Part shown: positions 1 to 64,000 of the stretch, piece by piece | Layout of the letters: every line of letters starts with the position of its first letter | Position numbering within the stretch: position 1 is the stretch's first letter | Origin: an uncultured SAR116 cluster alpha proteobacterium | Lineage (GTDB): Bacteria; Pseudomonadota; Alphaproteobacteria; Puniceispirillales; Puniceispirillaceae | Assembly (NCBI GenBank): GCA_902622515.1 | Contig: CACNQE010000001.1 | Location: 248,001 to 312,000 of the forward strand | DNA: 64,000 nt | Direction: 5' to 3' | Position numbers and translations under genes: made by a program | The notes under the pieces: generated by a model | Told to the model about the DNA's origin: nothing | Seen by the model: only the letters and a program-made list of their open reading frames with translations | The model's database searches: none

Positions 1-1
1 T

Positions 2-379
2 GGTGCTATATCGAGTGGTGGACATATAACAGGAATTATGCCACAGTTTTTAGAATCTCAAGAAATTGGGCACAAAGAAATAACAGAATTAATAGTTACA
101 AAATCGATGCATGAACGAAAAAGTTTAATGTATAAAAACACATCAGATTTTGTTCTACTTCCAGGCGGTCTTGGTTCTCTTGATGAGACAATGGAGGTTT
201 TGACTTGGTGCCAACTTAAGATATTAAATGCCAAATTTCATATTTTCGACCTCAATGATTTTTGGCAACCAATGAAACTACTACTAACTCATATAGCCCA
301 GAATGGATTTATGCATAATACAAATTTAGAGTATGTATCATGGTCAAAGACTGCAGATGAATTGGTAGATAATCTTTAA
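2..379 (+). CDS. LOG family protein (cytokinin-activating phosphoribohydrolase type), 5' end outside window
   Basis: The reading frame is open from the first bases, so the N-terminus lies outside the window. The visible part starts within the glycine-rich region (SSGGHITGIMPQFL) that precedes the catalytic motif of the LOG family. It then carries LPGGLGSLDETMEVLTW, which matches the family signature PGGxGTxxE with Ser in place of Thr. Family members cleave nucleoside 5'-monophosphates such as cytokinin ribotides to the free base and ribose 5-phosphate; in bacteria the true substrate is often unknown. The C-terminal end (about 125 residues here) is complete and stops at TAA. The next gene, icd, is 175 bp downstream on the same strand and probably has its own promoter. 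Confidence 0.85.
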   Translation, partial: GAISSGGHITGIMPQFLESQEIGHKEITELIVTKSMHERKSLMYKNTSDFVLLPGGLGSLDETMEVLTWCQLKILNAKFHIFDLNDFWQPMKLLLTHIAQNGFMHNTNLEYVSWSKTADELVDNL

Positions 380-554
380 GAAAGTCACTATATAAAAAAA
401 TCTTAAATTAGTATATTTAAACAATGTGTTATTGTTGTATTTTATAAACAGATTGTCTATTGTTCCGCTAATTTCAATACATTTTTTTTAATTTCTTAAA
501 GCAACAAAGCTTAAATTAGCAACAAAAATGACATTTTTTTTTGGGGGGTCGTTC

Positions 555-1769
555 ATGACAAAAATTAAGGTCTTAAATCCTATTGTAGAAATGGATGGAG
601 ATGAGATGACTAGAATCATCTGGCAGAAAATTAAAGATAAATTAATCCATCCTTATTTAGATGTAGATTTAAAGTACTATGACCTTGGAATTGAGGCTAG
701 AGACAAAACAGATGACCAAATAACAATAGATGCTGCCGAAGCAATCAAAAAATATGGAGTTGGAGTGAAGTGCGCGACTATAACACCTGATGAACAAAGA
801 GTTGAAGAATTTAATTTAAAAAAAATGTACAAATCGCCCAACGGAACAATAAGAAATATTCTCGGAGGAACGGTATTTAGGCAGCCGATTATCGCAAATA
901 ATGTTCCAAGATTAGTACCAGGTTGGACAAAACCAATTGTAATTGGAAGGCACGCATTCGGTGACCAATATCGAGCAACTGATATGGTAATTAAGGGTCC
1001 TGGAAAACTCACGATGACATTCCAACCGGCTAATGGGGGTGATGCTATCAGTCATGAGGTTTACGATTTTCCTGATGGTGGAGTTGCTATGGCTATGTAT
1101 AACTTGGACGAATCAATCAAAGGCTTTGCAAGGGCGTGCATGAATTACGGCCTTGACTTAGGTTGGCCAGTTTATATGTCAACAAAAAATACTATTATGA
1201 AAGCGTATGACGGACGCTTCAAAGACTTATTTGAAGAGGTATATCAAAACGAATTTAGAGTTAAATTTGAACAAGCTGGGCTCACATATGAGCATAGATT
1301 AATTGATGATATGGTGGCTTGTGCTATGAAATGGAATGGGGGCTATGTGTGGGCATGCAAAAATTATGACGGAGATGTGCAATCGGATACGGTAGCCCAA
1401 GGATATGGCTCTCTCGGATTAATGACATCAGTATTGATGACACCAGATGGAGAAACAATAGAAGCAGAGGCCGCACACGGAACAGTAACAAGACATTATC
1501 GTCAACATCAAAAAGGTGAACAAACATCAACAAACCCAATAGCTTCCATTTTTGCTTGGACGAGAGGACTAAGTTACCGAGGAAAGTTTGATAATACCCC
1601 AGAAGTCATTGATTTTGCAGAAACACTTGAGAAGGTTTGTATTAAAACTATCGAAAGTGGTAAAATGACCAAAGATTTAGCTATTTTGATAAGTTCTAGT
1701 CAGATGTTCCAGACGACTGACCAATTTTTGGATACTCTCGATATTAATTTACAAAAAGCAATGGCATAA
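555..1769 (+). CDS. icd: NADP-dependent isocitrate dehydrogenase
   Basis: Oxidatively decarboxylates isocitrate to 2-oxoglutarate in the TCA cycle, producing NADPH. The protein belongs to the roughly 404-residue type shared with eukaryotic NADP-IDH. It shows [11 protein letters not shown] near the N-terminus, the substrate loop SPNGTIRN around residues 94-101, conserved arginines near 100 and 109, an acidic metal-binding stretch ([10 protein letters not shown]) and the NADP-binding [10 protein letters not shown] segment. I place the start at 555 rather than at the in-frame ATG at 528, because 404 residues is the family length and a G6 run (543-548) makes a Shine-Dalgarno-like sequence for the second ATG. 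The upstream start would add MTFFFGGSF, encoded by a T9G6 homopolymer tract. It is convergent with alaS and shares a terminator hairpin with it. Confidence 0.96.
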
Positions 1770-1781
1770 TTTAGGCTAATT

Positions 1782-1824
1782 AACAAAGAAACGAAGCTTA
1801 GAGCTATTCGTTTCTTTGTTTTGA
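1782..1824 (+). terminator. Hairpin terminator between convergent icd and alaS
   Basis: A perfect 14-bp inverted repeat (1782-1795 and 1807-1820, arm AACAAAGAAACGAA) with an 11-nt loop, followed by TTTTG on the plus strand. It lies 12 bp after the icd stop. The right arm and part of the loop overlap the last codons and the stop of alaS, so the alaS 3' end is built into the hairpin. On the minus strand the tail is not T-rich, so it should work best for icd, and possibly in both directions. Confidence 0.75.
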
Positions 1825-4467
1825 AGAGACTAATTCGGTTTTAACAGCTTCGAACGCTTTAAATGCGTCCTTTGGGTTACTACCGCCTGCCTGAGCCATA
1901 TCAAATCTGCCACCGCCCCCTTTTCCACCTACAGCCTCAGAAGCAATGCGAACCAATAAAACAGCATCTAGCTTTCCTTCGCAATCTGGCGATAAGGACA
2001 CAACAATTGATAATTTGTCATCTTGAATAGAAATTAGACATATAACAGTAGTAACAGCATTTAAGCGTAATTTATCAGCAAGCGGCTTTAATTCTTTTGT
2101 TGGTAAATCTTCGAGTATTTTGCCAATAAAGTTATACGGACCAACTTTTTCAGAACGACCTAAATCTCCAGTACCATTTCCAGTAGCGTTTTTTTGTCTT
2201 AATTGAGTAACCTGTGTCTCAAGCTTTTTCTTTTCGCTTAACAAGGCCGCGACCCTATCAGGAATAAGTTCAACTTTGGATTTTAACAAAGTTGCTGTTT
2301 TATTTAAGATTTCCTCTCTAGCCTCAAACCATTGTCTGGCTGAATTATGACTCACAGCTTCAATTCTTCTAATCCCTCCAGCAACTGCAGTTTCAGAAAT
2401 TATTTTTACTTGACCAATATCGCCAGTTCTTTTTACGTGTGTTCCGCCACAAAGCTCTATTGACCAAACTGATTTTCCTCTAGATTTATCAGGGTCACCC
2501 ATAGTAACAACTCGCACTTCTTCACCATATTTTTCTCCGAATAAAGCTAAAGCACCTTCCGAGATGGCTGTTTTTGGTGTCATAAGACGGGTTTGGACAA
2601 GTGTATTCATTTGAACCTGATGATTAACAATATCTTCAATAATCCCCAATTGCTCTGAACTAACAGGTGCGTTATGCGAAAAATCAAACCTTAATTTATC
2701 AGGAGCTACAAGAGAACCTTTCTGAACCACATGCTCTCCTAATGTAAGCCGAAGAGCTTCATGCAATAAATGCGTTGAACTATGATTAGAGCGTAATTTG
2801 TCTCTCCTATCCGCATCTACATTCATTTGTATTGGCTGACCGACTGACAATGAGCCTTTAGAGATCTTGCAATGATGCAAAAATAAAGAAGATATTTTTG
2901 TAGTATTTTCAACATTGGCAAACCCTTCTGGCCAAGAAAAGCAGCCAGTATCTCCTAATTGGCCGCCAGACTCTGCATAAAAAGGTGTTTGATTAGTAAT
3001 GACAATCACTTTTTCATCTTTTGAAGAAATTTTTGTCTCGTCATTGTCTAAAATCATATTTGTTACTATACCCTGAGATGATACCTGACCGTATCCTAAA
3101 AACTCAGTACTTCCATTTCTATCCGCTAGTTCTAAAAATAATCTACTTTCTGTCTTGGATCCAGAGCCCGACCATGCTGCACGAGCCGCATTTTTTTGTG
3201 CCAACATAGCCTTTTCAAAACCGTCTATATCTACCTGCCAGTCATGCCCTCTCAAATAATCTTGCGTAAGGTCTAACGGGAAACCATACGTATCATAAAG
3301 TTTAAATGCAGTTGAACCAGATAAAATATTATTGGTACTCAAGTCCTCCATTTCTTCCTGGAGAATTTTTAAACCACGTGACAATGTATCTTTAAAACGA
3401 GTTTCCTCTGACTCGATTGTTTGAGAAATCAATGACTCAGCCAGATGTAGCTCAGGATAATGTCCACCCATCTCTTGCACCAAACTATTAACCAACCTGT
3501 GCATAACTGGCTTCTCACATCCCAACTGATGCAAATGTCGCATAGCACGCCTCATAATTCTACGTAACACGTAACCTCTTCCTTCATTAGAGGGCAAAAC
3601 GCCGTCTGCAATTAAAAAACCCACAGAACGAATATGATCAGCAACAACGCGATGTGAAACAGAATGTTTACCGTCAATATCAGTATTGGAAATTTGAGCA
3701 GATGCCTTCACAAGTGCACGCATTAGATCAATATCGTAATTATCGTGTTTACCCTGTAACACAGCAGCTATTCGCTCGAGCCCCATACCTGTATCTATTG
3801 AGGGCTTAGGGAGATTAATTCTTCCTTTTTCAGTTTGTTCATATTGCATGAAAACAAGATTCCATATTTCAATGAATCTATCTCCATCCTCTTCCTTAGA
3901 ACCAGGCGGACCTCCATTTATATGCTCTCCATGATCATAAAAAATCTCTGAGCATGGACCACAAGGACCAAGCTCCCCCATAGACCAAAAATTATCTAAT
4001 GTACTAATACGAATAATCTTACTATCACTGAGGCCCGCAATTTTTTTCCATAATGAAATTGCTTCTTCATCCTCATGATAAACTGTTACCAAAAGTCTTT
4101 CTGGATTAAGTTCATATTCTTTTGTAATAAGGTTCCATGCAAGTTCTATTGCATTATCTTTAAAATAATCACCAAATGAAAAGTTTCCCAACATCTCAAA
4201 AAAGGTATGATGCCTCGCCGTATAACCAACATTTTCGAGGTCATTATGTTTACCTCCTGCCCGCACACATTTTTGAGAAGTGACAGCACGTTTATAATGA
4301 AGCTGTTCTAATCCAGTAAATACGTTTTTAAACTGAACCATACCAGCATTTGTAAACATTAATGTAGGATCATTCTGAGGTACGAGTGAGCTGGAGCTAA
4401 CTTCATGATGACCATTCTTTAAAAAATAGGATAAAAATGTAGACCTAATATCATTTACATTCGACAT
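1804..4467 (-). CDS. alaS: Alanine--tRNA ligase
   Basis: Charges tRNA-Ala and edits mischarged Ser/Gly. The 887 residues match the usual length. The class II catalytic core is at the N-terminus (MFTNAGMVQFKNVF around 37-50; CGPCSEIFYDHG around 169-180; GMGLERIAAVLQG around 227-239). The editing domain carries the zinc motifs THLLH (565-569) and CGGTH (673-677). A coiled segment follows, and the C-terminal glycine-rich end (GGKGGGGRFDMAQAGG) is typical of AlaS. It lies downstream of recA on the same strand, separated by 253 bp that contain a strong hairpin just before the start. Its 3' end overlaps the icd terminator. Confidence 0.97.
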   Translation of the reverse strand: MSNVNDIRSTFLSYFLKNGHHEVSSSSLVPQNDPTLMFTNAGMVQFKNVFTGLEQLHYKRAVTSQKCVRAGGKHNDLENVGYTARHHTFFEMLGNFSFGDYFKDNAIELAWNLITKEYELNPERLLVTVYHEDEEAISLWKKIAGLSDSKIIRISTLDNFWSMGELGPCGPCSEIFYDHGEHINGGPPGSKEEDGDRFIEIWNLVFMQYEQTEKGRINLPKPSIDTGMGLERIAAVLQGKHDNYDIDLMRALVKASAQISNTDIDGKHSVSHRVVADHIRSVGFLIADGVLPSNEGRGYVLRRIMRRAMRHLHQLGCEKPVMHRLVNSLVQEMGGHYPELHLAESLISQTIESEETRFKDTLSRGLKILQEEMEDLSTNNILSGSTAFKLYDTYGFPLDLTQDYLRGHDWQVDIDGFEKAMLAQKNAARAAWSGSGSKTESRLFLELADRNGSTEFLGYGQVSSQGIVTNMILDNDETKISSKDEKVIVITNQTPFYAESGGQLGDTGCFSWPEGFANVENTTKISSLFLHHCKISKGSLSVGQPIQMNVDADRRDKLRSNHSSTHLLHEALRLTLGEHVVQKGSLVAPDKLRFDFSHNAPVSSEQLGIIEDIVNHQVQMNTLVQTRLMTPKTAISEGALALFGEKYGEEVRVVTMGDPDKSRGKSVWSIELCGGTHVKRTGDIGQVKIISETAVAGGIRRIEAVSHNSARQWFEAREEILNKTATLLKSKVELIPDRVAALLSEKKKLETQVTQLRQKNATGNGTGDLGRSEKVGPYNFIGKILEDLPTKELKPLADKLRLNAVTTVICLISIQDDKLSIVVSLSPDCEGKLDAVLLVRIASEAVGGKGGGGRFDMAQAGGSNPKDAFKAFEAVKTELVSSKQRNE

Positions 4468-4500
4468 AGAAAATTCTTACTCTCATTCCTATCACAAATA

Positions 4501-4538
4501 AAAAAGCAGAAGCGAAAAAATTTCGCTATATGCTTTTT
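4501..4538 (-). terminator. Two-tier hairpin with U-tract: recA terminator or alaS leader attenuator
   Basis: Outer arms AAAAAGCA (4501-4508) and TGCTTTTT (4531-4538) enclose inner arms AGCGAAA (4511-4517) and TTTCGCT (4521-4527), with small internal loops and a 3-nt apical loop. On the minus strand the structure ends in CTGCTTTTTTATTT, a classical Rho-independent terminator. It lies about 180 bp after the recA stop but only 33 bp before the alaS ATG. It may end recA transcription, attenuate alaS, or do both. Confidence 0.75.
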
Positions 4539-4720
4539 ACGGTAAATAATATAAATATGTCTAGGATATAATAGGAACATTAAAAACTTAAATAATTAAT
4601 ATAAAATATCTTATAACAAAAAAAATCGAAAAATAAGCGAACTTTTAAAATATATTTATGATTTTTTATGTTAAATCACACGATTTCTAAATTTTAAAAG
4701 TGATTTTTAAATTAAACTTG

Positions 4721-5794
4721 CTATTCACCTTCAATCATTGTTTCATCAAGCATTTGACTTTGAACCAAACCTGCATTTTGGCGTATCGCAAGTTCTAGCT
4801 TTTCAGCAACTGACTGATTTTCTGCCAAATAATTTTTGGCATTTTCTCTACCTTGACCAATTCGCTGGGAATCATAGGAATACCAAGAACCTGACTTTTC
4901 TACCAACCCTGCGGCAACTCCTAAATCAATTAATTCTCCAGTTTTTGAAATACCTTCTCCATACATAATATCAAATTCCACTTGCCTGAAAGGTGCTGCT
5001 ACTTTGTTTTTAACTACCTTTACACGGGTCTGATTTCCAACAACCTCATCCTTGTCTTTAATGGAACCAATTCTTCTGATATCTAATCTAACAGAGGCAT
5101 AGAATTTTAGCGCATTTCCACCTGTTGTTGTCTCAGGACTCCCAAACATAACTCCAATTTTTAACCTAATTTGATTTATAAAAATCACCAAACAATTTGA
5201 CTTAGCTATTGAAGATGTCAATTTGCGTAAAGCTTGGCTCATTAAACGAGCTTGAAGACCAACATGTGTGTCTCCCATCTCACCTTCAAGCTCAGCTCTT
5301 GGAACAAGAGCTGCAACAGAGTCAACAACAAGTACATCTACCGCACCAGAACGAACCAATGTATCAGCAATTTCTAAGGCTTGTTCACCAGCATCTGGTT
5401 GAGATATTAACAAGTTATCTAAATCCACCCCGAGTTTCTTAGCATAAACCGGATCTAAAGCATGCTCCGCATCAACAAATGCACAATTTCCATTTTCTTT
5501 TTGTGCTTGTGCAACTGCATGTAAAGCTAATGTAGTTTTACCAGAGGACTCCGGTCCATATATCTCTATAATTCTGCCCTTTGGAAGTCCGCCAATACCA
5601 AGTGCAATATCTAAACCAAGTGACCCAGTTGAAATAGCTTGGACATCATCCACTGAATCGTTCTGACCGAGACGCATAACTGAACCTTTACCAAAAGCTT
5701 TTTCGATTTGGCCAATCGCTGCCTCTAAAGCTCTTGATTTATCATCACTCACCATTTTCATTTCCACTACATTGTTACTCAAGATTTCCTCCAT
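4721..5794 (-). CDS. recA: Recombinase RecA
   Basis: ATP-dependent DNA strand exchange and co-protease for LexA in the SOS response. It shows the Walker A motif GPESSGKTT (around 80-88), [28 protein letters not shown], the L2-loop region ([21 protein letters not shown]) and a C-terminal domain ending in acidic residues (ETMIEGE). The 357 residues are near the family length. The start is uncertain: ATG at 5794 is immediately followed by GGAGG, which is ideally placed to be the Shine-Dalgarno for a TTG at 5782, giving a protein four residues shorter. Two LexA-type boxes lie 78-116 bp upstream, consistent with SOS control. Confidence 0.97.
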
Positions 5795-5871
5795 AATGCA
5801 TAGCTAAACGTTATTGTCTAGAACTGAATTTTTTTTATAATTATCAAAAAAATCCAAAATTTTTTGTGTTT

Positions 5872-5886
5872 GTACCTGCTTTGTTC
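5872..5886 (-). promoter_or_regulatory. Proximal LexA-type SOS box of recA
   Basis: On the recA strand this reads GAAC-N7-GTAC, one mismatch from the alphaproteobacterial LexA direct repeat GAAC-N7-GAAC (GTTC-N7-GTTC on the other strand). It is 78-92 bp upstream of the annotated recA ATG. The same one-base deviation occurs in the second box. Confidence 0.65.
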
Positions 5887-5895
5887 CTCACATTT

Positions 5896-5910
5896 GTACT
5901 TGTTTTGTTC
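5896..5910 (-). promoter_or_regulatory. Distal LexA-type SOS box of recA
   Basis: On the recA strand it reads GAACAAAACAAGTAC, again GAAC-N7-GTAC, 24 bp from the proximal box. The wider repeats (TTTGTACxTGxTTTGTTC on the plus strand) are near-identical, so the two sites form a tandem pair. It matches the perfect box at 50031-50045 in 14 of 15 positions. Confidence 0.65.
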
Positions 5911-6008
5911 TTTTTTTGCAAGACGTTTATTTGAGTAGAGATTTTTGGCTAAAAAGATTATGTTTGGAATAGATTAATTATCCAATCAAAATATTTGTTT
6001 ATTTATGT

Positions 6009-6494
6009 TTAATCGTCTCTATGCACACGTTCCATACGTTCATGTAATTCTTGTGCATGCAAACTTAAAGAAGCAATTGGTCTAGCTTCTAATCGTGAAA
6101 GACTAATTGGCTCCCCTGTATCTTCACAATATCCATAACTTCCATCTTCAATTCGTCTCATAGCCGAATCAATTTTTTGTAATAATTTACGCTCTCTATC
6201 TCTTGTTCTAAGGTCGAGTGCTGCATTACTTTCTATCTGAGCACGGTCCATTTGGTCAGGCCGGTGAAGATTCTCTGTCGATAAATTAGCGATTGTTTGA
6301 TTTGCGTCATCCAATAATTCTGCCCGCCAACGCATCAATTTCTCACGAAAATACTCTATTTGTTTTGGATTCATAAATTCTTCATCAGCACTAGGTTTAT
6401 AACCAACCGGCAATTGGACATCCAACTTGTTTTCGTCAGTAATTTTTGAAGCCCCGTTGCTATTCTTCGTTTTAAGATATGATCCTTCCATCAT
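6009..6494 (-). CDS. dksA: RNA polymerase-binding transcription factor DksA (TraR/DksA family)
   Basis: Binds the RNA polymerase secondary channel and works with ppGpp to control rRNA and biosynthetic promoters. A coiled-coil part runs over about residues 40-110 (NPKQIEYFREKLMRWRAELL onwards). The finger segment (YGYCEDTGEPISLSRLEARPIASL) keeps only one of the four zinc-binding cysteines (C-x2-T ... A-x2-L). That pattern is usual in alphaproteobacterial DksA proteins, so I do not read it as damage. The Shine-Dalgarno is an unusual G7 run (6500-6506) just upstream; the ATGATG pair leaves the exact start open by one codon. The next gene downstream on this strand is recA, 214 bp away. Confidence 0.93.
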   Translation of the reverse strand: MMEGSYLKTKNSNGASKITDENKLDVQLPVGYKPSADEEFMNPKQIEYFREKLMRWRAELLDDANQTIANLSTENLHRPDQMDRAQIESNAALDLRTRDRERKLLQKIDSAMRRIEDGSYGYCEDTGEPISLSRLEARPIASLSLHAQELHERMERVHRDD

Positions 6495-6870
6495 TATTTC
6501 CCCCCCAAAAATAATAAACCATTGAAATATTTTTTTACAATATTTGCATTTCGCTTATCTCTCTTATTTCAAAAAATCAAGTGATAAATAAGTAACCTTT
6601 CGATTTTTCTCTCCTAATGGAAAATTTTAACAAAACTTTATAAAAAATTCTATTTCTTCATACTATTTTAGTATTCGTTAACTCTAAAATATTTAATATT
6701 ATAGTAGATTCGTTACGGAACTTTGCTAAAACTTATTTGGCATGCATTGTCTACTTTGCGAACTTTCAGAATATTTAAGAGACTAACAGAAAGCTAAATT
6801 TTACTTGTAAAAATTTATTACGTGTTTTTTTCTGCACGTCTTTCTTTGATAAATTAATAGGTTAAAAATC
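6495..6870. other. Divergent intergenic region between dksA and the DUF3553 gene
   Basis: 376 bp of AT-rich DNA with no supported gene. It must contain the promoters of dksA (minus) and of the plus-strand gene at 6871. The only structured element I see is a small inverted repeat, ACGTG (6820-6824) and CACGT (6835-6839), about 30-50 bp upstream of the DUF3553 start. No riboswitch or small RNA is recognisable by eye. Confidence 0.5.
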
Positions 6871-7053
6871 ATGTCATTATTTGATTACAGTTTAGGTGAT
6901 TTTGTCACACATTCCGAACGACCCGATTGGGGCGTGGGCCAAGTACAATCGATAGAGGGAACGAGAATTACTGTAAATTTTGAGCATGTTGGAAAACAAC
7001 TAATAAATGCAGAAATTATTTTGCTTATTCCTGTCGCTGCTGAGACAGAATAA
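6871..7053 (+). CDS. DUF3553 family small protein
   Basis: A 60-residue protein with the family core GDFVTHSERPDWGVGQVQSIEG followed by a short beta-rich segment (RITVNFEHVGKQLI). DUF3553 proteins are small, widespread in Alphaproteobacteria and of unknown function; the sequence pattern resembles a compact SH3-like or CarD/Tudor-like beta barrel, which is inference. It precedes the formate dehydrogenase genes by 135 bp, but I see no sign that the two are functionally linked. Confidence 0.8.
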   Translation: MSLFDYSLGDFVTHSERPDWGVGQVQSIEGTRITVNFEHVGKQLINAEIILLIPVAAETE

Positions 7054-7188
7054 GGCAATAACAGTTTATTAAACGTTTTATTTAAATGTTTACCATTCTT
7101 GTTGTCCAATAAATAAAACTATACTTTTGACTTATTTTAAAAAATTGGCTTAACGATAATACCCGGCTTTCTTTTAAAGGTATAAATC

Positions 7189-8952
7189 ATGGCGAATTCA
7201 TCTGCTAATAGAAATCGAAAAAAGAAAATGGGTAAATTCAAGCCGAAAGGTAGAATTGCAAATCAATCTGCAATAAATACCGTGAAAGCAATATTACCAG
7301 AAATTTTGCATAGAGATATGTTAATAGAATATTTGCATTTAATTCAGGATAAATTTTCACATTTATCTTCAGATAATCTAAGTGCATTAGCTTTTATAAT
7401 GAACCTTCCTTTGTCAGAAATATGGGAAGTTGCGAGTTTTTATGACCACTTCATATTAGTGAAAGATAGCCAAAAGCCTCCACCCACCAGAACAATAAGA
7501 ATTTGTACTTCGGTTACCTGTTCTTTATTTGATACTGAAAAAATACTCGAATCAATAGCGCCTAATGATAACACTAAAATTCGGTTTATTGCTTCACCAT
7601 GCCTAGGCGCCTGTGATAAGGCTCCTGTTGCTGCAGACGGTCACTTTGTAATTCCGAACATCGATTTAAAAAAATTGCAAAAGATTGAGCATTCTCAAGC
7701 TATTCAAGAAAAAAATAAATCGGATATATTGGAAAATGTGTTGGGTTTAGACTCTTACATACAATCAGGTGGATATGAAATTCTTAGAAAATTGAAGAAT
7801 TCAAAAAATAGCGATGAGTATGATTTAGCGCTAACACAACTAGAAAAATCAGCCCTCAAAGGCCTTGGAGGTGCTGGATTTCCTACAGGCAAAAAATGGA
7901 GAATTGTAAAACAGCAAAAAGGACCGCGCCTTATGGCCGTAAATGCTGATGAAGGAGAGCCAGGCACTTTCAAAGATAGACATTATTTATCTACGAGCCC
8001 ACACCAAATAATTGAAGGAATATTAATTGCAGCTTTAATAGTTGGCATCTCTGATTGTTACCTATATGTCCGAGATGAATACCCAGAAATTTTATTTATG
8101 CTAAGAATCGAGCTTCAAAAACTCAGCACTACCGATATTGCTGACCATACAGTGATTCATTTAAGGAGAGGTGCTGGTGCCTATATTTGTGGAGAAGAGT
8201 CAGCAATGATTGAATCAATTGAAGGTAAACGTGGTTTACCTAGACATAGACCACCATTTGTTGCAGAAAGTGGCATTTTTGGGCGCCCAACTTTAGTAAA
8301 TAACGTAGAGACCTTATTTTGGGTTCCTGAAATACTTAAATTTGGTACGGATTGGTTTAATGATCTAGGTACAAAATTACATCCAGGACACAGGACTTAT
8401 TCTGTTTCTGGGAGAATTTCTAATCCTGGATTAGTTGTCGCTTCAGCGGGCACAACTGCAAACGAATTGATTGAAAAGTGTGGCGGCATGTCTGAAGGAC
8501 ATATTTTTAAAGCTTATCTTCCTGGTGGTGCGTCAGGAGGAATTTTACCTGCAAACAAGGCGGATATAGCCCTCGATTTTGGCGGCGAGCTAGCTAAATA
8601 TGGCTGCTTTGTTGGAAGTCATGCCGTAGTTATACTCTCTGAGGAAGATAATATTTGGGATATTGCGAAAAATCTGATGAACTTTTTTAAGCATGAATCC
8701 TGTGGCCAATGTACTCCATGCCGTGTGGGGACTGAAAAAGCAGTTTCCATTATGGATGCCTCTCATTATCAGCCGAAACTATTAACAGAGATTGCATCGG
8801 TAATGAGAGATGCAAGCATTTGTGGTCTCGGGCAAGCGGCCTCAAATCCATTAAGTTGTGCCATGCGATTTTTTCCTGAAGACTGCAAGCATTCTTTTAA
8901 AACAAATTTAAAAAAAGAAGAAAACGAGGGTCAATTAGGAGAAACAAGATGA
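7189..8952 (+). CDS. NAD-dependent formate dehydrogenase beta subunit (NuoE-NuoF fusion)
   Basis: Diaphorase subunit that passes electrons from formate oxidation to NAD+. A short basic N-terminal extension precedes a NuoE-like thioredoxin-fold domain with a 2Fe-2S site (C106, C111, C138, C142). The NuoF-like domain follows: GLGGAGFPTGKKW (225-237) for NADH, GEPGTFKDR for FMN, and the 4Fe-4S motif SCGQCTPC (504-511) with a fourth Cys near 553. In the Fds enzymes these are two proteins (FdsG, FdsB); here they are fused, as in the tungsten-containing FDH1 of Methylobacterium extorquens. The stop overlaps the start of the alpha-subunit gene (ATGATGG), indicating translational coupling. It could be mistaken for complex I NuoF, but the fusion and its partner exclude that. 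Confidence 0.92.
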   Translation: MANSSANRNRKKKMGKFKPKGRIANQSAINTVKAILPEILHRDMLIEYLHLIQDKFSHLSSDNLSALAFIMNLPLSEIWEVASFYDHFILVKDSQKPPPTRTIRICTSVTCSLFDTEKILESIAPNDNTKIRFIASPCLGACDKAPVAADGHFVIPNIDLKKLQKIEHSQAIQEKNKSDILENVLGLDSYIQSGGYEILRKLKNSKNSDEYDLALTQLEKSALKGLGGAGFPTGKKWRIVKQQKGPRLMAVNADEGEPGTFKDRHYLSTSPHQIIEGILIAALIVGISDCYLYVRDEYPEILFMLRIELQKLSTTDIADHTVIHLRRGAGAYICGEESAMIESIEGKRGLPRHRPPFVAESGIFGRPTLVNNVETLFWVPEILKFGTDWFNDLGTKLHPGHRTYSVSGRISNPGLVVASAGTTANELIEKCGGMSEGHIFKAYLPGGASGGILPANKADIALDFGGELAKYGCFVGSHAVVILSEEDNIWDIAKNLMNFFKHESCGQCTPCRVGTEKAVSIMDASHYQPKLLTEIASVMRDASICGLGQAASNPLSCAMRFFPEDCKHSFKTNLKKEENEGQLGETR

Positions 8953-11723
8953 TGGATGATAAATCAGTTGTCATTGATGAAATAATTGTTTTTCTTAACG
9001 GTGAAAAAATCAAGGCGCAAGTAGGGCAAACCATCTGGCAAGTTGCCAAACAACAAAATGTTGAAATTCCCCACTTATGTTATCGAAATGAAAATAGCTA
9101 TAGAGCGGATGGAAATTGTCGTGCATGCATGGTTGAGATTGAAGGCGAACGAACTTTGGCTGCTTCATGCCAGCGAAAAATAACTGACGGCATGGTGGTA
9201 AACACTGAATCATCACGGGTCAGAAATTCGCAAAAGCTTATTATGGAACTATTGTTATCGGACCAACCCGATAGACAAAACTCTCATGATCACAATTCTC
9301 ATTTCTGGAAAATAGCAGAAATTAGTGGTTTAGAAAAAAGCAGGTTCCCAAGCAAATTAGGAGTAGCTGCTGATAACTCACACCCTGCCATTGCAGTAAA
9401 TATGGACTCATGCATTCAATGCGGTCTGTGTGTTCGTGCTTGCCGTGAAGTTCAAGTAAACGATGTGATTGGAATGGCCGGTAGAGGAGCAGATGCCCAT
9501 ATCGTCTTTGATTTTAACGATGAAATGGGCGCCTCTACCTGTGTTGGCTGCGGTGAATGTGTTCAAGCTTGTCCTACTGGTGCGTTACTTCCAAAATCTC
9601 TTATGGATGATAGTGTAATGAAACTCTCCGTAACACCTGACAAAACAGTGAATTCTGTGTGCCCTTATTGCGGTGTCGGATGTCAGTTAAGCTTTCAGGT
9701 TAAAGAAGATAAAATTGTGAGTGTAGAAAGTAGAAATGGTCCTGCAAACTTAGGTAGACTTTGTGTCAAAGGTCGCTATGGATTTGATTATATCCATAAC
9801 GAACAAAGATTGACCCAGCCTCTTATAAGAAGAAGTGATGTTCCAAAAAGAAACTGGCAGAACTTTGACCCCTCTAATCCTCTTACACATTTCAGAGAAG
9901 CAAGTTGGCAAGAAGCCCTCGATAAAGCAGCTGAAAGCTTTATTAAAGCTAAAAATAATTTTGGGTCATCCTCTTTAAGCGGATTTGGGTCTGCCAAAGG
10001 GACTAATGAAGAGGCTTATATTTTTCAAAAATTAATTCGCACTGGGTTTCAGACTAATAATGTAGACCATTGCACTCGGCTATGTCATGCCTCTTCTGTT
10101 GCAGCATTGCTTGAAAATATAGGCTCAGGAGCGGTAACAGCATCATTCTCCCAAGTCGAATATTCAGATTCAATTATCGTTATTGGAGCAAACCCAGCAG
10201 TGAACCACCCTGTAGCTGCAACTTTTATAAAAAATGCGGCACAAAGAGGAGCAGATTTATTTGTTCTTGATCCACGGGCCCAAGCACTGGACAGATACGC
10301 GACAAAATCACTTAATTTTTATCCTGGCAGTGATGTGTCTCTTTTGAATGCTATTTTAAATGTAATTATTTTTGAAAAGTTGTATGATATCGAATATGTA
10401 AAAAACCATACAGAAGGCTTTGAGCAACTTTCAGAAACCATAAAATTTTATACCCCAGAAGCGATGTCCCCAATCTGTGGCATAGCTGCTGAAGATATAA
10501 GGTTCGTTGCTCGAAAATTCTCTCAAGCAAATGCTGGTATAATTTTTTGGGGCATGGGCATATCCCAACATACTCACGGAACTGATAATTCTAGATGTCT
10601 TATTTCTCTAGCTTTATTGACAGGTAATATTGGTAAAAAAGGCTCTGGATTACATCCACTTCGGGGACAGAATAACGTTCAAGGGGCCTCTGATGCAGGA
10701 CTTATTCCTATGTTTTTACCTGATTATCAACCTGTATCTGACCCACAATTCAGAAGTAAATATGAGGCTATCTGGCAATCTCCATTACCAAAGGAGCAGG
10801 GCCTCACAGTTGTTGAAATTACTAATGCAGCATTCAATGGAAATATCAAAGCAATGTATATCATGGGGGAAAATCCTGCAATGTCAGACCCTGACCAGAA
10901 CCATGTAAGGGCTGCGCTAGAGAAACTCGATTGTCTTGTTGTTCAGGATATCTTTCCTACTGAAACTGCTGCATTTGCGGATGTAATACTGCCTGCCTCT
11001 GCATTTCCAGAAAAAACAGGCACTGTTACAAATACAGATAGAAGAGTACAGCTTGGAAGGCAGGCTGTACCTCCACCTGGAAATGCAAAACAAGATTACT
11101 GGATTATTCAAGAAATAGCCAAAAGGATGGGTCTTGAATGGAATTACCAGCATCCAAAAGATATTTTTTCTGAAATGCGAATCGTAATGTCCTCCTTGAA
11201 CGGGATTACATGGGAACGGTTAGAAAGTGAAGGTGCTGTAACCTATCCTTGCAAAGATGAGTTTTCTGATGGGCAAGACCTACTTTTTTCGGACTCATTT
11301 CCAACAAAATCCGGCTTAGGCAAATTCACTCCTGCGGAGTTTCTTCCACCCGCTGAAGAGCCTGATGATGATTTTCCATTCATTTTATCTACAGGAAGAT
11401 TACTTGAACACTGGCATACAGGGTCAATGACACGCCGGTCTGCCGTTTTAGACGCAATCGAACCTACAGCGGAAATACATATAAACCCAGAAAATTTGAG
11501 GAATATAGGTGGTCATGCAGGAACACCTTTGCACATTTCCACAAGGCGGGGCTCAATCACACTCGCAGCACGACTTGACCCTGGCTTGCCAGAGGGAATG
11601 GTTTTCATCCCATTTTGCTTTAAAGAGGCTTCTGCAAACTTACTTACAAACTCAGCACTTGATCAATTTGGCAAAATACCAGAACTAAAATTTTCGGCTG
11701 CTAAGATAAAAGTGGCAGAGTAG
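8949..11723 (+). CDS. NAD-dependent formate dehydrogenase alpha subunit (Mo/W-bis-PGD)
   Basis: Catalytic subunit oxidising formate to CO2 in the cytoplasm. Domains in order: an N-terminal 2Fe-2S domain (C44, C57, C60, C74), two ferredoxin-like 4Fe-4S motifs (CIQCGLCVRAC around 155-165 and CVGCGECVQAC around 198-208), the 4Fe-4S motif of molybdopterin oxidoreductases (CPYCGVGC, 238-245, with a later Cys near 272), then the molybdopterin domains. The metal ligand and catalytic pair are Cys379-His380 in HCTRLCHASS, so this is a cysteine rather than a selenocysteine enzyme. It forms an operon with the fused beta subunit. The accessory genes fdhD and mobA are about 10 kb downstream on the other strand. 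Whether Mo or W is used cannot be told from sequence. Confidence 0.93.
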   Translation: MMDDKSVVIDEIIVFLNGEKIKAQVGQTIWQVAKQQNVEIPHLCYRNENSYRADGNCRACMVEIEGERTLAASCQRKITDGMVVNTESSRVRNSQKLIMELLLSDQPDRQNSHDHNSHFWKIAEISGLEKSRFPSKLGVAADNSHPAIAVNMDSCIQCGLCVRACREVQVNDVIGMAGRGADAHIVFDFNDEMGASTCVGCGECVQACPTGALLPKSLMDDSVMKLSVTPDKTVNSVCPYCGVGCQLSFQVKEDKIVSVESRNGPANLGRLCVKGRYGFDYIHNEQRLTQPLIRRSDVPKRNWQNFDPSNPLTHFREASWQEALDKAAESFIKAKNNFGSSSLSGFGSAKGTNEEAYIFQKLIRTGFQTNNVDHCTRLCHASSVAALLENIGSGAVTASFSQVEYSDSIIVIGANPAVNHPVAATFIKNAAQRGADLFVLDPRAQALDRYATKSLNFYPGSDVSLLNAILNVIIFEKLYDIEYVKNHTEGFEQLSETIKFYTPEAMSPICGIAAEDIRFVARKFSQANAGIIFWGMGISQHTHGTDNSRCLISLALLTGNIGKKGSGLHPLRGQNNVQGASDAGLIPMFLPDYQPVSDPQFRSKYEAIWQSPLPKEQGLTVVEITNAAFNGNIKAMYIMGENPAMSDPDQNHVRAALEKLDCLVVQDIFPTETAAFADVILPASAFPEKTGTVTNTDRRVQLGRQAVPPPGNAKQDYWIIQEIAKRMGLEWNYQHPKDIFSEMRIVMSSLNGITWERLESEGAVTYPCKDEFSDGQDLLFSDSFPTKSGLGKFTPAEFLPPAEEPDDDFPFILSTGRLLEHWHTGSMTRRSAVLDAIEPTAEIHINPENLRNIGGHAGTPLHISTRRGSITLAARLDPGLPEGMVFIPFCFKEASANLLTNSALDQFGKIPELKFSAAKIKVAE

Positions 11724-11857
11724 ACAATTAAGCCCACGCGCATCATTTTGTCACATGGTAAAAGGACTAGCCTATTAATAGTTAAAAATGTTACAAATAC
11801 AAAAATAATGGTATAACGTTTTTAGAACTGTAAATGAGTAAAGTGTTGGAGTATTAA

Positions 11858-13102
11858 TTGAATTATCAATCCTTATTCAAAGAACATGTTAATCAATTAA
11901 AAGCAGAAAATAGATATCGTGTTTTTGCTAATCTAGAGCGGAAAGCCGGTGAGCATCCGCACGCGATATGGCATAGCGATTTTGGACCTAAAGAAGTAAT
12001 AATTTGGTGTTCTAATGATTATCTTGGGATGGGGCAAAATAAGAAATCTATAAAAGCTATGACAGACTCCGTTAATAGTCATGGAACTGGCGCTGGTGGT
12101 ACACGAAATATTTCTGGTACTAGCCATACCATTGTCTCTTTGGAAAATGAACTTGCCGCATTACATAATAAAGAACGTGCCCTTATATTTACATCAGGCT
12201 ACGTTGCAAATGAAGCGAGTATAAGTGCTATTTCATCGTTATTGGATGATCCTGTAATTTTTTCTGACTCTATGAATCATGCCTCGATAATTTCTGGTAT
12301 ACGTTATGGTAGAGCTGAAAAAATTATTTTCCGCCATAATGACACAGAACATTTAGAGACATTATTAAAGACACAACCTTTTGGTCGTCACAAATTAATT
12401 ATATTCGAATCTGTATATTCTATGGATGGAGATGTCTCTCCTATTTTAGAAATTGTAAAGTTAGCAAAAAAATATAATGCCATGACCTACCTTGACGAGG
12501 TACACGCTGTTGGCATGTATGGAAGTGAAGGCGGAGGTATCGCGCAACAAGAAGGACTGGAATCAGAAATAGATATCTTGCAAGGCACTCTCGGGAAAGC
12601 TTTTGGTGCTATGGGGGGATATATAGCTGCCAGTGATGCCATTTGTGATGCAGTACGAGGATATGGCTCTGGCTTTATCTTTACAACAGCTATGCCACCA
12701 GCTCTTGCTGCTGCTGCACTCAGTTCTGTTCAACACTTACGTCAAAGTCAAATTGAGAGAAATGCACAGCAACGTCAATCTAAACAACTTAAGAAAAGAC
12801 TTCGTGAATATGGTATGCCTTTTTTAACTGGAAACACTCATATCGTGCCAGTAATGGTTGGAGATGCCGCCAAGTGCTCGCAAATCAGTAAAATTTTGCT
12901 TGAGAAATATGGATTTTACATTCAACCGATAAACTTTCCAACTGTTCCAAAAGGAACAGAAAGGCTTCGTATAACCCCAGGGCCGTTGCACAGTGACAAG
13001 ATGATAGATGACCTTGTAATTGCATTATCCCAGACTTTTAAAGAAATAAAGCCGCCTTCATTAGTCTCAGCAAATGTAAATAATCAGGCTTTATCAGCTT
13101 AG
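11858..13102 (+). CDS. hemA: 5-aminolevulinate synthase (Shemin pathway)
   Basis: PLP enzyme condensing glycine and succinyl-CoA to 5-aminolevulinate, the first step of heme synthesis in Alphaproteobacteria. It shows [24 protein letters not shown], the [12 protein letters not shown] segment with the cofactor Asp, and the PLP Lys247 in [13 protein letters not shown]. The 414 residues are normal for the family. The start codon is TTG, supported by GGAG eight bases upstream (TTGGAGTATTAATTG). Ferrochelatase follows 42 bp downstream, so the first and last enzymes of heme synthesis probably share a transcript. Confidence 0.95.
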
Positions 13103-13144
13103 TATATAAACTTAATCTTTGATTATTACTTTCAGAGCTTTTTT

Positions 13145-14182
13145 ATGAGTCTAAAACCAATACCCGATGACCATCCTTCATTTTCACCAGTTGCAAAAAC
13201 TGGCCTATTGCTTGTTAATCTTGGCACCCCCGATGCAACAGACAAAAAATCAATGCGTCGTTATCTTAAACAGTTTTTATCAGACAAGCGGGTAGTAGAA
13301 GCACCGAGATTATTATGGTGGATAATTTTAAATGGAATAATTTTGAATACACGTCCAAAAAAATCAGGGGAGGCCTACGATAGAGTTTGGATAAAAGATG
13401 ACTTAGATGGCAGTCCCTTGCGAAAAACTACGAGACTGCAAGCAGAACACCTGGCAAAGACATATAAAAATATTTCCAATCTTGAGATTGCATGGGCGAT
13501 GCGGTATGGAAATCCATCAATTCCCGACCAACTTACAGACTTAAAATCAAAGGGTTGTAGTCAATTTTTAATACTACCAATGTATCCACAATATGCCGCC
13601 GCTACAACAGCCACTGTAAACGATGAAGTTTATAAATGGGCATTGAAGCAACGATGGCAACCTGCTATCAGAACTGTTCCTCCATGGCATGATCATGAAG
13701 TATATATTGAATCCTTAGCACAATCTTTTCAAAGGCACTTTCTTCATACACAACCTCCGGAACACTTAATGCTATCTTTCCATGGCATTCCAGAGCGATA
13801 TTTTACATTGGGCGACCCCTATCACTGTCATTGTATGAAAACAGCACGACTGGTTCGTGAAAAACTAGATTGGCCATCTGAAAGGCTATCTGTGACATTT
13901 CAATCCCGCTTTGGAAAAGAACCTTGGATCAAGCCTTATACAGATGAGACTCTTTACAAATTAGGCAAAGCTAATACCAAATCCTTAGCAATAATGGCAC
14001 CAGGATTTTCTGCCGATTGTCTTGAAACACTTGAAGAGTTGGCAATGGAAGGAAAAGAAATCTATACAGAAGCCGGCGGTAATGATTTTTCCTATGTCCC
14101 TTGCTTAAATGATAGTACGTTTGGGATGAATTTAATTTATGCTCTTGTTAGAGAAAATCTAGCTGGCTGGGTAGATGTTTAA
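13145..14182 (+). CDS. hemH: Ferrochelatase
   Basis: Inserts Fe2+ into protoporphyrin IX, the final step of protoheme synthesis. It shows the N-terminal LLVNLGTPD, KRVVE and DGSPLRKTT segments, the active-site histidine in LSFHGIPERY (around 209-218) and the C-terminal PGFSADCLETLEEL with the catalytic glutamate. The 345 residues fit the bacterial family. It follows hemA after 42 bp. No strong terminator follows; only a weak AAATAA/TTATTT repeat lies after the stop. Confidence 0.95.
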   Translation: MSLKPIPDDHPSFSPVAKTGLLLVNLGTPDATDKKSMRRYLKQFLSDKRVVEAPRLLWWIILNGIILNTRPKKSGEAYDRVWIKDDLDGSPLRKTTRLQAEHLAKTYKNISNLEIAWAMRYGNPSIPDQLTDLKSKGCSQFLILPMYPQYAAATTATVNDEVYKWALKQRWQPAIRTVPPWHDHEVYIESLAQSFQRHFLHTQPPEHLMLSFHGIPERYFTLGDPYHCHCMKTARLVREKLDWPSERLSVTFQSRFGKEPWIKPYTDETLYKLGKANTKSLAIMAPGFSADCLETLEELAMEGKEIYTEAGGNDFSYVPCLNDSTFGMNLIYALVRENLAGWVDV

Positions 14183-14299
14183 CATTTCCGTTAAATAAAG
14201 TGTTATTTGAAATCAACGTATGAAAAAATAAATAAGTTAACAATTTTAATATAATAAGGTATGACTATTTGTAGTTAAACTTTGATGTTTTTGAATTAA

Positions 14300-14373
14300 G
14301 CGGCTGTGGTGTAGTGGTAGCACAAGAGCCTTCCAAGCTCTTAGGGCCAGTTCGAACCTGGTCAGCCGCTCCA
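14300..14373 (+). tRNA. tRNA-Gly (TCC)
   Basis: Acceptor stem GCGGCTG (14300-14306) pairs with CAGCCGC (14363-14369), followed by discriminator T and an encoded CCA. The anticodon stem AGAGC/GCTCT encloses the loop CTTCCAA with anticodon TCC, and the T-loop TTCGAAC is canonical. No integrase or phage gene lies nearby. Confidence 0.95.
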
Positions 14374-14474
14374 TCCAGATAAATCAAAAAAAATTATTAA
14401 AAACCAATGTTGCCCTATCAACGTAAAGATTTATGAATTTCATTTAATTAACTGTTATAGAAGGTTGTTTTGAG

Positions 14475-14672
14475 ATGGGTAAAGAATTAAGCTGTATATG
14501 CATGCGTAACATAAGCGTTTGCAAATGTAATAGACCCGAAGAAATTGAGCAAAAAGAAAAACGTAAATGTGTATGTGGACGTTCTCCTAACGGAGAATGC
14601 ATGAGTTGGCATGCTTTGTCAGAAAAAGTTTACCTGCAGCGCAAACATGAATATGAAACATCATTAGGATAA
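14475..14672 (+). CDS. Small cysteine-rich protein, putative metal-binding
   Basis: A 65-residue protein with seven cysteines, arranged as CIC (7, 9), CKC (16, 18), CVC (32, 34) and C42, the latter part in CVCGRSPNGECMSWHALSE. The repeated CxC pairs and the CGRSPxGxC...WH block suggest zinc or iron-sulfur binding. It is not a CDGSH protein, because the spacing and the His do not fit. I do not recognise a named family. GGTTGTTTTGAG lies upstream of the ATG as a weak ribosome site. It sits alone between tRNA-Gly and a 348-bp gap. Confidence 0.65.
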   Translation: MGKELSCICMRNISVCKCNRPEEIEQKEKRKCVCGRSPNGECMSWHALSEKVYLQRKHEYETSLG

Positions 14673-15020
14673 ATACTTTTATAATCAGGATTAATATTTT
14701 AAATGTCCCTATATTTTAGGCAAAGAGATTGGAATATTTTCTTTTTCTTAGCACCCTTAAGTGTTTGAATAAATTCGTATGAGTCCAAAAAAATAATTTA
14801 TTCTTAAGTATATGTCGCTGTAAGGATTATAGTTGTGCTTCCTTTTAGCTTCATTCTAACTAGATAGAAAACTTTAGAATTTTTGGTGTTGTTTTAAAAT
14901 ATTCACAACAATTTAGGGCCTATTAAAATAGTGCTCATCGAAAATTATTTATTTATAATTGGTTGCATCAGATAAGACTAGATATCAGATTTTAATACTA
15001 TGAACACTAATGTGATTTAA
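14673..15020. other. Intergenic gap with a long imperfect hairpin
   Basis: 348 bp without a supported gene. It contains an inverted repeat: GAATAAATT (14767-14775) with AATTTATTC (14795-14803), flanked by CTTAAG at 14756-14761 and 14803-14808. No T-run follows it, so it is not an obvious terminator. The rest is AT-rich and presumably holds the promoter of the MFS gene. Confidence 0.5.
14756..14808. repeat. Inverted repeat (CTTAAG plus 9-bp stem)
   Basis: Perfect 9-bp arms GAATAAATT/AATTTATTC with a 19-nt loop, and an outer CTTAAG repeated on both sides with a 5-nt bulge on the left. The position, 84 bp after the Cys-rich gene and over 200 bp before the next gene, would suit an RNA 3' structure or a protein-binding dyad. 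Confidence 0.45.
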
Positions 15021-16241
15021 ATGATTGAACGCTATTTCATTGCGTTCTTAATAGGTCGGGTGTCAATATGGATGGCCGGTGTAATGCTATCTGTTGCACT
15101 AGGTTGGCATATATATCTAGAAACAAAAGAACCTATTTATCTAGCTCTCATTGGTTTGATGCAGATTTTACCAACATTCGCCTTCTTCATAATTACTGGA
15201 GTTGTTATTGATAGGTTTCAGAGAAAATATATTTTACTCATTTGTACTGTGATAGAATTTGTTGCCTTTACTGGTATTTTTATCGCTATGCTGCTTGATA
15301 GTATTCCAATTTTATTAGTTTTTCTTATGCTTCTCGTGCACGGCGTTGCTCGCGCATTTCAAATACCCTCAGAGCACGCTTTGCTTCCAAATATCGTATC
15401 TAAAGAAAATTTAGAAAAAGCAGTAGCCATAACGTCCACGGTTAGCAATCTTGCGAAAACAACAGGACCGCTAATAGCTGGTATGTTAATCGCGCTGACG
15501 GACCGTTATATTTATGGGATATGTATCATAATTGTACTTATATCATTTCTAGCCTACCTCTTCTTACCAATGTTTAAAATTCATGCACCAGCTGAGTTTG
15601 GTCTAAAACCCTTTCTTAGTGGAATAAATTTTGTCGCTAAGAAAAAGATTTTGCTTGCTATCATCCTTCTTGACCTTTTTATTGTACTTCTCGGTAGCGT
15701 TGAAGCGTTACTTCCAATTTATGCAGCTGACATACTGAATGTTGGACCAAACGGTCTAGGGTTAATGCGTGGAATGCCGGCTATTGGAGCTGTTATTACA
15801 GGTATCTTATTATCTAACATAGGCCCACTACGACATTGTGGTAAGTTGCTTTTTGCAGCCTTTGGAATATGTTCACTATCCGTTTTAGTTTTTGGGTTAT
15901 CTGACATTTTTTGGCTTAGTCTTGTTGCATTATTCATTTATGGTGCCACCGATATGCTTAGTGTAAATATAAGATTTACGCTTGCCCAAACCATAACACC
16001 AGATGCAGTCCGAGGAAGAGTAAGTGCTATATTCGCTACCAGTACAGCATCTTCAAATCAACTCGGAGAATTTAGAGCCGGCGCATTGGCAACAGCAGTT
16101 GGACCTATTGGTGCTACTATTATAGGTGGGATATTAGGTCTAATTATCTGTATAAGCGGAATATTTAAATTCCCAATACTATGGAAATTAGACAAGATTT
16201 CGGATCTCAGAAATGAAGCAAACGAGTTTAAAAAAGAATAA
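15021..16241 (+). CDS. MFS transporter (EntS/MFS_3-like exporter)
   Basis: A 406-residue integral membrane protein with about 12 hydrophobic segments. It has the MFS loop motif between helices 2 and 3 (GVVIDRFQRKYIL around 66-78) and a second-half motif (TPDAVRGRVSAIFATSTASSN around 330-350) typical of the EntS-like drug/siderophore exporter group. The substrate cannot be inferred. It stands alone and is convergent with queG. The ribosome site before ATG 15021 is weak. Confidence 0.85.
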   Translation: MIERYFIAFLIGRVSIWMAGVMLSVALGWHIYLETKEPIYLALIGLMQILPTFAFFIITGVVIDRFQRKYILLICTVIEFVAFTGIFIAMLLDSIPILLVFLMLLVHGVARAFQIPSEHALLPNIVSKENLEKAVAITSTVSNLAKTTGPLIAGMLIALTDRYIYGICIIIVLISFLAYLFLPMFKIHAPAEFGLKPFLSGINFVAKKKILLAIILLDLFIVLLGSVEALLPIYAADILNVGPNGLGLMRGMPAIGAVITGILLSNIGPLRHCGKLLFAAFGICSLSVLVFGLSDIFWLSLVALFIYGATDMLSVNIRFTLAQTITPDAVRGRVSAIFATSTASSNQLGEFRAGALATAVGPIGATIIGGILGLIICISGIFKFPILWKLDKISDLRNEANEFKKE

Positions 16242-16312
16242 TCCTTTATTAGAATTTATATTACTCTCTTTAAACAGTTCTCTAATATTTTTGTATTAAA
16301 TTTAAGCATTTA

Positions 16313-16342
16313 AAAAAAGGTAATCTATTATGGATTCCCTTT
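16313..16342 (-). terminator. Possible terminator of queG
   Basis: Read on the minus strand just after the queG stop, AGGTAA and TTACCT form a 6-bp stem around an approximately 19-nt loop, followed by a run of seven T. The stem is short and AT-rich, so this is a weak call. Confidence 0.4.
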
Positions 16343-17458
16343 TTACCTATTTGCGTTCCATTCTTTTACGAGCTCTTTATGGCTATGGTTGTGGTCATTT
16401 TTTAAACGCTGAAATTCATCTTCTTCACATAGTTGCCTTAGTGCCCAGATTGCTAATGCCTGTACAAATAGTGTTTCATCATCTAAATATCCAATTATTA
16501 ATGGGATAAGTGTTATATCGTATGAATTACCAGCTGCAATTAGACAATTACGAATAAACTTTTTATACCCGGCTCTACGAACCGGTGTTCCAGAAAATAG
16601 AATTCTAAATTCTGAGTCCGATAAAGCTAACAATTTGCTTAGTGGTAACAAACCAGGTTTTTGTCCTAATTGCATTCTTGTATCAGATGCTTTTTGTGCA
16701 AATTTATTCCAAGGACAAATAGCCAGACAATCATCGCATCCGAAAATACGATTACCAATTTGTTTGCGAAATTCAGTTTCAATGATACCATCAAATTCAA
16801 TTGTAAGATAGGAGATACATCGCCGAGCATCTAGTTTATAGGGGCTTGGGAAAGCATTTGTAGGACAAATATCTAAACATTTCCGACAAGTCCCACAAAA
16901 ATCCTCAGAGACCCCGTTTGTGGGTAGAATTGCATCTGTTAATATTACCCCTAAAAATAACCATGACCCAAATTTTTTAGAGACGAGATTGGTATGTTTT
17001 CCCTGCCATCCTATGCCAGATTTAACTGCTAACGGTTTTTCCATAAGAGGCGCTGTATCAACAAAGACTTTAACACTACCTTGAAATTTAGAAACAAACT
17101 GACTGGCAATTTGTTTTAATCTCCCTTTCATAACTGAATGATAATCTTTCGAACGTGCATAAACAGAGATATTACCAGATTTTATTTTGGAAATATCCCC
17201 GATAGGATTATGTTCAGGGCCATAATTTTTAGCAAAAATTATCGCACTCTCTGCATTTTGCCACATTTTTTTTGGTGAAAGGCGCTTCTCGACAGACTCT
17301 TCCAACCATTTCATTTCACCATGATAACCAAATTCTAAAAAGTTAAGAAGATGGTTTTGTGTATCAACTGATAAATTTGTGTCTGTAATACTTACTTCAT
17401 CAAATTCATATAGGTTTGCTTTTTTTTCTAGCCATTGGTAAATATTTGAGTTCATCAA
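16343..17458 (-). CDS. queG: Epoxyqueuosine reductase
   Basis: Reduces epoxyqueuosine to queuosine in tRNA, the last step of Q synthesis, using cobalamin and two 4Fe-4S clusters. The 371 residues show the QueG N-terminal segment (FGYHGEMKWLEE...RLSPKKMW) and cofactor-site residues (KNYGP, VDTAPLMEKPLA, GWQGKHTNLVSKKFGSW). Both cluster motifs are present: CGTCRKCLDICPTNA (around 190-205) and CDDCLAICPWNKFA (around 240-253). A HEAT-like C-terminal end follows. It lies 95 bp downstream of tgt on the same strand, completing a queA-tgt-queG queuosine group. Confidence 0.93.
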   Translation of the reverse strand: MMNSNIYQWLEKKANLYEFDEVSITDTNLSVDTQNHLLNFLEFGYHGEMKWLEESVEKRLSPKKMWQNAESAIIFAKNYGPEHNPIGDISKIKSGNISVYARSKDYHSVMKGRLKQIASQFVSKFQGSVKVFVDTAPLMEKPLAVKSGIGWQGKHTNLVSKKFGSWLFLGVILTDAILPTNGVSEDFCGTCRKCLDICPTNAFPSPYKLDARRCISYLTIEFDGIIETEFRKQIGNRIFGCDDCLAICPWNKFAQKASDTRMQLGQKPGLLPLSKLLALSDSEFRILFSGTPVRRAGYKKFIRNCLIAAGNSYDITLIPLIIGYLDDETLFVQALAIWALRQLCEEDEFQRLKNDHNHSHKELVKEWNANR

Positions 17459-17553
17459 CTATGTCTTGATTTAATAATTCAATTTCTGATTATATTCGTT
17501 AACAATAAAAAATAGATTTCTTTTCTTCATAGTTTAAAATTAAATATATGGGG

Positions 17554-18684
17554 TTAAAACTTAGGGATATCGCCCTGAGTTTGTTCTCTGTAAAAATTAG
17601 AAACGAAAGTGTTATATTGCCTCTCTTTGATGGCCTTTCTTATAGCACGCATCAAATCCTGATAATATGTCAAATTATGCCAGGTCAATAAAGTTAAACC
17701 TTGTATCTCATCTGATTTAAAAAGGTGATGCAAATAACCGCGACTATAATTATTACAGGCAGGGCAAGAACAATTCTCATCTAATGGTCTCAAATCATCT
17801 GCGTGCCGGGCATTCCTAATATTTACTGTTCCATATCTGGTAAATGCTTGACCTGTTCTACCAGATCTTGTTGGCAGAACACAATCAAACATATCAACAC
17901 CTCTTAATACAGCACCTACAATATCTGCTGGTTTTCCAACTCCCATTAAATAACGCGGTTGTTTAATCTTCATGTACGGCGTTGTAACTCTCAAAGTCTC
18001 AAACATTAACTCCTGGCCTTCACCAACTGCCAGACCACCTATGGCATAACCTTCAAAACCAATTTCATTTAGTCTTTGAACGCTTTGCAATCGCAGGTCT
18101 GGATATACCGAGCCTTGTACTATACCAAACTGTCCGTAACCTTTTCTTTCTATGAAGGCTTTTCGTGATCGGGCTGCCCACCGCATAGATAATTCCATGG
18201 AGTCAGCAGCTTGCGATTTTGTTGCGGGATAAGGTGTACACTCATCAAAAACCATAGTTATTGTGGCGTCAAGCTTATATTGAATTTCTGTAGATATTTC
18301 AGGGGTCAATAAATGAGGGCTTCCGTCAAGGTGACTTTTAAATGTGACCCCATTTTCATCTATTTTTCTTAGCGGGCCGAGGGACATTACTTGAAAACCA
18401 CCAGAATCAGTTAAAAGTGGTCCCTTCCAGTTCATCATTTTTCGGACACCACCAAGATGTTTTACCCTGTCTGGACCTGGACGTAACATTAAATGATATG
18501 TATTTGATAGTATAATTTGCGCTCCAGTTTGAGAGACTGCCTCAGGCATCATTCCTTTAACAGTTGCTGCCGTTCCAACTGGCATAAATGCTGGCGTATC
18601 AATGTGTCCAAAGGCAGTAGTCAAAATCCCCAACCTTGCTCCTTCATCTTGACTGATCAGCTCAAAGTTGAATTTTTCTTGCAT
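17554..18684 (-). CDS. tgt: Queuine/preQ1 tRNA-ribosyltransferase
   Basis: Exchanges guanine 34 of GUN-anticodon tRNAs for preQ1. It shows the catalytic region [14 protein letters not shown] (around 90-103), [27 protein letters not shown], the second catalytic Asp in [19 protein letters not shown], and the zinc site CSCPAC...YLHHL. The 376 residues match the family. The Shine-Dalgarno is good (AGGAGAGTT before ATG). It is 12 bp downstream of queA and therefore co-transcribed with it. Confidence 0.96.
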
Positions 18685-18696
18685 AACTCTCCTATC

Positions 18697-19731
18697 CTAC
18701 TTTTTCTCTATTAAACATGCATCACCATAGCTGAAAAACCTATATTGATTTTTTATGGCATACTGATAGGCATCTTTAATCTCATTGAAACCTGCAAATG
18801 CACTAACTAACATTAACAACGTCGATTTTGGCAAATGAAAATTTGTAAGTAAAAGATCTGCAACGTTAAACGAATATCCAGGAGTAATAAATAAATCTAT
18901 ATCTCCCTTAAAAGCTTGCATCTTTCCAAATTTTGCCCAAACAGCCTCTATAATTCGCAAGCTCGTAGTTCCAATGCAAATAATCCTGCCGTTTTTTTGT
19001 TTCGTCTCATTTATCCTAGCAGCAATTTCAGGTGTTATCTCACCCCACTCACTATGCATTTTATGATCTGATAAATTTTCAGATTTTACAGGAAGAAATG
19101 TTCCCCCACCTACATGCAATGTTATGGTTACAAATTCAGACCCTGCGTCAATAATAGACTGTCTTAATGCAGGTGTAAAATGCAAACCCGCTGTTGGTGC
19201 TGCTACAGCACCAGCCTTTTTTGCGAAGAGTGTTTGATAATTTAAAAAATCAGCTTTGTCACCATCGCGGCTACGCTTAATATAAGGCGGCAATGGCATT
19301 TTCCCATGTATCTCAATCATCCGTGTTAGTTCAATATCACTGCAATTGAATTCAAGTTCTATTTCACCTGCAACATATCTATCAACTACACGTGCTTCAA
19401 ACCCATCCCCAAAAACTGCCGTGGATCCTATAATACACCTTTTTGCAGGCTTGGCAAAAGCAAGCCAGCGGTGCACGGTTTTTTGTTTGTGTAGTGTGAA
19501 ACCAATGTTTTTATCATTTATTCTACCATGTAGCTGAGCAGGTATGACTTTAGTATCATTCGCTATTAGTAAATCCCCTTCCCTTAATATGGAAGGGAGA
19601 TGACATATTAAATGTTCATTGAGTCCGTTAGTAGAAATATGCAACAGCCTAGCTTGATCTCTTGGATTTAAAGGGCTTTGGGCAATTAAATCAGCTGGCA
19701 AGAAATAGTCAAAATCAGATAGTTTATTCAT
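18697..19731 (-). CDS. queA: S-adenosylmethionine:tRNA ribosyltransferase-isomerase
   Basis: Transfers and isomerises the ribosyl moiety of SAM onto preQ1-tRNA to give epoxyqueuosine-tRNA. It shows FDYFLPADLIAQSPLNPRDQARLL at the N-terminus, LPPYIKR, YQTLFAKKAGAVAAPTAGLHFT, HVGGGTFLPV and the C-terminal NFHLPKSTLLMLVSAFAG. The 344 residues fit the family. It starts 2 bp after the kdsD stop and precedes tgt by 12 bp, so kdsD-queA-tgt form one transcription unit. Confidence 0.96.
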   Translation of the reverse strand: MNKLSDFDYFLPADLIAQSPLNPRDQARLLHISTNGLNEHLICHLPSILREGDLLIANDTKVIPAQLHGRINDKNIGFTLHKQKTVHRWLAFAKPAKRCIIGSTAVFGDGFEARVVDRYVAGEIELEFNCSDIELTRMIEIHGKMPLPPYIKRSRDGDKADFLNYQTLFAKKAGAVAAPTAGLHFTPALRQSIIDAGSEFVTITLHVGGGTFLPVKSENLSDHKMHSEWGEITPEIAARINETKQKNGRIICIGTTSLRIIEAVWAKFGKMQAFKGDIDLFITPGYSFNVADLLLTNFHLPKSTLLMLVSAFAGFNEIKDAYQYAIKNQYRFFSYGDACLIEKK

Positions 19732-19733
19732 AA

Positions 19734-20675
19734 TCAGTAAATCTGTACCACACCATTTATATGTCCTTTATTGTCCACAACTACAAGACTTTGAACACGT
19801 GCCTCAAGCATTTTCTCCTCAGCAACAACCATCATTTCATCTTCTGTAATGGTGAGTGGCGACTCGTTCATAACATCACCTGCAAGCGTAGATGAGAGAT
19901 TAGTTCCAAGAACAAGCATCCGCCTCAGATCACCGTCTGTAATTATACCCCTCAATAAATTATCATTATGAACAAGCGCTAATCCTAATCTAGCTTCGGT
20001 CATTCTAACGATAACCTCAGACATTGGCATATTAGGTTTCACTAATGGTAGTTCTTTTTGAACCATTCTGTCTTTAACACGAGAGAGCAATCTCATACCA
20101 AGCATGCCGCCAGGATGATTGGCTGCAAAATCTTCGGGCTTAAAACCAGAACGGTTCATCAATGCTATTGCAAGCGCATCACCCATAACAAGAGTGGTTA
20201 ATGTTGATGTTGTAGGCGCTAGATTCAATGGACAAGCCTCTTTATCTATTGATGCATCAAGAACAATATGTGATGCTTTAGCAAGAGTTGAAACAAGGGA
20301 GCCAACTAACGCAATAATTTTCGCATCTAGCCTCCTCAAGGCTGGTAGCAGTTTGACAATCTCTTCTGTTTCACCAGAATGAGAAATTAATATAACAACA
20401 CTTTTTTCTCGAACCATCCCTAAATCGCCGTGAATGGCCTCGGCTGGATGTAGAAAAAGAGCGGCGGTACCTGTAGAGGATAATGTGGCGGCTATCTTTC
20501 GTCCTACTAACCCTGACTTTCCCATACCGCAGATAATTACATGCTGACCTGTTTGAGAGATAACATTTACAGATTGTTCAAAACGTTCATCTAATCCCAT
20601 TTCTAATTTAGTAAGTGCGGCGTGATAAGTTGAAAACATATTATTTATGTTAGGCGTTATCATTTTTTCAACCAT
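19734..20675 (-). CDS. kdsD: Arabinose 5-phosphate isomerase (KpsF/GutQ family)
   Basis: Converts ribulose 5-phosphate to arabinose 5-phosphate for KDO and lipopolysaccharide synthesis. A SIS domain covers about residues 30-175 (ICGMGKSGLVGRKIAATLSSTGT, HPAEAIHGDLGM, ISHSGETEE, TTSTLTTLVMGDALA). Two CBS repeats cover about 205-313 (LALVHNDNLLRGIITDGDLRR). The 313 residues are slightly shorter than E. coli KdsD (328). It is the first gene of a kdsD-queA-tgt unit and lies 88 bp downstream of mobA. Confidence 0.92.
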   Translation of the reverse strand: MVEKMITPNINNMFSTYHAALTKLEMGLDERFEQSVNVISQTGQHVIICGMGKSGLVGRKIAATLSSTGTAALFLHPAEAIHGDLGMVREKSVVILISHSGETEEIVKLLPALRRLDAKIIALVGSLVSTLAKASHIVLDASIDKEACPLNLAPTTSTLTTLVMGDALAIALMNRSGFKPEDFAANHPGGMLGMRLLSRVKDRMVQKELPLVKPNMPMSEVIVRMTEARLGLALVHNDNLLRGIITDGDLRRMLVLGTNLSSTLAGDVMNESPLTITEDEMMVVAEEKMLEARVQSLVVVDNKGHINGVVQIY

Positions 20676-20763
20676 ATGGAAAATATCCGTCTAATTATAA
20701 GGCTACATTATAAAAGATATATCTAATTAACTCTGCTTATAAAAGCGAGAAGTTTGATTTGGG

Positions 20764-21375
20764 TTATTGAAGTGTATGCGCAACTTCATTGGCATATGAA
20801 ATATCTTGTTTTGTATTTACATTAAAAAATGGATCTGGATTTTCAGAAAAATCTACATAAGTTGTATTAAGTTCTGCTGTAAAGGATTCAATTTTTCGAA
20901 TTTCATTATTCGTTACCGCTTTTTCTAATCTTTCTGACAAATCTAATTGCCACAAAGAGAAAACAGGGTGCCTTCTGCCATTACTGGTGGCCATTACAAC
21001 ATTTGTATCTCCCGTAGTAGCATGTTCAAACAACCTCTCTCCTAAATTAGGAGGGATGAACGGCACATCTGTAGCACAAGATAATAACCATTTAGCCGAA
21101 GGATAGTACTTTTGACTATGTTTCATTATAGATAAAATACCGCATAACGGCCCGAAATATCCGTCATAAATGTCAGGAATTACAGTTAACTTAAATTGAG
21201 AAAATCTTTTTAAATCCCCGTTAGCATTTAATATTCTGTTTGGAAATTGACTGGTTTTTTCCAGTTGCCAGTCTAATATGGTCTTGTTTGCTATTGGAAT
21301 AAAGCATTTATCAATACCTCCTAAACGTCTCGCAAGACCCCCTGCTAAAAAACCGATAATTATTTTATCTATCAT
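20764..21375 (-). CDS. mobA: Molybdenum cofactor guanylyltransferase
   Basis: Links GMP to molybdopterin to make the guanine dinucleotide cofactor used by the formate dehydrogenase family. The N-terminal motif is LAGGLARRLGGIDK (11-24), a form of the nucleotidyltransferase LAGGxGxRxGGxDK. It also has a metal-binding Asp in ATDVPFIPP and the family's RRHPVFSLW segment. The 203 residues match the family. It overlaps fdhD by 4 bp (ATGA), so the two are coupled and together serve Mo/W enzyme maturation. Confidence 0.9.
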   Translation of the reverse strand: MIDKIIIGFLAGGLARRLGGIDKCFIPIANKTILDWQLEKTSQFPNRILNANGDLKRFSQFKLTVIPDIYDGYFGPLCGILSIMKHSQKYYPSAKWLLSCATDVPFIPPNLGERLFEHATTGDTNVVMATSNGRRHPVFSLWQLDLSERLEKAVTNNEIRKIESFTAELNTTYVDFSENPDPFFNVNTKQDISYANEVAHTLQ

Positions 21376-22265
21376 GTTAGTTTGGACTCATTATTAAATT
21401 GGCCTTGTGCAGAGCGGTCATCAGAAAAGAGCTCGTTACTTAACTTATCTGAGTCAAAAATAATTCGCTCTTCTCCAGACAAAGCAATAAACCTACCTCC
21501 TCTTGCTCTTCCAATGAGCGTTAAACCTGCCCTTCTTGCCAGAGTGACACCCGCTTCTGTAAAACCTGACCGTGAAATCAATATAGGTAAGCCCATGATC
21601 ACTGTTTTTAAAACCATCTCTGAAGTAAGTCTTCCTGTTGTATAAAAAACTTTATTTCTAGGTTTGATATTTTTAAGAAACATTACGCCAGATATCTTAT
21701 CTACAGCATTGTGGCGGCCTATATCCTCCATATATATTAACGGCTCATAAACAGTTGCCAGCACACAACCATGTATTGCACCTGCTTTTAAATAAAGACT
21801 CGGTGTTGTATTAATTTTTTTTGAGAGACTAATTATTTGAGATACTGAAATTTTTAATTCTCTTGGAAGCCTTATAGACTCGAATTTATCAAACATATCG
21901 CTATAAATAGTTCCTTGTGCGCAGCCGCTAGTACGTATTTTAGACTGTAATTTTTTCTCAAAATTTGTTTTTTTTTCCGTTCGTACAACGATTACAGATA
22001 AATCTTCATCATAGTCTATTTGATCAATTTTATCATCAGCACTTATCATACTCTGATTAAATAAAAAACCAATGGCTAGCTCTTCCAAATAATCACCAAT
22101 GGTCATGGCTGTAACAATCTCTTGATTATTTAAAAAAATAGTAATAGCTTTTTCGGTCACTACTGGAAGTTGCACAGATTGACCTTTGGCATCTTTTCCT
22201 ATCAATTCAGTAGTAAGACCTGGCTGATTTACGTTTGGACCAATATAAAGATTTTGTTTGGGCAT
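21372..22265 (-). CDS. fdhD: Formate dehydrogenase sulfurtransferase FdhD
   Basis: Passes sulfur from a cysteine desulfurase to the bis-MGD cofactor of formate dehydrogenase, which the enzyme needs for activity. It shows TIGDYLEELAIGFLFNQ, a single active-site-loop cysteine in RTSGCAQGT (around 111-119) rather than the CxxC of E. coli, AGAIHGCVLA, EDIGRHNAVDK, FYTTGRLTSEMV and SRSGFTEAGVTLARRAGLTLIGRARG. The 297 residues are normal. It is coupled to mobA. The formate dehydrogenase genes at 7.2-11.7 kb are the likely client. Confidence 0.93.
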   Translation of the reverse strand: MPKQNLYIGPNVNQPGLTTELIGKDAKGQSVQLPVVTEKAITIFLNNQEIVTAMTIGDYLEELAIGFLFNQSMISADDKIDQIDYDEDLSVIVVRTEKKTNFEKKLQSKIRTSGCAQGTIYSDMFDKFESIRLPRELKISVSQIISLSKKINTTPSLYLKAGAIHGCVLATVYEPLIYMEDIGRHNAVDKISGVMFLKNIKPRNKVFYTTGRLTSEMVLKTVIMGLPILISRSGFTEAGVTLARRAGLTLIGRARGGRFIALSGEERIIFDSDKLSNELFSDDRSAQGQFNNESKLT

Positions 22266-22361
22266 CCAGGTTCTCTTTTCAAATTAAACTTTATTTTAAG
22301 TTGTTATTTGTTTTTACGATTTTCTTAAGCTAAATTAAAGAGTATGATTTAGGTTTATATT

Positions 22362-23120
22362 ATGAAATTACATTTTAAATCCTCAAAACACAAACAAGCA
22401 AAAAAGCTCTTCACCGAGCTGGTTGATACATATAATCAAAATGCTATTGAAGACTCAGATGTAATTATCGCGCTTGGTGGCGATGGACAGATGCTTTCCT
22501 GTCTAAAAGAATCAATCGAGTATGAAATTCCCGTATTTGGAATAAATTGTGGTCATATCGGTTTTTTAATGAATGAGTACAAGCAGACTGACCTAATTGA
22601 AAGAATACTAAAAGCCGAAACAGCAACAATCCATCCAATATTGATGCAGGCACAAACACTTAATGGAAAAAAAACTTCTGCACTTGCAATTAATGAAATA
22701 TCGCTTTTACGACAGACACATAATGCCGCACATTGCCAAATAACTATTAACAACAAGATAGAACTAGAACAACTTATATGTGATGGTTTAATGGTAGCAA
22801 CACCGGCAGGTTCAACAGCATATAATTTATCAGCAAATGGCCCTATTATTCCTATAGAGGCTAAACTATTAGCATTAACACCAATATCTCCATTTAGACC
22901 TCGAAGATGGAAAGGTGCATTATTGCCCTCTTCATCAACAGTAAATATTAAAGTAATAAATCCTGATTTCAGGCCTCAATCTGTGACAGCGGATAACCTA
23001 GAGGTTCGTGATATTGCAGATGTAACTATTAATCAGGAAAATAGAATAATACTTCGTTTATTATTTGATGCCGGGACTTCACTTGCTGAAAGGAGTATTC
23101 GCGAGCAATTCTTAGTTTAA
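22362..23120 (+). CDS. nadK: NAD kinase
   Basis: Phosphorylates NAD to NADP. It contains the GGDG motif (ALGGDGQMLSCLK around 37-49), NCGHIGFLMNEY, the NE-x-SLLRQ motif and the glycine-rich DGLMVATPAGSTAYNLSANGPI (around 138-159). The 252 residues correspond to the short alphaproteobacterial NadK form. It is divergent from fdhD and convergent with the hydrolase gene at the end of the suf operon. Confidence 0.95.
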   Translation: MKLHFKSSKHKQAKKLFTELVDTYNQNAIEDSDVIIALGGDGQMLSCLKESIEYEIPVFGINCGHIGFLMNEYKQTDLIERILKAETATIHPILMQAQTLNGKKTSALAINEISLLRQTHNAAHCQITINNKIELEQLICDGLMVATPAGSTAYNLSANGPIIPIEAKLLALTPISPFRPRRWKGALLPSSSTVNIKVINPDFRPQSVTADNLEVRDIADVTINQENRIILRLLFDAGTSLAERSIREQFLV

Positions 23121-23139
23121 TTCTATCAAATTTGTGATT

Positions 23140-24066
23140 TTATCTTCTTGTATTTCTTATAAAACAAATTACGCTTTGTTTCACTTGCTCAATTACATAT
23201 AGTAATTCGATATATAACTCATGCCTCGATTCATTGAAAATAATTAATTGACCATTCTGTAAAAACCCTAGTGCTTTTTTTATTGCTTTCATGCTTACCA
23301 ACTTATCATTACTTCCTGCCAAAATAATCACAGGGGGCTTAATAGCCTTTAGAAAAACAGGATTAAGTGTTGTTTTATAACATGAATGAAGTGCAGAGGA
23401 TAGCCAACCAAAACTCACACCAGAACGCGCAAGTGATGGATTCTTATTAATTAAATCAATAACATTCTCAATGGCGTTTTGGTTCCGACTTAATAAATTA
23501 TTTGAACTAAATTTGCGTGTATTAAGAAGTGTGTTTTGGCCTGATTTTGGTATTAAGTAAGGGCCAAATCCCATAATTGAAATTAAGTTAGCAATCATAT
23601 AAATCGGAAATAATGGACTTATTTTTGGCATCATCATAGGCGATAATGCGATAATCCCAGCTATTGAGAATTTTTGCAAACCTGCCAAACGAAATGCCAT
23701 GTGTCCGCCCAAAGAATGCCCAATCACGTAAAATGATTTATTTGTCCAACCGACCATCTCAATAACATCAACTCCTGCCTGGATTAATTTATCAAAATCA
23801 GAACAATGACTTGTTGTTGAGGGTTTACCAAAAGCTCCTGATAAACCAAGACCTGGCCAGTCAAATATTACTATCTCACATGCTTGCTCGTTCAAGAATG
23901 ATATAAAGTCTGCATATTTTTCACAAAATTCACCAAGCCCTATGAAAATAACGATACGGTGCAAAGACCCTTTTTGACTAATTTTCCAAGCGCGCACAGA
24001 ACCTAAAGTTGTATTTACCCAAAATTCCTGTTTCATTTGCAAAGCCTTAGCTTGGATCTCAATCAT
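23140..24066 (-). CDS. Alpha/beta hydrolase (lysophospholipase-like), last gene of the suf operon
   Basis: A 308-residue alpha/beta-hydrolase-fold protein. It shows an oxyanion-region motif (IFIGLGEFCEKYADF), FDWPGLGLSG, the nucleophile elbow GHSLGGHMAF (Ser around 117), an acid in ILAGSNDKLVS and the catalytic histidine in NESRHELYIE. This order matches the lysophospholipase/monoacylglycerol lipase group. The substrate is unknown. Its start overlaps the atm1 stop by 8 bp, so it is translationally coupled to a Fe-S export gene, an association I cannot explain. Confidence 0.85.
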   Translation of the reverse strand: MIEIQAKALQMKQEFWVNTTLGSVRAWKISQKGSLHRIVIFIGLGEFCEKYADFISFLNEQACEIVIFDWPGLGLSGAFGKPSTTSHCSDFDKLIQAGVDVIEMVGWTNKSFYVIGHSLGGHMAFRLAGLQKFSIAGIIALSPMMMPKISPLFPIYMIANLISIMGFGPYLIPKSGQNTLLNTRKFSSNNLLSRNQNAIENVIDLINKNPSLARSGVSFGWLSSALHSCYKTTLNPVFLKAIKPPVIILAGSNDKLVSMKAIKKALGFLQNGQLIIFNESRHELYIELLYVIEQVKQSVICFIRNTRR

Positions 24067-25927
24067 TAATTTGTTTTGTTTTAAATGATTTTATTTCTTT
24101 TTTTAAAAAGCCACGCGATTGCCGCCTCCACATTGCAGCATATAAACCGTCAATATCAAGTAATTCTTGGTGTGTACCAGTTTCCTCAATCTTACCTTGA
24201 TTTAAAACTAAGATCTTATCACAATCCACGATTGTAGATAATCTATGGGCAATAACCAATGTTGTCTGATTATGTGAAATATCATTTAAAGCGGCCTGGA
24301 TTTCTTTTTCCGTTCTGCTATCTAAAGCTGAGGTGGCCTCGTCAAAAAGAAATATCACTGGATCCTTTAATATAGCCCTTGCAATCGCAACTCGCTGTTT
24401 TTCACCTCCTGATAATTTTAGTCCGCGCTCTCCTACAAGCGTATCATATCTATCAGGTAGATTATTTATAAAGTTCTCAATAGAAGCTAACTTGGATACT
24501 TTTTCAATCTCCTGTATAGTTGCATTAGCACGACCATATCCAATATTATAACCGATCGAAGCATTAAACATTACCGTATCCTGAGGCACCATTCCAATAG
24601 CCGCACGCAAACTATCTTGGCTAACAAGACTAATATCTTGGCCGTCAATTAATATCTTGCCTTTTTGGGGGTCATAAAATCGAAATAATAGTCTTGATAT
24701 TGTTGATTTTCCGCTACCGCTAGGACCCACTAAAGCAACTCTGTGGCCAGATTGAACAGTGAAACTTACCTGGTCAAGAATTTTACCTCTCCCATACGAA
24801 AAGCACACATTTTTAAACTTAATTTCTCCCTTATAGAGTTTAAGTGCTGAAGCGTTAGACACATCTTTTACGTCAGGCTTCTCTCTAAGCAATCTAAACA
24901 TCTGCTCAAGATCTATTACTGATTGTCTTACTTCTCTATATGTCCATCCAAGAAACTGCAAAGGCATTGCTAACTGAATAATATATGTATGAACTACAAC
25001 AAAATCTCCAACACTCATACTGCCTCGTTGTATTTCTCTACCTGATATAGCCAGCAAGGCAACAAGACCGAGAGCAACAATTATCCCCTGCCCAATATTC
25101 ACGATTGTTAACGAAGTTCTAGAGGAAATAAATGCTTTTTCATAAATACGTAATGCTTTTTCATAATTGTTGGACTCAGATTTCTCAGCATTAAAGTATT
25201 TCACAGTTTCAAAATTTAGCAGTGAATCGACTACCTTTGTGGCTGCAACTTCATCTGCTTCATTCATCTTTTTTCTAAATTTAATTCTCCACTCGGTTGT
25301 TTTTATTGTAAAATATGAGTAAGAAACGACCGTAAAAAAGGTGACCAGAGCAAATTCGTAGCCAAATAAAACCCACAAAACTCCACATATAAAAAAAAGC
25401 TCTACTATTAATGGAACAACTTCGAATATTCCAGTAGAAAGAAGTAAAGTCATTGCTTTAGCACCTCTGTCTATAGAACGTGACGTTCCTCCTGTTTGTC
25501 TATCTAAATGAAATTGCAGAGACAGCTTATGCAGATGGTCGAATGCATTTAAGGCAGCCAATCGAACAGCCTTGGAAGAAAATTTTATAAATAAGAACTC
25601 TTTTAATTCTGCAAAAATTGTCTCCCCAACACGAGCAATCGCATATCCACCAATTAATATCATCAATAAGCCCATTGAAAAGCTAATGCCAGCTTCAATG
25701 TTTAAGGGAGCTAATGCATCCACTGCAGCTCCATAAAATATGGGAATGAGCGCTGCACATATTTTAGATAATATCAGAGCAGCAATTAATCCAATTAGGC
25801 GCAGTCTTAATTTTTTATCGCCTCTTGGTGAAATATAATTTAAAACGATAAATAGTAATTCGTAAAAAGAAATAATTTTTTTTTTTGCAGCCTCTTTCGA
25901 ATAAGCAAAAGATGAACTATCTGCCAT
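24059..25927 (-). CDS. Atm1-type ABC exporter (heavy-metal/glutathione-conjugate transporter)
   Basis: A half-transporter of 622 residues. About six transmembrane segments (roughly 40-330) are followed by an ATPase domain with Walker A GPSGSGKST (around 401-409), signature LSGGEKQR, Walker B VIFLFDEATSALD and the H-loop VIAHRLSTI. The Atm1/HMT1 group, including NaAtm1, exports glutathione-linked sulfur or metal species from the cytoplasm and supports Fe-S biogenesis. The start overlaps the sufA stop by one base (TAATG), placing it inside the suf operon and supporting that role. Confidence 0.92.
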   Translation of the reverse strand: MADSSSFAYSKEAAKKKIISFYELLFIVLNYISPRGDKKLRLRLIGLIAALILSKICAALIPIFYGAAVDALAPLNIEAGISFSMGLLMILIGGYAIARVGETIFAELKEFLFIKFSSKAVRLAALNAFDHLHKLSLQFHLDRQTGGTSRSIDRGAKAMTLLLSTGIFEVVPLIVELFFICGVLWVLFGYEFALVTFFTVVSYSYFTIKTTEWRIKFRKKMNEADEVAATKVVDSLLNFETVKYFNAEKSESNNYEKALRIYEKAFISSRTSLTIVNIGQGIIVALGLVALLAISGREIQRGSMSVGDFVVVHTYIIQLAMPLQFLGWTYREVRQSVIDLEQMFRLLREKPDVKDVSNASALKLYKGEIKFKNVCFSYGRGKILDQVSFTVQSGHRVALVGPSGSGKSTISRLLFRFYDPQKGKILIDGQDISLVSQDSLRAAIGMVPQDTVMFNASIGYNIGYGRANATIQEIEKVSKLASIENFINNLPDRYDTLVGERGLKLSGGEKQRVAIARAILKDPVIFLFDEATSALDSRTEKEIQAALNDISHNQTTLVIAHRLSTIVDCDKILVLNQGKIEETGTHQELLDIDGLYAAMWRRQSRGFLKKEIKSFKTKQIND

Positions 25928-26277
25928 TAGCTTACTGAAAAGCTCTCACCACAACCGCATTTAGCTGTCTCATTTGGGTTGTTGAAAACAAATGACGAAC
26001 TAAACTTATCCTCTTTCCAGTCCATTTCAGACCCAACTAAAAACATAACTGCAGTTGGGTCAATCAAAATACGGATGCCATTTACGTCTATTGCATCTTC
26101 AAATTCTTTCTGCTCTTTTGCAAACTCAATGTTATATTGAAGACCAGAGCAGCCCGCTGTTTTAATACCTATCCTTAAACCAATAACTTCGCTACTAGCA
26201 TTATTTATAATGTCTTGCACTCGTGCAGAAGCTTTTTCTGTTATTTTAATAATAGGTGTACCTTTATCAAGAAGCAT
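25927..26277 (-). CDS. sufA: A-type Fe-S carrier (SufA/IscA/ErpA-like)
   Basis: Carries and delivers Fe-S clusters to apo-proteins. The three conserved cysteines are present: one in KTAGCSGLQYNIEF (Cys43) and two in the C-terminal CGCGESFSV. The 116 residues are typical. It lies 26 bp after sufT and overlaps atm1 by one base. The choice between SufA and ErpA is not resolvable from motifs alone; the operon favours SufA. Confidence 0.9.
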   Translation of the reverse strand: MLLDKGTPIIKITEKASARVQDIINNASSEVIGLRIGIKTAGCSGLQYNIEFAKEQKEFEDAIDVNGIRILIDPTAVMFLVGSEMDWKEDKFSSSFVFNNPNETAKCGCGESFSVS

Positions 26278-26303
26278 TTAATTTAACCTCATAAAAAATA
26301 ATA

Positions 26304-26738
26304 TCAGAAACTATAATCCAGCGCTAGCTTTGCATCTTCGCTCATTCTCTCTGGCGTCCATGGTGGGTCCCACACAAGCGTTACTCGCACAACACCCACA
26401 TTATCTAATGAAGCTACTTTTCTAGCGACCTGTTCTGGCATTTCACCAGCTACAGGACAGCCAGGCGCAGTAAGAGACATAGTTATATCAACATCTCCTC
26501 CCTCGTAACGCTTAATTCCATATATAAGTCCTAGATCATAGATATTCACTGGTATTTCTGGGTCTTTAACCTCCATTAATTTATCAATGATTTCTATTTC
26601 ATCAATTGTTTTATCTTGCGTCTCTAAACTTGAGCCTGCAGTAGCAATATACCCATGAGAGGTATCTGGCATAAAATCCTTCAAAGAAAGATTATCATTT
26701 TGCAAAAATTTTTTTTGGTTTGGCAATTCAAGCTCCAA
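26304..26738 (-). CDS. sufT: SufT-type MIP18/DUF59 Fe-S assembly protein
   Basis: Auxiliary Fe-S maturation factor. The MIP18 domain covers about residues 45-140 with VKDPEIPVNIYDLGLIYGI, the conserved cysteine motif SLTAPGCPVAGEMPEQV, and VTLVWDPPWTPERMSEDAKL. The start is uncertain. The TTG at 26738 overlaps the end of sufS by 11 bp, while a second TTG at 26726 follows GGAG by six bases and may be the real start. The gene order sufS-sufT-sufA is common in Alphaproteobacteria. Confidence 0.9.
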   Translation of the reverse strand: MELELPNQKKFLQNDNLSLKDFMPDTSHGYIATAGSSLETQDKTIDEIEIIDKLMEVKDPEIPVNIYDLGLIYGIKRYEGGDVDITMSLTAPGCPVAGEMPEQVARKVASLDNVGVVRVTLVWDPPWTPERMSEDAKLALDYSF

Positions 26739-27969
26739 AAATACGATTTACTTTTTCAAGCGAAATAGCAAGTGCGTCAAAATCCTCAGGCTCAGTATAA
26801 ATTGCAACAGAAGCTCTTGCGGTTGAATTTAGATTTAAAAACTTCATCAATGGCTGTGCACAATGGTGCCCAGCACGAATAGCGATACCATCCTGATCAA
26901 TTAAAGTAGAAATATCATGGGGGTGTGCAGATTTCAGGGTGAATGATATTACTCCAGACTTATTTGGTGAAGTCCCAACAATGGATAATCCTTTAACACT
27001 TGCTAATCTCTGATGACCATAATTCAATACAGATTTTTCATGATTTTCAATATTCTTCATTCCAATTTTTGTCACAAAATCCACCGCAGCACCAAGTGCA
27101 ATACATTCTGCTATAGGAGGAGTTCCTGCTTCAAATCGTGATGGAGGGATTGCAAAAGTCGAACTTTCAATCTCTACATTATCAATCATATCCCCACCAC
27201 CAAGGAAAGGGGGCATATCTGCTAATATTTCAGCCCTACCCCAACAAATGCCGATACCACTTGGTCCATAGAGCTTATGACCAGAGAAAACATAAAAATC
27301 GCAATTTAGATCTTGTATATCAACAGGCATATGAGTAACACCCTGACACCCATCCACCACGCAAATTGCCTTGTTTTCATGCGCAATTTCACTAATTTCC
27401 TTTATTGGGAAAACGGTGCCAAGTACATTTGAAACATGTGGCACAGATATTATCCTTGTATTTTTGGTTATCCGCTGCTTTAGAGCACTTAAATGGAAGC
27501 CCCCGTCTTTATCAACTGGAACGGCAATCAATTTTGCACCAATCTTTTCACATAACATCTGCCAGGGAATAATATTAGCATGGTGTTCAGCAACAGTTAT
27601 GATAATTTCATCATTAGGTTTTAACTTACTCAAACCATAACTATTCGCAATGAAATTAATTGACATTGTAGCGCCACTTGTAAATATTATCTCCTCTTTG
27701 GAGTAAGCATTTATAAAGCGAGCTATTTTTAACCGGACTTCTTCATACGAGTTTGTTGCCTCTTCAGATAACGTATGTAGTCCTCTATGAATATTAGAAT
27801 AACTTTGAGAGTATGTTTTTACCAATTGGTCGATAACATTTTGCGGTTTTTGTGATGAAGCCGCTGAGTCAAGATATATGATTGGCTTTTGATTCACTTT
27901 ACGTGATAAAAAAGGAAATTCAGACCTTATGCCTTTATAATCAAATTTAGTTTTCATAGTTAATTCCAT
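26728..27969 (-). CDS. sufS: Cysteine desulfurase SufS
   Basis: PLP enzyme that removes sulfur from cysteine for Fe-S synthesis. It shows YLDSAASSQKP, EHHANIIPWQ, VVDGCQGVTHMPVDIQDL, the PLP lysine in FSGHKLYGPSGIG (around 228-240) and the active-site cysteine in RAGHHCAQPLM. I chose ATG 27969, which overlaps the sufD stop by one base (TGATG). The TTG at 27972 and the ATG at 27957 are alternatives. It belongs to the group II (SufS/CsdA) type. No SufE or SufU partner is present in the operon. Confidence 0.94.
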   Translation of the reverse strand: MELTMKTKFDYKGIRSEFPFLSRKVNQKPIIYLDSAASSQKPQNVIDQLVKTYSQSYSNIHRGLHTLSEEATNSYEEVRLKIARFINAYSKEEIIFTSGATMSINFIANSYGLSKLKPNDEIIITVAEHHANIIPWQMLCEKIGAKLIAVPVDKDGGFHLSALKQRITKNTRIISVPHVSNVLGTVFPIKEISEIAHENKAICVVDGCQGVTHMPVDIQDLNCDFYVFSGHKLYGPSGIGICWGRAEILADMPPFLGGGDMIDNVEIESSTFAIPPSRFEAGTPPIAECIALGAAVDFVTKIGMKNIENHEKSVLNYGHQRLASVKGLSIVGTSPNKSGVISFTLKSAHPHDISTLIDQDGIAIRAGHHCAQPLMKFLNLNSTARASVAIYTEPEDFDALAISLEKVNRIFGA

Positions 27970-29210
27970 CAAGCACTCGGCGCATTCAATTGATTAGATG
28001 TAGAAACCCAGTTGTGTAAATGGTGTTCAGCCTGTTTTTCAAGCTGAGGAACTCTAATTTGAGAAAGGGTGTCTACCAAAAAGGCCTTTATCAACATAGA
28101 CCTTGCTTTCATAACTGGTATACCTCTGCTAACAAGATAAAATAACTGATGCTCATCAATCTCTCCGATTGTTGCACCGTGGCTACAAACTACGTCATCA
28201 GCAAAAATCTCTAATTCTGGCTTTGTATCTGCTTCAGTTTCCCGTGATAATAGAAGAGCGCGGGTCATTTGTTGACCATCCGTATTTTGTGCATTTGGTG
28301 CTACCCTAATTTTACCCTGAAAAACACCCCTAGCTCTATCGTCTAATACGCCCCTAATAATTTGTTCTGATTTGCAGTTAGCTACATTATGATATAACCT
28401 GGTGGTAACATCCATATGCTGATCCCTGCAGCCAAGATAAATTGAAGACAAATAGCAGGACGCATTTTCTCCGTCCAAATTTAAATGAGTCTCTGAGCGG
28501 GAAATTTTTCCGCCGCTTGATAATGAAAAATAGTGGTAACCAGAGCTACATTTTTGATTTACGAGATTTAAACCGATGTGAGAACAGTCTAATTCGTCAA
28601 CTTGAAGTTTTAAGTGATCACAAGTCGCGCCATTAGCAAGCTCTATAACAGTTATTGGTGCTGATAAGCTATTATTACTAGAATGCGTTTCTGAAATATT
28701 CACTTTAGCTTCTTCTGCAACCCGTATCATAATCACTGGATGCGCAGACTGTTGGAATAAGCCACCAGTAAAAGATAACTCTATAAAAGGGGTTTTATCT
28801 GCCGGAGCAACTCGAACATCTATCAGAACGGCAGATTTCATTACACCAAGTGTGAGATTAAATATCGGATGATGATTTAGTTGAGATTGATTAAGACTTT
28901 GTAAGGCCTCTTCATCATCAAACAAATTAGTAACAATTACATGAGAACTTCTATCGTCTGATAGCTTAGCATCAAATATTCCATTTCTGAAAACAATTCG
29001 ATGAACTTCTTCACCAGTAATGACGTTATCTAGGCGAGTACCACCTTCCGGTTTTGAAGCAAGTGCAAAGGGCTTGTCAAACAAGTCAGAAAGAGAAGTA
29101 AATTTCCATTCTTCGTTTTTTGATGAAGGCCACCCCTTTTCAATAAAATTATCAAGATACGCTCTCTGCCAGCTATTTTTCACTTCGTATTTTAAAAGCT
29201 CAGGCAGCAT
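27969..29210 (-). CDS. sufD: Fe-S scaffold subunit SufD
   Basis: Non-catalytic partner of SufB in the SufBC2D scaffold. The C-terminal beta-helix core shows QNTDGQQMTRALLLS, EIFADDVVCSHGATIGEID and the YLVSRGIPVMKARSMLIKAF segment typical of SufD. I chose ATG 29210, which overlaps the sufC end by 11 bp, instead of an in-frame start at 29240. The shorter start gives MLPELLKYE and a protein of 413 residues. Confidence 0.93.
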   Translation of the reverse strand: MLPELLKYEVKNSWQRAYLDNFIEKGWPSSKNEEWKFTSLSDLFDKPFALASKPEGGTRLDNVITGEEVHRIVFRNGIFDAKLSDDRSSHVIVTNLFDDEEALQSLNQSQLNHHPIFNLTLGVMKSAVLIDVRVAPADKTPFIELSFTGGLFQQSAHPVIMIRVAEEAKVNISETHSSNNSLSAPITVIELANGATCDHLKLQVDELDCSHIGLNLVNQKCSSGYHYFSLSSGGKISRSETHLNLDGENASCYLSSIYLGCRDQHMDVTTRLYHNVANCKSEQIIRGVLDDRARGVFQGKIRVAPNAQNTDGQQMTRALLLSRETEADTKPELEIFADDVVCSHGATIGEIDEHQLFYLVSRGIPVMKARSMLIKAFLVDTLSQIRVPQLEKQAEHHLHNWVSTSNQLNAPSA

Positions 29211-29952
29211 CGTCAATCCCAGAATACCCGTTTTCTTCAACTTCTAAGGCAAGTGTTTTATCACCCGACTTCACAATCACCCCATTTGACAAGATATGGA
29301 CTTTATCAGGAATAATGTGTGATAAAAGCCTTTGGTAATGAGTAATTACAAGCATTGAACGTTTTGGATGGCGAAGCAAATTTACGCCCTCTGAAACTAT
29401 TTTCAATGCATCTACGTCCAAGCCTGAGTCTGTCTCATCAAGAACAGCCATAGTTGGTTTTAGCAATGCCATCTGAAGGATCTCATATCTCTTTTTTTCG
29501 CCTCCTGAAAAACCCACATTTACAGCACGCTTTAACATTTCGTCTGATATTCCTAATTTTTTAGCCTCGGCCTTTACTATCTTAACGAAAGCAAGTTGGT
29601 CAACTTCCTCCTGGTTTTCTTCACGCAGGCGCGCGTTTATCGCAGCTCTCAAAAATGACATACCTGATACCCCTGGCAATTCAACTGGGTATTGAAAGGC
29701 AAGGAACAGGCCTGAGCGTGCACGTTCATCAGCTTCCATATCAATAATAGAATTGCCGTTTAATAGAATATCACCGCTGGTTATCTCATAGCCTGCCCTT
29801 CCCGACAAAACATAAGAAAGAGTACTTTTACCTGACCCATTTGGACCCATAATGGCATGAACTTCGCCAGGGTTTACAATAAGATCAATGCCATGGAGTA
29901 TTTCATTTCCATCAACAGTAGCTGTTAGCCCTCTTATTTCCAAAATTGACAT
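29200..29952 (-). CDS. sufC: Fe-S assembly ATPase SufC
   Basis: ABC-type ATPase that drives conformational change in SufBD. Walker A is GPNGSGKSTLSYVLSG (around 36-51). The Q-loop is FLAFQYPVELPGVSG, the signature is VGFSGGEKKR, Walker B is MAVLDETDSGLDVDAL and the H-loop is VITHYQRLL. The 250 residues match SufC. It begins one base after the sufB stop and overlaps sufD. Confidence 0.96.
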   Translation of the reverse strand: MSILEIRGLTATVDGNEILHGIDLIVNPGEVHAIMGPNGSGKSTLSYVLSGRAGYEITSGDILLNGNSIIDMEADERARSGLFLAFQYPVELPGVSGMSFLRAAINARLREENQEEVDQLAFVKIVKAEAKKLGISDEMLKRAVNVGFSGGEKKRYEILQMALLKPTMAVLDETDSGLDVDALKIVSEGVNLLRHPKRSMLVITHYQRLLSHIIPDKVHILSNGVIVKSGDKTLALEVEENGYSGIDDAA

Positions 29953-29953
29953 A

Positions 29954-31405
29954 TTAACCTACCGACCCTTCTAGAGATATTCCAATTAGTTTTTGTGCCT
30001 CCACCGCAAATTCCATAGGAAGTTCTTTCATTACTTCCTTGCAAAAACCGTTGACAATTAGAGAAACAGCATCTTCTTCAGAAATACCTCTTTGTAAACA
30101 GTAGAAAAGTTGTTCCTCAGAAATACGAGAGGTAGTTGCCTCATGCTCAATTTTTCCGCTTGGGTTACGAGAGACAATGTATGGGACGGTATGAGCGCCG
30201 CATAACTGGCCCACTAACAATGAATCACATTGGGTAAAATTCCGGGCTGATTTTGCACCTCTATTAATCTCTACTAGACCTCGATAAGTATTCTGGGATT
30301 TTCCTGCAGAAATACCCTTAGAAATAATAGTTGATTTACTCCCTTCGCCCAAATGTATCATCTTTGTTCCAGTATCAGCTTGCTGCGCTCCGTTCGTAAC
30401 TGCCACGGAATAAAATTCTCCAATAGAGTTCTTACCCTTAAGAACACATGAGGGATACTTCCATGTTATAGCTGAACCAGTTTCAACTTGCGTCCAACTT
30501 ATCTTTGACCTGTCCCCCCTGCATGAACCTCGCTTTGTAACAAAATTATAAATTCCGCCATTACCATTTTCATCCCCAGGATACCAATTCTGTACAGTCG
30601 AATACTTAATTTCTGCATCTGTTAAGGCTACTAGCTCAACAACTGCTGCATGAAGCTGATTTTCATCTCTTTGGGGTGCGGTGCATCCCTCAAGATAACT
30701 GACATAACCACCATCCTCTACAATGATAAGAGTACGTTCGAACTGACCCGTATTTTGCTCATTTATTCTGAAATAAGTAGACAATTCCATAGGACATCTA
30801 ACATTTTTTGGGACGTACACAAATGAACCATCTGTAAAAACTGCACAATTCAATGCAGAGAAATAATTATCTGCCACAGGTATGACTGAACCAAGGTATT
30901 TTTTAACTAATTCTGGATATTTTTGAATAGCTTCAGATATAGGACAAAATATGACACCTGCTTTACTCAACTCTTCCCTAAAGGTTGTGGCTACAGAAAC
31001 AGAATCAAAAACGGCATCAACCGCAACGCCTGCTAGCATTTTTTGCTCATTCAGAGGAATACCAAGCTTTTCGTAGGTAGCTAGTAATTCAGGGTCAACG
31101 TCAGCTATTGAACTTAGCTTTTCAGCAGATTTTGGAGCTGAGTAATAATAAATATCATTATAGTCAATGGGCTTTATTGATAGTTTTGACCAGTTTGGCT
31201 CGGGCATCTTTAACCAGTGCCGGTAGGCTTTCAGCCTCCACTTTAACATCCATTTTGGCTCGTTCTTTTTCTCAGAAATAAATCTAATTATATCTTCGTT
31301 AAGGCCCTTAGGAGCTTTTTCTGAGGCAATATCAGTAACAAATCCGTATTTATATTTACCAGTAGCTTCTTCAACGGCACTAATTGTTTCAACGGTTGCA
31401 ACCAT
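29954..31405 (-). CDS. sufB: Fe-S scaffold subunit SufB
   Basis: Main scaffold of the SUF system, first gene of the operon sufB-C-D-S-T-A-atm1-hydrolase. It shows [76 protein letters not shown] and the C-terminal QCDSLLVG...[22 protein letters not shown] with the conserved glutamate and histidine. I chose ATG 31405; a GTG at 31420 is also in frame. The protein is then 483 residues. No IscR or SufR gene lies next to it, so the regulator must be encoded elsewhere. Confidence 0.95.
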
Positions 31406-31420
31406 GTAATGTATTCCCAC

Positions 31421-31722
31421 TTCAGCTCAGTTACCTTTATGCGCATGCGAAATATCAGAAAAGATGTTATATTTCTATTTTATAAATTGGTTTTTTTTAA
31501 TGAAATTTCAAGTGATATAATTACTAAAAATCTAAATAATATTTTCTAAGAATCAGCGTATTTATTGGATGAACAATTGTATTTTTAACACTAAGTGAAA
31601 TATTAGAAAACCTATATTATTTTATGTAAAAATACTATTTATTTTTTCCTAAACAAAAATTGCTTTAAAAAAATATTTTACTATAAAAATATCAAGAAAG
31701 TATAATAAAAACTTATAACTAA
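31421..31722. other. Intergenic region between hspQ and sufB
   Basis: About 300 bp of very AT-rich DNA, downstream of hspQ and upstream of the suf operon. It should hold the suf promoter. A GC-richer patch ATGCGCATGCGAA lies at roughly 31439-31451, close to the sufB start, and contains nested palindromes (ATGCGCAT, GCATGC). No gene, T-box or IscR-type site can be recognised with confidence. Confidence 0.45.
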
Positions 31723-32070
31723 CTAGTTAAAAGCTTCGCGCCTCAAAGTATATTTACCGTCAGATATACCATCAAAAATATCATCAATATCAGGATGGCT
31801 CACTGGGCCATTTTCCTTGTCAGTTAAAAGATTTTGCTGGCTTACATAAGCTGCGTAAAAGCTATCGGAATTTTCGGCTAGTAAATGATAAAATGGTTGC
31901 TCTTTTTTAGGTCTCACATCCTCAGGTATAGCGTCATACCATTCATCAGTGTTATCAAATTCCGGATCCACATCTACAATTACGCCCCTAAAAGGATAAA
32001 GTCTGTGTTTGACTATATCTCCAATGCTAAAAATAGGGTTTGGATTTATTGGGAGTTTATTATCTGACAT
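31723..32070 (-). CDS. hspQ: Heat shock protein HspQ (YccV-like)
   Basis: A 115-residue protein of the hemimethylated-DNA-binding/YccV fold. It shows FSIGDIVKHRLYPFRGVIVDVDPEF, ending of strand-turn WYDAIPEDVRPKKEQPFYHLLAE, and the C-terminal YVSQQNLL and DIDDIFDG. In E. coli HspQ affects DnaA stability and acts as a Lon specificity factor. I chose ATG 32070 over a TTG one codon earlier. It lies 50 bp after rpmF on the same strand. Confidence 0.9.
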   Translation of the reverse strand: MSDNKLPINPNPIFSIGDIVKHRLYPFRGVIVDVDPEFDNTDEWYDAIPEDVRPKKEQPFYHLLAENSDSFYAAYVSQQNLLTDKENGPVSHPDIDDIFDGISDGKYTLRREAFN

Positions 32071-32120
32071 CAAATTTGACCGAATGCACCTACTATTTTT
32101 CTAAATACCATCTCTTAGAT

Positions 32121-32300
32121 TTAGTCCTTTGTTTCTAAAACTTGTCGGCCACGATACATGCCAGTTTTCAAATCTATATGATGAGGACGATGCAACTCTC
32201 CTGTCACTTTATCTTCGATATATGCGTCATTTTTGATAGCATCATGAGCGCGCCGCATATCTCTTTTCGATTTTGTAATTTTACTTTTTGGAACTGCCAT
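32121..32300 (-). CDS. rpmF: 50S ribosomal protein L32
   Basis: A 59-residue ribosomal protein beginning [20 protein letters not shown]. It continues with the alphaproteobacterial-type [20 protein letters not shown], which lacks the zinc-binding cysteines of many other L32 proteins. I chose the ATG at 32300 over an upstream in-frame start because AVPK is the invariant L32 N-terminus and AGGGAGAATCTA supplies the Shine-Dalgarno. hspQ follows on the same strand. Confidence 0.95.
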
Positions 32301-32382
32301 TAGATTCTCCCTAGGAGTGCACAATAAAATTTAGCCACAAACGATTTTTGACTTGAATATTTTACAAGCCAATTATTAAAAA

Positions 32383-32458
32383 TGGTGGAGCCAGACGGGA
32401 TCGAACCGACGACCTCCTGCTTGCAAAGCAGGCGCTCTCCCAGCTGAGCTATGGCCCC
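32383..32458 (-). tRNA. tRNA-Ala (TGC)
   Basis: Read on the minus strand, acceptor GGGGCCA pairs with TGGCTCC, then discriminator A and an encoded CCA. The anticodon loop TTTGCAA lies between CTGCT-type stems and gives anticodon TGC. D and T arms are canonical (GGTTCGATCC). It is a stand-alone tRNA outside any rRNA operon in this window. Confidence 0.96.
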
Positions 32459-32709
32459 TCAAAAAACATCATCCGTTATTATTTAGAGGTGTAAACAGTA
32501 GCGTTTATGATAGATCGAGTAATTTAGGTCAAGTCTAAATTGTTTTCTTCTAAATAAAGTTTTAAATACTAACTTTTAACAAATATAGCATAAAACTGGG
32601 TATTAACTCCCATTTATCAACCAATTTTACAGTTATTTACCTGGTTCGAATGAAAATTATTTTAAAAACAAAAATTATGTTCATTATTGATTGCTAACTA
32701 TATAAAATT

Positions 32710-32733
32710 ACGTAGATTATATTAAGAGTACGT
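32710..32733. promoter_or_regulatory. Inverted repeat upstream of the Lrp/AsnC gene
   Basis: ACGTA (32710-32714) and TACGT (32729-32733) flank an AT-rich centre, 29-52 bp before the chosen start of the regulator. Its size and AT-rich centre would suit an autoregulatory Lrp-type site, but the arms are only 5 bp. Confidence 0.35.
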
Positions 32734-32761
32734 TTTTTAAGTGCAAAAAATACGCGAAACT

Positions 32762-33250
32762 ATGAACAAAAAAGAAAAATCAATGAGTAAGCTAGATAAA
32801 ATTGATAAATTAATTCTCTCTGCATTGCAAGAGGATGCGCGAATTACAAATTTAGACCTTGCAAAGAAAGTAGGACTATCTCCATCCGCATGTCTTCGAA
32901 GAGTAACCTCATTAGAAAACACAGGTACTATCAAATCCTACAATGCCGAATATAATTTATCAAAACTTGGACATGACGTTCTTGTTCTAGTTAGAATTAC
33001 ACTAAAAGGCCAGTCTGCTTTAATGATGTCAGAGTTTGAGGATGAGGCGAAAAAAATACCTCAAATACTTGCATGTTTTTTAATTGCAGGCCAGGAGGAT
33101 TATTTACTTAGAATAGCTGCAAAAGATGTGAGTGATTTTGGAAACATTCATGCAACCCATCTATCTGCGCTTCCCCATGTTCTGCGGATGGAAAGTAATT
33201 TTATATTACGTCCAGTTTTCAGCAGAGGGTTGGACGCAAGTATATTTTAA
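32762..33250 (+). CDS. Lrp/AsnC family transcriptional regulator
   Basis: It has an N-terminal winged helix-turn-helix (DKLILSALQEDARITNLDLAKKVGLSPSACLRRV in parts) and a C-terminal RAM/AsnC ligand-binding domain (VLVRITLKGQSA...ILACFLIAGQEDYLLRIAAKD). The length, about 160 residues, is typical. The start is uncertain among GTG 32741, ATG 32762 and ATG 32783. Members usually sense amino acids and control nearby or global metabolism. It has no clear target beside it, since selO is convergent. Confidence 0.88.
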   Translation: MNKKEKSMSKLDKIDKLILSALQEDARITNLDLAKKVGLSPSACLRRVTSLENTGTIKSYNAEYNLSKLGHDVLVLVRITLKGQSALMMSEFEDEAKKIPQILACFLIAGQEDYLLRIAAKDVSDFGNIHATHLSALPHVLRMESNFILRPVFSRGLDASIF

Positions 33251-33292
33251 GAATAAAAAGCTTACAAAAAAAACCAAACTTTACTGTTGATT

Positions 33293-34669
33293 TCACTCAA
33301 CTCGAAGAGCTGTTCCGTAATTTTTGATAATTTTAATTTTTTTTTCAAATTTTGTCCAATCATCTCTCTCAGATATACATGACCAAATATCTTCAACTTC
33401 ATCAATTGACAAGCTAGAGGCTAAAGATTGACTAAAGTATTCAGGTCGCGATGCCTGACGAGCCTTTTGAACACTCAGTAATTCCAGAAAAGGTATTATT
33501 TCCTTAGATTCTATTTGTAATGTTTTCGGTTCAAAACCAGCGTAGTATTTGTGAAAAAGGTAATCTAAATTAATTTTACTCTTAGAAGTTGCATTAAAAA
33601 ACAATGATATGAAAACATCTTCTTTTATATCCGCAGGTGGTAAGACACCAAACCGCCAACAAAGCTTTTTAAATAATGCTGATTGCATTTTGGGATAAAA
33701 TTCAGAAAGCTCTTTTTCTAATTCTTTTTCAGAAACAAACTCAACAAGGCAATCGGCAAATCTGCATAAAGCCCATAATGCCGCTTCAGGTTGTTTACCA
33801 TATGAATATCTTTCCTCATGGTCAAAATATGCAGCTGTAAAATGAAAGTCCATTTTTACGAGAAAACGCCAGGGTCCATAATCAAAAGATTCACCCGTCA
33901 AATTAAAGTTATCTGTGTTTAAGACACCATGCACAAACCCACTAGACATCCAACCTGCAACCATTTCCGCAACATTTTCAACCAGAGAGTTTAAAAGATG
34001 CTTTAAAAGTTCTTTCGGTGCAATATTATGGTCAAGTTTTGGATAATAATACTTCACAACATATCTTGCGAGTTTTAATATCTCTTCATGCTGATTTAAA
34101 TATGCAAGTCTCTGAAAGCTTCCAATCCTGATATGGCTGTGTGATAATCTTACCAAAACAGCAGCCCGTGTAGGGGATGGCTCATCCTGACGTTGCAATT
34201 TTTCCTCGGTTTCAAATACACTTAGGATTTTGCAGGTATTTACACCCAAGGCGATGAGATATTCGCTTGCTAGCACTTCCCTAAATGCACCTTTAAGTGT
34301 AAGCCTGCCATCCCCACTTCTTGAAAAAGGAGTTTTTCCAGAACCCTTTGTTCCTAAGTCCATAAGGCGCTTAGTCTTATTTTCAATTAGTTGCGCATAC
34401 AAAAACCCTCTCCCATCTCCTATGTAGGGATTGTAACTACCAAATTGATGACCGTGATAACAGAGTGCTAATGGCGACTTAAAACTATTTGGAAATGGAA
34501 CAAATAAACCAAAATAAGATTTCCATTCTGCATCATTTAACTTATCTAAGGAAACCGTTTTAGCAGCATCCTGATTTCTATACCTCTGAGTGAGATTAAC
34601 AAATGTTGCAGGTTGAACTTTCGTAAAATGTCTTTCACCTAATAATTCATGGAACACAACTGGTTTCAT
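33293..34669 (-). CDS. selO: Protein adenylyltransferase SelO (YdiU/UPF0061)
   Basis: A pseudokinase-fold enzyme that transfers AMP to Ser/Thr/Tyr of proteins, linked to redox stress. It shows CYHGHQFGSYNPYIGDGRG, the lysine in MDLGTKGSGKTPFSRSGDGR (around 103-122), the αC-type glutamate in FREVLASEY, and the metal/catalytic segment HGVLNTDNFNLTGESFDYGP (around 250-269). At 458 residues it is slightly shorter than E. coli SelO (478), and I see no cysteine near the C-terminus, where many SelO proteins have Cys or Sec. It lies 75 bp downstream of the ParA-like gene. Confidence 0.92.
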   Translation of the reverse strand: MKPVVFHELLGERHFTKVQPATFVNLTQRYRNQDAAKTVSLDKLNDAEWKSYFGLFVPFPNSFKSPLALCYHGHQFGSYNPYIGDGRGFLYAQLIENKTKRLMDLGTKGSGKTPFSRSGDGRLTLKGAFREVLASEYLIALGVNTCKILSVFETEEKLQRQDEPSPTRAAVLVRLSHSHIRIGSFQRLAYLNQHEEILKLARYVVKYYYPKLDHNIAPKELLKHLLNSLVENVAEMVAGWMSSGFVHGVLNTDNFNLTGESFDYGPWRFLVKMDFHFTAAYFDHEERYSYGKQPEAALWALCRFADCLVEFVSEKELEKELSEFYPKMQSALFKKLCWRFGVLPPADIKEDVFISLFFNATSKSKINLDYLFHKYYAGFEPKTLQIESKEIIPFLELLSVQKARQASRPEYFSQSLASSLSIDEVEDIWSCISERDDWTKFEKKIKIIKNYGTALRVE

Positions 34670-34744
34670 ATGAAAAACTAATTTATTTAGATACCTTTGG
34701 ATAATACCGTATAAAATTGCAAAAGAGGACTAAATACAAAAGAT

Positions 34745-35464
34745 TTATCGTCTGAGTTCTATAACGTTATTATTTGAATATATTGAATCAAGCTTGCCAC
34801 CGAGGATATATTCGGTAATAAAATTACCAAAATGTATTATTTCTTCGTAGAAACGCGTTCCCTTAGTTGGGTCCATACCAGAGAACTTTTTTGTTTGATG
34901 TCGTACAATAGATAGATCTGATAAGCCTGGTGCAATTACAACATCCAGTTCGCTCAATGCCACTTTCAGACTGCTATAGTCTCGTTGTTGATAGGGGATA
35001 CGATTAGGAACAACTATTATATGTGGAGTTATAGCACGCGAAGAATCTTTGCGATCTTGTATTTCTTCTATAAAATCTCTTGTTGGACGAATATCACCCC
35101 AGTTAATAGATACGGGGACTAATAAACAATGGCACATCATCGCAATTTGACAAATACTGTCTGGCTTACCAGCGCATGTATCAATTAATAATAAGTCTTT
35201 AGCTGTACCCAAATGGTTTCTTACAATCGTATCAACCGTTACGACATTTACTGCATCATATCGATCACCAATTGGCAGATGTCTTAAGTTTTCAAATCCA
35301 CCATCGGCCTGCAACATCTCAAAAGTACTACCTTGAACATCCGTATCAATCAAGGATAAGGTACGTTTTTTCTGATTTTTTCGAAAGTAATCCGCTAGAT
35401 AACAGGTAAGCGTGCTTTTTCCAACACCACCCTTCATATTAGCTACCATAATCGCAGAACCCAT
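34745..35464 (-). CDS. ParA/MinD-type ATPase, orphan
   Basis: A 239-residue P-loop ATPase with the deviant Walker A MKGGVGKSTLTCYLADYF (10-27), DTDVQGSTFEML in place of the usual DxDPQGS, and Walker B-like DLLLIDTCAGKPD. The C-terminal part is helical and there is no N-terminal DNA-binding domain, as in the small ParA type. No parB, parS-like repeat, chemoreceptor or carboxysome gene is nearby, so its cargo is unknown. The ribosome site is strong (AGGAGATTTATA before ATG). The only candidate partner in the neighbourhood is the membrane protein gene upstream on the same strand, 289 bp away. Confidence 0.82.
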   Translation of the reverse strand: MGSAIMVANMKGGVGKSTLTCYLADYFRKNQKKRTLSLIDTDVQGSTFEMLQADGGFENLRHLPIGDRYDAVNVVTVDTIVRNHLGTAKDLLLIDTCAGKPDSICQIAMMCHCLLVPVSINWGDIRPTRDFIEEIQDRKDSSRAITPHIIVVPNRIPYQQRDYSSLKVALSELDVVIAPGLSDLSIVRHQTKKFSGMDPTKGTRFYEEIIHFGNFITEYILGGKLDSIYSNNNVIELRR

Positions 35465-35753
35465 TATAAATCTCCTAAGATGGATTTTCTGTCAAAATTT
35501 TTAGTGATTTTAAATGCACATAAAGCGACCATAACGAAAACTCATTCTACTTATTATAGAGGCCTTTTTTTTTAGTGGGCTGTGACCGACCACTATAAGA
35601 AATATTTCAAATACTGACCTTAGTCAAATTATTATTTTGATTTTTCTGCATTTTAATATTTCACGCTAAAAATATTTTTTCATATGATTTTTTTGCTGTA
35701 GGTCTGGCTTTGACTATCAACTAACTAATTTCACCGATCCCCTTAGCATTATT

Positions 35754-36473
35754 TTAAGATACCTGTTTTTCAACGAGCTCCTCGCCTTTCTTGTATAAGT
35801 CCTGAGTTTTTGCCAAATAATCTACAGAGCTAATCTTCCCTGATTTATACTCCTGTCTAACATCAAGCATTGCTGCCTCTATTTCGCTAAGCGCATTTGT
35901 TAAAGTCTGATTAGCATCATCAACATTAGGAGACATAAATTCAGATATATTATTTTCTTCAGAAACTAATTCTGTTTTATTGTTAGGGGTATTATCAGAT
36001 TTAGAGGTATTGGGCACTTCTCTCTTTTCATTACTTCTTTTGTTTATTACAAATCCATTATTCAATTCATATATATAAGATTTTCCTTCCAACAAAGGGT
36101 CATTTTCTTGAACGCTAACCTCTATGCTAGATTCCTGTGCATCGGGTTTATTCTCTTCAAGATCCTCAGAAAAGTTCTCTTTAGCCGCCTCAAATTTAGA
36201 TGTCTCAGCATCCTCTATTCCCGTCTTTAACCTGGTATTCTCTGCACTTTTTTCTAACGATTTTGGAAATATTTTTCTTTTTTTTCTATCTGATGAAATC
36301 ACCCCTAAAAGACCACACACCAAAATGAAGGCTAAAATATAAACTATGGTTTGGTCAGTGTTATCAGCAAAAGAGGTTTCTACATTAAAATTATAGAATA
36401 AAAACTGGTCTATTCTTAAAAACGTAGAATAAAAAAATTCTGAGAATAAAGATAAATCCACCATCATCTCCAT
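35754..36473 (-). CDS. Single-pass membrane protein with acidic linker, unknown function
   Basis: I do not recognise a family. The 239 residues have an N-terminal hydrophobic region with one clear transmembrane segment (TIVYILAFILVCGLLGVI around 43-60). A basic stop-transfer patch (SSDRKKRKIF) follows, then a long low-complexity acidic/Asn-rich linker (about 70-180). The C-terminal part is a predicted helical hairpin (ALSEIEAAMLDVRQEYKSGKISS...YLAKTQDLYKKGEELV), a pattern seen in short oligomerisation modules such as SHOCT-like domains. The topology suggests a cytoplasmic tail. It is transcribed toward the ParA-like gene. Confidence 0.6.
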   Translation of the reverse strand: MEMMVDLSLFSEFFYSTFLRIDQFLFYNFNVETSFADNTDQTIVYILAFILVCGLLGVISSDRKKRKIFPKSLEKSAENTRLKTGIEDAETSKFEAAKENFSEDLEENKPDAQESSIEVSVQENDPLLEGKSYIYELNNGFVINKRSNEKREVPNTSKSDNTPNNKTELVSEENNISEFMSPNVDDANQTLTNALSEIEAAMLDVRQEYKSGKISSVDYLAKTQDLYKKGEELVEKQVS

Positions 36474-36602
36474 TTATGATTAATTTTAATACTGGGAGAT
36501 TAACTCATTTGCATGATTATAAATAAAAATGTAAACATTAACAACACAATTTAAATCTGAATTAAATAGGTTACCCTTAATTCCACTTGCTTACATGATA
36601 AA

Positions 36603-36806
36603 CTAACATAATTTGTTTTTCTTAGGACTATTAACAACTAGGCAAAAATGAAGTTTAGATTTTGATTTTTCTTCTGGAAAGTAGGAAAACTCTGGGGGCA
36701 CACAAGGATCACCTAATCCATAGCTTTCTGCATCTTTTCCACCTTTTATAACATTAATTTTGAATTTTTTTTTTGAAGAATTCAAAGCGGGATTTTTTTT
36801 TGACAT
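36603..36806 (-). CDS. Hypothetical small protein
   Basis: A 67-residue reading frame without recognisable homology. It is lysine- and serine-rich at the start, then has a proline/aromatic block (YGLGDPCVPPEFSYFPEE) and a C-terminal cysteine. No real gene overlaps it, and codon use looks like its neighbours. The ribosome site is poor. It could be a genuine small protein or a chance frame. Confidence 0.35.
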   Translation of the reverse strand: MSKKNPALNSSKKKFKINVIKGGKDAESYGLGDPCVPPEFSYFPEEKSKSKLHFCLVVNSPKKNKLC

Positions 36807-36903
36807 AACTTTTATCTGTTAAATTAAAATTTTTTCTCAAAAATAGGGTGATTTTTAACAAAATCAACACTAAGTAATTTTTATTAATTAAGCCAAAAAG
36901 ATA

Positions 36904-37362
36904 TTATATCACTATATTTTTTATCGACTTATTACTTCGTATAGCAGCTTCTTGCCTTCTAAACTCAATATTTGGACAGCGTTCGCTTATAACTACTATT
37001 CCGTTTCTTCTAGCTTTTTCTTCTGCTTCTGGATGTCTAATATCTAACTGTAGCCATAATATTTTCACTGCAGATGTTATAGCGTGTTCTACTATCTCAG
37101 GAACCGCGTTAGATTGTCTGAATACATCCACCATATCAATTTCATGCGGAATTTCCGACAGTTTAGAATAACATTTTTGACCTAATATCTTATTGCCTGC
37201 ATGACCAGGATTCACAGGAAACACTTGATAACCCCTTTTTAACAAGTTTCGCATCACGGAGTTACTTGGCCGTTCTTTTTTTATACTGGCGCCAATCAGT
37301 GCGATGGTTTTAGTGGTTCTCAAAATTTGGTCAACAAATGCATCATCAATAGAATTTTTCAT
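36904..37362 (-). CDS. CoA-binding protein (YccU-like)
   Basis: A 152-residue Rossmann-type protein of the CoA_binding_2 family. It has TIALIGASIKKERPSNSVMR (around 18-37), RGYQVFPVNPGHAGNKILGQ, and the later WLQLDIRHPEAEEKARRNGI and VVISERCPNIEF segments. The fold is related to the CoA-binding domain of succinyl-CoA synthetase. The cellular role is unknown; E. coli YccU is the model. It stands alone on the minus strand, divergent from the VOC gene. Confidence 0.87.
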   Translation of the reverse strand: MKNSIDDAFVDQILRTTKTIALIGASIKKERPSNSVMRNLLKRGYQVFPVNPGHAGNKILGQKCYSKLSEIPHEIDMVDVFRQSNAVPEIVEHAITSAVKILWLQLDIRHPEAEEKARRNGIVVISERCPNIEFRRQEAAIRSNKSIKNIVI

Positions 37363-37554
37363 CTAGTTTTTCCAGTTAGTTTATATTTATGTTTTACATA
37401 ATTTATTACCTTAAAAATTTTGAAATCCAAACAATATATTCTATGAATAAAATCTTCTCATTTCTCAGTTGTGTTTTGGTATTTCCTTTCTAAATGGGTC
37501 TTGACCTCCTGATACAGTTTCTTAACATGGAACCTTGAATTTTGGAGAAAAAAA

Positions 37555-37968
37555 ATGCCACTTACAAAAATTGATCACTACGCAATCAGAACAAATAAAT
37601 TAGAGGAAACAAAAGCCTTTTATGAATTGCTCGGTCTAGTTGATGGAGAACGACCTAATTTTCCTTTTGCAGGCTACTGGTTATATTTAGGAGACATTGC
37701 ATTGGTTCATTTAATCTCTGAAGATCAAGGTGACACCAATAGCTACTTCGGATATTCTGATGAAATTTCTGGAGGTTCCAATAGTTTGGATGGTAGTGGT
37801 TCCGTTGACCATCTCGCATTTAGAGCAACAAATGCTGACCAATTAAAAACAAAATTAGAGGAGCATAATGTTTCTTATACGCAGCGTGAAGTTCCAAATA
37901 TGAAGCTTTTTCAAATTTTTGTTCAAGATCCAAACAAAATCACTATCGAAATTAATTACTATCAGTGA
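37555..37968 (+). CDS. VOC family (glyoxalase/dioxygenase-fold) protein
   Basis: A 137-residue metal-site protein of the vicinal oxygen chelate fold. It shows two paired beta-alpha-beta-beta-beta modules, with a likely metal ligand His in KIDHYAIRT, a second in SVDHLAFRA (around 83) and a C-terminal glutamate in KITIEINYY. The Shine-Dalgarno is strong (TTTTGGAG). It is followed after 24 bp by a cyclase-family hydrolase and then an exporter, so the three probably form one operon acting on a small molecule I cannot identify. Confidence 0.85.
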   Translation: MPLTKIDHYAIRTNKLEETKAFYELLGLVDGERPNFPFAGYWLYLGDIALVHLISEDQGDTNSYFGYSDEISGGSNSLDGSGSVDHLAFRATNADQLKTKLEEHNVSYTQREVPNMKLFQIFVQDPNKITIEINYYQ

Positions 37969-37992
37969 ATTAATAAAACATTAACTACAAAT

Positions 37993-38709
37993 ATGGAGGA
38001 TACCAGGTTGCGTTTAATAGACTTAAGTGGTGAAATTTTTCAAAAATGTCCAACCCTTCCTAACCATCCACCCGTTACATTTAGCCAATACCAAACACAT
38101 GAGACGGTTCGAGAGTCAGAGGGTGTAAAATTTTCATGTGCATCCTCCTTTTTAACCATGGGAGAACATACCTCAAGCCATGTAGATGCACCCTGCCATT
38201 TTGATGAAAGAGATAAGGCATTAAGCGTCGATCAAATGCCTCTTGAGCAATTTTATCGTCCTGCTTTATGTTTAGACCTTTCCCATAAGTCATTAAAAAG
38301 CGATATCTCAGTATCAGACTTACAACAGGCTGAAGAAAAGACAGGAGAAGCCATAAATAAAGGTGACATAATATTACTTTACATGGCTCATTATGACAGA
38401 ACTTTTGGAAGCCCATCTTTTCTTACAGATTTTCCAGGTCTTACAAAAGAATCTGCTACTTGGCTTGGTAAGAAAGAAATAACTAGTTTCGGTGTAGAAG
38501 CATTAAGTCCAGGAAGACCTGGAAAAAATAATTTTGAAGTTCATTTGGTTTGTAGAGATTTAGGTTTTACTCACATGGAAGGGTTGGCGAACTTGCATGA
38601 GGTGGTAGGAATAGGACATTTTCAATTTATAGGATTTCCGCTAAAAATAAGAGGGGGAACGGGGAGCCCTATTCGTGCGGTCGGGATTATAAATGACTCT
38701 AAAAAATAA
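37993..38709 (+). CDS. Cyclase family protein (kynurenine formamidase-like hydrolase)
   Basis: Metal-dependent hydrolase of the PF04199 family, which includes bacterial kynurenine formamidase and isatin hydrolase. The metal-binding motif HxxxHxDxPxHF is present as HTSSHVDAPCHF (around 59-70). A conserved glutamate lies in FGVEALSPG and another histidine in NLHEVVGIGHFQF. ATG 37993 is immediately followed by GGAGG, which could instead serve a TTG at 38008 giving LRLIDLSGEI, the usual family start. It sits between a VOC protein and a LysE exporter. Confidence 0.85.
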   Translation: MEDTRLRLIDLSGEIFQKCPTLPNHPPVTFSQYQTHETVRESEGVKFSCASSFLTMGEHTSSHVDAPCHFDERDKALSVDQMPLEQFYRPALCLDLSHKSLKSDISVSDLQQAEEKTGEAINKGDIILLYMAHYDRTFGSPSFLTDFPGLTKESATWLGKKEITSFGVEALSPGRPGKNNFEVHLVCRDLGFTHMEGLANLHEVVGIGHFQFIGFPLKIRGGTGSPIRAVGIINDSKK

Positions 38710-38717
38710 ATTAGATA

Positions 38718-39344
38718 ATGCAAAACTCATTTATTAACGGATTTTTTCTTGGATTTTCTTTGATACTGGCAATTGGTGCACAAAATAGCTTTGTCATAAG
38801 ACAAGGTTTGGCAAAGAACTACATTGTTTTAGTAGTTACGTTCTGTGCATTAGCTGACATGTTTCTTATATTAATAGGCATTTACGGCATTGGTTTTTTA
38901 GTAGAAAAATTCTTCAATTCATTTCAACATTTGATATTCATGTTAGCAGCAATCTGGATTGCTTGGTATGGATTAGCACATGCAAGATATGCATTTAAAT
39001 CTTTTGATAAGGATTTAGGTAAATTTATACCCAAACAATTGACAATAAAGCAGACTCTTATCACACTGATTATTCTAACATTTTTAAACCCCCACGTATA
39101 TCTTGATACAGTCATACTTCTTGGCATGGTATCTCTTCAGTATAAAGAACTTGAGTTATTAGCATTTGGTTGTGGAGCCTGTTTTGCAAGTATTATATTT
39201 TTCTGTGTCCTGGGATTTGGAGCAAGTGCGATGTCTTCATTCTTTAATAATAGACTTGCTTGGAGATTTTTAGATCTCCTTATTTCAGCTACAATGTTCT
39301 TTATTTCATTCAAACTAATATTCCATAGCGGTATACTTAATTAA
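38718..39344 (+). CDS. LysE/ArgO family amino-acid exporter
   Basis: A 208-residue membrane protein with about six transmembrane segments. It carries the LysE-family N-terminal motif GFSLILAIGAQNSFVIRQGL (around 11-30) and the mid-protein LTFLNPHVYLDTVILLG (around 116-132), which match ArgO/LysE exporters of basic amino acids. It starts 8 bp after the cyclase-family gene. The true substrate is unknown. Confidence 0.9.
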   Translation: MQNSFINGFFLGFSLILAIGAQNSFVIRQGLAKNYIVLVVTFCALADMFLILIGIYGIGFLVEKFFNSFQHLIFMLAAIWIAWYGLAHARYAFKSFDKDLGKFIPKQLTIKQTLITLIILTFLNPHVYLDTVILLGMVSLQYKELELLAFGCGACFASIIFFCVLGFGASAMSSFFNNRLAWRFLDLLISATMFFISFKLIFHSGILN

Positions 39345-39553
39345 AGCCATATTTTCAGTTTAAAAATGTATCCTGTTATCGACCATTTCAACTGATTAAA
39401 AATCAAAAAATTATTCTTACTAAATACTGGATTTTAGTCAATTTCGTGCTATATTTCAGCCTACAAGATTAGCTGACATATATGATTTTTGTTCTGTGAA
39501 TAAAACGAAAATAGGTTTGGTAGTTTAGATTTATCTTAATTATGAGGCAAAAA

Positions 39554-40693
39554 ATGAGTGCTCTTAGAAATGATGTTGACCCAGATGGATTATTAGAATT
39601 TTCAGTTGTTTTTTCTGATCGCTCTCTTAACTCTATGTCTGCTGCTTTTGGAGATGTAATGCGCGACATATCGCGTATTCTCAAAAAAGCCTATAATGCA
39701 GAGGCATTGGCAGTTGTTCCCGGAGGTGGAACATATGGTATGGAAGCGATAGCACGCCAATTCGCTTCAAATAAGTCAACACTGATAATACGAAATGGTT
39801 GGTTTTCCTACCGATGGTCACAAATTTTAGATGCGGGGGATATTGCAAAATCACAAACAATTATAAAAGCAACACAAGTTTCTGAAAACCCTTTGTCTCC
39901 TTTCGCTCCAGCCTCAATCGATATAATAAAATCCGAAATAACTTCAAAAAAACCTGACATCGTGTTTTGTCCGCACGTAGAAACATCAGCTGGAATAATA
40001 GTATCCGACGATTTTTTAAAGGAGGTGTCTGATGCTGTCCATGAAGTTGGTGGGTTATTTGTTTTGGATTGTGTGGCTAGTGGAACATTATTCGTTGATA
40101 TGCAAAAGACTGGCATCGATATACTATTAACGGCACCTCAAAAAGGATGGAGCGCTAGTCCGTGTGCTGCAGCTGTTATGATGTCAGCTCGTGGTCGTGA
40201 ATTATTAAACCAAACTAAGAGCTCAAGTTTTGCAAATGATTTAAAAAAATGGACTGAAATAATGGAAATTTATGAGCAAGGAAAGCATGCTTATCATGCG
40301 ACAATGCCTACTGACTCCCTCCGCTTATTTAGAAATGCTCTGTTAGAAACAGAATCTATCGGTCTTGATAATGTTAAAAATGCTCAGATCGAGCTAGGTA
40401 AAAGATGCCGTGAAGTATTAGAGAATTATGGATATAAATCTGTTGCATCGGATGATTGGAAAGCGCCTAGTGTTATTGTAAGCTATACAGATGACATAGA
40501 AATTAAAACGGGAAAGAAATTCATGCAAGAAGGTATGCAAGTGGCTGCTGGTGTCCCTTTAGAATGTGGTGAACCGGAGGGTTTTTCAACATTCAGAATA
40601 GGATTGTTTGGTTTAGATAAATTGACACATATAGACAGAACAGTTGAAAACTTAAAAAATACACTTGAAGCTATCAGAGGTAGAAACAACTAA
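39554..40693 (+). CDS. Class V aminotransferase (alanine-glyoxylate / serine-pyruvate type)
   Basis: A PLP enzyme of fold type I with VVPGGGTYGMEAIARQFAS, RNGWFSYRWSQI, CPHVETSAGIIVSDDFL, the cofactor Asp region VLDCVASGTLFVDM, and the PLP lysine in LLTAPQKGWSASP (Lys around 197). The C-terminal arginine region is FSTFRIGLFGL. I moved the start from the ATG at 39542 to the one at 39554, because GAGG between them forms its Shine-Dalgarno. The substrate pair is not determinable. The next gene, an AhpD-like protein, is convergent. Confidence 0.85.
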   Translation: MSALRNDVDPDGLLEFSVVFSDRSLNSMSAAFGDVMRDISRILKKAYNAEALAVVPGGGTYGMEAIARQFASNKSTLIIRNGWFSYRWSQILDAGDIAKSQTIIKATQVSENPLSPFAPASIDIIKSEITSKKPDIVFCPHVETSAGIIVSDDFLKEVSDAVHEVGGLFVLDCVASGTLFVDMQKTGIDILLTAPQKGWSASPCAAAVMMSARGRELLNQTKSSSFANDLKKWTEIMEIYEQGKHAYHATMPTDSLRLFRNALLETESIGLDNVKNAQIELGKRCREVLENYGYKSVASDDWKAPSVIVSYTDDIEIKTGKKFMQEGMQVAAGVPLECGEPEGFSTFRIGLFGLDKLTHIDRTVENLKNTLEAIRGRNN

Positions 40694-40769
40694 TTTACAC
40701 TTACTTTAATGAATGAATTATCTGCTCTCAGTTGAACAAAAAGACACTTAAGTAGTTTTTATTCATGTT

Positions 40770-41417
40770 TTATTTTTTAGCGAACCTTTGATCAGAAAAT
40801 CTACCAGCAAAAGCTTCTTGAGCCTGTAGGGGAAGTTCCCCAGTTGCATCCCATTGTTTTTTGTTGAAATCTGTTGTTTCAAGCTCAGATCTAAAAGTAT
40901 CATTTAATCTGTTAATCATGTTGAACATAGATGATGCTAACGTTATCTCAACTATTTCAACATCAGAGAAATTGGATCGAACCTTGTCCCAAAGTGGCCC
41001 ATCATTGAGTGCTTTATTCAGAGTTACTGCTTCAGCCCATTCTATAGCGATTTTTTCTTTATCATTGAATTTGCTACTTTCTTTATAACTATCATCAGTC
41101 ATTAGCGCAATTTGAGACTCAGAGTAACCAAGTCCTTGTGCATAAATACTGGTATGAGAAGTACAATAATTACATTCATTTGTCATGGAAGTTTTCACAC
41201 AGGCCAATCCTCTCAAACCAACGTCAGAGCTCGCTCCGAGTCCTTCCTGCCGGGTCGAAGTCAGAAATCCTAAAAACCATCTAGCAATTTGAGGAGAGGT
41301 ATTTGTGAGAATTTTCAATAAGTTAGAGGATCTACCCAAAAACATGTTAGATGCTTCTAAAATTTCTGCCTCCCCATCTGTTACTTTTTCTGGATCAACA
41401 CCTTGAATACGTTGCAT
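40770..41417 (-). CDS. AhpD-like/carboxymuconolactone decarboxylase family protein (first paralogue)
   Basis: A 215-residue all-helical protein with the CxxC redox motif and histidine in NECNYCTSHTSIYAQGLG (around 80-97). It also has AIEWAEAVTLNKA and the FNMINRLNDTF helix. These are hallmarks of peroxidase-related AhpD-type proteins, which reduce peroxides or act as thiol partners. A second copy lies 2 kb away (43190) and shares the same three blocks. The start has a good ribosome site (AAAGGAGTTAATT). Confidence 0.87.
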   Translation of the reverse strand: MQRIQGVDPEKVTDGEAEILEASNMFLGRSSNLLKILTNTSPQIARWFLGFLTSTRQEGLGASSDVGLRGLACVKTSMTNECNYCTSHTSIYAQGLGYSESQIALMTDDSYKESSKFNDKEKIAIEWAEAVTLNKALNDGPLWDKVRSNFSDVEIVEITLASSMFNMINRLNDTFRSELETTDFNKKQWDATGELPLQAQEAFAGRFSDQRFAKK

Positions 41418-41488
41418 AATTAACTCCTTTCTTACAAATACTTATAGTTAAGCAAACAATAAGAATTTAAATCATAATTAATTCTGGA

Positions 41489-42559
41489 TTAAAGTAAGGG
41501 AACGACTTTTTCTGCTGTTAAAATCATCGAGCGCCTGGCTAATTCAGCATCTGCCCAATCCATACCGGCATACATTAAAGTTCCAAAATCTCCAATTTCG
41601 TCTCTGAATGCGCTCAAATCGTCTATAACCTTATCTGTTGTACCCCAAATAATCATTTTTTTGCATACATCATCAAATGTTACATCTTCATCTGATTGAT
41701 TTATATCAGTTTTAAATAATCCGATTTTTCCCATAGCAGAAAATTTAGTAAAAAGTTGTTTATAGTAAAAGACGTAGGGGCTATTTGGACCCAATGCATA
41801 TTCTTTTGCCTTTGCTAAGTCATCTGCAACGAATATAGCTTTTGCAACTCGCCAGTTGGCAGGATCTGCCACTCGATTAACTTTATCACATCCCTCTTTG
41901 TATTTTTGCCAATGAGAAGCAACCCATATAGGCATGATTATGTCTGCACTAATAGGGTCCCAACCACGCGCCGCAGCCTCACAAACACCTTTTGAAAAAG
42001 GGGCAACCGCAGTAACAACAATAGGTGGATGAGGCTGTTGCAAAGGCTTAGTCATAATGCCCTGACCAATTTCTTTCATCATTGTAGACTCTGTAGAAAC
42101 CTGCCAATATTTACCAGAGATATTGTAAGGTGGTTCACTTTGCCAAATTTCCAATACCATATTGATACCCTCTAAAAACATTTCGGCACGATCTTGATTT
42201 AAAGTACCAAATAATTCTGCATCCGATATGAGACCACCTGGAGATATCCCAAAATTAAACCGTCCATTAAGCATATGATCAAGCATTGCGACCTGCCCTG
42301 CAATATGAACAGGATGTAAATTTGGTATATTAACAGTTCCCGTACCGAGTCGTATTTGCTTAGTTTGATAGGCAAGAGATGCCATGAACATGCCGCATGA
42401 TGTTATGTTTTCTGCACTATCTGAAAGATGCTCGCCTGCATATGCCTCAACAAATTGCAACTCATCTGCAAGCAAAATTGCCTGTCTGTCTTCATTTAAA
42501 CTTTGTTGCCAGTTTTTACCTATTGGATGAACTGGACGCGTGAAAAAACCTAATTTCAT
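41489..42559 (-). CDS. Luciferase-like (LLM class) flavin-dependent monooxygenase
   Basis: A 356-residue TIM-barrel flavoenzyme of the bacterial luciferase superfamily. It starts MKLGFFTRPVHPIGKNW and shows FVEAYAGEHLSD, IRLGTGTVNIPNLHPVHIA, and the FNFGISPGGLISDAELFG segment of the alkanal-monooxygenase-like group. It needs reduced flavin from a separate reductase, which I do not see nearby. It is 71 bp upstream of the AhpD-like gene on the same strand, so the two are probably co-transcribed. Confidence 0.87.
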   Translation of the reverse strand: MKLGFFTRPVHPIGKNWQQSLNEDRQAILLADELQFVEAYAGEHLSDSAENITSCGMFMASLAYQTKQIRLGTGTVNIPNLHPVHIAGQVAMLDHMLNGRFNFGISPGGLISDAELFGTLNQDRAEMFLEGINMVLEIWQSEPPYNISGKYWQVSTESTMMKEIGQGIMTKPLQQPHPPIVVTAVAPFSKGVCEAAARGWDPISADIIMPIWVASHWQKYKEGCDKVNRVADPANWRVAKAIFVADDLAKAKEYALGPNSPYVFYYKQLFTKFSAMGKIGLFKTDINQSDEDVTFDDVCKKMIIWGTTDKVIDDLSAFRDEIGDFGTLMYAGMDWADAELARRSMILTAEKVVPLL

Positions 42560-42738
42560 TTAAAATACCTTTTTTCCTGCCGTGTGATGCCAGCCTAGCT
42601 TCACATTAATAATTCTTTAAGAGGAATGAATAATCTGAACTTCATAATAATTTTTCAAAAGATTTTAAGAATTGGATATTCGTTGACTAATACTCTTTAA
42701 ATTGAGCACTATATATTTGTTTTCATCAAGGAATAGTT

Positions 42739-43173
42739 ATGTATTTAATAAAAAAAAATTTGGTTTTTACTCTTTTAATTACCTTCTTTTTAGGGGGTGT
42801 AGTGTCAATATCTAAATCAGAAACAATAGACGACCTCGTGCAAAGAGAAGGTATGTTTTATCTAAAGTTTAGTGACATACCATTTAGTGGAGAATTGGAG
42901 GGCATCCAACAAGGTTTAGTTTCTGAGGGTAAAAAACAAGGACAATGGCTAGAATTTTGGGTAACTGGCCAGCTTAAAAATAAGGGTGAGTATAACAATG
43001 GAAAAAAAAATGGGTTGTGGCTTTTGTTTTACACTAATGGCCAACTTATGGGTAAAGGTAATTATTTAGAGGATAGAGAAGATGGCGAGTGGCAATATTA
43101 CCTGCGAGATGGAACAATTAATCAAGAAACTTCAGGCAATTATAAAGATGGTAGAAAAATAGACTCCAAATAA
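42739..43173 (+). CDS. Secreted MORN-repeat protein
   Basis: A 144-residue protein with an N-terminal signal peptide (KKNLVFTLLITFFLGGVVS, cleavage around 26-28) followed by about four MORN/YwqK-type repeats with the pattern G-x-W-x-x-(F/Y)-x-x-x-G-x-x-x-x-x-G-x-Y. Examples are GQWLEFWVTGQLKNKGEY, GLWLLFYTNGQLMGKGNY and GEWQYYLRDGTINQ. The location should be periplasmic. Such proteins are often annotated as YwqK-type antitoxins without evidence. It is 16 bp upstream of the second AhpD-like gene. Confidence 0.82.
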   Translation: MYLIKKNLVFTLLITFFLGGVVSISKSETIDDLVQREGMFYLKFSDIPFSGELEGIQQGLVSEGKKQGQWLEFWVTGQLKNKGEYNNGKKNGLWLLFYTNGQLMGKGNYLEDREDGEWQYYLRDGTINQETSGNYKDGRKIDSK

Positions 43174-43189
43174 AAAGAGAAAAAATCAA

Positions 43190-43858
43190 ATGACTAGAAT
43201 AGACAAAATTCAAAAAGAAACAATTGCACCAAAATTTAAGGAATTTTATTCAGCTGTAGAAGACTTACTCGGAAGAGTACCAAATTTTTATAAAACGTTC
43301 AGTAATTCACCTCTGCTTGCAATGGCCTTTCTGCCAATTAATGCGCTTGCTCAGAGAGAATGGGAAGGAACAAGCATTAGTGGAAAAATTAAAGAGCTAA
43401 TTGTAATTAAAACAAGTCATACAAATGGTTGCAAATATTGTTATGCACACAATACCTCACTCGGAAAAGCAGCAGGGATCACTGATGGACAAATCAAAGC
43501 TATTTCTTTAAATGAATTTTCCGAATCTCCACTTTTTGAAAAAAAGGAAATACTCGCACTTAAATGGGCAGAAGCAGTCACACTAAACCAAGCTGCAAAG
43601 AATAATTTACTCTTCAAGGAATTACAAAATAATTTTACCGGAAAACAAATCGCGGAAATGACTATTCTATGCGCTATGTTCAATATGATAAATAGAATAA
43701 ATGACTCTTTAGATATAGATTTAGAAGATACTGGCGAAATAGATAAAATACAAAAATCTCTCATCTTAGATCCAACAAAAATGACTGACTACCTTATTTG
43801 GTTGTCCGATTTTTGGCAAAAGGAGTTTTCTTTAACTAAAACAAATAAAGTGAATTAA
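43190..43858 (+). CDS. AhpD-like/carboxymuconolactone decarboxylase family protein (second paralogue)
   Basis: A 222-residue relative of the protein at 40770. The CxxC motif is in NGCKYCYAHNTSLGKAAG (around 81-98). It also has ALKWAEAVTLNQA and FNMINRINDSLD, with nearly the same wording as its paralogue. The role is likely peroxide or thiol redox chemistry. It follows the MORN-repeat gene after 16 bp. Confidence 0.87.
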   Translation: MTRIDKIQKETIAPKFKEFYSAVEDLLGRVPNFYKTFSNSPLLAMAFLPINALAQREWEGTSISGKIKELIVIKTSHTNGCKYCYAHNTSLGKAAGITDGQIKAISLNEFSESPLFEKKEILALKWAEAVTLNQAAKNNLLFKELQNNFTGKQIAEMTILCAMFNMINRINDSLDIDLEDTGEIDKIQKSLILDPTKMTDYLIWLSDFWQKEFSLTKTNKVN

Positions 43859-43988
43859 GTTTAATCCTTTCACTATGAAGATAGAGTAAAAAGATATATT
43901 TTAGTAGGTTTTAAAATTTAACAATAATTTATAGCTTTTTTACTAAGTTCATGGGGATGATTTAAATTCAATAACAAAAGGAAAAGAA

Positions 43989-44309
43989 ATGCAAATTAAC
44001 GTCACTATCCAGACCTTTAAAACAGAAAATGAATTAGAACTTAGCATCATGAGATGGGATAAAATAAAAAATGAATTCATGCCAAGATTTCAGCAAATGG
44101 GACTGACTAGATACACGACATGTAAAATATCAAGCGAACAAAATAAATTTCAGCTTAGTCATATTTTTGAATATAAAGATAGTATCGCGGCAAAAAACTG
44201 TATTGAAATTTGGAGCGAAATTGAAAGAAAATGGAGCGAAAAAATTGAAAATAAAACCACAAGTTTTAGAGGAAAAATGATCGACAGATTTAATTTCGAA
44301 CGAGATTAA
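43989..44309 (+). CDS. Hypothetical protein, possible dimeric alpha/beta barrel
   Basis: A 106-residue protein with no family I can name. The alternation of a short strand (INVTIQTF), a long helix rich in Trp/Lys (WDKIKNEFMPRFQQMG), strands (RYTTCKIS, FQLSHIFEY) and a second helix (CIEIWSEIERKWSEKI) is like a ferredoxin-like dimeric alpha/beta barrel or NIPSNAP-type protein. It is followed after 3 bp by a secreted protein gene, so the two may be coupled. Confidence 0.6.
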   Translation: MQINVTIQTFKTENELELSIMRWDKIKNEFMPRFQQMGLTRYTTCKISSEQNKFQLSHIFEYKDSIAAKNCIEIWSEIERKWSEKIENKTTSFRGKMIDRFNFERD

Positions 44310-44312
44310 AAT

Positions 44313-44792
44313 ATGCAATCCATTGTTAAATACAAGTTAAAAACGCTATTTGCCTTTTTTCTATGTTTGATAATGACAAATGACCTATTCGCGGACATGA
44401 ATAGGAGTGGCGTAATATGCTTTATGGAGGATGGGTATAATTATGGTTATTCATTTAATAACGGCGAAGTTTCAAGCTATAAGTTTATTGTCACTGACAA
44501 TAAAGTTTTATCGAATATAGAGCCGATTGGTAACTATAGTGATAAACCAGATTATGTAGAATGGAATATTATTTTCTCAGGACGAATATTTTGGTTCCGT
44601 TTGAATAAAACAAGTTATGTGCTCACGACAGAGGGTGACGATATCAATATAAATTTTAATCATCAATGTGAAGCTCATGAATTAATGGAATGGAATAGAA
44701 GATTATCAATACTAGGTGATAGATACCAGTTCGAGTATGATAAATACCTGAAATATAACAAAGAGTATAATGAGAATTTCAAAGACAAATAG
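44313..44792 (+). CDS. Hypothetical secreted protein
   Basis: A 159-residue protein with a signal peptide (LKTLFAFFLCLIMTNDLFA, cleavage near residue 27). A beta-rich domain of about 100 residues follows, containing two cysteines (GVICFMEDG and NHQCEAHE) that could form a disulfide in the periplasm. The C-terminus is a Lys/Tyr-rich helix. I do not recognise the family. It starts 3 bp after the previous gene and ends before tRNA-Val. Confidence 0.6.
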   Translation: MQSIVKYKLKTLFAFFLCLIMTNDLFADMNRSGVICFMEDGYNYGYSFNNGEVSSYKFIVTDNKVLSNIEPIGNYSDKPDYVEWNIIFSGRIFWFRLNKTSYVLTTEGDDININFNHQCEAHELMEWNRRLSILGDRYQFEYDKYLKYNKEYNENFKDK

Positions 44793-44838
44793 TATGCCTT
44801 TAATTCTCTCATCTTTATCATAATGACTAAAAAATTAA

Positions 44839-44913
44839 TGGTGGAGCGTACTGGGATTGAACCAGTGACCCCCACGATGTCAACGTGGTGCTCTCCCGCT
44901 GAGCTAACGCTCC
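44839..44913 (-). tRNA. tRNA-Val (GAC)
   Basis: Read on the minus strand, acceptor GGAGCGT pairs with ACGCTCC, followed by discriminator A and an encoded CCA. The anticodon stem CCACG/CGTGG encloses TTGACAT, giving anticodon GAC. The T-loop is GGTTCAATCC. No integrase or phage gene is adjacent. Confidence 0.96.
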
Positions 44914-45076
44914 AAATTTTTATAACCAGTTTTTACTAAACATCTGATTAACTCCTGTCAAGAATAGTATTCAGAGTAAATTCAAAAGATACTGTGTAAA
45001 ACAAATACATTTAGAATGAGTTAACAAATTCAAAAAAATACTTAAGTTTTTTCTAATTTGTTAGTACCTTCAGTCT

Positions 45077-45979
45077 ATGTTATCTAGCACCAACAATTTT
45101 TTATTCGATGCTGTTTTCAGAACACCCACTTTAGATGCCTTTGCTGTAGAAGATCCATCCCTCCTAAATCCACAAAAATTAGGAGGTGAAAATTTGAACT
45201 CTCCTGTTATTTTATCAGTTCCTCATGGGGGAAATTTTTATCCTGCTAAGATGGTTGAGCATGCAGACTTAAAGGAAATGCGTACTCTAGAAGATGTTGG
45301 TTCTGATATTATTATTTTTCCTTTAATCGACTCAGAGCAATCTGCAATTATAGCAAACTGCAGTAGAGCTATTATAGACGTAAATAGGCCAGAAACAGCT
45401 TTTGATCCAAAATTGTTGTCAAATGCCGACAATCGGAATGACGCTATCCCAAAAAATAGATGGCAAAGATATATAAATTCAGGATATGGCGTAACACCTC
45501 GCCTATCTTCTAGGCGTAATCCATTATATAAAAAAGCTTTGCCTATGTCAGCTATTCAAGAGCGAATAAATTATTGGCATAAACCTTATCACCAATTGAT
45601 ATCTCAAACTGTTAGTCAAGCACAAAAATTGTTTACTAAAACATTATTGCTGGACATTCATTCTATGCCCCAATCATCACCAAAATTACCAGATATAGTC
45701 ATAGGTAATTTTAATGGTCTCAGTGCCTCTATGGAATTTACTAATTTAATTATAAAGGTCGTAAATCAATTTGGTTTTACTTTCTCAATTAACAAACCAT
45801 ATGCTGGCGGTTTTATTACAGAGTATCATGGTAAGCCAAATGAAAATAGACATGCATTGCAAATAGAAATAAATAGGGATTTGTATTTAAAGGAGAATTA
45901 CACAATAAGTAGCGCAGCAGTAAGCAAGTTAACTGATTTTATTGAAAAAATAATTAAATCTGTAACCTTAATTTGCTAG
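45077..45979 (+). CDS. N-formylglutamate amidohydrolase family protein
   Basis: Zinc hydrolase of the FGase family, which removes formate from N-formylglutamate in histidine degradation. It shows PVILSVPHGGNFYP (around 39-52) with the metal-binding His, a conserved SRAIIDVNRPETAFDP segment, the catalytic LLDIHSMPQ and a C-terminal TEYHGKPNENRHALQIEINRDLY typical of the family. The 300 residues are normal. No other hut genes are visible, so the exact substrate is uncertain. It is convergent with der. Confidence 0.85.
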   Translation: MLSSTNNFLFDAVFRTPTLDAFAVEDPSLLNPQKLGGENLNSPVILSVPHGGNFYPAKMVEHADLKEMRTLEDVGSDIIIFPLIDSEQSAIIANCSRAIIDVNRPETAFDPKLLSNADNRNDAIPKNRWQRYINSGYGVTPRLSSRRNPLYKKALPMSAIQERINYWHKPYHQLISQTVSQAQKLFTKTLLLDIHSMPQSSPKLPDIVIGNFNGLSASMEFTNLIIKVVNQFGFTFSINKPYAGGFITEYHGKPNENRHALQIEINRDLYLKENYTISSAAVSKLTDFIEKIIKSVTLIC

Positions 45980-45994
45980 TTCAAAAAGTGTCTT

Positions 45995-47440
45995 CTATGC
46001 GTAGGGATTTTTTCCTTTCCTTAATATCATTCTTACAGGAACTCCTGTTAACATAAATTCATCTCGCAATCCACCAATCAAATATCTAAGATAAGATTCT
46101 GGTAAATCTGCAGGGCGAGAAACAAATAAAGCAAAGGTTGGCGGTCTTGATTTTATTTGTGTCATATAGCGAATTCTAAGGCGTCTTCCCTTTACAAGTG
46201 GTGGCGGATGGGCTTCTAGCATTATCTCCAACCATCTATTTAACTTTGCAGTAGAAATTCTCGTCTGCCAAATAGAATGAATAAACTGCACAGCCTCAAA
46301 TAATCTTTCCAAACCTTTTCCATATAGACCAGAAATTGGCACAACAGGAATTCCCCTTAGCTGGGCAAGAGATATTTGGAGTCTATCATTTATTTGCCTA
46401 ATAGATAGAGATTTATCTTCTACATCATCCCACATATTCGCAGCTATTATCATCGCTCTTCCCTCATCTGCTATATGCCTCGCGATTGTCATATCTTGTT
46501 TATGTGGCGGTTGGCGAGCATCAAACATTAAAATACAAACTTTTGCAAATTGAATGGCCCTCTGCGCATCATTTACCATTAATTTTTCAATTTTTTCTGT
46601 AATCCTTGCAGAACGTCTTATACCAGCAGTGTCAACAATTTCGTAATGATTTTTATTAAAAACAAATGGTACCATTATCGAGTCTCGGGTTATTCCTGCC
46701 TCGGGTCCTGTTAACAACCTGCTTTCGCCCAACAGCGTATTTATAAGAGTTGACTTTCCCATGTTTGGTCTTCCAACTACTGCAAGCCGAATGGTTTCAT
46801 TTTGGTCGGAATCTTCTAATAAGTGCATGCTTCTAAAAGCATCCTCATGGTTTGAAATACCGGAACCTAAATGAGAAGATACATGAAATATTCTAGGCTG
46901 CTGATGCGCAGAACCATCATCAAAAAGCTCTTCTTGTCTTCCTAAATCTTTTGCAAGAGAAAGGATGGATTCATATAAATCGATAAGACCTTCACCATGC
47001 TCTGCGGAAATAGGAACAGGAGCGCCTAATCCAAGCCTCCAAGACTCTGCTAACGCCTCATCACCCTTTTTACCCTCACATTTATTAGCTAAAAGTATAA
47101 CAGGCACACCAGATTTTCTTAAGAGACCTGCGAAATAAACATCATCTGATAAAATTCCAGTCCTTGCATCTATTAGCATTAAGGTAATATCGGCTGTTTT
47201 AATCGCTACTTGCGACTGTTGATACATTCTATCTTGTAAACTACCGCGCTTGGATTTTTCGACTCCTGCTGTATCAATCAAGTTAAACTTCATAGCAGCC
47301 AATGTTGCCTCACCTTCACGTCTATCACGAGTGACGCCAGGTTTGTCACTAACAATAGCATGTTTAGTTTTCGTCAATCTATTAAATAGGGTTGATTTTC
47401 CAACATTTGGCCTTCCAGCAATAGCTATAGTAAAAGCCAT
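45995..47440 (-). CDS. der: Ribosome biogenesis GTPase Der (EngA)
   Basis: Double-GTPase factor needed for 50S subunit maturation. It has two G domains, with P-loops GRPNVGKSTLF (8-18) and GRPNMGKSTLI (around 217-227), DTAGVE/DTAGIR switch II motifs and NKCEG as the first NKxD-type motif. In the second domain the motif is ANMWDD, an alphaproteobacterial variant. A KH-like domain ends the protein (FALFVSRPADLPESYLRYL). The 481 residues fit. It is the third gene of yfgM-bamB-der, three bases after bamB. Confidence 0.95.
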   Translation of the reverse strand: MAFTIAIAGRPNVGKSTLFNRLTKTKHAIVSDKPGVTRDRREGEATLAAMKFNLIDTAGVEKSKRGSLQDRMYQQSQVAIKTADITLMLIDARTGILSDDVYFAGLLRKSGVPVILLANKCEGKKGDEALAESWRLGLGAPVPISAEHGEGLIDLYESILSLAKDLGRQEELFDDGSAHQQPRIFHVSSHLGSGISNHEDAFRSMHLLEDSDQNETIRLAVVGRPNMGKSTLINTLLGESRLLTGPEAGITRDSIMVPFVFNKNHYEIVDTAGIRRSARITEKIEKLMVNDAQRAIQFAKVCILMFDARQPPHKQDMTIARHIADEGRAMIIAANMWDDVEDKSLSIRQINDRLQISLAQLRGIPVVPISGLYGKGLERLFEAVQFIHSIWQTRISTAKLNRWLEIMLEAHPPPLVKGRRLRIRYMTQIKSRPPTFALFVSRPADLPESYLRYLIGGLRDEFMLTGVPVRMILRKGKNPYA

Positions 47441-47443
47441 GGC

Positions 47444-48760
47444 CTAATTAAAAACCCGAATGGTTCCATTTCGTGATAAGGCAACAAGGTGTTGGTCACC
47501 TATCTGTAGCGGTGTCGTTATTTGGGAGGTTAATTTAGATTTTGAAATGAGTTCACCCGATAGTGCTCCGAATCTAAACAAGTCCCCTGATTCATGTATA
47601 GCTAACACTTCCCCATTAGCAATAATTGGTCCAATGTATCGTGGTAAATCTTGAGTAGCTGCGACCCCTTCAGGAATTGCACCTGGCAATTCAGTTACCC
47701 AACGCACCGCACCATCAGATTTTCTAATGCAAATAAGCCTACCATCAATTGTAACTACAAACAAACTATTCCCAGCAATCCAGGGCATTTCAATACCGCT
47801 AATTGGTGTATCCCAAATCTCATATCCTAGATTAACATCGAACGCACTCATTCGGCCAGATTGACTTATAAAATACGCATTTTTATCATCTGTAGAGGCA
47901 AATGCGCGGATATCGCTTAATCGTTCTAAAGGTGTCCTAGGATTAAAACTTGCAAGAGAGTCTGCCCAGTTCAAATCACCGGATATCAGATCATAAACGG
48001 CTATTTCACCAGCTTGTCCGCTCACGATTATCTTTTGTTCAAATAAAGCCGGAGAAGATGCTCCATAAACTACTGTGTCAACTGGGAAACCAGCTCGCTG
48101 CCAAAGCAACATTCCATTTGATAGATTAAAAACATATACTTTACCGTCTAAATCAGTCACAATTACACTGTTAAGTTCGTTTAATGTCGGACCCCCTCTC
48201 AGACTTTCGTCTACACTTTTCTGCCAGATCAAATCGCCTGTATTGGCATCTAGAGCATATAAATTGTTTCTACCAGAATGTGCAACCACCATATTATCAC
48301 GATAGGCAATGCCTCCTATAATTCCTGGTATATGCTCATCAGCTTTAGGATCTAATATATAAGACCAAAATAATTTACCAGTCTCCAAATCAAAAGCATG
48401 AAGCTCACTATTACCATCTAACGCGAAAATACGGCCAGCTGAAATGATTGGCTGCGGCAAGTCTATCGTTTCATCCTTAATACCCTTTATACGAGCCGAC
48501 CAACTTAAGGTTAATGGGTATGATAAAGATAAATTACCGCCCGAATGCCTTTCATTTCCACCCGCATGAGAGGCATCTGTTTTCAATGTTTGATTTAAAC
48601 TCAGATCAATCTCATTAGCTGCATCTGGATTAATAGAAATATCAGCAAAATTGGGTAATACAGACTGTCTTTCTCCAGATAAAATATTGCTGTTATTAGA
48701 GCAAGATAATAGTAATACAGAGCCTCCAAAAAAAATTATCAAGTTAATAAGTGTTCGCAT
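47444..48760 (-). CDS. bamB: Outer membrane assembly lipoprotein BamB-like (PQQ repeat)
   Basis: Beta-propeller lipoprotein of the BAM complex, which inserts outer-membrane proteins. The N-terminus has a lipoprotein signal with lipobox LLSC (cysteine at 20). At least seven PQQ-type blades follow, with motifs such as LHAFDLETGKLFWSY, LYALDANTGDLIWQK and VYVFNLSNGMLLWQR. The 438 residues are slightly longer than E. coli BamB. The position between yfgM and der supports the name. Confidence 0.9.
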   Translation of the reverse strand: MRTLINLIIFFGGSVLLLSCSNNSNILSGERQSVLPNFADISINPDAANEIDLSLNQTLKTDASHAGGNERHSGGNLSLSYPLTLSWSARIKGIKDETIDLPQPIISAGRIFALDGNSELHAFDLETGKLFWSYILDPKADEHIPGIIGGIAYRDNMVVAHSGRNNLYALDANTGDLIWQKSVDESLRGGPTLNELNSVIVTDLDGKVYVFNLSNGMLLWQRAGFPVDTVVYGASSPALFEQKIIVSGQAGEIAVYDLISGDLNWADSLASFNPRTPLERLSDIRAFASTDDKNAYFISQSGRMSAFDVNLGYEIWDTPISGIEMPWIAGNSLFVVTIDGRLICIRKSDGAVRWVTELPGAIPEGVAATQDLPRYIGPIIANGEVLAIHESGDLFRFGALSGELISKSKLTSQITTPLQIGDQHLVALSRNGTIRVFN

Positions 48761-48768
48761 AGTTATGG

Positions 48769-49428
48769 TTACTCTGATTTACTTGTTGATGTATCATCAT
48801 TTTTAAAATCGAGAATCAATAACGACTGTGAGATACGTTGCCTCAAATCCGGCGGTATATCCGTAAGTTCCGAGGCTCGTTTAAGAAAAGATAGCGCTTT
48901 ACCCTGTTGGTTGAGTTCGAGATATAAGCCGGAACTTGTCTCTAACGCCAACCCTTGCAATGGACCAGCAAATTCAGAAAGAGAGGAAATTCTATTTATA
49001 AGTTCTTCCTTATTTGCAGTTTCAGGAGCATTCATTACAGATAATAAAAGCGCTATTTGCTGATAAAATGAATCAATTGAAGGATCTTCGCTAAGCAAAA
49101 GATAGGATTTTTCTGCTTCTGCTTGGTTACCCTCTTCTGAAAACAAAGCAGCCATCCTAAATCTAGAAAGCATTTCATAACCTTTTGGCAATTCTTTTGA
49201 AACAGCACTCATCGCATCAATAGAATTTTCAGCCATAACTGCTTCAAAAAACATATCTCCTGCTGATTGTGCTCTTGAATTTTTCCAATAATCATAACCT
49301 TGATTGCCAGCAACTCCAACGATTATTAAGATAGCAAATCCGAGTATAAAGTTACCATACCGTTGCCACAACAGTGCCATCCTATCACGGCGTAAATCTT
49401 CCTCAATTTCGTCAAAAATATCAGCCAT
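48769..49428 (-). CDS. YfgM-like membrane TPR protein
   Basis: A 219-residue protein of the DUF2133/TPR_21 (YfgM) family. A cytoplasmic N-terminus (DIFDEIEEDLRRDRMALLWQ) is followed by one transmembrane helix (YGNFILGFAILIIVGVAG around 25-42) and a periplasmic helical TPR-like domain. E. coli YfgM is an ancillary subunit of the SecYEG translocon and works with PpiD. It is the first gene of yfgM-bamB-der, 8 bp before bamB, an arrangement common in Proteobacteria. Confidence 0.85.
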   Translation of the reverse strand: MADIFDEIEEDLRRDRMALLWQRYGNFILGFAILIIVGVAGNQGYDYWKNSRAQSAGDMFFEAVMAENSIDAMSAVSKELPKGYEMLSRFRMAALFSEEGNQAEAEKSYLLLSEDPSIDSFYQQIALLLSVMNAPETANKEELINRISSLSEFAGPLQGLALETSSGLYLELNQQGKALSFLKRASELTDIPPDLRQRISQSLLILDFKNDDTSTSKSE

Positions 49429-49584
49429 AAACCAAACTAGCCTTTCCTGTATTCAAAATGGTTAAATTAAATTGAGTATTGATACCACAACAAACACCAT
49501 TTGTGCATATCACATTGTAAATTACCTTAAAAAAATAAACAGATTATCTTGAATAATTAATTTTTATTTGTACACTTTTAATTA

Positions 49585-49917
49585 ATGAAAAATTTATTTT
49601 ACTCAAAAACTTTTAAAAAACCTTATTATTTTAGTCGAACAGAATTATCGATTATTTTATCAACATATTCTGCAAAAGTAGCACTTGGAGATTGGCGTGA
49701 TTATGCACTTGATCATTCATCTGAGTCAGCATCTTTTTCAATTTATAAACACGCCAACGAAACTCCTGTTTTAATTATTGAAAAGAGAAAATTACGTACC
49801 GATTCAAATTCGTTATTCTTATTGCATGGAAGACACAAAACTTTGCTTAAGTCAAATTCTCTGAAGAGAGTTATCCACTATTTAAATAATCTACCTAAAC
49901 TTATCTATGCCCGTTAA
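49585..49917 (+). CDS. DUF2794 family protein
   Basis: A 110-residue alphaproteobacterial protein. It has the family core RTELSIILSTYSAKVALGDW, RDYALDHSSESASFSIYKH, and the IEKRKLRTDS segment, followed by a helix (LKRVIHYLNNL). The function is unknown. It is the first of three small alphaproteobacteria-typical genes in a row on the plus strand (49585, 50089, 50502). Confidence 0.8.
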   Translation: MKNLFYSKTFKKPYYFSRTELSIILSTYSAKVALGDWRDYALDHSSESASFSIYKHANETPVLIIEKRKLRTDSNSLFLLHGRHKTLLKSNSLKRVIHYLNNLPKLIYAR

Positions 49918-50030
49918 TATTAGCTTCTCGATGCCTAATATTTTGAATATAAAGCAATATTATTCTCAGGATGATTTCTTTATCCAACATATTAAATAGA
50001 TTAATATTGTAAAATTCCTGAATAATAATA

Positions 50031-50045
50031 GAACAAAACAAGAAC
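50031..50045 (+). promoter_or_regulatory. Perfect LexA-type box upstream of the zinc-ribbon gene
   Basis: GAAC-AAAACAA-GAAC is an exact GAAC-N7-GAAC direct repeat, the alphaproteobacterial LexA operator. It ends 43 bp before the ATG at 50089. The 15-mer matches the distal recA box (5896-5910, recA strand) in 14 of 15 positions, and the following AAA is shared too. Confidence 0.6.
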
Positions 50046-50088
50046 AAAATTAATTTCACAACTTTTTCGAATAGGAACTGAATTTAGA

Positions 50089-50382
50089 ATGGAGAAATTA
50101 TTTAAGAAACAAAATTTATTAAATCACGACATGTCAATGTTAACTGCTCTGACATTGCACGATCTTTTAGTCGAAAGACTAGACATTTTTTGCTGGTGTA
50201 ACAATTGTGGCCATAATAATGTGATTGAAACGAAAGAAATTATTAATAAATTAGGTCAGAACTATCCCGTTCCAAAAATTGGATATAAATTACGATGCGG
50301 AATATGCAATAATACAAATAACATCTCAACTCGCCCTAACTGGCCTAATCACAATGGACAACTTACACGTCACATGTCATAA
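50089..50382 (+). CDS. Conserved zinc-ribbon protein, candidate SOS gene
   Basis: A 97-residue protein with two CxxC pairs: CWCNNCGHNN (Cys 56, 58 and 61 region) and CGICNNTNN (around 85-88), the pattern of a zinc ribbon. It is accompanied by a helix LTLHDLLVERLDIF and the C-terminal TRPNWPNHNGQLTRHM. Similar proteins of unknown function are widespread in Alphaproteobacteria, from memory. A perfect LexA-type box lies 43 bp upstream, suggesting induction by DNA damage. Function is otherwise unknown. Confidence 0.7.
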   Translation: MEKLFKKQNLLNHDMSMLTALTLHDLLVERLDIFCWCNNCGHNNVIETKEIINKLGQNYPVPKIGYKLRCGICNNTNNISTRPNWPNHNGQLTRHMS

Positions 50383-50501
50383 TTAAAAACTAAAGTTATA
50401 AGCTAAAAGAGAATGTTTCAATGGCTAGACATTAAATATTAAATCATTCATTATATTCTTTATTTATTAAATCTATCATTTTATTAAAAAAGAAATAAAA
50501 T

Positions 50502-50711
50502 ATGCAACCAGATGAAATCCAAAGAGTACAAAATTTTTTAACAACAAAATTTCGTGGGGCTGATATTAAATTGAAATCAAGAGAAGAAACAGATGACTCA
50601 GTTGAATTCATTATTGATGGAGAAACACTAGGTATCGTTTTTAAAGATGATGAAGATGGAGATATTTGCTACCATGTCCAAATGACTATATTAAGTGAAG
50701 ATATTAGTTAA
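50502..50711 (+). CDS. DUF3126 family protein
   Basis: A 69-residue acidic protein with the family pattern DEIQRVQNFLTTKFRGADI, DDSVEFIIDGETLGIVFKDD and GDICYHVQMTILSEDI. The family is small, confined mostly to Alphaproteobacteria and uncharacterised. It follows the zinc-ribbon gene after 119 bp and is convergent with the enoyl-CoA hydratase. Confidence 0.85.
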   Translation: MQPDEIQRVQNFLTTKFRGADIKLKSREETDDSVEFIIDGETLGIVFKDDEDGDICYHVQMTILSEDIS

Positions 50712-50742
50712 TTTTTTATGAATATATTTATTTTTTAATTAA

Positions 50743-51516
50743 TCATTTGTTTATAAAGTTTGCTTCTCTTTTTTCTATAAATGCCGACATACCCTCTTTC
50801 TGGTCAGCAGTAGAAAACATTGCATGAAATAATCTTCGCTCAAAGCGAAGTCCCTCTGATAAGCTTGTCTCATAAGACCTATTGATTGACTCTTTTGCCA
50901 TCTGGACAGCTGGTTTTGAAAAACTTGCAATCTTTTTGGCTATCTCTTTTGCTTCATCTAAAAGTGTTTCTTGGGTAAAAATACGTGCAACCATCCCTGT
51001 TTTCTCTGCTTCGTCTGCATCCATTAGCCTTCCTGTCAAGCACATTTCCATAGCTTTTGATTTTCCAATTATTCTGGTTAAACGCTGACTTCCACCAATG
51101 CCAGGCATAATACCCAGCGATATTTCTGGTTGACCAAACTTAGCCGTTTCGGAAGCAAGTATGAAATCACACATTAAAGCCAACTCACATCCCCCACCGA
51201 GTGCATATCCTGAAACTACTGCGATAACAGGCTTGCGAATCTGGCTAATCCCATCCCATTCTGCGAACCAATTAAGCCGATACATCTCAGAAAAGGAATG
51301 TTCTCTCATCTCCTTAATATCTGCTCCAGCTGCAAATGCCTTTTCAGAGCCTGTAATAATTATACAACCAACCTCTTCATTTTTATCTGCCTCACGCAAT
51401 GCAGAAATGATCTCTTCAGCCATCTTTTGATTTAAAGCATTGAGTGTTTTATGACGATTAAGAGTAATAAGCATGATGCACTCATCTATTTCTGTAACTA
51501 TCGTTTCAAACTGCAT
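50743..51516 (-). CDS. Enoyl-CoA hydratase
   Basis: Crotonase-fold enzyme hydrating trans-2-enoyl-CoA in beta-oxidation. It has FAAGADIKEM (oxyanion hole), SGYALGGGCELALMCDFILA, the two catalytic glutamates in GGCELAL and FGQPEISLGIMPG, and the C-terminal trimerisation helices (RRLFHAMFSTADQKEGMSAF). I place the start at 51516 (MQFETIV), since GGGA precedes it and the family usually begins this way; an ATG at 51531 would add five residues. The length is about 257 residues. It stands alone. Confidence 0.92.
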   Translation of the reverse strand: MQFETIVTEIDECIMLITLNRHKTLNALNQKMAEEIISALREADKNEEVGCIIITGSEKAFAAGADIKEMREHSFSEMYRLNWFAEWDGISQIRKPVIAVVSGYALGGGCELALMCDFILASETAKFGQPEISLGIMPGIGGSQRLTRIIGKSKAMEMCLTGRLMDADEAEKTGMVARIFTQETLLDEAKEIAKKIASFSKPAVQMAKESINRSYETSLSEGLRFERRLFHAMFSTADQKEGMSAFIEKREANFINK

Positions 51517-51719
51517 TTGATAATTTCCCATATTATTTTCAATAATGTTAGGCTAGCACCCAACTACCTGAAAATAAATTAACACAAAAGAAAGTGTAAA
51601 AAATAAGTAATTTCGTTTTATTGGAGACAAAAATACCTTTCAGGTTGTATGCTTTAAGGCTAAATTATTAAATGCTTGCAGCAATTCTTTATAAAAGTAA
51701 GAAGTTTACTATTTTCATT

Positions 51720-51735
51720 ATTAGTTGTAACTAAT
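51720..51735. promoter_or_regulatory. Palindrome upstream of the DUF1330 gene
   Basis: ATTAGTT-GT-AACTAAT has perfect 7-bp arms around a 2-bp centre. It lies about 60 bp upstream of the DUF1330 start, in the divergent region with the enoyl-CoA hydratase gene. It has the size of a repressor operator, but no regulator is next to it. Confidence 0.4.
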
Positions 51736-51794
51736 TGTAGAATGATGTTTAACGGATATCGTAGTGATTTATTTTAGATATTCAGGAGATACTA

Positions 51795-52097
51795 ATGCCT
51801 GCTTATTGGCTTGCTCGCGCAAAAATTAATGACCCAATTGCATACAAACGATACACAGACCAGGTACCTAAAATAATTGAGGCTCATGGTGGCAAAGTAT
51901 TAGGTCGAGGAGGAAAATTTAAAATTCTTGAAGGGCCAGAAAAATTTGAGAGATTTGTTGTAATAGAGTTTCCATCGCTGGAAGCAGCGGAAAAATGTTG
52001 GGCTTCTGACGAATATCAAAACGCAGCCAAGCACAGGAAGAATGGGGTTGGTGAAAACGAACTAGTAATTCTAGAAGCAGGAGAATTTACAAAATAA
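51795..52097 (+). CDS. DUF1330 family protein
   Basis: A 100-residue dimeric alpha/beta-barrel protein. It has YWLARAKINDPIAYKRYTDQVP, the conserved AHGGKVLGRGGKFKILEGP, FVVIEFPSLEAAEKCW and the SDEYQNAAKHRK segment. The family is common in marine and soil bacteria; the reaction is unknown. The ribosome site is AGGAGATACTA. It stands alone. Confidence 0.9.
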   Translation: MPAYWLARAKINDPIAYKRYTDQVPKIIEAHGGKVLGRGGKFKILEGPEKFERFVVIEFPSLEAAEKCWASDEYQNAAKHRKNGVGENELVILEAGEFTK

Positions 52098-52126
52098 ATC
52101 ATAAGTTAAAAAGCGAATGTGATGGA

Positions 52127-53251
52127 CTAATAGCTATTTGTTACTATAACTTTTATAGCATCATCCACTCTTTCTTTTGCATACCGAATAGCTTCAGGCA
52201 GGTCATTCATATCAAATGTATGTGTATGCACAAGAGCAGGGTCAAATCTTCTCTCTGCCAAAAAAGCCATGGCACGGTGAGTTGCGGACTTACCTTCACC
52301 ACGAATTCCATATAGATATATGTTGTTAACAGCGAGGTGTCCTATGTCAAAATTTACTGGTTTTTTAGGAAAGGCAGCCAAACATACTTTCCCCCCCCTA
52401 TTTGCCATATGTACTGATTGATTAACTGTTTCTTCAGAGCCTGCGCAATCTATAATATAATCGGCACCTTTACCTGTTATTGCCTTTACTTCGTGTTCAA
52501 CATCTACCTCTTTTGCATTCAAAATAATATCGGCACCAAGCTTCTGTCCAATTTTAAGTCTGTTTTCTCTCGTGCCAATTAATATGACGGGAGACGCCCC
52601 AAGTGATTTTGCTACGGCCACTGCAAGTAATCCAATAGGACCAGGCCCAATAACTACAACACTCTCACCTGCTACGAGTCCACCTAATTCGGTTAGCCCA
52701 TACATAGAAGTGCCCGCCGTAACAACTAGAGTTGCCACTTCATCACTCATGCTATCGGGCACTTTAATCATGGTATTAATATTATTAATAGCATATTGGC
52801 AAAACCCACCTTGTGAGGTGAATCCATTAGCTCGATGACCTTTATTTACATTCCCATAATTGAGCCCGTAATTATGGCAGGACGTGTACATACCTGAGCG
52901 ACATCTTTTACATTGTCCACAGCCGGCGTGAATCTCCACTGTTACCCTATCGCCAATTTCAAATTCATCAACACCTGGCCCTAGCGCAGCGACTGTCCCC
53001 ATATATTCATGGCCAGGAGTGAAATTTTTATTGAAAGGTTTCCCCCCCTCTATCAAGGCCGGTGTTCCATATTTAATCACCTCCAAGTCTGTTGCACAAA
53101 TTGCAATTGCATCAATACGAACTAGTACCTCTGCTTTACCTGGGACAGGAACTGGTTTTATAACTTGAACCAACTCTTCGGGGTTTTTGAGAACCCAAGC
53201 ATTCATTTTTTTTGGCACAGGCATATCAGATGAATATGAAACCTCAGACAT
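52127..53251 (-). CDS. Zinc-dependent alcohol dehydrogenase (MDR family)
   Basis: A 374-residue medium-chain dehydrogenase. The catalytic zinc site is formed around CATDLEVIKYG and PGHEYMGTVAALG (His/Glu). The structural zinc site is CGQCKRCRSGMYTSC (around 111-125), and the NAD-binding segment is VVVIGPGPIGLLAVAVAKSLG. The group includes threonine/sorbitol/galactitol-type dehydrogenases; the substrate is unknown. It lies 41 bp after a cupin gene and 15 bp separate that from a DapA-like gene, so the three form an operon. The gene contains two unusual long G runs (52391-52398 and 53042-53048). Confidence 0.88.
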   Translation of the reverse strand: MSEVSYSSDMPVPKKMNAWVLKNPEELVQVIKPVPVPGKAEVLVRIDAIAICATDLEVIKYGTPALIEGGKPFNKNFTPGHEYMGTVAALGPGVDEFEIGDRVTVEIHAGCGQCKRCRSGMYTSCHNYGLNYGNVNKGHRANGFTSQGGFCQYAINNINTMIKVPDSMSDEVATLVVTAGTSMYGLTELGGLVAGESVVVIGPGPIGLLAVAVAKSLGASPVILIGTRENRLKIGQKLGADIILNAKEVDVEHEVKAITGKGADYIIDCAGSEETVNQSVHMANRGGKVCLAAFPKKPVNFDIGHLAVNNIYLYGIRGEGKSATHRAMAFLAERRFDPALVHTHTFDMNDLPEAIRYAKERVDDAIKVIVTNSY

Positions 53252-53292
53252 TTATTTTCCCCGTTCTAATGGTATTATTGGCATCTAAAATT

Positions 53293-53766
53293 TTATATAG
53301 AAGGCTCTTTTAAACGGTAACTGTCAGGTATATTCAGTGGTGCATTTTCACCATCAATGAATTCAACTGTAGTAAATAATAATTCAGTCTCACCGATATT
53401 TTCAACGGAATGAAGCATATATTCGTCTTCACCATAGTAAAAGTGCCTGGTTTCACCAGCAAAATGATTTACTTCTTTAATAACCCCAGAGGAAAAATAA
53501 TTCCTAGCGCGTCCATCATTATGAGAACTCCAAAAATAAGGATTTACATGTCTGTGGAATGGGCAACGATAACCTGGTGGTAATCTTAAATGCCAAACCC
53601 TAACTTTAGAAGTTTCAGAAACTAACACAGAACCGACGCACCCGTTGTTATGACTTTGTCTCATTTCTTTAACTAGTTCTTCTGGCCAATCCTCAAAATC
53701 AACAGGATTTTGTGATGTTTCGATATGATCGCTTTTTTTACTCACGTCTCTTGAATTTCCATCCAT
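53293..53766 (-). CDS. Cupin-fold protein
   Basis: A 157-residue single-domain cupin. It has the metal-binding motif PPGYRCPFHRHVNPYFWSS (around 73-91) with two histidines, and a C-terminal second motif around HSVENIGETELLFTTVEF. A polar N-terminal 30 residues precede the domain. The role may be sensing or an isomerase/decarboxylase reaction in the same pathway as its neighbours. The Shine-Dalgarno is good (AGAGGAAATAAAT). It is in the middle of the DapA-cupin-dehydrogenase operon. Confidence 0.8.
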   Translation of the reverse strand: MDGNSRDVSKKSDHIETSQNPVDFEDWPEELVKEMRQSHNNGCVGSVLVSETSKVRVWHLRLPPGYRCPFHRHVNPYFWSSHNDGRARNYFSSGVIKEVNHFAGETRHFYYGEDEYMLHSVENIGETELLFTTVEFIDGENAPLNIPDSYRLKEPSI

Positions 53767-53781
53767 ATTTATTTCCTCTTT

Positions 53782-54687
53782 TTAAGCAAATATTTTTGAT
53801 AAACCATCATAAAGCTTTTGTTTATCTTCTTTATTAAGTTTTTGGAGTGGTGGCGCTAATCTCTCCCAAGATTCATCAGCAGTCCTTTTAGCCTCAGCAG
53901 CTTTCATCGCTGCCATTAAATTAAACTTACCTATAAAACTTCGCGCTTCAATCACTTTTTTGAATTCGTTGCTTTCTGATCCTTCAGGCGAATTTATTGC
54001 AGCTTGCACAAGTGTTGCAAAAACATTAGTGGACCCAGAAATTATACCTGCACACCCCGCTTGGATTCCTTTAAAATAAAAGGCTTCAGAAGATGGGTAA
54101 ACGTCAAAATCCTGATTAATTCCGCCAGTAGCCGCTGTAAAAGCTAGAGATTGGGAAAAATCTCCAGATGAATCCTTAAGACCAGCAATAATTGGTCCAA
54201 ATTCATTTTTTAACCGCAATACTAAGTCAACTGAGATTGGGACCATAGAAACTTGCGGAAAATGATAAAGGTAAATACGTAAGTTTTCTGAGTTGATTGT
54301 TTTAATCATATATGAAAAATAGTCATACAGACCGTCATCACCGACAGATTTATAATAAAATGGTGGCAGCACCAGCTGATTGACGTATCCATACTCCAAA
54401 GCTGCTTTCGATAGTCGTGCAGCGTCAGGTGTAGACGGATTTCCAGTTCCGATAATTACTCGGTCAGCAGGAATACTTGCTTCGAAAAATAATTTTGGAA
54501 GCTTCATCCGATCATCAATAGAAACCGATGCACCTTCCCCGGTTGTACCTATTGGCGCTACACCATCGCAACCACCATCATTAAGTAAATACAAACAGTA
54601 ATTCGCTAATTTAGAGCAATCAAGACGATAATCATCTGTAAATGGGGATATCGGAGCGGCATAAATACCTTTTCTTGCCTTTGTCAT
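53782..54687 (-). CDS. DapA/NAL family aldolase or dehydratase
   Basis: Class I pyruvate-type aldolase fold of 301 residues. It has PIGTTGEGASVSIDDR (around 41-56), the tyrosine in YLYHFPQVS (around 137-145) and the Schiff-base lysine in AGLKDSSGDF (around 168-177). The family contains dihydrodipicolinate synthase, N-acetylneuraminate lyase, 2-keto-3-deoxy sugar-acid aldolases and 5-dehydro-4-deoxyglucarate dehydratase. The neighbouring dehydrogenase and cupin favour a sugar-acid catabolic role over lysine synthesis; this is inference. Confidence 0.87.
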   Translation of the reverse strand: MTKARKGIYAAPISPFTDDYRLDCSKLANYCLYLLNDGGCDGVAPIGTTGEGASVSIDDRMKLPKLFFEASIPADRVIIGTGNPSTPDAARLSKAALEYGYVNQLVLPPFYYKSVGDDGLYDYFSYMIKTINSENLRIYLYHFPQVSMVPISVDLVLRLKNEFGPIIAGLKDSSGDFSQSLAFTAATGGINQDFDVYPSSEAFYFKGIQAGCAGIISGSTNVFATLVQAAINSPEGSESNEFKKVIEARSFIGKFNLMAAMKAAEAKRTADESWERLAPPLQKLNKEDKQKLYDGLSKIFA

Positions 54688-54942
54688 TAATTTTTACTTC
54701 CTAATAAGAACTTTGTAATTATCTAAAAATTTAATAGTTAATGTTTTAAGGATAAATTTATAAACATCTGCAAAAAATGATGCTATAACAATCATATTCA
54801 AAACTTTTTAATGTTCAAATTATACACATCAGCATCCTCCCTGCCAACATAGTATGTTAAATTCCATTAGGTAAGTAATTTCGGAAAGTATAAAGTTATA
54901 ATGCCCATTTGTTATGTATGAGAACTTAATAAGAGAAATAGT

Positions 54943-55668
54943 ATGACCAGAGTTTTACTTATCGGATCTGCTCCAAATAGCATTATAGCAAGACAGTGGG
55001 ATAGAAAGAATTTTGATAAAATATCAGCGATAAATAATGCTTGGCAAGTTCGAGATGACTGGAATGATTTGATTTATCCCCATGATTTATTGCCAGAACG
55101 TCTTCCAAGGAAAATTAAAAAAGGGCAGCAACTCATTGATGAAGAACAGTTTGTACCCGCTCAAAATAAATATGGTGGATTTATTTATGCTGGAGGGACA
55201 ATGGCATTTACGGCAGCATACTGGATATTACATTATTACAAACCTAAACAAATTGCATTTATGGGATGCGATATGGTCTACCCTAAAAGTGGTCCAACTC
55301 ATTTTTATGGCTCTGGAAACCCAGACCCCCTTCGAGACGATATATCTTTAACATCTTTGGAGGCATGTGCAGCAAGATTTTATGTTTTTGCTCTTCGACA
55401 AGGCTGTGAGACCGTAAATTTATCAAGTTTATCCTCCCGCCTTATATTTCCACGAGCAAATGAAACCCGGAGTAAGTTACCATCAGAATTGCTTATTCTC
55501 AACGAAAAAGCTATAGAAGCAGCTTTGAAACTTGAGACAGAACTAGGTTATTTTGTGCTAAGCGGCCGTTATTGGAAGGTATCAAACCTCATTGAACGAA
55601 GGCAAATGCAGAAATTAGATGAATTATGGATATCTGCAGTTCCACAAGCCTTGACCAAACACCTTTAG
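54943..55668 (+). CDS. Hypothetical protein, possible glycosyltransferase-like
   Basis: A 241-residue protein I cannot name. It starts with a nucleotide-binding-like strand-loop (VLLIGSAPNSIIARQWD) followed by ISAINNAWQVRDDWNDLIYPHDL. It then has FMGCDMVYPKSGPTHFYGSG and DPLRDDISLTSLEACAARFY. The GSxPN motif plus a later conserved GCDM...THFYG block recalls the MAF/DUF115 and sialyltransferase-like enzymes, but the match is weak. It stands alone with a divergent and a convergent neighbour. It may modify surface sugars. Confidence 0.65.
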   Translation: MTRVLLIGSAPNSIIARQWDRKNFDKISAINNAWQVRDDWNDLIYPHDLLPERLPRKIKKGQQLIDEEQFVPAQNKYGGFIYAGGTMAFTAAYWILHYYKPKQIAFMGCDMVYPKSGPTHFYGSGNPDPLRDDISLTSLEACAARFYVFALRQGCETVNLSSLSSRLIFPRANETRSKLPSELLILNEKAIEAALKLETELGYFVLSGRYWKVSNLIERRQMQKLDELWISAVPQALTKHL

Positions 55669-55724
55669 GTGCTTAAAACCGTATAAATTTTGTTTATTGT
55701 CGCTCTTTCTTCGAACTTACCTAG

Positions 55725-56651
55725 TTAAAAACCTAGACTTTTTGCACTTGTCTTTATAAATGTTCCATTATTAAGTTCTCTCATCGCATGCTGCAATTCC
55801 TCTTGGGTATTCATTACGATTGGGCCATGCCATGCCACAGGTTCCCGCAATGGCTTGCCAGATATTAACAAAAAACGCACCCCGTTCTGGCCTGCATTCA
55901 CAACCACCTCATCACCCTTGTCAAAAAGCACTAAAGTTCTGTTACCAGACATATCTCTTAATTCAATTTCGTGACCATTAAACTCTTTTTCAACTTTTAC
56001 GCCAACAGGATTAGATGCTCCCTCAAAATTAGCACTTCCTTCAAATATATACGCAAATCCCTGTCTATAGGTATCAAAAGGGAAACGTTTACTTATTCTA
56101 GGAGGAACAAAGATATCTAAATAATGTGGGTCCGCAGCAATGCCATCTACCGGCCCTTTAACACCTTTATAATTTCCTGCTATTACCTTAATTTTGCTAC
56201 CATCATCTTCTTCTAGCACACGAATTTCTTTTGATTTAATATCCTGATATCTCGGCGTCGTCATTTTCTCTGCTGATGGAAGATTAGCCCAAAGCTGGAA
56301 TCCATGCATATGACCATTTTTATCACCTTTTGGCATTTCCTGATGAATTATACCAGACCCTGCTGTCATCCACTGTATGTCACCATCAGAAAGGTCTCCA
56401 AAATTTCCAAGACTGTCTGCGTGGGCAACAGTTCCTTTTAACACATAAGTTATAGTCTCGATGCCTCTATGCGGATGCCATGGAAATCCTTTTTTATACT
56501 GACTTGGGTGATCATTGCGAAAATCATCCATCATTAAAAATGGGTCAAATGGTTTTGTATCTCCAAATCCAAAAACACGATGTAGATGAACACCTGCACC
56601 TTCCATTGCGGGACGGGCAGTTGATTTTGTTTTTACAGGTCTTATCGACAT
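55725..56651 (-). CDS. Pirin family protein (first of tandem pair)
   Basis: A 308-residue bicupin of the pirin family. It has the N-terminal metal motif FPWHPHRGIETITYVLKGTV (around 55-74) with two histidines, DSLGNFGDLSDGDIQWMTAGSGIIHQEM, and HGFQLWANLPS. Some bacterial pirins act as quercetinase-like dioxygenases. It lies 27 bp downstream of a second pirin gene on the same strand; the two are only partly similar. Confidence 0.9.
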   Translation of the reverse strand: MSIRPVKTKSTARPAMEGAGVHLHRVFGFGDTKPFDPFLMMDDFRNDHPSQYKKGFPWHPHRGIETITYVLKGTVAHADSLGNFGDLSDGDIQWMTAGSGIIHQEMPKGDKNGHMHGFQLWANLPSAEKMTTPRYQDIKSKEIRVLEEDDGSKIKVIAGNYKGVKGPVDGIAADPHYLDIFVPPRISKRFPFDTYRQGFAYIFEGSANFEGASNPVGVKVEKEFNGHEIELRDMSGNRTLVLFDKGDEVVVNAGQNGVRFLLISGKPLREPVAWHGPIVMNTQEELQHAMRELNNGTFIKTSAKSLGF

Positions 56652-56678
56652 TTTATCCTTCCTTATATAGATAGAAAT

Positions 56679-57617
56679 TTATTTTTCAGGAAGAGGAATG
56701 AATTCATCCGCATCGCCAAATGGAAGCTGAAACCTTCCCTTCTCCCATTCGCCCGCTGCCCAGTCTTTTTTCGCAGCTTCAATTTTATCAAGTGAAGAAG
56801 AAACAAAATTCCACCAAATATAACGAGGGCCCTTTAGTGTAGCACCACCAAGCATTATTACTCTTGCCCCATTATTTCCAGCCTTTATTGAGATTTTGTC
56901 ACCTGGACGAAATATAAGCATTTTTCCTGTTTCAAAACTTTGTCCAGCGACAACGATTTCTCCCCGCATAACATGAATTGCCCTATCTTCGTGTTCATCT
57001 GGCAAAGGTACTGATGCAAACGCGTCTAAATTCACATCTATATAAAACATATCGGAAAACTGTTTGAGTGGGGATGACCCTCCCCAGGAACTGCCTGCAA
57101 CAAGACAGGCACTCACACCTCTGTCTTCTATGAATGGTAAGGCTGATTGCGGATGATGAGAAAAAAAGGCATTGATGTCTTCATGTTTCTCCGGAAGAGC
57201 CAACCAACTTTGTATTCCAAACAGGGAATGGTTTGATGAACGCTCTTTTGTACCCGTTCGCTCTGAATGAGTAATTCCATTTCCTGCAACCATCCAATTT
57301 ACGTCACCAGCTCTTATTGTCTGATAATTACCAAGTGAGTCTCGATGGTCTAAAGCACCATTTAAAAGATATGTAAGGGTAGCAAGTCCTATATGAGGAT
57401 GCGGTCTAACATCTATACCCTTATTCGTTAAAAACTCTGCAGGTCCAATTTGGTCGAAAAAAATAAAGGGCCCAACCATTTGTTTTTTTTTAGTTGGTAA
57501 TGCACGTCTCACTTCAAACCCACCAATATCTCTCGCTCTTGGGACTATAACCGTCTCAATGGCATCTATATTGGATGTTCCGGGCATTAATGCACCAAAA
57601 TCAGGATTCCAACTCAT
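56679..57617 (-). CDS. Pirin-like protein (second of tandem pair)
   Basis: A 312-residue pirin relative with FDQIGPAEFL, VRPHPHIGLATLTYLLNGAL (around 76-95) and DSLGNYQTIRAGDVNWMVAGNGITHSER. The C-terminal cupin half is divergent. I place the start at ATG 57617, since GGAG lies six bases upstream; a TTG at 57629 would include that site in the coding region. Co-transcription with the next pirin gene is likely. Confidence 0.88.
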   Translation of the reverse strand: MSWNPDFGALMPGTSNIDAIETVIVPRARDIGGFEVRRALPTKKKQMVGPFIFFDQIGPAEFLTNKGIDVRPHPHIGLATLTYLLNGALDHRDSLGNYQTIRAGDVNWMVAGNGITHSERTGTKERSSNHSLFGIQSWLALPEKHEDINAFFSHHPQSALPFIEDRGVSACLVAGSSWGGSSPLKQFSDMFYIDVNLDAFASVPLPDEHEDRAIHVMRGEIVVAGQSFETGKMLIFRPGDKISIKAGNNGARVIMLGGATLKGPRYIWWNFVSSSLDKIEAAKKDWAAGEWEKGRFQLPFGDADEFIPLPEK

Positions 57618-57780
57618 CGGGTACTCCAAGCATAATATTGTTCGTAAAAAAGATATGTGATGAAAACATTTTTTTTCAACTTGATTTATTTTATTTCCGG
57701 TTAATTCATAATTTCGTGTTGGTCATGTTTTGATATACATTATCAGAGGATAAAAATCTAAATTATAAAATTTATACTTA

Positions 57781-58332
57781 TTATCGCCTATATCCATAAT
57801 GGAGCGCAGCTGGTACAATAATGTCTTCTTCATCTTCTAAATGCCGCGTTAAGGCTTTATTGAACCTACTCTGGTATTCTAGAAGGTTACCTGCATAAAT
57901 TAATGTTTCCTTTGGAGTAATACATCTTTTTAATATCACTTCGTAAGCATCAACTAAAGCGCTAATTTCAGAATGATCAGTCTCCAAAAGCTCAATAGCA
58001 GCAATTAATTTTTTATCATATTTTGCAATACCTGGAAAAAAATAATTGTCCTCCATCTCGTGATGCAAATGTAATTGTTGAAGCATGAAACTAGAATATC
58101 TAAGCGTCTGCTTTTGATATTCGTCTTCATTAATTTCTTTATTCAAAATTGATTGCGAAAGAAAAATTAAATGTGCGCTCAACTCTCGAAACATTTCATG
58201 TCGTTGCAACCAAAATTCGCTAAAGTGTTGAAAATTTGGGTTTTCACTCCAGCCTTTTCTTGGGTAATCTAAAAGAAACGCTTTTAGCTCTCTCGGCAAG
58301 GAAATTCGGTTTAACAAATTTGTTCTAAGCAT
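57781..58332 (-). CDS. Hemerythrin-like HHE domain protein
   Basis: A 183-residue helical protein. It has the metal-binding pattern of hemerythrin-like domains: FREFSAHL-type start, LHHEMEDNYFFPGI (around 92-105) with His/Glu ligands, LETDHSEISALVDAY (around 115-129) and RHLEDEEDIIVPAALHYG (around 161-178). Such proteins bind a di-iron centre and sense or carry O2 or NO. The neighbours do not indicate a role. Confidence 0.82.
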   Translation of the reverse strand: MLRTNLLNRISLPRELKAFLLDYPRKGWSENPNFQHFSEFWLQRHEMFRELSAHLIFLSQSILNKEINEDEYQKQTLRYSSFMLQQLHLHHEMEDNYFFPGIAKYDKKLIAAIELLETDHSEISALVDAYEVILKRCITPKETLIYAGNLLEYQSRFNKALTRHLEDEEDIIVPAALHYGYRR

Positions 58333-58387
58333 CTGTAAAATAACTTAACTAAGATTTCGTTCTAAAATATATCTTACTTTATCTACA

Positions 58388-59278
58388 TCAAACTGGAAAT
58401 GCCCATAAAACAAACCAAACGAGCAAAGGTAAAAGAAATACCATAGAAAGCGAAGAAACAATCACTATGCCACCGATGTTATTTGGCTCAACATTTCGTT
58501 CTGCTGCAATAATAAAATTCAGCAACGCAACAGGCATTGAAGCCATAATCATTACAACCCCTGCTAGCATTCCAGTCAGTCCTAATACATATATCACGCA
58601 AAGGCCAGAAATTCCTCCAAACACTAAGCGAGCTGCAGCATAAACGATCCCAATTTTTATATTACCAGCTGATATTTGTGGAAGCGCATATCCAAGAAGC
58701 AACAGTGGAAGCGGAATAGCTGTATATCCTAGATAGGAAGTGGTGTTGAGTAACATGTTTGGGACAGTTAAATCGGTAATTTTTACAATAAAAGCAGCTG
58801 TTACAGAAATGACTATTGGATGAAAAAAAAATTCTTTCCACTTCAAATTGCCAGCAATCATTGCATATCCAAAAGTATTCTGCGAAACAGAAACAATTAC
58901 AAAATATGGAAATGCCAGAGCTAAACCTTTTTCTCCAAAAGCTAGCAAGCATAGAGGTAATGGTAAATTGCCTGAATTTGGGTGCAAAAGACAACTCATG
59001 TAAGCACCTAGTCTGTCCCCTTTTAATTTTATAAATGGAAGAGAAAATGCCGCCACTAATACCATAACCATAATTGCTGCTACACCAGATAATGACAACT
59101 CCACGAGAGTAAATTCAGTTCTGACTAAGGTTGAAAATGTGAGGCAAGGAGTGGCAATTTTTATAATTAAAATACCAATAGTTTTTGAGTCAAAGTGAAT
59201 TTTCAGCACATATAAAATGCTGCCGATACCGAGCATGAGCAGCACCGGCAATGTGATATCGAGAATGGCAAGAAGCAT
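58388..59278 (-). CDS. AEC family permease (auxin efflux carrier-like)
   Basis: A 296-residue membrane protein with about ten hydrophobic segments. It has the AEC-family features LLMLGIGSILY, a central LLHPNSGNLPLPLCLLAFG (around 96-114) and the second-half VALLNFIIAAERN. Relatives export or import organic acids such as malonate. It is encoded upstream of nothing else on this strand that would identify the substrate; the Gfo/Idh gene lies 53 bp before it and may share the transcript. Confidence 0.87.
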   Translation of the reverse strand: MLLAILDITLPVLLMLGIGSILYVLKIHFDSKTIGILIIKIATPCLTFSTLVRTEFTLVELSLSGVAAIMVMVLVAAFSLPFIKLKGDRLGAYMSCLLHPNSGNLPLPLCLLAFGEKGLALAFPYFVIVSVSQNTFGYAMIAGNLKWKEFFFHPIVISVTAAFIVKITDLTVPNMLLNTTSYLGYTAIPLPLLLLGYALPQISAGNIKIGIVYAAARLVFGGISGLCVIYVLGLTGMLAGVVMIMASMPVALLNFIIAAERNVEPNNIGGIVIVSSLSMVFLLPLLVWFVLWAFPV

Positions 59279-59331
59279 CTGTTTACATTATTCCATGCAC
59301 GCTATATTAAGCAGAGCACCAAAATTTTGTC

Positions 59332-60375
59332 TCACCCATAACTATTTACAGGAAGTAAAACCGGCTCTCCTCTTTCAACCGAAAGATCTGCAGCAGTGTA
59401 TAAGTCCATTACTTCCTTTGCCTCCTCAGGTTTCACTAAAACTGGTTTATTTCGACAAACTGCATCTAAAAAGTGAACTGTTTCTTCATACATTGGTCCT
59501 GCATATGTATGATTTACAGGTTCTCCCGGCATTGAAGACATAGGGTATCTTATCCCGTCCTTAGTCGTTGTCAGATGAACATCTTTATGGGAGTCATCGA
59601 TTATTAATGCACCATCTGTTCCGATTACTTCAATCCATGTATGCGCATAATTTGGATATCCTAAAGGCAGTATCCAGCCAGCACCTACTGTAATTGTTGT
59701 GCCGTCGTCCATAGTAACCAAAATCCACTGATGGTCCGGTGTTTCACTATTTTGAGAAAATAGTTTTCCAGCCGTTTGACTATATACCTTAACAGGCCTT
59801 CGTGGACGCAAGCACCATAAAAGAAAATCCAAATCATGTGTCGCTTCCATAGCAGCAGGTGAGAGGGCTGTTCGTCCCGAAATTTTAGTCCCTAACTCTC
59901 TTGTAACATGCCTACTAACGAGGCAAGTAACTGGTTCTCCAATCAATCCTTCATTCAAAGCTTTTTGAACATACGCATACTTTGAATTGAAACGTTGTGA
60001 ATACCCAATGGTGAATTTTACTTCTTTATCTATTGCCGTTTGGATAAGTTCATCAGCTTGCTCTAATGTAGTAGCAATAGGCTTTTCCATGAAAACATTT
60101 TTCCCAGCTTGTAATGCGGCAAGAGCCATTGGATAATGTGTTGTTTCAGGAGTTGCTGATATTATAATTGTATCTATTTCAGGATTAAGAATAAGCTTTT
60201 GCCAATCTGAGACAGACTCATGCACATCATACTGTTCTGCAACCTCTTTTCGACGTGCATCATTTATTTCTGCAATAAATAGCTTTTCTACAAGTGGATT
60301 ATCTGAACAAGCTTTTGTACGAATTCCACCACACCATCCCGTACCGATAACACCAACATTAATCTGCTCAATCAT
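59332..60375 (-). CDS. Gfo/Idh/MocA family oxidoreductase
   Basis: NAD(P)-dependent dehydrogenase of about 347 residues. It has an N-terminal Rossmann domain (VGVIGTGWCGGIRTKA, around 5-20; AEINDARRKE), the family EKPIATTLEQADELI block with the catalytic lysine (around 95), and HDLDFLLWCL with the conserved Asp/His motif. The substrate class is a polyol or sugar. I place the start at ATG 60375; AGGAG lies six bases upstream. A cluster of GATAA/TTATC motifs lies about 70-135 bp upstream of it. Confidence 0.92.
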   Translation of the reverse strand: MIEQINVGVIGTGWCGGIRTKACSDNPLVEKLFIAEINDARRKEVAEQYDVHESVSDWQKLILNPEIDTIIISATPETTHYPMALAALQAGKNVFMEKPIATTLEQADELIQTAIDKEVKFTIGYSQRFNSKYAYVQKALNEGLIGEPVTCLVSRHVTRELGTKISGRTALSPAAMEATHDLDFLLWCLRPRRPVKVYSQTAGKLFSQNSETPDHQWILVTMDDGTTITVGAGWILPLGYPNYAHTWIEVIGTDGALIIDDSHKDVHLTTTKDGIRYPMSSMPGEPVNHTYAGPMYEETVHFLDAVCRNKPVLVKPEEAKEVMDLYTAADLSVERGEPVLLPVNSYG

Positions 60376-60447
60376 AATCAACTCCTAGCTTATTTATTTT
60401 GAGACATTCAATAGGTGTTTTATTGGATGTATCTCACCTGTCAATGA

Positions 60448-60511
60448 TTATCGATAAAAATATTAAAATTTTAGTGATAAGTCACAAATTATCTTATCAA
60501 AGGAGATAATT
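60448..60511 (-). promoter_or_regulatory. Cluster of six GATAA/TTATC motifs and overlapping inverted repeats
   Basis: TTATCGATAA (60448-60457) is a perfect palindrome. TGATAAG (60475-60481) pairs with CTTATCA (60493-60499), and AATTATC (60487-60493) pairs with GATAATT (60505-60511). These two dyads overlap at one base. Six copies of GATAA/TTATC occur in 64 bp, about 70-135 bp upstream of the Gfo/Idh start, so a repressor or activator site is likely. Confidence 0.5.
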
Positions 60512-60535
60512 ATAAATTGTTTTAAAAATAAATAT

Positions 60536-60766
60536 CTACAGTTTACTCATAGACTCATTTTGCAATTGAAAAGCCCTAAATCCACCGAGCCATTCATGAG
60601 TAGAACATTTTGGTCCAAAAAGACGCGGAGAGGCTAAATAAGGATTTGGCTCTATTATGCCAGAATTTGGCTCCTCTTCTTTGATTTGGGAATTCTTATT
60701 CTCTGGCTTCATCTGTTTTGGTCTTCTGTCGAGTTCCGATTGAATTTTAAGTAGGTCATTCATCAT
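60536..60766 (-). CDS. Hypothetical small protein
   Basis: About 76 residues from ATG 60766 (a GTG at 60793 is also in frame). It is a polar, proline-rich sequence without a recognisable domain; the C-terminal half (PYLASPRLFGPKCSTHEWLG) has an aromatic/Gly mix that looks like a conserved motif. It lies alone in a region of hypotheticals, and the ribosome site is weak. No function can be assigned. Confidence 0.5.
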   Translation of the reverse strand: MMNDLLKIQSELDRRPKQMKPENKNSQIKEEEPNSGIIEPNPYLASPRLFGPKCSTHEWLGGFRAFQLQNESMSKL

Positions 60767-60841
60767 AAAATATGAAACGTCTAAACAAATCACTTGTTTA
60801 GATATTATTTTTAAAAAATAACAAAAAAAATTATTTTATGT

Positions 60842-61300
60842 TTAAGAGACTTGAGTAACGATTTTTTCGGATAGATAAGCCACTGCATCCTCAACATTTG
60901 CCTCTCTTATAATCTCTCCTACAAGACCGTTAACTAAAAATTCACCAAATTCTGAATTTTCAATGAATATTGAGAATTCCTCAGTCCCAAATAAGTGAGC
61001 TGGCACCCAGCTAAATAGAAATTTTTGGTGTTCATTTGCTAAAGACCTGGTAAATGGCTCAATCATCTCGGGCAACAAAAAATTTGTAGTAATAGCCATT
61101 GAGACAAAAAAATTTGCTTTGTCTTGATTTTTTACGTTTATATCTGCAGAAAATATAATTATGACGTCTGTTATTTCCTTATCTTCAAGATATCTGCTTA
61201 GGGAACCGCCAAAGTCATTCCGAATATCTGAGAGAGTTACAATATCAATACTTTCCGGAGCATTTATATTTTTGCTTTTTGATAATAGAGACATGTGCAT
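60842..61300 (-). CDS. Hypothetical protein
   Basis: A 152-residue protein with no family I recognise. It has alternating strands and helices (IDIVTLSDIRNDFGG, DVIIIFSADINV, then helical LLPEMIEPFTRSLANEHQKF, and VNGLVGEIIREANVEDAVAYL), consistent with a small alpha/beta fold. There is no signal peptide or membrane segment. It is likely to be cytoplasmic. It precedes the 85-codon hypothetical on the same strand. Confidence 0.6.
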   Translation of the reverse strand: MHMSLLSKSKNINAPESIDIVTLSDIRNDFGGSLSRYLEDKEITDVIIIFSADINVKNQDKANFFVSMAITTNFLLPEMIEPFTRSLANEHQKFLFSWVPAHLFGTEEFSIFIENSEFGEFLVNGLVGEIIREANVEDAVAYLSEKIVTQVS

Positions 61301-61464
61301 TACCTAGCTATTAAGCCATTTTTGTACACTAGAATTTAAAATACTATGATTCAAAAAAGGTATATATTAAAAAAAAATAGCAAATTAAAACCATAATTAG
61401 CCTGCCAAAACTAATATAAGCACCATAATAAAATTAAATTTATACATTAATCTTTACTTTCGAA

Positions 61465-62262
61465 TTAACTGTGTTTGAGAAACCTATTTGAATATTTTTT
61501 TGGAACAAATAGATAATTATCTTCCCCATGCAATGTATCGGCTTTCACAGGCTTTAAATTCTTGTCTAGAAAATAGGCTTCGTAACCAGCATCTATCATT
61601 CGTTTAAAGACCCTTTTCGAGGAATTCCCCATAAGTTTTGCTCTACTATCATCAAGTTCTAAATACCAATAAGGTTTGATTTCGTTAATCAATCTTGAAG
61701 CCCCATTTATTACATTTTCTTCTGCACCCTCAACGTCAACTTTTACAAGGTCAACGCTTGATATACCTTGCTCTGAAAGTAATTCATCTAATTTTATAAC
61801 CTCTACTGACTCACTATACACATTGTCATGTTTTTGTTGTCCTATATAAGCCAAACCCACCCTAAGTGACCCAGTATCCTTTATGGGTGTGTGAAGTTTA
61901 CTAACACCTTTTTTATCGGACAAAACATTTTTTTTACAAATAATTTTTAAATCCTTTGAAGCCCAAAATCTGGACCATAGCTTTAAAATTGGGAATACAT
62001 AATGTGAGGGCTCAACCGCAATGATCAAACTGGTATTTTTCTTCTGCTTTACACAAGAACGAGTAAAATTACCTACGTTCGCACCAACATCAATTACTAT
62101 GGGTCTATCATTAGGTATTAGTTCAAAGATCAAACTCACAAGCTTATCAAAACGCCTATCAAAGCCTGCTCGAATTAGAAGTCTTAGCCATCTTATCTTC
62201 TGAAAAAATGAAAGGTCTCTGTTAGATAATATGGAAAACAAACCAAAAACTCCCGGGGACAA
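61465..62262 (-). CDS. FkbM family methyltransferase
   Basis: A 265-residue SAM-dependent methyltransferase. It has the motif I region PIVIDVGANVGNFTRSCVK (around 54-72), AVEPSHYVFPILKLW, and SSVDLVKVDVEGAEENVI (around 169-186), which are hallmarks of the FkbM family. Members O-methylate polyketides or surface sugars. The start is uncertain: no ATG is available, TTG 62262 is the first possible start after an in-frame stop, and TTG 62241 has a GGGAG sequence upstream. No sugar-biosynthesis genes are adjacent. Confidence 0.82.
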   Translation of the reverse strand: MSPGVFGLFSILSNRDLSFFQKIRWLRLLIRAGFDRRFDKLVSLIFELIPNDRPIVIDVGANVGNFTRSCVKQKKNTSLIIAVEPSHYVFPILKLWSRFWASKDLKIICKKNVLSDKKGVSKLHTPIKDTGSLRVGLAYIGQQKHDNVYSESVEVIKLDELLSEQGISSVDLVKVDVEGAEENVINGASRLINEIKPYWYLELDDSRAKLMGNSSKRVFKRMIDAGYEAYFLDKNLKPVKADTLHGEDNYLFVPKKYSNRFLKHS

Positions 62263-62547
62263 ATGACAAAAATTTTTAAATAAATCTTATTAAGTAGTTT
62301 AAAATAGATACGTTTTTTAATACTTATTATACATTATTTTATTAAAGCAATATTTGAGTTTGCCATGTTTTTCAAATACAAACTGCTTTCCAGGATCTAC
62401 CATTTGTAATTAATATTTTAAACAAATTAGTACCCTTACATCACTTTATTCTAAAAAACTTTAAGTAAATATGCCTATTCTCGAAATGAACAAGATACAT
62501 GAATTCAAGTTTCTTTTTAAAAATACAATTGTAAGTCTAATTTTATC

Positions 62548-63066
62548 TTAATCCAGCTTTTCTCTCCAAAATGGAACCATTGAGTTCCAAACACCATCTT
62601 TCAGAAATCTATGATAAATTGCCGCAGAAATATGAATAACTATAAAAAAATAAATTAAGGTAAAAGAAAACTCGTGAACACTTATCACTCCTTCAATTAA
62701 AAAACCACTTTTTATCCCAAACCAGTACAGGGCACCAATTAAGATGCCAGATATAGGAATTAAAGCTAAGCATAGATACATTCCATAATGAACTATTTTT
62801 GCGGCATATTTTTGTAATTTAGGGGTTGTAGCGGGAAGTGATGATGTTTGTGTTTTTTTCATATATATAAAACGAGTAACAAGAAGAAATAAAAAAGCTG
62901 CAGCAAACGCCAACTCAAATTCCAACAATGCCTGATCAGCTAGTTGTTCTAGTTCGTCTACTTGTTTGAATATTCCGTATGCAAAAAGCATAATAAACCC
63001 CCAATGAAAGGCCTTAGCTATGAAGCTATATCTCTTTGTTTGTTCATTTTCCAACTTTTTATCCAC
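62548..63066 (-). CDS. Cytochrome b561 family protein
   Basis: A 172-residue membrane protein with four hydrophobic segments, of the prokaryotic b561 (YceJ/CybB) type. Heme-ligand histidines are in AKAFHWGFIMLF (around 18), IVHYGMYL (around 91) and IVIHISAAIYHRFL (around 146-151). It moves electrons between quinol and a periplasmic partner or oxidant. It is divergent from an XRE regulator gene 121 bp away, which may control it. Confidence 0.85.
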   Translation of the reverse strand: MDKKLENEQTKRYSFIAKAFHWGFIMLFAYGIFKQVDELEQLADQALLEFELAFAAAFLFLLVTRFIYMKKTQTSSLPATTPKLQKYAAKIVHYGMYLCLALIPISGILIGALYWFGIKSGFLIEGVISVHEFSFTLIYFFIVIHISAAIYHRFLKDGVWNSMVPFWREKLD

Positions 63067-63156
63067 TGTTTTTTCATCATTTTATAATTATTCAAACACT
63101 AGTTAAAATAAAAATCAATTAAACTGATTTAATCAACAATAAAAATATTTGTTTAC

Positions 63157-63195
63157 TTATACATAAAAACACATATTATGTATATTTATGTATAA
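63157..63195 (+). promoter_or_regulatory. Nested dyad operator covering the start codon of the XRE gene
   Basis: Outer perfect inverted repeat TTATACATAAA (63157-63167) and TTTATGTATAA (63185-63195); the right arm contains the ATG at 63188. Inside lies ACATA-T-TATGT (63171-63181). The 9-mer TTATGTATA occurs twice directly (63176-63184, 63186-63194) and once inverted (63158-63166). The layout fits an autorepressor site. Confidence 0.6.
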
Positions 63196-63598
63196 ATTAG
63201 CTAAAAATCAAAATCCTCTTGAGAAAAAAAGGTTAAATAAAGGATACAGCCAGAAAGATATGTCTAAACAGCTAGGCATAACCCAATCTCAGTATTCTAG
63301 AATTGAAAAAGGTCAGACAAACCCAAAAAAGCATCTAAAAAAATTGTCGGAGATTTTAAATTGTGATCCTAACAAAGTCTTTGAAAGTGAAACAAGGGAA
63401 GAAATAGAAAATGATCTTTTAAATGATAAAACCAATAGTTTTCAAAGAATGTTTCACGAAAAAAAAGAAGGGTACGTTCATTTAAAAATAGATGGTTGGT
63501 TTACCAAAAAACAAATCTCTGAAAATTACAAGATGATACTCAGTGAGTTAAATGAGTGGAGAGTTAGTGAAAAGGGAATAAGGTGGAGACATAAGTAA
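63188..63598 (+). CDS. XRE family transcriptional regulator
   Basis: A 136-residue protein with an N-terminal Cro/C1-type helix-turn-helix: KKRLNKGYSQKDMSKQLGIT, QSQYSRIEKGQTNP and LKKLSEILNCDPNKVF (about 13-66). The polar C-terminal 70 residues have no recognised domain and end in a basic WRVSEKGIRWRHK. An operator-like dyad overlaps the start codon. The divergent gene upstream encodes cytochrome b561. Small XRE proteins of this size are common in mobile or accessory regions. Confidence 0.8.
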   Translation: MYKLAKNQNPLEKKRLNKGYSQKDMSKQLGITQSQYSRIEKGQTNPKKHLKKLSEILNCDPNKVFESETREEIENDLLNDKTNSFQRMFHEKKEGYVHLKIDGWFTKKQISENYKMILSELNEWRVSEKGIRWRHK

Positions 63599-63668
63599 AT
63601 TAGAATTTTATTTTAAAATTAAACCAAATAACATTCTGACACAAAATCAAGGATTTTTCTGTTGCAAG

Positions 63669-63680
63669 CTCGCTAGCGAG
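63669..63680. repeat. 12-bp perfect palindrome
   Basis: CTCGCTAGCGAG is self-complementary and GC-rich compared with its AT-rich surroundings. It has no following T-run. It may be a protein-binding site. Confidence 0.4.
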
Positions 63681-63723
63681 TCAGATTAAATTCCAACCTA
63701 CCATCTTTTGTGACGAAATATGA

Positions 63724-63927
63724 CTAAAGAACTGTAGCTCTAATTAAGGATTCCATAACATCAAAGTGGTATCGGGTCACTCTATCACTATCCTTTGCTG
63801 ATTTAACACATTTATATCTAGTAAACAAATCACGGTATTTTGCCTCTAATCTAAACCCTAGTAGAATTCTTGGAACGCAATCCTTTGCGATAACATCAAG
63901 CACTTTGACATTGCTAATAAGTATCAC
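63724..63927 (-). CDS. Doubtful small reading frame
   Basis: A 67-codon frame starting with GTG and without a clear ribosome site. It has a few positively charged stretches (RLEAKYRDLFTRYKCVKSAKDSDR) but no motif I recognise. No other gene overlaps it. It could be a remnant or a chance frame, and more sequence past the window would decide. Confidence 0.25.
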   Translation of the reverse strand: MILISNVKVLDVIAKDCVPRILLGFRLEAKYRDLFTRYKCVKSAKDSDRVTRYHFDVMESLIRATVL

Positions 63928-64000
63928 GACCGACGTAAAACCTCATTAGCTTCTAAAATTAATAATCCAAGGAATGAAAAAGGACCTGTTGTTTTGCCGC

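Follow-up and report, generated by a model that had tools for sequence, protein, structure and literature searches.

A predicted zinc-ribbon protein gene of Alphaproteobacteria is preceded by a conserved LexA-type operator

A stretch of 64,000 nucleotides from an uncultured SAR116 cluster alphaproteobacterium (hereafter the window), part of a 2.11-Mb genome in 39 contigs, contains a 97-codon gene for a protein with two CxxC pairs, and a short direct repeat of the LexA type lies closely upstream of it. This locus raises the question of whether the gene belongs to the LexA (SOS) regulon and, if it does, what its product could contribute to the response to DNA damage. We approached the question through the operator and its surroundings, the conservation of both in related genomes, and the features of the encoded protein.

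The operator and its predicted promoter

The 97-codon gene occupies positions 50,089 to 50,382 on the forward strand, stop codon included. On the same strand, the exact direct repeat GAAC-N7-GAAC is found at 50,031 to 50,045 with the sequence GAACAAAACAAGAAC, and a gap of 43 nt separates it from the ATG at 50,089. The earlier note had read this repeat as a LexA operator placed 43 bp ahead of an open reading frame for a 97-residue CxxC/CxxC protein, and both the repeat and its position were confirmed. It had also stated that the distal recA box of the window is identical to it in 14 of 15 positions and that no further box, apart from the pair at recA, lies between genes. Direct comparison bore out the first of these statements. 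The second held as well: the only other exact GAAC-N7-GAAC of the window (4132 to 4146, reverse strand) sits inside an alaS-like open reading frame and is most likely there by chance.

A consensus scan predicted a sigma-70-like promoter, TTAATA-N17-AATAAT, at 50,001 to 50,029 on the forward strand (9 of 12 matches). Taken alone this prediction is weak, as the site is one of eight such in the 621 nt scanned, compared to 4.2 in shuffled sequences. The predicted -10 element ends at 50,029, and a single base separates the promoter from the operator. Judging from the promoter consensus, an operator located one base past the -10 element would cover the transcription start.

LexA-type boxes of the genome and the chance level of the motif

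An open reading frame of 357 aa on the reverse strand of the window (4721 to 5794), which we take to be recA by sequence recognition, is preceded by two boxes on its own strand, both of the form GAAC-N7-GTAC. The distal box, GAACAAAACAAGTAC, lies at 5896 to 5910, 101 nt before recA, and the proximal box, GAACAAAGCAGGTAC, at 5872 to 5886, 77 nt before the gene. The genome encodes LexA (TIGR00498 of NCBIfam, above cut-off), and lexA has a box of its own, GAACAAACACAGAAC, 17 nt upstream. It also contains an open reading frame with a weak match to ImuA (E 7e-4, below cut-off), followed by a 544-aa open reading frame without an NCBIfam match at the place of imuB and by a 1082-aa open reading frame that scores above cut-off as an error-prone DNA polymerase. 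This is an imuA-imuB-dnaE2-like cassette, in which imuB is named by position alone.

The number of boxes does not exceed chance. Exact GAAC-N7-GAAC occurs twice in the window (1.22 expected; not significant) and 33 times in the genome, compared to 53 occurrences of the reversed control. When a longer pattern was searched with up to two mismatches, 124 sites were counted in the genome against 131, again without excess. The pattern GAACAWANNNNGWAC, which was composed only after the boxes of recA, lexA, imuA and the zinc-ribbon gene were known, has five sites in the genome, all of them promoter-proximal: two at recA and one each at lexA, imuA and the zinc-ribbon gene. Its count is also at the chance level (6.1 expected, six for the reversed control). 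We therefore rejected motif counts as proof, and the case rests on position and conservation. The exact 15-mer GAACAAAACAAGAAC is expected 0.01 times per genome from base composition and was found twice, at the zinc-ribbon gene and 15 nt before imuA. It is this longer match and its placing that are significant, not the motif alone.

In the genome of the window, the strict form of the box, which is the only form that we classified, marks recA, lexA, imuA and the zinc-ribbon gene only. Five other genomes of the family gave 32 sites for the strict pattern, of which 25 were inspected. Fifteen of these precede recA (5), lexA (3), imuA (3) or the zinc-ribbon gene (4), one precedes a UmuD-like open reading frame, and nine lie elsewhere; with the exception of the zinc-ribbon gene, the neighbouring genes carry identities that we presume from recognition.

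Conservation within the family

Orthologues were sought by protein search in 61 genomes, the window's own and others of its genus, family and order, 37 of them from its family and 24 from three other families of the order. The zinc-ribbon gene was found in 30 of the 37 family genomes, the window's own included, and in none of the 24 others. Over three within-genus comparisons dN/dS was 0.22 to 0.33, which shows that this is a real coding gene under purifying selection. At one locus (L065), the frame has a possible start codon downstream of an in-frame stop.

An exact GAACN7GAAC was present upstream of the zinc-ribbon gene in all 30 family orthologues. Together the 30 loci comprise 95,146 nt and contain exactly 30 exact boxes. 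In an alignment of the upstream regions with the box as anchor, its eight fixed letters are invariant by construction, and conservation extended beyond them. The AAA at the start of the spacer is kept in 100, 96 and 100% of the sequences, an A follows the box in 100%, and the TTA before it is kept in 86, 96 and 96%. Downstream, conservation fades within about six bases and from the seventh position onwards does not rise above 0.4 bit. On the upstream side, values over 0.5 bit persist in a CTAAATTA stretch and in scattered columns that resemble a promoter. The commonest letters of the 30 aligned regions read TTGCCT-N17-TAAATT, followed by one base and then the box.

Homologues and boxes outside the family

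A profile built from 19 of the 30 orthologues was searched against 385 genomes sampled from the class and matched 48 of them. Of the 47 places that lie outside the family, 45 were examined for a box in the 300 nt that precede the first CxxC codon. The exact box was found at 20 of the 45, the reversed motif at none, and dinucleotide shuffles of the same places gave a mean of 0.34 boxed places with a maximum of 3 in 200 shuffles. As a further control, the 300 nt past the matched region were searched, and a box was present at 2 places (42 were long enough). The earlier note had named the search for the box upstream of orthologues in relatives as a check of its reading, and the check supports it, with 30 of 30 places inside and 20 of 45 outside the family.

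The 20 boxed places belong to 20 genomes from 13 alphaproteobacterial families, and all 20 genomes have a LexA match. Boxes were present at 10 of 13 places scoring at least 85 bits, 2 of 8 at 60 to 85 bits, 5 of 9 at 40 to 60 bits and 3 of 15 below 40 bits. No exact box was found at the remaining 25 places, two of which (L109 and L161) are shortened by contig ends. They include 3 of the 13 best-scoring homologues (L098, L105 and L107), which do have sites with one mismatch whose meaning is unsure. The commonest version of the box is GTTCTTGTTATGTTC, which accounts for 6 of the 20. According to PMC12700426, this is also the LexA box of two mitomycin-induced, LexA-repressed SOS genes of Caulobacter, ccna_01391 and ccna_02355.

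In a search of 398 genomes of the phylum, 18 matched, and all of these belong to the same class. The search bears on presence within the class, not on absence elsewhere. A tree was built from 54 short rows, for which 12 of the 30 family members were taken and rows L109, L161 and L162 were left out. In this tree 33 of 50 inner branches are open. The presence of the box is clustered (12 changes compared to 17.2 in shuffles), which is compatible with a single origin as well as with several.

Some large genomes (L123 to L142; family f177 and others) hold two or three distant CxxC paralogues. Profile A2 found unnamed small CxxC proteins in family f177, one to three per genome, which have the same layout of cysteines. 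They differ in that they score 30 to 40 bits as opposed to 115 to 138, and their matches mostly stop before the C-terminal motif.

Features of the encoded protein

The product is probably a small soluble protein with a zinc ribbon, in which one metal ion would be held by two CxxC pairs. The first pair (residues 37 to 40, positions 50,197 to 50,208, forward strand) is part of the motif FCWCNNCGH; its C37 and C40, together with H42, are invariant in 19 aligned family members, as are their equivalents in 22 wider homologues. The second pair (residues 70 to 73, positions 50,296 to 50,307, forward strand) is invariant in the same two sets. Across the 19 family members the complete list of invariant residues is L23, C35, W36, C37, C40, H42, P60, P62, G65, C70, C73, P83, W85 and G90, and R94 and H95 are almost invariant. 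The consensus core of the wider set reads FCWCNRCGH...LGPxxPVPExG...RCSxCGSxDVATRPAWP...RH. On reading the sequence we found no candidate for a membrane helix; its longest segment free of D, E, K and R has 14 residues (33 to 46) and includes the first CxxC.

The earlier note had called the function of the protein unknown, and the searches agree that it belongs to no named family: there was no match above threshold in Pfam, NCBIfam or PADLOC. The anti-phage models of PADLOC gave no family at E values up to 0.1, PHROG gave three weak matches only (E 0.02 to 0.23), and profile searches against solved structures gave matches at chance level only, the best with E 0.037 and 0.26. AlphaFold2 reached a pLDDT of 38 for the window's protein alone and of 50 with two relatives, values too poor to assign a fold. 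Named relatives in the genome collection are two, both with 82% identity, from a SAR116-cluster assembly and from an alphaproteobacterial metagenome bin.

The closest resemblance among described domains was to the zinc domain of HypA (PF01155), which likewise has two CxxC pairs and a similar ending. Weak matches to it were obtained for 14 of 19 members, the best with E 0.0023. However, the window's protein scored 13.8 bits and the best of seven other homologues 18.2 bits, whereas the curated cut-off is 28.9 bits; every score shown is below that cut-off, and the match spans only the later half of the profile. Such weak matches are expected for any generic zinc ribbon. We found no description of the zinc-ribbon protein in the literature searched; Erill et al. 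2004 and da Rocha et al. 2008 were outside this search, so that an entry as a hypothetical protein is possible there.

Co-occurrence with LexA and ImuA

Among the class genomes, LexA was matched in 45 of 48 with a homologue and in 258 of 337 without one. An ImuA match was found in 37 of the 48 and in 107 of the 337 (Fisher p 3e-9, a value that ignores relatedness and genome size); the 48 genomes include those with distant paralogues. Within the order, ImuA was found in 34 of the 37 genomes of the window's family and in 0 of the 24 others, by a single-sequence search that can miss divergent copies. ImuA and the zinc-ribbon gene thus have the same limit within the order, namely the window's family. 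ImuA was not found in G015 of this family, nor in 6 of the 20 boxed genomes outside it (G078, G127, G186, G222, G307 and G386). Since the boxed gene exists in genomes without an ImuA match, its product is not an obligate partner of ImuA.

In four genomes that carry both the gene and its box, no LexA match (PF01726) was detected; these are G008 and three members of genus g8 (G024, G029 and G034), with completeness of 61 to 73%. The fourth g8 genome, G016, is 96% complete and has neither a LexA match nor the zinc-ribbon gene; a box lies some 300 nt ahead of its imuA match. PF01726 thus gave no match in any of the four g8 genomes, yet boxes persist in them (L081, L083, L088 and L250:3656). A LexA protein search of seven genomes gave no match, but it was run without a positive control and is uninformative alone. 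The lack of a LexA match in g8 is perhaps due to a divergent LexA, which is our guess, or to genome incompleteness.

The three other families of the order (f2, f3 and f4) have LexA in 20 of 24 genomes, and ImuA and the zinc-ribbon gene in none of the 24. It seems that the SOS regulon was reshaped between sister families of the order.

Alternative readings of the box and of the gene

A box of this kind could be a chance motif, or it could serve something other than the zinc-ribbon gene. GAACN7GAAC is not in excess in the window or in the genome, and A-rich strings arise readily in AT-rich intergenic DNA. A box kept at 30 of 30 orthologues is not what chance would leave, however, nor are 20 boxed places among 45 in the wider set when 0.34 are expected and the downstream control shows two. 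The family conservation, the boxes outside the family and the shuffles together rule out a chance origin. As for the neighbours, a DUF2794 gene lies upstream (49,585 to 49,917, forward strand; PF10984, E 3.5e-20) and a DUF3126 gene downstream (50,502 to 50,711, forward strand; PF11324, E 5.6e-22). Neither carries its own box in the 30 family loci, where boxes and loci are equal in number. We regard both forms of this explanation as extremely improbable. It is also very unlikely that the gene is the cargo of a phage or another mobile element and acquired a LexA box to sense damage of the host. Such an origin would fit a homologue on a plasmid of Bosea sp. Tri-49, the one found in plasmid records, which is annotated as hypothetical and has the box GAACAGAATGAGAAC 67 nt before its annotated start, and it would fit the two or three distant paralogues of some genomes. 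But no relative was confirmed in viral contigs or in phage records, and the surroundings of the gene are stable. Within 1.5-kb flanks, the DUF2794 gene was found upstream on the same strand in 37 of the 50 loci compared (29 of 30 in the family and 8 of 20 others), and the DUF3126 gene nearby in every one of the 30 family loci but in none of the 20 others. The kept DUF2794 neighbourhood points to vertical inheritance, and the arrangement looks ancestral and chromosomal rather than mobile.

Two further explanations accept the regulation and concern the product. SOS regulons commonly include one division brake, and a small, single gene so strongly linked to LexA could encode such an inhibitor of the cell cycle, with a role like that of SulA, SidA or DidA and a division protein as its binding partner. 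SidA and DidA have a single membrane helix; the protein studied here differs from them in that its uncharged stretches are all too short for one. Its conservation is concentrated in the CxxC core, and no recognised division gene recurs among the neighbours in the 1.5-kb flanks. We consider a division inhibitor of this kind (for DidA, see PMC4211646) unlikely. A factor associated with RNA polymerase or otherwise with transcription, which would tune expression during damage, has a similarly low probability in our estimate. The conserved C-terminal RPxW..RH would suit it, and transcription factors commonly contain zinc ribbons; against it, the protein matches no family above threshold and has no credible solved relative (the structure matches at E 0.037 and 0.26 being the best).

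A probable place in the SOS response

The SOS reading put forward in the earlier note is supported by the box kept at orthologues and by a LexA encoded in the genome with its own box. From these sequence features we conclude that the 97-codon gene is, with high probability, a member of the LexA regulon. Operator type, spacing and promoter-proximal place are all the same as in the alphaproteobacterial LexA regulon of recA, lexA and imuA-imuB-dnaE2, for which the Caulobacter operator is GTTCN7GTTC. The zinc-ribbon product, in contrast, is not among the known SOS proteins.

The proposed repression and induction steps are those of the known SOS mechanism. In the undamaged cell, LexA would sit on GAACAAAACAAGAAC, directly past the -10 element and over the transcription start, and would shut the promoter. 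Upon damage, RecA filaments on single-stranded DNA would provoke the self-cleavage of LexA, and transcription of the gene would then start together with that of recA, of lexA and of the translesion cassette imuA-imuB-dnaE2. The protein might act as an accessory of damage tolerance that touches nucleic acid or a protein of repair or replication, with the conserved FCWCNRCGH and TRPxWP...RH as proposed contact surfaces. We favour this role because of the SOS genes that the gene accompanies and its co-occurrence with ImuA, and give it, tentatively, a chance somewhat short of even. A direct link of the protein with ImuA-ImuB-DnaE2 appears improbable. The broadest view is that of an ancient, class-wide core-SOS zinc-ribbon protein, new to description, with damaged DNA or the translesion machinery as its site of action. 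We hold this view, though conceivable, to be rather doubtful.

It is very likely that the gene has been overlooked as a component of the alphaproteobacterial DNA-damage response, and the prediction is that of a damage-induced, LexA-repressed gene. As the operator is kept in all 30 members found in the family and in homologues from another 13 alphaproteobacterial families, the gene likely matters for surviving DNA damage, and this conserved boxed gene is still without a Pfam, NCBIfam or PADLOC family. For bacteria using ImuA-ImuB-DnaE2, it is a candidate for a missing piece of damage tolerance.

A separate observation concerns G015, the family genome mentioned above in which ImuA was not matched. 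Here, a strict box (L185, C1:1625037-1625051) lies 33 nt ahead of a 129-aa open reading frame that is presumably UmuD-like, as named by recognition. This suggests that translesion systems were swapped under the same operator.
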